Source: an uncultured Lachnospiraceae bacterium (GTDB lineage: Bacteria; Bacillota_A; Clostridia; Lachnospirales; Lachnospiraceae). Taken from it: DNA of 10,017 nucleotides. The stretch is taken from assembly GCA_902780985.1 (NCBI GenBank), contig CACZHN010000149.1:1-10017 (forward strand), given 5' to 3'. Position numbers and translations under genes: made by a program. Position 1 is the stretch's first letter. Every line of letters starts with the position of its first letter. The notes under the pieces were generated by a model. That model was not told the DNA's origin. It saw only the letters and a list, made by a program, of their open reading frames with translations, and made no database searches. This document shows, in pieces, positions 1-10,017 of the stretch.

Positions 1-165
1 GACATAATAGTTGAAATTGAGGGTAAGGAAGTATATACTCGTGATGATGTAAAAGACAGGTTAAAGAGTTTCAACGAAGGAGATACTGTTCAGATAAAAG
101 TCTACAGATCCGAGATGGGTAAATATAATGAAGTTACTCTGGATGTTACACTGGAAGCAGAGTAG
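1..165 (+). CDS. C-terminal PDZ end of an HtrA/DegP-like serine protease (5' truncated)
   Basis: The first 54 codons are open from base 1 and end at a TAG. The peptide has the pattern DIIVEIEGKEV, then a helix-like stretch (DDVKDRLKSF), then alternating strand residues (GDTVQIKVYR, NEVTLDVTLE). This is the usual end of a carboxylate-binding PDZ domain: a 'GDII..I.G..V' strand, a helix, then 'G..V.V.V.R..' and 'L.VTL'. Such a domain at the extreme C-terminus is typical of membrane-anchored HtrA-type S1C proteases, which handle misfolded envelope proteins outside the membrane. The catalytic domain lies off the window, so the protease identity is inferred. A C-terminal processing protease or another PDZ protein would also fit. 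The gene ends 23 bases before tgt on the same strand, so co-transcription is possible. Confidence 0.7.
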   Translation, partial: DIIVEIEGKEVYTRDDVKDRLKSFNEGDTVQIKVYRSEMGKYNEVTLDVTLEAE

Positions 166-188
166 GCATATCTGATCACAGCGGATAA

Positions 189-1349
189 ATGTACAAACTT
201 ATAACAAGAGACGGTCTTGCCAAGAGGGCAGACTTCGAGACACCCCACGGTGTTATAAAAACCCCCGTCTTTATGAATGTAGGAACAGCGGCAGCCATAA
301 AGGGCGCTGTATCAGCAGAAGACCTTGAGCAGATTGAAACAGAGGTTCTTCTCTGCAATACCTACCATATGCATGTAAGACCGGGAGATGATATAGTTTA
401 TAAATTAGGCGGGCTTCACAAGATGACTACGTGGAGCCGGCCTATTCTTACTGATTCGGGAGGATTTCAGGTATTCTCTCTGGCCAAGCTTCGTGCCATC
501 AAGGAAGAAGGCGTGACCTTCAATTCCCACATCGACGGCAGGAAGATCTTTATGGGACCGGAGGAGAGCATGCAGATCCAGTCCAATCTGGCATCTACCA
601 TTGCCATGGCATTTGACGAATGTCCGCCTGCAAAGGCAGAGAGACGTTATATCGAGAATTCGGTTGCACGTACGGAAAGATGGCTTAAGAGATGCAAGGC
701 TAAGATGGACGAGCTGAACAGCCTGGAGACCACCATCAACCGTGAACAGTTCCTGTTCGGTATAAATCAGGGCGGAGTTATAGATGATATAAGGATCGCA
801 AATGCGGAGCGCATCTCCGAAATGGATCTTCCGGGCTATGCCATCGGAGGTCTTGCGGTGGGCGAGTCCCATGAGGAAATGTATCACATCCTGGATGTTA
901 CGGTTCCTCACCTTCCTCTTGATAAGCCTACATATCTCATGGGCGTGGGAACACCTGCGAATATCCTTGAGGCGGTAGACAGGGGAGTGGACTTCTTCGA
1001 CTGCGTATATCCGTCGAGAAACGGCCGCCACGGTCAGGTTTATACCAATTTCGGTAAGCTTAATATGAAGAACAAAAGATTCGAACTGGACGAATCACCT
1101 ATCGACCCGACATGTAATTGTCCGGTCTGCAGGAGATATTCCAGAGCCTACATCAGACACCTTCTGGTAAGGGATGAGATGCTGGGCATGAGATTTTGTG
1201 TCTTGCATAATCTTTACTTTTATAATAATATGATGAAGGAAATTCGGTTTTATAATAATATGATGAAGGAAATTCGGGAGGCTATAGAAAATCACAGCTA
1301 TAAGGAGTACAAACAGAGGAAACTTATGCAGGTGAACGGTCAGATCTGA
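189..1349 (+). CDS. tgt: tRNA-guanine(34) transglycosylase, with an internal 10-residue duplication
   Basis: This enzyme exchanges guanine 34 in the anticodon of GUN-reading tRNAs for the queuosine precursor preQ1. The family signature is clear. DSGGFQVFSL carries the catalytic Asp89, and the nucleophile region FFDCVYPSRNGRHG carries Asp271. The zinc site is C309-x-C311-x2-C314 followed 26 residues later by H340, the same spacing as in the E. coli enzyme. The start at 189 gives the normal N-terminus (MYKLITRDGLAKRADFETPHG), although the upstream ribosome site is weak. The protein is 386 residues; without the duplication at 344-353/354-363 it would be 376, the usual size. The inserted decapeptide FYNNMMKEIR lies immediately after the zinc-site histidine, in the conserved HNLYFYNNMM helix, and could disturb folding or dimerisation. 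The downstream neighbour is yajC, a frequent bacterial pairing. Identity is near certain; activity of this allele is open. Confidence 0.96.
   Translation: MYKLITRDGLAKRADFETPHGVIKTPVFMNVGTAAAIKGAVSAEDLEQIETEVLLCNTYHMHVRPGDDIVYKLGGLHKMTTWSRPILTDSGGFQVFSLAKLRAIKEEGVTFNSHIDGRKIFMGPEESMQIQSNLASTIAMAFDECPPAKAERRYIENSVARTERWLKRCKAKMDELNSLETTINREQFLFGINQGGVIDDIRIANAERISEMDLPGYAIGGLAVGESHEEMYHILDVTVPHLPLDKPTYLMGVGTPANILEAVDRGVDFFDCVYPSRNGRHGQVYTNFGKLNMKNKRFELDESPIDPTCNCPVCRRYSRAYIRHLLVRDEMLGMRFCVLHNLYFYNNMMKEIRFYNNMMKEIREAIENHSYKEYKQRKLMQVNGQI
1218..1277 (+). repeat. Perfect 30-bp tandem duplication inside tgt
   Basis: Bases 1218-1247 and 1248-1277 are identical over 30 bp. The unit starts TTTTATAATAATATGATG and ends GAAATTCGG. 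The flanking bases differ (C before copy one, GAG after copy two), so the unit is exactly 30 bp with no junction microhomology. It is in frame and encodes FYNNMMKEIR twice. Confidence 0.98.
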
Positions 1350-1365
1350 ATTTGCAAAAACACTT

Positions 1366-1371
1366 AAGGAG
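1366..1371 (+). promoter_or_regulatory. Ribosome binding site that fixes the yajC start
   Basis: AAGGAG lies 7 bases before the ATG at 1379. An in-frame TTG at 1352 has no such site and would add nine residues (MQKHLRRKI) in front of the expected YajC N-terminus. Confidence 0.85.
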
Positions 1372-1378
1372 AAAAATT

Positions 1379-1708
1379 ATGAACTTATTGAATTTACTTA
1401 CAGCAGGTGCAACTCAGCCGGGTGGCGGCTTACTTGTAATCCTGATCTATGTTGTTGTTTTCGGTCTTATGATCTATCTGATGGTTGTTAAGCCGCAGAA
1501 GAAGCAGAACCAGAAGCAGCAGGAGATGATGGAGACCCTTAAGCCCGGATGCTCTATCATGACAACAAGCGGCTTCTTCGGAACAGTTATCGATATCCCT
1601 GATGACGAGACAGTTATCGTAGAGTTCGGTAACAACAAGAACTGCCGTATCCCTATGCACAAGAAGGCAATTGCTGAGATCGAAGATCCGGACTCAGTTA
1701 CAGAATAA
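1379..1708 (+). CDS. yajC: Preprotein translocase accessory subunit YajC
   Basis: YajC is a small membrane protein that associates with the SecDF part of the Sec translocon. The 109-residue product has a short N-terminus, one transmembrane helix at about residues 14-37 (LLVILIYVVVFGLMIYLMVV), and the hallmark KPQKKQNQKQQEMM segment directly after it. Then comes the beta-rich domain LKPGCSIMTTSGFFGTVIDI followed by a V-x-V-E-F strand and an IPMHKKAIAEI-type end. Length and order match the family (about 85-115 residues). It begins 29 bases after tgt, the classic tgt-yajC arrangement. secD and secF, which often follow in other bacteria, are absent here; a lipoprotein gene takes their place. No separate promoter is evident, so read-through from tgt is likely. 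Confidence 0.95.
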   Translation: MNLLNLLTAGATQPGGGLLVILIYVVVFGLMIYLMVVKPQKKQNQKQQEMMETLKPGCSIMTTSGFFGTVIDIPDDETVIVEFGNNKNCRIPMHKKAIAEIEDPDSVTE

Positions 1709-1730
1709 ATAATAACTGTTTAGATATTTG

Positions 1731-1735
1731 GGAGG
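1731..1735 (+). promoter_or_regulatory. Ribosome binding site selecting the lipoprotein start
   Basis: GGAGG sits 4 bases before the ATG at 1740. An in-frame TTG at 1728 lies upstream of this motif and has no site of its own, so the ATG is preferred. Confidence 0.75.
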
Positions 1736-1739
1736 GATC

Positions 1740-2507
1740 ATGTCCTTTTTAAAGAAGAAAACAGCTGTCCTGTTGCTGTTAGCATTATGTATTACATCAA
1801 TAGCAGGATGTGGAAAAAAAGAAGAGGAACCGTACGTTTCTCCGAGCTTTACAAATGAATCCGACGACAATCAGAAGTATGAACCGCAGCCGCTTAACGC
1901 GTCGGTTACCGATGCAACTCCGGGAGATGCTCTTATATATGATAAGGAAGCAGCCGGCGGAGTATCCGAAGCGGTAAAGGCATCCCTTACGGATGCTCTC
2001 GAAGCAGGTGTATATGAAGGTGATGTATACTACAATTCACTTGCGGGACTTAAGATAGATCTTACAGAGACCGACTGGGCATTCTATGATGCTGAAGGAG
2101 TTGCTTCGGCAACAGGCCTTTCCGCAGAGGATGTAAATAACTTCTGGTACGGATATAAAACAACTGCGGATGCCGAAACATCTTACTGTGCTATAGCATA
2201 CAACAAGGTAACGGGATCCAATGTAATAGTTTCGTATGTTAATCCGAGTGTGACTCTTTACGATGAGATCACTGCAGAGGATTATCTCACAATGGCGCTG
2301 AACAGGTATGACGGACTTGTCATCAAGAGAGTTTCGTTCCTGGGTGACCAGTGGGCTTGTCTCGATATTCCGGCAGAACAGAATCCTGCAGGAAGAAGAG
2401 TATGCTATGCTAAGAGAAGCGGAAAGGTTCTCGTGCTGATCAACTTCACTATGCAGGAAGATCAGGATCTGGCAGAGGCACAGCAGATATTTACAAGATT
2501 ACAGTAA
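1740..2507 (+). CDS. Secreted lipoprotein of unknown function
   Basis: The 255-residue product starts with a lipoprotein signal peptide: a basic n-region (FLKKK), a hydrophobic core (AVLLLLALCITS) and a lipobox ending IAGC, with Cys24 as the expected lipidated residue. After it comes a charged, Asn/Ser/Thr-rich linker (about residues 25-85). A folded domain follows, with a strand-like segment YYNSLAGLKIDL, then WAFYDAEG, VSYVNPSVTLYD, and a final strand VLVLINFTM before an acidic helix. This layout resembles small lipoproteins common in Lachnospiraceae in which a 'Y.N..LGLKI...W.FY' segment opens a compact alpha/beta domain; that comparison is from memory and gives no function. It follows yajC by 31 bases and is the last gene before a strong terminator. 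It should act at the outer face of the membrane. Confidence 0.85.
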   Translation: MSFLKKKTAVLLLLALCITSIAGCGKKEEEPYVSPSFTNESDDNQKYEPQPLNASVTDATPGDALIYDKEAAGGVSEAVKASLTDALEAGVYEGDVYYNSLAGLKIDLTETDWAFYDAEGVASATGLSAEDVNNFWYGYKTTADAETSYCAIAYNKVTGSNVIVSYVNPSVTLYDEITAEDYLTMALNRYDGLVIKRVSFLGDQWACLDIPAEQNPAGRRVCYAKRSGKVLVLINFTMQEDQDLAEAQQIFTRLQ

Positions 2508-2519
2508 CAACGTATACAT

Positions 2520-2546
2520 AGGGCAGCCGAAAAGGGCTGCCCTTTT
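2520..2546 (+). terminator. Intrinsic terminator after the lipoprotein gene
   Basis: AGGGCAGCC (2520-2528) pairs with GGCTGCCCT (2535-2543) around a short GAAAAG loop, and the tail reads TTTT. The 9-bp GC-rich stem is strong. The start codon of the next gene is only 9 bases after the tail, so any transcription of that gene from upstream must read through this site. Confidence 0.9.
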
Positions 2547-2555
2547 GGGGATTTT

Positions 2556-3269
2556 ATGAAGAACAGACAGAAGGTAGTTAAAAATCTCATATTGGGAATG
2601 TTCGGAGCAGCGCTTCTCATGGCCGCACAGTGGCTTATAGGGGCTTACGGCGAAGGAAATAACCGTAACGGCCTTATAGAAAGCAACTGGGCAGTAATGC
2701 CGATGGTGAGGTTCAGAGCGGGCCTTATACTGGCGGCGGTGGCAGCACCGTTCTTTTTTATCGGTATCAAGGATTCGGTAAGAACGGTAAATGTAGCCCG
2801 AAGAAAGAGATATACATCGGACTTCTACGTGGCAAGACTTTACGAGGTGGGCGCTTATTCGGCAGGACTCTCGATGCTCTTCATCATGGGAGTGAAGATC
2901 ATAATCCCGGTTCTCTATAAGACCCTTTTTACTACCAGACTTATGGGAGCGGAGATCATATCCACAATAGAAAATGTATTCTATTATGTTTCCATCCCGT
3001 TCTATGTATTTTACTGGTTATCACTTATCGGAGTTTCCCTCGGATTTATGTACTTCGTATTCATCGGAAGAATGCTTGTTCCGAGATTGCTGCTTATCGT
3101 AAATCCGCTTATATTCGTTCTTGTTAAAGAACTGCTGGGAATAATCGATAATTCCGTAATAGACAATTTCACCGCTGCGGCAGAAGGCTTCGGCTTTATG
3201 CTTATGTTCAGCATTATGATATCATTTGTGACTAAAATACCGGCCAGAAGGAGGAAGAGAAGAAGATGA
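2556..3269 (+). CDS. Six-helix integral membrane protein, function unknown
   Basis: I do not recognise a family with confidence. The 237-residue product has about six predicted membrane segments, near residues 9-31, 53-73, 97-121, 141-168, 172-193 and 211-227. It has a cationic loop after helix two (RTVNVARRKRY) and a very basic C-terminal tail (ARRRKRRR), which by the positive-inside rule puts the C-terminus in the cytoplasm. No catalytic or metal-binding motif stands out. The ATG at 2556 is preceded by GGGG (2547-2550), a modest ribosome site that begins right after the U-tract of the preceding terminator. Its stop overlaps the start of the exonuclease gene in an ATGA arrangement, which suggests translational coupling. 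Composition and codon use look like the neighbours, so transfer is not indicated. Confidence 0.8.
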   Translation: MKNRQKVVKNLILGMFGAALLMAAQWLIGAYGEGNNRNGLIESNWAVMPMVRFRAGLILAAVAAPFFFIGIKDSVRTVNVARRKRYTSDFYVARLYEVGAYSAGLSMLFIMGVKIIIPVLYKTLFTTRLMGAEIISTIENVFYYVSIPFYVFYWLSLIGVSLGFMYFVFIGRMLVPRLLLIVNPLIFVLVKELLGIIDNSVIDNFTAAAEGFGFMLMFSIMISFVTKIPARRRKRRR

Positions 3270-4021
3270 AGCTTATATCCTGGAACGTTAACGGAATAAG
3301 AGCCTGTGCGGGTAAAGGCTTTATGGATTTCTTTCAAGACATCGACGCCGATATTTTTGCCATTCAGGAAAGTAAAATGCAGGAAGGACAGCTGAAGCTG
3401 GATCTTCCGGGCTACAACCAGTACTGGAACTATGCAAAGAGAAAGGGCTATTCAGGAACCGCTGTCTTTACCAAGAAAGAGCCTGTAAGCGTAACTTACG
3501 GAATGGGTATCGAGAAGCACGATGATGAAGGAAGACTCATAACCCTTGATATGGGAGATTTTGTGTTTATAACAGTTTACGTACCGAACTCCCAGAATGA
3601 ACTTAAAAGACTTGATTACAGAATGGAATGGGAGAAGGATTTCCGCGATTATGTAACAGGACTTGCAAAGGATAAGCCTGTCATCATCTGCGGAGATATG
3701 AACGTTGCCCATAAAGAAATAGATATCAAGAATCCGGCATCGAACCACAAGAATCCGGGCTTCACAGACGAAGAAAGGGAGAAGATGACGGAACTTCTGG
3801 ATGCAGGCTTCACAGATTCATTCAGATACAAGTATCCCGATCTCACAGACGCCTATTCCTGGTGGTCATACCGCTTCAATTCCCGCGAAAGAAACGCCGG
3901 CTGGCGCATAGACTACTTCATAGTATCCAACGGCATTGAAGACAAGATTGAGGACGCCAAGATACTTACTGAAATCTATGGCTCCGATCACTGTCCTGTA
4001 GAGCTGGATATAGATTTATAA
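3266..4021 (+). CDS. xth: Exodeoxyribonuclease III / AP endonuclease
   Basis: This enzyme cuts DNA at abasic sites and degrades 3' ends during base-excision repair. The 251 residues carry the full exonuclease III set: SWNVNGIRA (Asn7), AIQESKMQ (metal-binding Glu35), YSGTAVFTK, VYVPNSQ (Tyr105), CGDMNVAHKEIDIKNP (Asp144, Asn146), WRIDYFIVS (Asp216) and the closing GSDHCPVELDI (Asp241, His242). The length is normal for the Gram-positive ExoA/Xth branch. Its ATG overlaps the stop of the membrane gene, with AAGGAGG at 3248-3254 lying 11 bases upstream. It is followed after 15 bases by the exporter gene. All catalytic residues are present, so it should be active. The name exoA is used for the Bacillus homologue. 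Confidence 0.97.
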   Translation: MKLISWNVNGIRACAGKGFMDFFQDIDADIFAIQESKMQEGQLKLDLPGYNQYWNYAKRKGYSGTAVFTKKEPVSVTYGMGIEKHDDEGRLITLDMGDFVFITVYVPNSQNELKRLDYRMEWEKDFRDYVTGLAKDKPVIICGDMNVAHKEIDIKNPASNHKNPGFTDEEREKMTELLDAGFTDSFRYKYPDLTDAYSWWSYRFNSRERNAGWRIDYFIVSNGIEDKIEDAKILTEIYGSDHCPVELDIDL

Positions 4022-4036
4022 GATACGGAGAAATAC

Positions 4037-4900
4037 ATGAAAGAAGCTTTCGTAGATGCAATAATAGATACATTAAAGCTCATCCCTTTTCTGTTTCTTA
4101 CATACTTGCTTATGGAGCTCCTTGAGCACAAGACCAGCGAGAAGACCAAGCACGGCGTAGAAAAAGCCGGCCACCTCGGACCGCTGTTCGGAGGTATTCT
4201 GGGAGCAGTACCGCAGTGTGGTTTTTCAGCCGCTGCGGCATCTCTTTATTCGGGAAAAGTTATCACGGCAGGAACGCTTATTGCCATATTCCTTTCAACT
4301 TCCGATGAGATGCTGCCTATCATGATTTCCGAGAGATCGGGTCTGGGATTCATCGTCAAGGTACTTCTTATAAAAGCAGTAATAGGTATTACCGCAGGAT
4401 TTATAATCGATGCGGTGATAAAGATTTATGACAGAAGAAAATCGGTAACTCATGATTTCACAAAAGAAACTCACGAGCATCACCATTGTGATACAGAGGA
4501 CGGTGTACTGGTTTCATCCCTGAAGCATACAGCGGGAACAGTCCTCTTTATCTTTATATTCTCATTGCTTATTAATATTCTCGTGGAATCTTTCGGAATA
4601 GAGAAGCTGTCGAATCTTGTGATCAACAAGTTCTTCATAGGACAGCTGCTTACGGGACTTATCGGACTGATACCTAACTGTGCGGCATCCATAGTCCTTA
4701 CGGAAATGTATCTCACCGGAGTTATCGGCTTCGGTCAGATGATGTCGGGACTCCTTGTAGGAGCAGGCGTGGGAATAATGGTACTGATAAAGAATAATAA
4801 AAATGCGAAGGAAAACCTTCGCATCATTATCACTCTTTATCTTCTTGGAGTTCTGTTTGGGACTCTGCTGGAGTTTCTCCCTGCCAATCTTTTTCTTTAA
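4037..4900 (+). CDS. Putative heavy-metal/manganese exporter (ArsP_2-type permease)
   Basis: A 287-residue polytopic protein with about eight hydrophobic segments split by a hydrophilic loop (about 130-163) containing the metal-ligand run HEHHHCD (146-152). The two halves each carry a related motif: PQCGFSAAAASLY (59-71) and PNCAASIVLTEMYL (213-226). This indicates an internal duplication, as is common in transporters. The arrangement and motifs match my recollection of the family called ArsP_2 or putative manganese transporter. The substrate is unproven; the name 'arsenic efflux' rests on homology only. GGAG lies 6 bases before the ATG. It follows xth by 15 bases and is probably the last gene of that operon. 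Its last 23 codons run antisense to the end of the acyl-CoA ligase, and codons 256-263 also encode that gene's terminator hairpin. No riboswitch can fit in the 15-base gap upstream. Confidence 0.82.
   Translation: MKEAFVDAIIDTLKLIPFLFLTYLLMELLEHKTSEKTKHGVEKAGHLGPLFGGILGAVPQCGFSAAAASLYSGKVITAGTLIAIFLSTSDEMLPIMISERSGLGFIVKVLLIKAVIGITAGFIIDAVIKIYDRRKSVTHDFTKETHEHHHCDTEDGVLVSSLKHTAGTVLFIFIFSLLINILVESFGIEKLSNLVINKFFIGQLLTGLIGLIPNCAASIVLTEMYLTGVIGFGQMMSGLLVGAGVGIMVLIKNNKNAKENLRIIITLYLLGVLFGTLLEFLPANLFL
4793..4824 (-). terminator. Intrinsic terminator of the acyl-CoA ligase, embedded in the exporter gene
   Basis: Read on the minus strand, ATGCGAAGG, a TTTT loop and CCTTCGCAT form a perfect 9-bp hairpin (4803-4824), followed by a T-rich tract (TTTTATTATT). 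It begins 5 bases past the ligase stop. On the plus strand the same bases code for N-A-K-E-N-L-R-I of the exporter, and the hairpin lacks a U-tract there, so termination should act only on the minus-strand transcript. Confidence 0.85.
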
Positions 4901-6599
4901 TCTCAGCACGGCGGATCTTACCGCTGACTGTCTTCGGAAGTTCGGTTACGAACTCCACAATCTTAGGTCTCTTGTAAGAGGCGAGATTGGCTTTCAGATA
5001 TTTCATAACTTCTTTACGGAGCCCTTCAGACGGCTCCGTTTCTTTATTTAGAACGATCGAAGCTTTGATAGCCTGGCCGCGGATAAGATCCGGAACACTG
5101 GTCACGGCTGTCTCCAGAACGTAAGGAAGCTTCATGATCTCATTTTCTATCTCGAACGGACCTACTCTGTAACCCGCAGACTTTATAACATCGTCTGTTC
5201 GTCCTACATACCACATATATCCGTCTTCATCCATGTAGGCTGTATCGCCTGTATGGTAGTAACCGTCATGCCAGATGGAATTGGTCTTCTCGGCATCCAG
5301 ATAATATCCCATGAACAGTCCGTTCGGAATACCGTCGGATATATTGATGCAGACCTCACCGGTCTCCATGGCATCGCAGTCTGTTCCGTCAGGACGCATG
5401 ACATGTATATCATACAGCGGGCTCGGAAGTCCCATTGATCCCGGCTTAGGAGTTGTTCCCTTCAGGTTTGCGATGGTAAGAGTGGTCTCTGTCTGACCGA
5501 ATCCCTCCATGATCTTAAGTCCGGTAGCTTCGTAGAAACGCTTGAAGATAATCGGGTTGAGAGCCTCGCCTGCCGTGGTAACGTTCTTCAGGTGAGACAG
5601 GTCGAACTTCTTAAGATCCATATGTACAAGAATTCTGTAAACGGTAGGAGGAGCACAGAAAGTAGTGATCTGATATTTCTCCATGAGACTGAGGATCTCT
5701 TTACCGAAGAATTCATCGTAATCGTAAGTGAAGATTGTAGCTTCGCACAGCCACTGGCCGTAGAGCTTGCCCCAGAGAGCTTTTCCCCAGCCTGTATCGC
5801 TGATCGCGAAATGTATTCCTTCCGGATCAACCTGATGCCAGTACTTGGCTGTTATGTAGTGACCCAGAGGATACTTGAAATTGTGAGTGGCGATCTTCGG
5901 ATAAGATGTGGTACCCGATGTAAAGAACATGAGCATCGGATCATTTCCGCAGGCTGTATCTTCTGTTCTTACAAAGTGAGAAGAGAAGAAGCTGATATCG
6001 CGGTTGTAGTTTGACCAGCCCTTTCTTGTTCCGCCGCCTACAAGTACCTTGCATTTCAGACCGTCATAGCTCTTTGCCGCCTTGCTGATCTCTTCGGCAA
6101 CTTCACCGTCGGATGTGGCTAAGATGCCGTTGATATGTCCTGCTCTGAAACGGTATTCGAAATCCTTACGTGTCAGAAGATAGGATGCAGGTACTGCGAT
6201 CGCACCGATCTTGTGGAGCGCGATCATAATGAACCAGAACTGGTAATGGCGTTTTACGACCACCATTACACGGTCACCCTTTTTGATACCCAGATACATC
6301 AGATAATTGGCTGTCTTGTTGGAATAGTAGTACATATCACGGAAGGTGAAACGTCTTTCCTTGCCAAGACGGGACAGATGTACCATGGCAACTTTGTCCG
6401 GACATTTCTTTGCAAGAACGTCCACAACATCGAAGCCGAAATTGAAGGTATCGTCGTTCTGAAAATCTATCTTTAAGAGACGACCTTTGTCGTCAACACA
6501 AGAAGAAACAAAGCTTCCGGCAACTCCTGCTTCGGGAGTCAGTGTAAGCTCTGTTTCGATAGATGCTGTGTTAGTTGTTTTGTTATTACCCGTATTCAT
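4830..6599 (-). CDS. AMP-forming acyl-CoA ligase (medium-chain or acetyl-CoA synthetase-like)
   Basis: The enzyme activates a carboxylic acid with ATP to an acyl-adenylate and then transfers it to CoA. The 589 residues show the ANL-family motifs in order: the phosphate loop TSGTTSYPK (227-235), TAGEALNP, EGFGQTETT (365-373), YHTGD (448-452), the hinge GRTDD (466-470), K473-SAGYRVGP, and the catalytic lysine in PKTVSGKIRR (Lys561). The overall pattern is closest to medium-chain acyl-CoA synthetases and acetyl-CoA synthetase-like ligases of Clostridia; the substrate cannot be read from sequence. The phosphate loop has Ser232 where Gly is usual. The N-terminal stretch of about 40 residues (MNTGNNKTTNTASIE...) and the last 18 residues look unconserved. 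The start is the ATG at 6599-6597, with AGGAGGG at 6613-6619 some 13 bases upstream, longer than normal. It is divergent from acpP and carries its own promoter, leader palindrome and terminator. Confidence 0.9.
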   Translation of the reverse strand: MNTGNNKTTNTASIETELTLTPEAGVAGSFVSSCVDDKGRLLKIDFQNDDTFNFGFDVVDVLAKKCPDKVAMVHLSRLGKERRFTFRDMYYYSNKTANYLMYLGIKKGDRVMVVVKRHYQFWFIMIALHKIGAIAVPASYLLTRKDFEYRFRAGHINGILATSDGEVAEEISKAAKSYDGLKCKVLVGGGTRKGWSNYNRDISFFSSHFVRTEDTACGNDPMLMFFTSGTTSYPKIATHNFKYPLGHYITAKYWHQVDPEGIHFAISDTGWGKALWGKLYGQWLCEATIFTYDYDEFFGKEILSLMEKYQITTFCAPPTVYRILVHMDLKKFDLSHLKNVTTAGEALNPIIFKRFYEATGLKIMEGFGQTETTLTIANLKGTTPKPGSMGLPSPLYDIHVMRPDGTDCDAMETGEVCINISDGIPNGLFMGYYLDAEKTNSIWHDGYYHTGDTAYMDEDGYMWYVGRTDDVIKSAGYRVGPFEIENEIMKLPYVLETAVTSVPDLIRGQAIKASIVLNKETEPSEGLRKEVMKYLKANLASYKRPKIVEFVTELPKTVSGKIRRAEIKEKDWQGETPAESQTELQEDKE

Positions 6600-6649
6600 A
6601 TGTATCCAAGATCCCTCCTGGTCATCGGTGGTTTAAAGTGTCACATCAC

Positions 6650-6666
6650 GTAGTTTTCAAAACTAC
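6650..6666. promoter_or_regulatory. Perfect 17-bp palindrome, candidate operator in the ligase leader
   Basis: GTAGTTTT-C-AAAACTAC is an 8+1+8 inverted repeat. It lies about 13-29 bases downstream of the predicted start of the minus-strand transcript and before its ribosome site. A central gap of one base and no following U-tract favour a dimeric repressor site (TetR- or MarR-like) over an RNA hairpin. The cognate regulator is not in the window. Confidence 0.6.
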
Positions 6667-6685
6667 ATACCCCACCGCCACAATT

Positions 6686-6714
6686 ATAATATATAGATAA
6701 TATATGTTTGTCAA
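6686..6714 (-). promoter_or_regulatory. Promoter of the acyl-CoA ligase gene
   Basis: On the minus strand a perfect -35 TTGACA (6714-6709) is followed after 17 bases by TATTAT (6691-6686). An overlapping TATAAT lies three bases further on with a poorer 20-base spacing. Transcription should start near 6679, giving a leader of about 80 bases. Confidence 0.75.
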
Positions 6715-6717
6715 GTG

Positions 6718-6740
6718 GTTAAAAAGTTTTAAATATTTAG
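6718..6740. repeat. Upstream copy of a paired AT-rich repeat between the divergent promoters
   Basis: GTTAAAAAGTTTTAAATATT matches the copy at 6781-6802 at 18 of its first 20 positions, exactly 63 bp apart. It contains the inverted repeat TTAAAA-AG-TTTTAA and fills most of the 27-bp gap between the two -35 boxes. It could be an operator or an UP-like element. AT-rich matches of this length can arise by chance. Confidence 0.45.
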
Positions 6741-6741
6741 G

Positions 6742-6769
6742 TTGACATTCATCGTTCACAGACTATAAT
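6742..6769 (+). promoter_or_regulatory. Consensus promoter of the acpP fatty-acid operon
   Basis: Perfect TTGACA (6742-6747) and perfect TATAAT (6764-6769) are separated by 16 bases. Transcription should begin around 6776, leaving a leader of about 66 bases. The match to the housekeeping sigma consensus predicts strong expression unless repressed. Confidence 0.88.
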
Positions 6770-6780
6770 AGACATGGATA

Positions 6781-6802
6781 GTTAAAGAATTTTAAATATT
6801 AG
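6781..6802. repeat. Downstream copy of the paired AT-rich repeat, just after the acpP start site
   Basis: GTTAAAGAATTTTAAATATT begins about five bases after the predicted transcription start. It repeats the element at 6718-6740 at a 63-bp interval, about six helical turns. It contains TTAAAG-AA-TTTTAA, an inverted repeat with one mismatch. A flanking GATAG (6777-6781) and CTATC (6805-6809) could close a weak leader hairpin around it. Confidence 0.45.
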
Positions 6803-6841
6803 AGCTATCTATTATCTAAAGGGAAAAAAGGAGATTTTAAA

Positions 6842-7066
6842 ATGTTCGAAGAAATCAAGGCAATTATCGTTGACGTACTTAACTGTGATGAAGAAAAGGT
6901 CGTACTTGAGGCTTCTCTTTCAGAAGATCTTGACGCTGATTCTCTTGACGCTGTAGAGCTTGGTATGGCTATCGAGGAGAACCTCGGTGTAGCTATCTCA
7001 GATGAGGATCTTCCAAACATCAAGACAGTACAGGATCTTGTTGATTACGTAGAGGAACATAAGTAA
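6842..7066 (+). CDS. acpP: Acyl carrier protein
   Basis: AcpP carries growing acyl chains on a phosphopantetheine arm during fatty-acid synthesis. The 74-residue, strongly acidic protein has the universal attachment motif [10 protein letters not shown] with Ser34 as the modified residue. It also has the usual helix I ([13 protein letters not shown]) and a closing [19 protein letters not shown] at 6828-6833, 8 bases from the ATG, fixes the start. It is the first gene of the operon behind a consensus promoter and is followed by accD after 20 bases. Its wording ([19 protein letters not shown]) is that of the fatty-acid carrier, as opposed to a polyketide or D-alanine carrier. Confidence 0.97.
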
Positions 7067-7086
7067 GAATTCTTCGGAGGACGGAC

Positions 7087-7302
7087 ATGAAGCTTTTTGG
7101 ACGAAAGAAGAGCACTCCTGTCAGAAAGAGTGCATCCAGAGAGACTGAAGTGTTCATGGAGCCGGCAAAACAAAGTGATGAAGATATATATCCGGAGTCG
7201 GAAAGCGATGAAAGCTTTACCTGCTCCGGATGTAACTTTGTTACAACGCTTTCAGAGATGAACGCTTTCAGAGATGAAATCAAATCTTTTCGTATGTCCT
7301 AA
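7087..7302 (+). CDS. AccD N-terminal fragment produced by the frameshifted gene
   Basis: Seventy-one codons from the real start. Residues 1-58 belong to AccD: a basic start (MKLFGRKKS), an acidic linker (EDIYPESESDES) and the first zinc-ribbon pair CSGC. The last 13 residues (NAFRDEIKSFRMS) come from the second repeat copy and the wrong frame. It overlaps the second fragment by 29 bases. Alone it would have no catalytic function. Confidence 0.6.
   Translation: MKLFGRKKSTPVRKSASRETEVFMEPAKQSDEDIYPESESDESFTCSGCNFVTTLSEMNAFRDEIKSFRMS
7245..7276 (+). repeat. 16-bp tandem duplication inside accD
   Basis: AACGCTTTCAGAGATG at 7245-7260 is repeated exactly at 7261-7276, and two more matching A residues extend the match to 18 bases. 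Sixteen is not a multiple of three, so the second copy shifts the frame. Confidence 0.97.
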
Positions 7303-7990
7303 ATGCGGAAAACACGAGAAAATCTCAGCGGTACGAAGAGTGAGAGCATTAGCCGACAAGGGAACATTCAGAAAACTCAAAATTGATGTACCGGTTATAG
7401 ATCCGCTTAAATACCCGGACTACAATACAAAAATAGAAAAACTCCAGAAGGACACGGGACTTGATGAAGGTGTTCTTTCGGGAGTATGTGAAATAGAAGG
7501 AATGAGATGTGTTGTTGCTGTTATGGCAAGTGAGTTCCTTATGGGAAGTATGGGAATCGCAGTAGGCGAGAAGATTACAAGAAGTTTTGAAATCGCCGAA
7601 AAGATGAAGCTCCCTATCATTATCTTCACTGCCAGCGGCGGTGCCAGAATGCAGGAGGGAATCCTCTCACTTATGCAGATGGCAAAGACATCGGCGGCTG
7701 TTAAGAGATTCAGTGAGAACGGAGGACTTTATGTATCGGTTCTTACACATCCTACAACAGGCGGTGTAAGCGCAAGCTTTGCAACTCTTGCCGATATAAC
7801 ACTGGCTGAGCCGGGAGCACTTATAGGCTTCGCAGGACCGCGTGTTATAGAGCAGACAATAGGACAGAAGCTGCCTAAGGGATTCCAGAGATCCGAATTC
7901 CAGCTGGAGCACGGATTTGTGGATCAGATAGTAGCAAGGTCAGAGATGAGGGAAGTACTTGCAAGAATTCTCAGATTACATTCTGCATAA
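7274..7990 (+). CDS. accD: AccD C-terminal fragment with the carboxyltransferase core
   Basis: This open frame of 238 residues holds the second zinc-ribbon pair (CPKC, residues 8-11) and the whole crotonase-like carboxyltransferase core. The core includes TASGGARMQEG (119-129), THPTTGGVSASFA (158-170) and GFAGPRVIEQTI. Its only in-frame ATG near the break, at 7274, has no convincing ribosome site (CTTTCAGAG precedes it). If translated by re-initiation after the upstream fragment, it would lack half of the zinc ribbon, which in the E. coli enzyme is needed for activity. It ends 48 bases before accA. Some annotation pipelines would call this segment alone as accD. Confidence 0.7.
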   Translation: MKSNLFVCPKCGKHEKISAVRRVRALADKGTFRKLKIDVPVIDPLKYPDYNTKIEKLQKDTGLDEGVLSGVCEIEGMRCVVAVMASEFLMGSMGIAVGEKITRSFEIAEKMKLPIIIFTASGGARMQEGILSLMQMAKTSAAVKRFSENGGLYVSVLTHPTTGGVSASFATLADITLAEPGALIGFAGPRVIEQTIGQKLPKGFQRSEFQLEHGFVDQIVARSEMREVLARILRLHSA

Positions 7991-8024
7991 GATGTGCGTC
8001 CGTTACAGGGCGTCAGACTTCCGG

Positions 8025-8030
8025 AAAGGA
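8025..8030 (+). promoter_or_regulatory. Ribosome binding site that fixes the accA start
   Basis: AAAGGA lies 8 bases before the ATG at 8039. An in-frame GTG at 7994 would add 15 residues (MRPLQGVRLPERTIR) unlike AccA N-termini and has no ribosome site. Confidence 0.75.
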
Positions 8031-8038
8031 CTATAAGA

Positions 8039-8986
8039 ATGACAATTAGAGAGATTGACGAGAAGCTTACTCAGCTGTCAAAGCATCTCGAAGAAGCAAC
8101 ATCAAACGGTGATACAGTTCTTGCCCGTGAGCTCGGTAAAGAATACGAAGCTGTTCGCAAGGAAGCTGTTAGCCTGACAGCCCATGATAAGGTCTTTCTC
8201 GCAAGACATATTAAGAGACCTAAGGTTGATGATTATATAAGCGCCATATTCGATGATTTCTTTATTCAGAGAGGAGATTATCTCGGTAAGGAAGATAAGA
8301 GTATATACGGCGGAATCGCAATGTTCCACGGAACCCCTGTTACCGTACTGGGTCACAGAAAGGGAAAGAACATTACGGAAAATATGGAGTTCAATTTCGG
8401 AATGCCGGAACCGGAGGGATACCGTAAGGCTCTCAGAATGATGAAGCAGGCTGAGAAGTTCGGCAGACCGATTATCACATTTATAGATACTCCGGGTGCA
8501 TATCCGGGAATCGATGCCGAGGAAAACGGACAGAGCATAGCCATATCCAAGAACCTGGCTGAAATGAGCGCCCTTAAGGTGCCTGTCATTTCCATAGTAA
8601 CAGGAGAAGGATCCAGTGGAGGAGCTCTTGCCATCGGTGTAGCCAACGTTGTATACATGCTGGAAAATGCGGTTTACTCCGTTCTCTCACCGGAAGGTTT
8701 CGCTTCAATTCTTTGGAAGGATTCTTCCAGAGCGCCTGAAGCCTGTGATCTTATGAAACTCACAGCCGATGACCTTTACAACTTCGGTGTTATCGACGGC
8801 ATCATCAAGGAACCGATCGGTGGTGTTCATCACAATCCGGATGCGGTTTATAAGGAAATAGAAGAACGTATATCCAGAGATCTGGCAAGATATAAGAACC
8901 TGACTCCGGATGAAGTTGCAAATGACAGATATGAGAAGTTCAGAGATATTGATCTTCTCGTGAGAGAGAGAAGAAAGTTCTCATAG
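8039..8986 (+). CDS. accA: Acetyl-CoA carboxylase carboxyltransferase alpha subunit
   Basis: AccA pairs with AccD as the carboxyltransferase that produces malonyl-CoA in the cytoplasm. The 315-residue product has the helical N-terminal region expected of AccA (REIDEKLTQLSKHLEEA). The crotonase-fold core follows: NFGMPEPEGYRKALRMM (119-135), FIDTPGAYPGIDAEE (148-162), TGEGSSGGALAIG (188-200) and YSVLSPEGFASILW (213-226). It ends with GGVHHNPD and a basic tail. Length matches family members of about 315-320 residues. It follows accD by 48 bases and precedes fabK by 11, within the acpP operon. The gene is intact even though accD, its obligate partner, is broken here. That argues against long-term loss of the enzyme. 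accB and accC must lie elsewhere or further downstream. Confidence 0.97.
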   Translation: MTIREIDEKLTQLSKHLEEATSNGDTVLARELGKEYEAVRKEAVSLTAHDKVFLARHIKRPKVDDYISAIFDDFFIQRGDYLGKEDKSIYGGIAMFHGTPVTVLGHRKGKNITENMEFNFGMPEPEGYRKALRMMKQAEKFGRPIITFIDTPGAYPGIDAEENGQSIAISKNLAEMSALKVPVISIVTGEGSSGGALAIGVANVVYMLENAVYSVLSPEGFASILWKDSSRAPEACDLMKLTADDLYNFGVIDGIIKEPIGGVHHNPDAVYKEIEERISRDLARYKNLTPDEVANDRYEKFRDIDLLVRERRKFS

Positions 8987-8997
8987 CGAGGTGTGAC

Positions 8998-9918
8998 ATG
9001 CTGTTAAATGAAATGTTAGGTATCAAGTACCCTATTATTCAGGGTGGTATGGCAAATATAGCAACAGGTAAGTTTGCAGCTGCTGTTTCGGAAGCAGGCG
9101 GTCTCGGACTTATCGCATCAGGCGGTTACGATGCGGCAAGGATCGAGCAGGAGATTGCAGAAGCAAGAAAGGCAACGGATAAGCCGTTCGGTGTAAACCT
9201 TATGCTTCTCAATCCTGATGTGGATAACATTGCAGATCTTCTTGCAAGAGAGAATATCAAGGTTATCACAACAGGTGCGGGTTCTCCGGGAAAATACATG
9301 GAAGCCTGGAAAGCATCGGGTGCAACCGTAATTCCGGTTGTTGCCAGCTGTGCACTTGCTAAGCGTATGGAGAAGATGGGAGCTGATGCTGTTATCGCAG
9401 AAGGCGGTGAGAGCGGCGGCCATGTAGGTGATATGACCACTATGGCACTTGTTCCTCAGGTAGTTGACAGTGTAGAGATTCCCGTAATCGCTGCAGGCGG
9501 TATCGCAGACGGACGTCAGTTCGCAGCTGCTATGTGCCTGGGTGCTATCGGAATCCAGATCGGTACATGCCTCCTTGTAAGTGAGGAATGTCCTGTACAT
9601 GAGAATTATAAGCTGGAGCTTATCAAGGCAAGAGATAACAGTACGACTGTTACAGGAAGAAGCCTTCAGGCTCCTGTAAGAATCATAAAGAATGCTATGG
9701 CAAGAGAGTATCTGAAGCTTGAAGCAAATGCAGCTTCCCGTGAAGAACTCGAGCAGATCACTCTCGGTGGTCTCAGACGTGCCGTAGTTGACGGAGATAT
9801 GAAGACCGGTTCCGTTATGGCAGGTCAGGTATGCGGTCAGCTTAAAGAAATCAGACCGGTTGCCGATATCCTTCGTGATATGTACGAAGAAGCTAAGAAG
9901 GTAGTGATTAATCTTTAG
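8998..9918 (+). CDS. fabK: Enoyl-ACP reductase II (FMN-dependent)
   Basis: FabK reduces trans-2-enoyl-ACP with NAD(P)H and FMN, the last step of each elongation cycle, replacing FabI in many Firmicutes. The 306-residue TIM-barrel protein has YPIIQGGMANIATG (11-24), GVNLMLLNP (65-73), VIPVVAS, the catalytic loop EGGESGGHVG with His142, IPVIAAGGIADGRQFAAAM and GIQIGTCLLVSEEC. These match FabK and the wider nitronate monooxygenase-like flavoprotein family. The fatty-acid operon context and the EGGESGGHVG loop favour FabK over nitronate monooxygenase. GAGG at 8988-8991 precedes the ATG by 6 bases. It begins 11 bases after accA and is followed by fabD after 24 bases. FabK enzymes are known to be insensitive to triclosan. 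Confidence 0.95.
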   Translation: MLLNEMLGIKYPIIQGGMANIATGKFAAAVSEAGGLGLIASGGYDAARIEQEIAEARKATDKPFGVNLMLLNPDVDNIADLLARENIKVITTGAGSPGKYMEAWKASGATVIPVVASCALAKRMEKMGADAVIAEGGESGGHVGDMTTMALVPQVVDSVEIPVIAAGGIADGRQFAAAMCLGAIGIQIGTCLLVSEECPVHENYKLELIKARDNSTTVTGRSLQAPVRIIKNAMAREYLKLEANAASREELEQITLGGLRRAVVDGDMKTGSVMAGQVCGQLKEIRPVADILRDMYEEAKKVVINL

Positions 9919-9942
9919 ACAATAAAGAGGACGGACAGGATT

Positions 9943-10017
9943 ATGAAGATTGGATTTTTATATGCAGGTCAGGGTGCTCACTATGTAGGTATGGGAAAGG
10001 ATTTCTATGATGCTTAT
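9943..10017 (+). CDS. fabD: Malonyl-CoA:ACP transacylase, N-terminus (3' truncated)
   Basis: The last 25 codons read MKIGFLYAGQGAHYVGMGKD followed by FYDAY and run off the window. This is the FabD N-terminus, where the GQG glutamine corresponds to oxyanion-hole Gln11 of the E. coli enzyme. FabD moves malonate from CoA to AcpP. The usual wording is F-P-G-Q-G-(A/S)-Q; here Pro is Ala and the second Gln is His, both outside the catalytic Ser-His pair. The ATG follows AGGA by only 2 bases, while GAGG at 9927-9930 lies 12 bases away; neither is ideal. The position after fabK fits the common fabK-fabD order. The catalytic serine and histidine are off the window. Confidence 0.85.
   Translation, partial: MKIGFLYAGQGAHYVGMGKDFYDAY

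Follow-up and report, generated by a model that had tools for sequence, protein, structure and literature searches.

The window, by which we mean the whole 10,017-nucleotide stretch analysed here, carries AACGCTTTCAGAGATG as two exact head-to-tail copies at 7245-7276 on the forward strand, as are the accD frames, acpP, accA, the tgt duplication and the identical stretches at both duplications described below. Copy 1 occupies 7245-7260 and copy 2 7261-7276, with 2 bp (AA) in common with the right flank, so that the period-16 match continues to 7278. As originally predicted, this 16-bp duplication splits accD between its two zinc-ribbon Cys pairs, which have a role in binding zinc. The 5′ frame (7087-7302, 71 aa) starts at ATG 7087 and encodes the first Cys pair (CSGC), then runs out of frame to a stop at 7302, while the 3′ frame (7274-7990, 238 aa) starts at ATG 7274 and encodes the second Cys pair (CPKC) and the carboxyltransferase domain; the pairs that AccD holds in one frame thus lie in separate frames. 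The 238-aa frame was recognized as AccD by TIGR00515 (NCBIfam; 325.6 bits against a cut-off of 317.45), and no Pfam family matched the 71-aa frame. We considered and rejected a restart of translation at ATG 7274: the start is directly preceded by AGAG, an immediate position that is poor spacing for a ribosome site, and the product would lack the first Cys pair.

Conservation of accD among relatives

The nearest named loci were those of an uncultured Clostridia bacterium (L001, 87% AccD identity) and of a Eubacterium sp. from water deer rumen (L002, 85%), with Lachnospiraceae ranking next; the source of the window resembles rumen Lachnospiraceae. We searched 61 genomes of the genus of L002 for accD, among which G011 was closest by accD DNA score (85%) and G034 matched in two pieces (87% and 92%). 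The 16-bp unit is present once in the DNA of L001-L008, G011, G002 and G055, and the aligned close relatives have one copy's worth of protein (P0001, 296 aa; P0002, 295 aa; P0003, P0005 and P0006, 294 aa). In these five proteins 15 residues separate the Cys pairs, the canonical spacing given for the gene; the claim that removal of one copy restores a 295-residue AccD is supported only through these relatives (294-296 aa). The top protein match among the best 120 of 7015, P0001, is 98% identical over 238 aa and is an intact 296-aa AccD with both Cys pairs; the protein database was clustered at 90% identity, so close cluster members are not shown separately. In a structure search P0002 matched solved AccD chains; the best match spanned residues 45-294, and the Cys pairs lined up.

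A single accD match without stops was found in 56 of the 61 congeneric genomes. The other five comprised one without a match (G047), one with a weak match at a contig end (G056), one with the gene split over two contig ends (G013), one with a single TAG in the accD frame (G052) and G034, in which accD is split on one contig. A second accD, which would remove the puzzle of essentiality, was sought in these congeneric genomes, where the strong match was single apart from the split genes of G013 and G034 and was missing in G047 and G056. Weaker second matches were mostly frames of 465-566 aa with 25-29% identity; these are presumably subunits of acyl-CoA carboxylases or decarboxylases. Two irregular AccD records were seen as proteins only: P0241, whose frame ends early at 115 aa, and P0062, a 244-aa AccD on a 7,888-base contig that starts just before the second Cys pair. 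A 24-base pattern had no matches in viral_contigs, and a literature search found no description of this locus.

A second exact duplication and the rarity of both

A further exact tandem duplication, absent from the original prediction, lies in tgt (1218-1277). Its unit is 30 bp, so it remains in frame and adds 10 residues; it is missing from G011 and G034, and the Tgt proteins P0121 and P0122 are without the added residues. Two other observations concern tgt. One Tgt seen as a protein only (P0213, encoded on a 26,089-base contig) is the same as that of the window save one residue up to residue 308, then diverges and ends at 312 aa. At 246-469, stretches of 158 bp and 65 bp, one mismatch apart, are identical to G034 within a region of ~85% identity, which by its sequence reads as an exchanged or chimeric tract.

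The accD duplication is beyond chance, because of 1000 dinucleotide-shuffled versions of the window only 9 had any exact tandem duplication of period 10-60, and the window itself has two (16 and 30 bp). Across 80 control loci, exact duplications of period 16-120 numbered 7 in 873,829 bp, compared with 2 in this 10 kb. Such duplications were similarly sparse in other samples: one place (24 bp, in L107 and L149) in 342,326 bp of further loci, some overlapping others; none of period 16 or more in 64,003 bp of L111-L114; and, at a period of at least 16, a single 33-bp case over 118,287 bp in G034 and a single 24-bp case over 218,404 bp in G011. Computed from the 80-locus control rate, the chance of a second duplication is ~0.08 rather than 0.003, because the first duplication had prompted the choice of window.

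Indels, selection and identical blocks in sister genomes

Alignment of the 10 kb with G011 revealed three indels inside genes of the window: the two duplications (30 bp and 16 bp) and 6 bp missing in yajC. The same three places differ from G034, with extra gaps at 1746 (3 bp), at 7982 (5 bp, at the end of accD), at 8037 (before the accA start) and at 9918 (at the end of fabK). The yajC difference (window 1417) is in frame, leaves 6 bp fewer than in both G011 and G034, and is ordinary divergence; the only coding insertions observed relative to both sisters are the two exact duplications. The neighbouring acpP (6842-7066) and accA (8039-8986), as well as fabK, have no internal indel relative to G011. 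Elsewhere in the alignment, a convergent arsenic-efflux-type gene and an acyl-CoA ligase gene overlap by 71 bp at 4830-4900, likewise in G011 (L111 6839-6909), and window 4022-4883 is unaligned in G002 and G055.

Downstream of the break, the accD codons are under purifying selection (dN 0.049 and dS 1.06 against G011, compared with 0.033 and 1.16 for accA). The relaxed selection of a decaying pseudogene was not seen there, and any real break must therefore be very recent.

Both duplications sit at long stretches identical to the sister genomes. At accD, a 99-bp stretch identical to G034 (7146-7244) ends one base before the duplication, and a 74-bp stretch identical to G011 (7177-7250) reaches into it. 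At tgt, the duplication is held in stretches that are identical when read through both copies: 1174-1282 for G034 (79 bp in G034) and 1185-1282 for G011 (68 bp in G011), the latter made up of a 63-bp block at 1185-1247 that carries on to 1282 via the second copy. Ranked by length, the blocks that carry the two duplications come first and second among the 69 exact blocks in common with G011 (74 and 63 bp), and second and third among the 84 in common with G034. Positions within 10 bp of a G011 block of at least 63 bp make up 1.8% of the window, and 3.9% for G034 blocks of at least 74 bp; the association was noticed after the fact and the block counts were made post hoc. Synonymous difference among the window, G011 and G034 is 0-0.06 over the last 32 codons before the accD duplication and ~0.52 after it. 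We rejected codon-level constraint as the cause of the identical block: the same-codon fraction, a measure biased by two-codon residues, is 0.68 at residues 31-45 and 0.44-0.53 over residues 46-295, and is also 0.68 at residues 1-15.

In G034, accD has a clean, unmarked deletion that starts from the base matching window 7245 (L087 1498-1501; G034 contig C143, ~15509) and removes 144 window columns, or ~128 bp relative to the single-copy relatives. A second unmarked, frame-breaking deletion in G034 affects an NFACT-family gene (contig C143, ~40412-40433) and is not at a long block. Matches in the fetched G034 contigs were found for 90 of 160 G011 frames, three of them frame-broken (accD, the NFACT-family gene and one at an N-run); conversely, 93 of 101 G034 frames matched in G011, again with three broken (accD and two at or beside G011 N-runs). 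Eleven G011 frames had a match in the window, and of these one, accD, was frame-broken there. A 646-bp contig encodes P0242, seen as a protein only, in which AccD residues 1-35, as in G034, are fused to a PF09269 domain, which we take to be of the Obg C-terminal type. In the contigs fetched for G034 and G011, none of the 12 N-runs abutted an identical block (at most 15 bp in common). This is a small control, as only ~5 of them lie in or beside regions with an aligned counterpart among the fetched contigs; we accordingly dropped the idea that contigs break at identical blocks as a general rule.

Origin of the doubled unit

Among the four origins that had been proposed for the doubled unit, an assembly error fits best. 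We think it probable, on sequence comparison, that the second 16-mer arose in metagenome assembly and would be absent from the cell. This reading is favoured because the only coding insertions relative to both sisters are exact duplications, and because the longest G011 blocks carry both of them and the G034 accD deletion starts from the same base. The single copy and intact frames of the relatives, the lack of decay downstream of the break, the sparseness of exact duplications in the control loci, the second unmarked deletion in G034 and the chimeric P0242 also speak for it. The two duplications sit where the window is identical to congeneric species over 60-100 bp, and at such places a read graph built from mixed species should branch. 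Two pieces with true end overlaps of 16-18 bp at accD and 30 bp at tgt may have been placed one after the other, with the overlap left unmerged and so written twice. The living organism would then carry an ordinary, intact accD. According to the metaMIC study, conserved sequence common to distinct organisms is a cause of misassembly, and misassembled contigs have more short tandem repeats (PMC9661791). The present case would resemble the misassemblies described there in that its lesions fall where related species have identical sequence, in its short tandem repeats and in coming from a gut or rumen sample, but differs in being a small local duplication with no inter-genome join. Against an assembly error stand the N-runs, of which only ~5 were testable, and the NFACT-family deletion away from long blocks; failure at block ends is therefore not supported as a general pattern. 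The tgt duplication, moreover, preserves the reading frame, which is what selection would require of a genuine duplication, although this would happen by chance in one case out of three.

A real tandem duplication, very recent or confined to a minority, that inactivates accD in some cells, which either tolerate it on rumen fatty acids or are doomed, is possible but unlikely. Small tandem duplications of 10-30 bp occur as spontaneous mutations, and the exact head-to-tail copies with their 2-bp microhomology resemble an ordinary event of this kind, in which microhomology is little or absent; unlike such events, they come two to a 10-kb contig, one of them in a gene expected to be essential, and the second private duplication requires a second event. 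A minority variant, we reason, should not become the contig consensus. The 71-aa and 238-aa products were absent among the best 120 of 7015 protein matches and from a 2-hit search, a result that is weak for the 238-aa product given the 90% clustering. In principle a cell could grow on exogenous fatty acids without accD: five of five sister genomes have the YloV and DegV families, presumably FakA-like and FakB-like. In Staphylococcus aureus, accD-null strains are viable on supplied acids (PMC7240157, PMC6102330), including branched-chain acids (PMC7240157). These auxotrophs have lost the same carboxyltransferase subunit, but were laboratory or drug-selected and fatty-acid-fed, and the lesions given in the available portions of the two studies are a deletion, an intron insertion and a stop, with no tandem duplication among them. 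The neighbouring acyl-CoA ligase, which had been named as making the tolerance idea worth testing, is no sign of compensation, as the same neighbour adjoins an intact accD in G011.

Explanations by a recombination scar or by a reversible switch are both very unlikely. The exchanged-looking tract before the duplication, with its abrupt rise in synonymous difference, makes a scar at its end conceivable: an identical block shared with sister-species DNA would act as the homologous anchor, and an illegitimate join at its end would leave the window with a duplication and G034 with a deletion. Transformable bacteria are described as undergoing homology-facilitated illegitimate recombination (PMC6382021), and the case is alike in placing a lesion beside a stretch common to related DNA, but unlike in that no donor segment was identified here and the stretch also occurs in a sister that is intact. 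Lesions lie at the tract end in two of the three genomes (the window and G034), yet in G011 the tract is free of lesions, and a cell with such a scar in accD should die unless it has fatty acids; we regard this origin as improbable, and slightly more so its extension, in which recombination between sister rumen species leaves scars at tract ends and one end within accD is hit repeatedly, giving transient fatty-acid auxotrophs. The slippage-reversible off state of the original prediction, in which accD would be switched as the 16-bp unit is gained and lost, is barely credible. A doubled unit in a coding region, not a multiple of 3 in length, is all that points to it. A slippage contingency locus has many short units whose copy number varies among relatives, but here there are two copies only, the relatives whose DNA was compared have one, no copy-number series was found, and the tgt duplication, a multiple of 3, is unable to switch frame.

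If the duplication were real, a wild rumen bacterium would be getting by, for some time at least, with no malonyl-CoA synthesis of its own. If, as is most likely, it is an assembly error, it is of little biological interest and a useful caution: the apparent loss of an essential gene in a metagenome contig can stem from an overlap that was written twice, and sites of this kind can be flagged without reads when sister species are compared.
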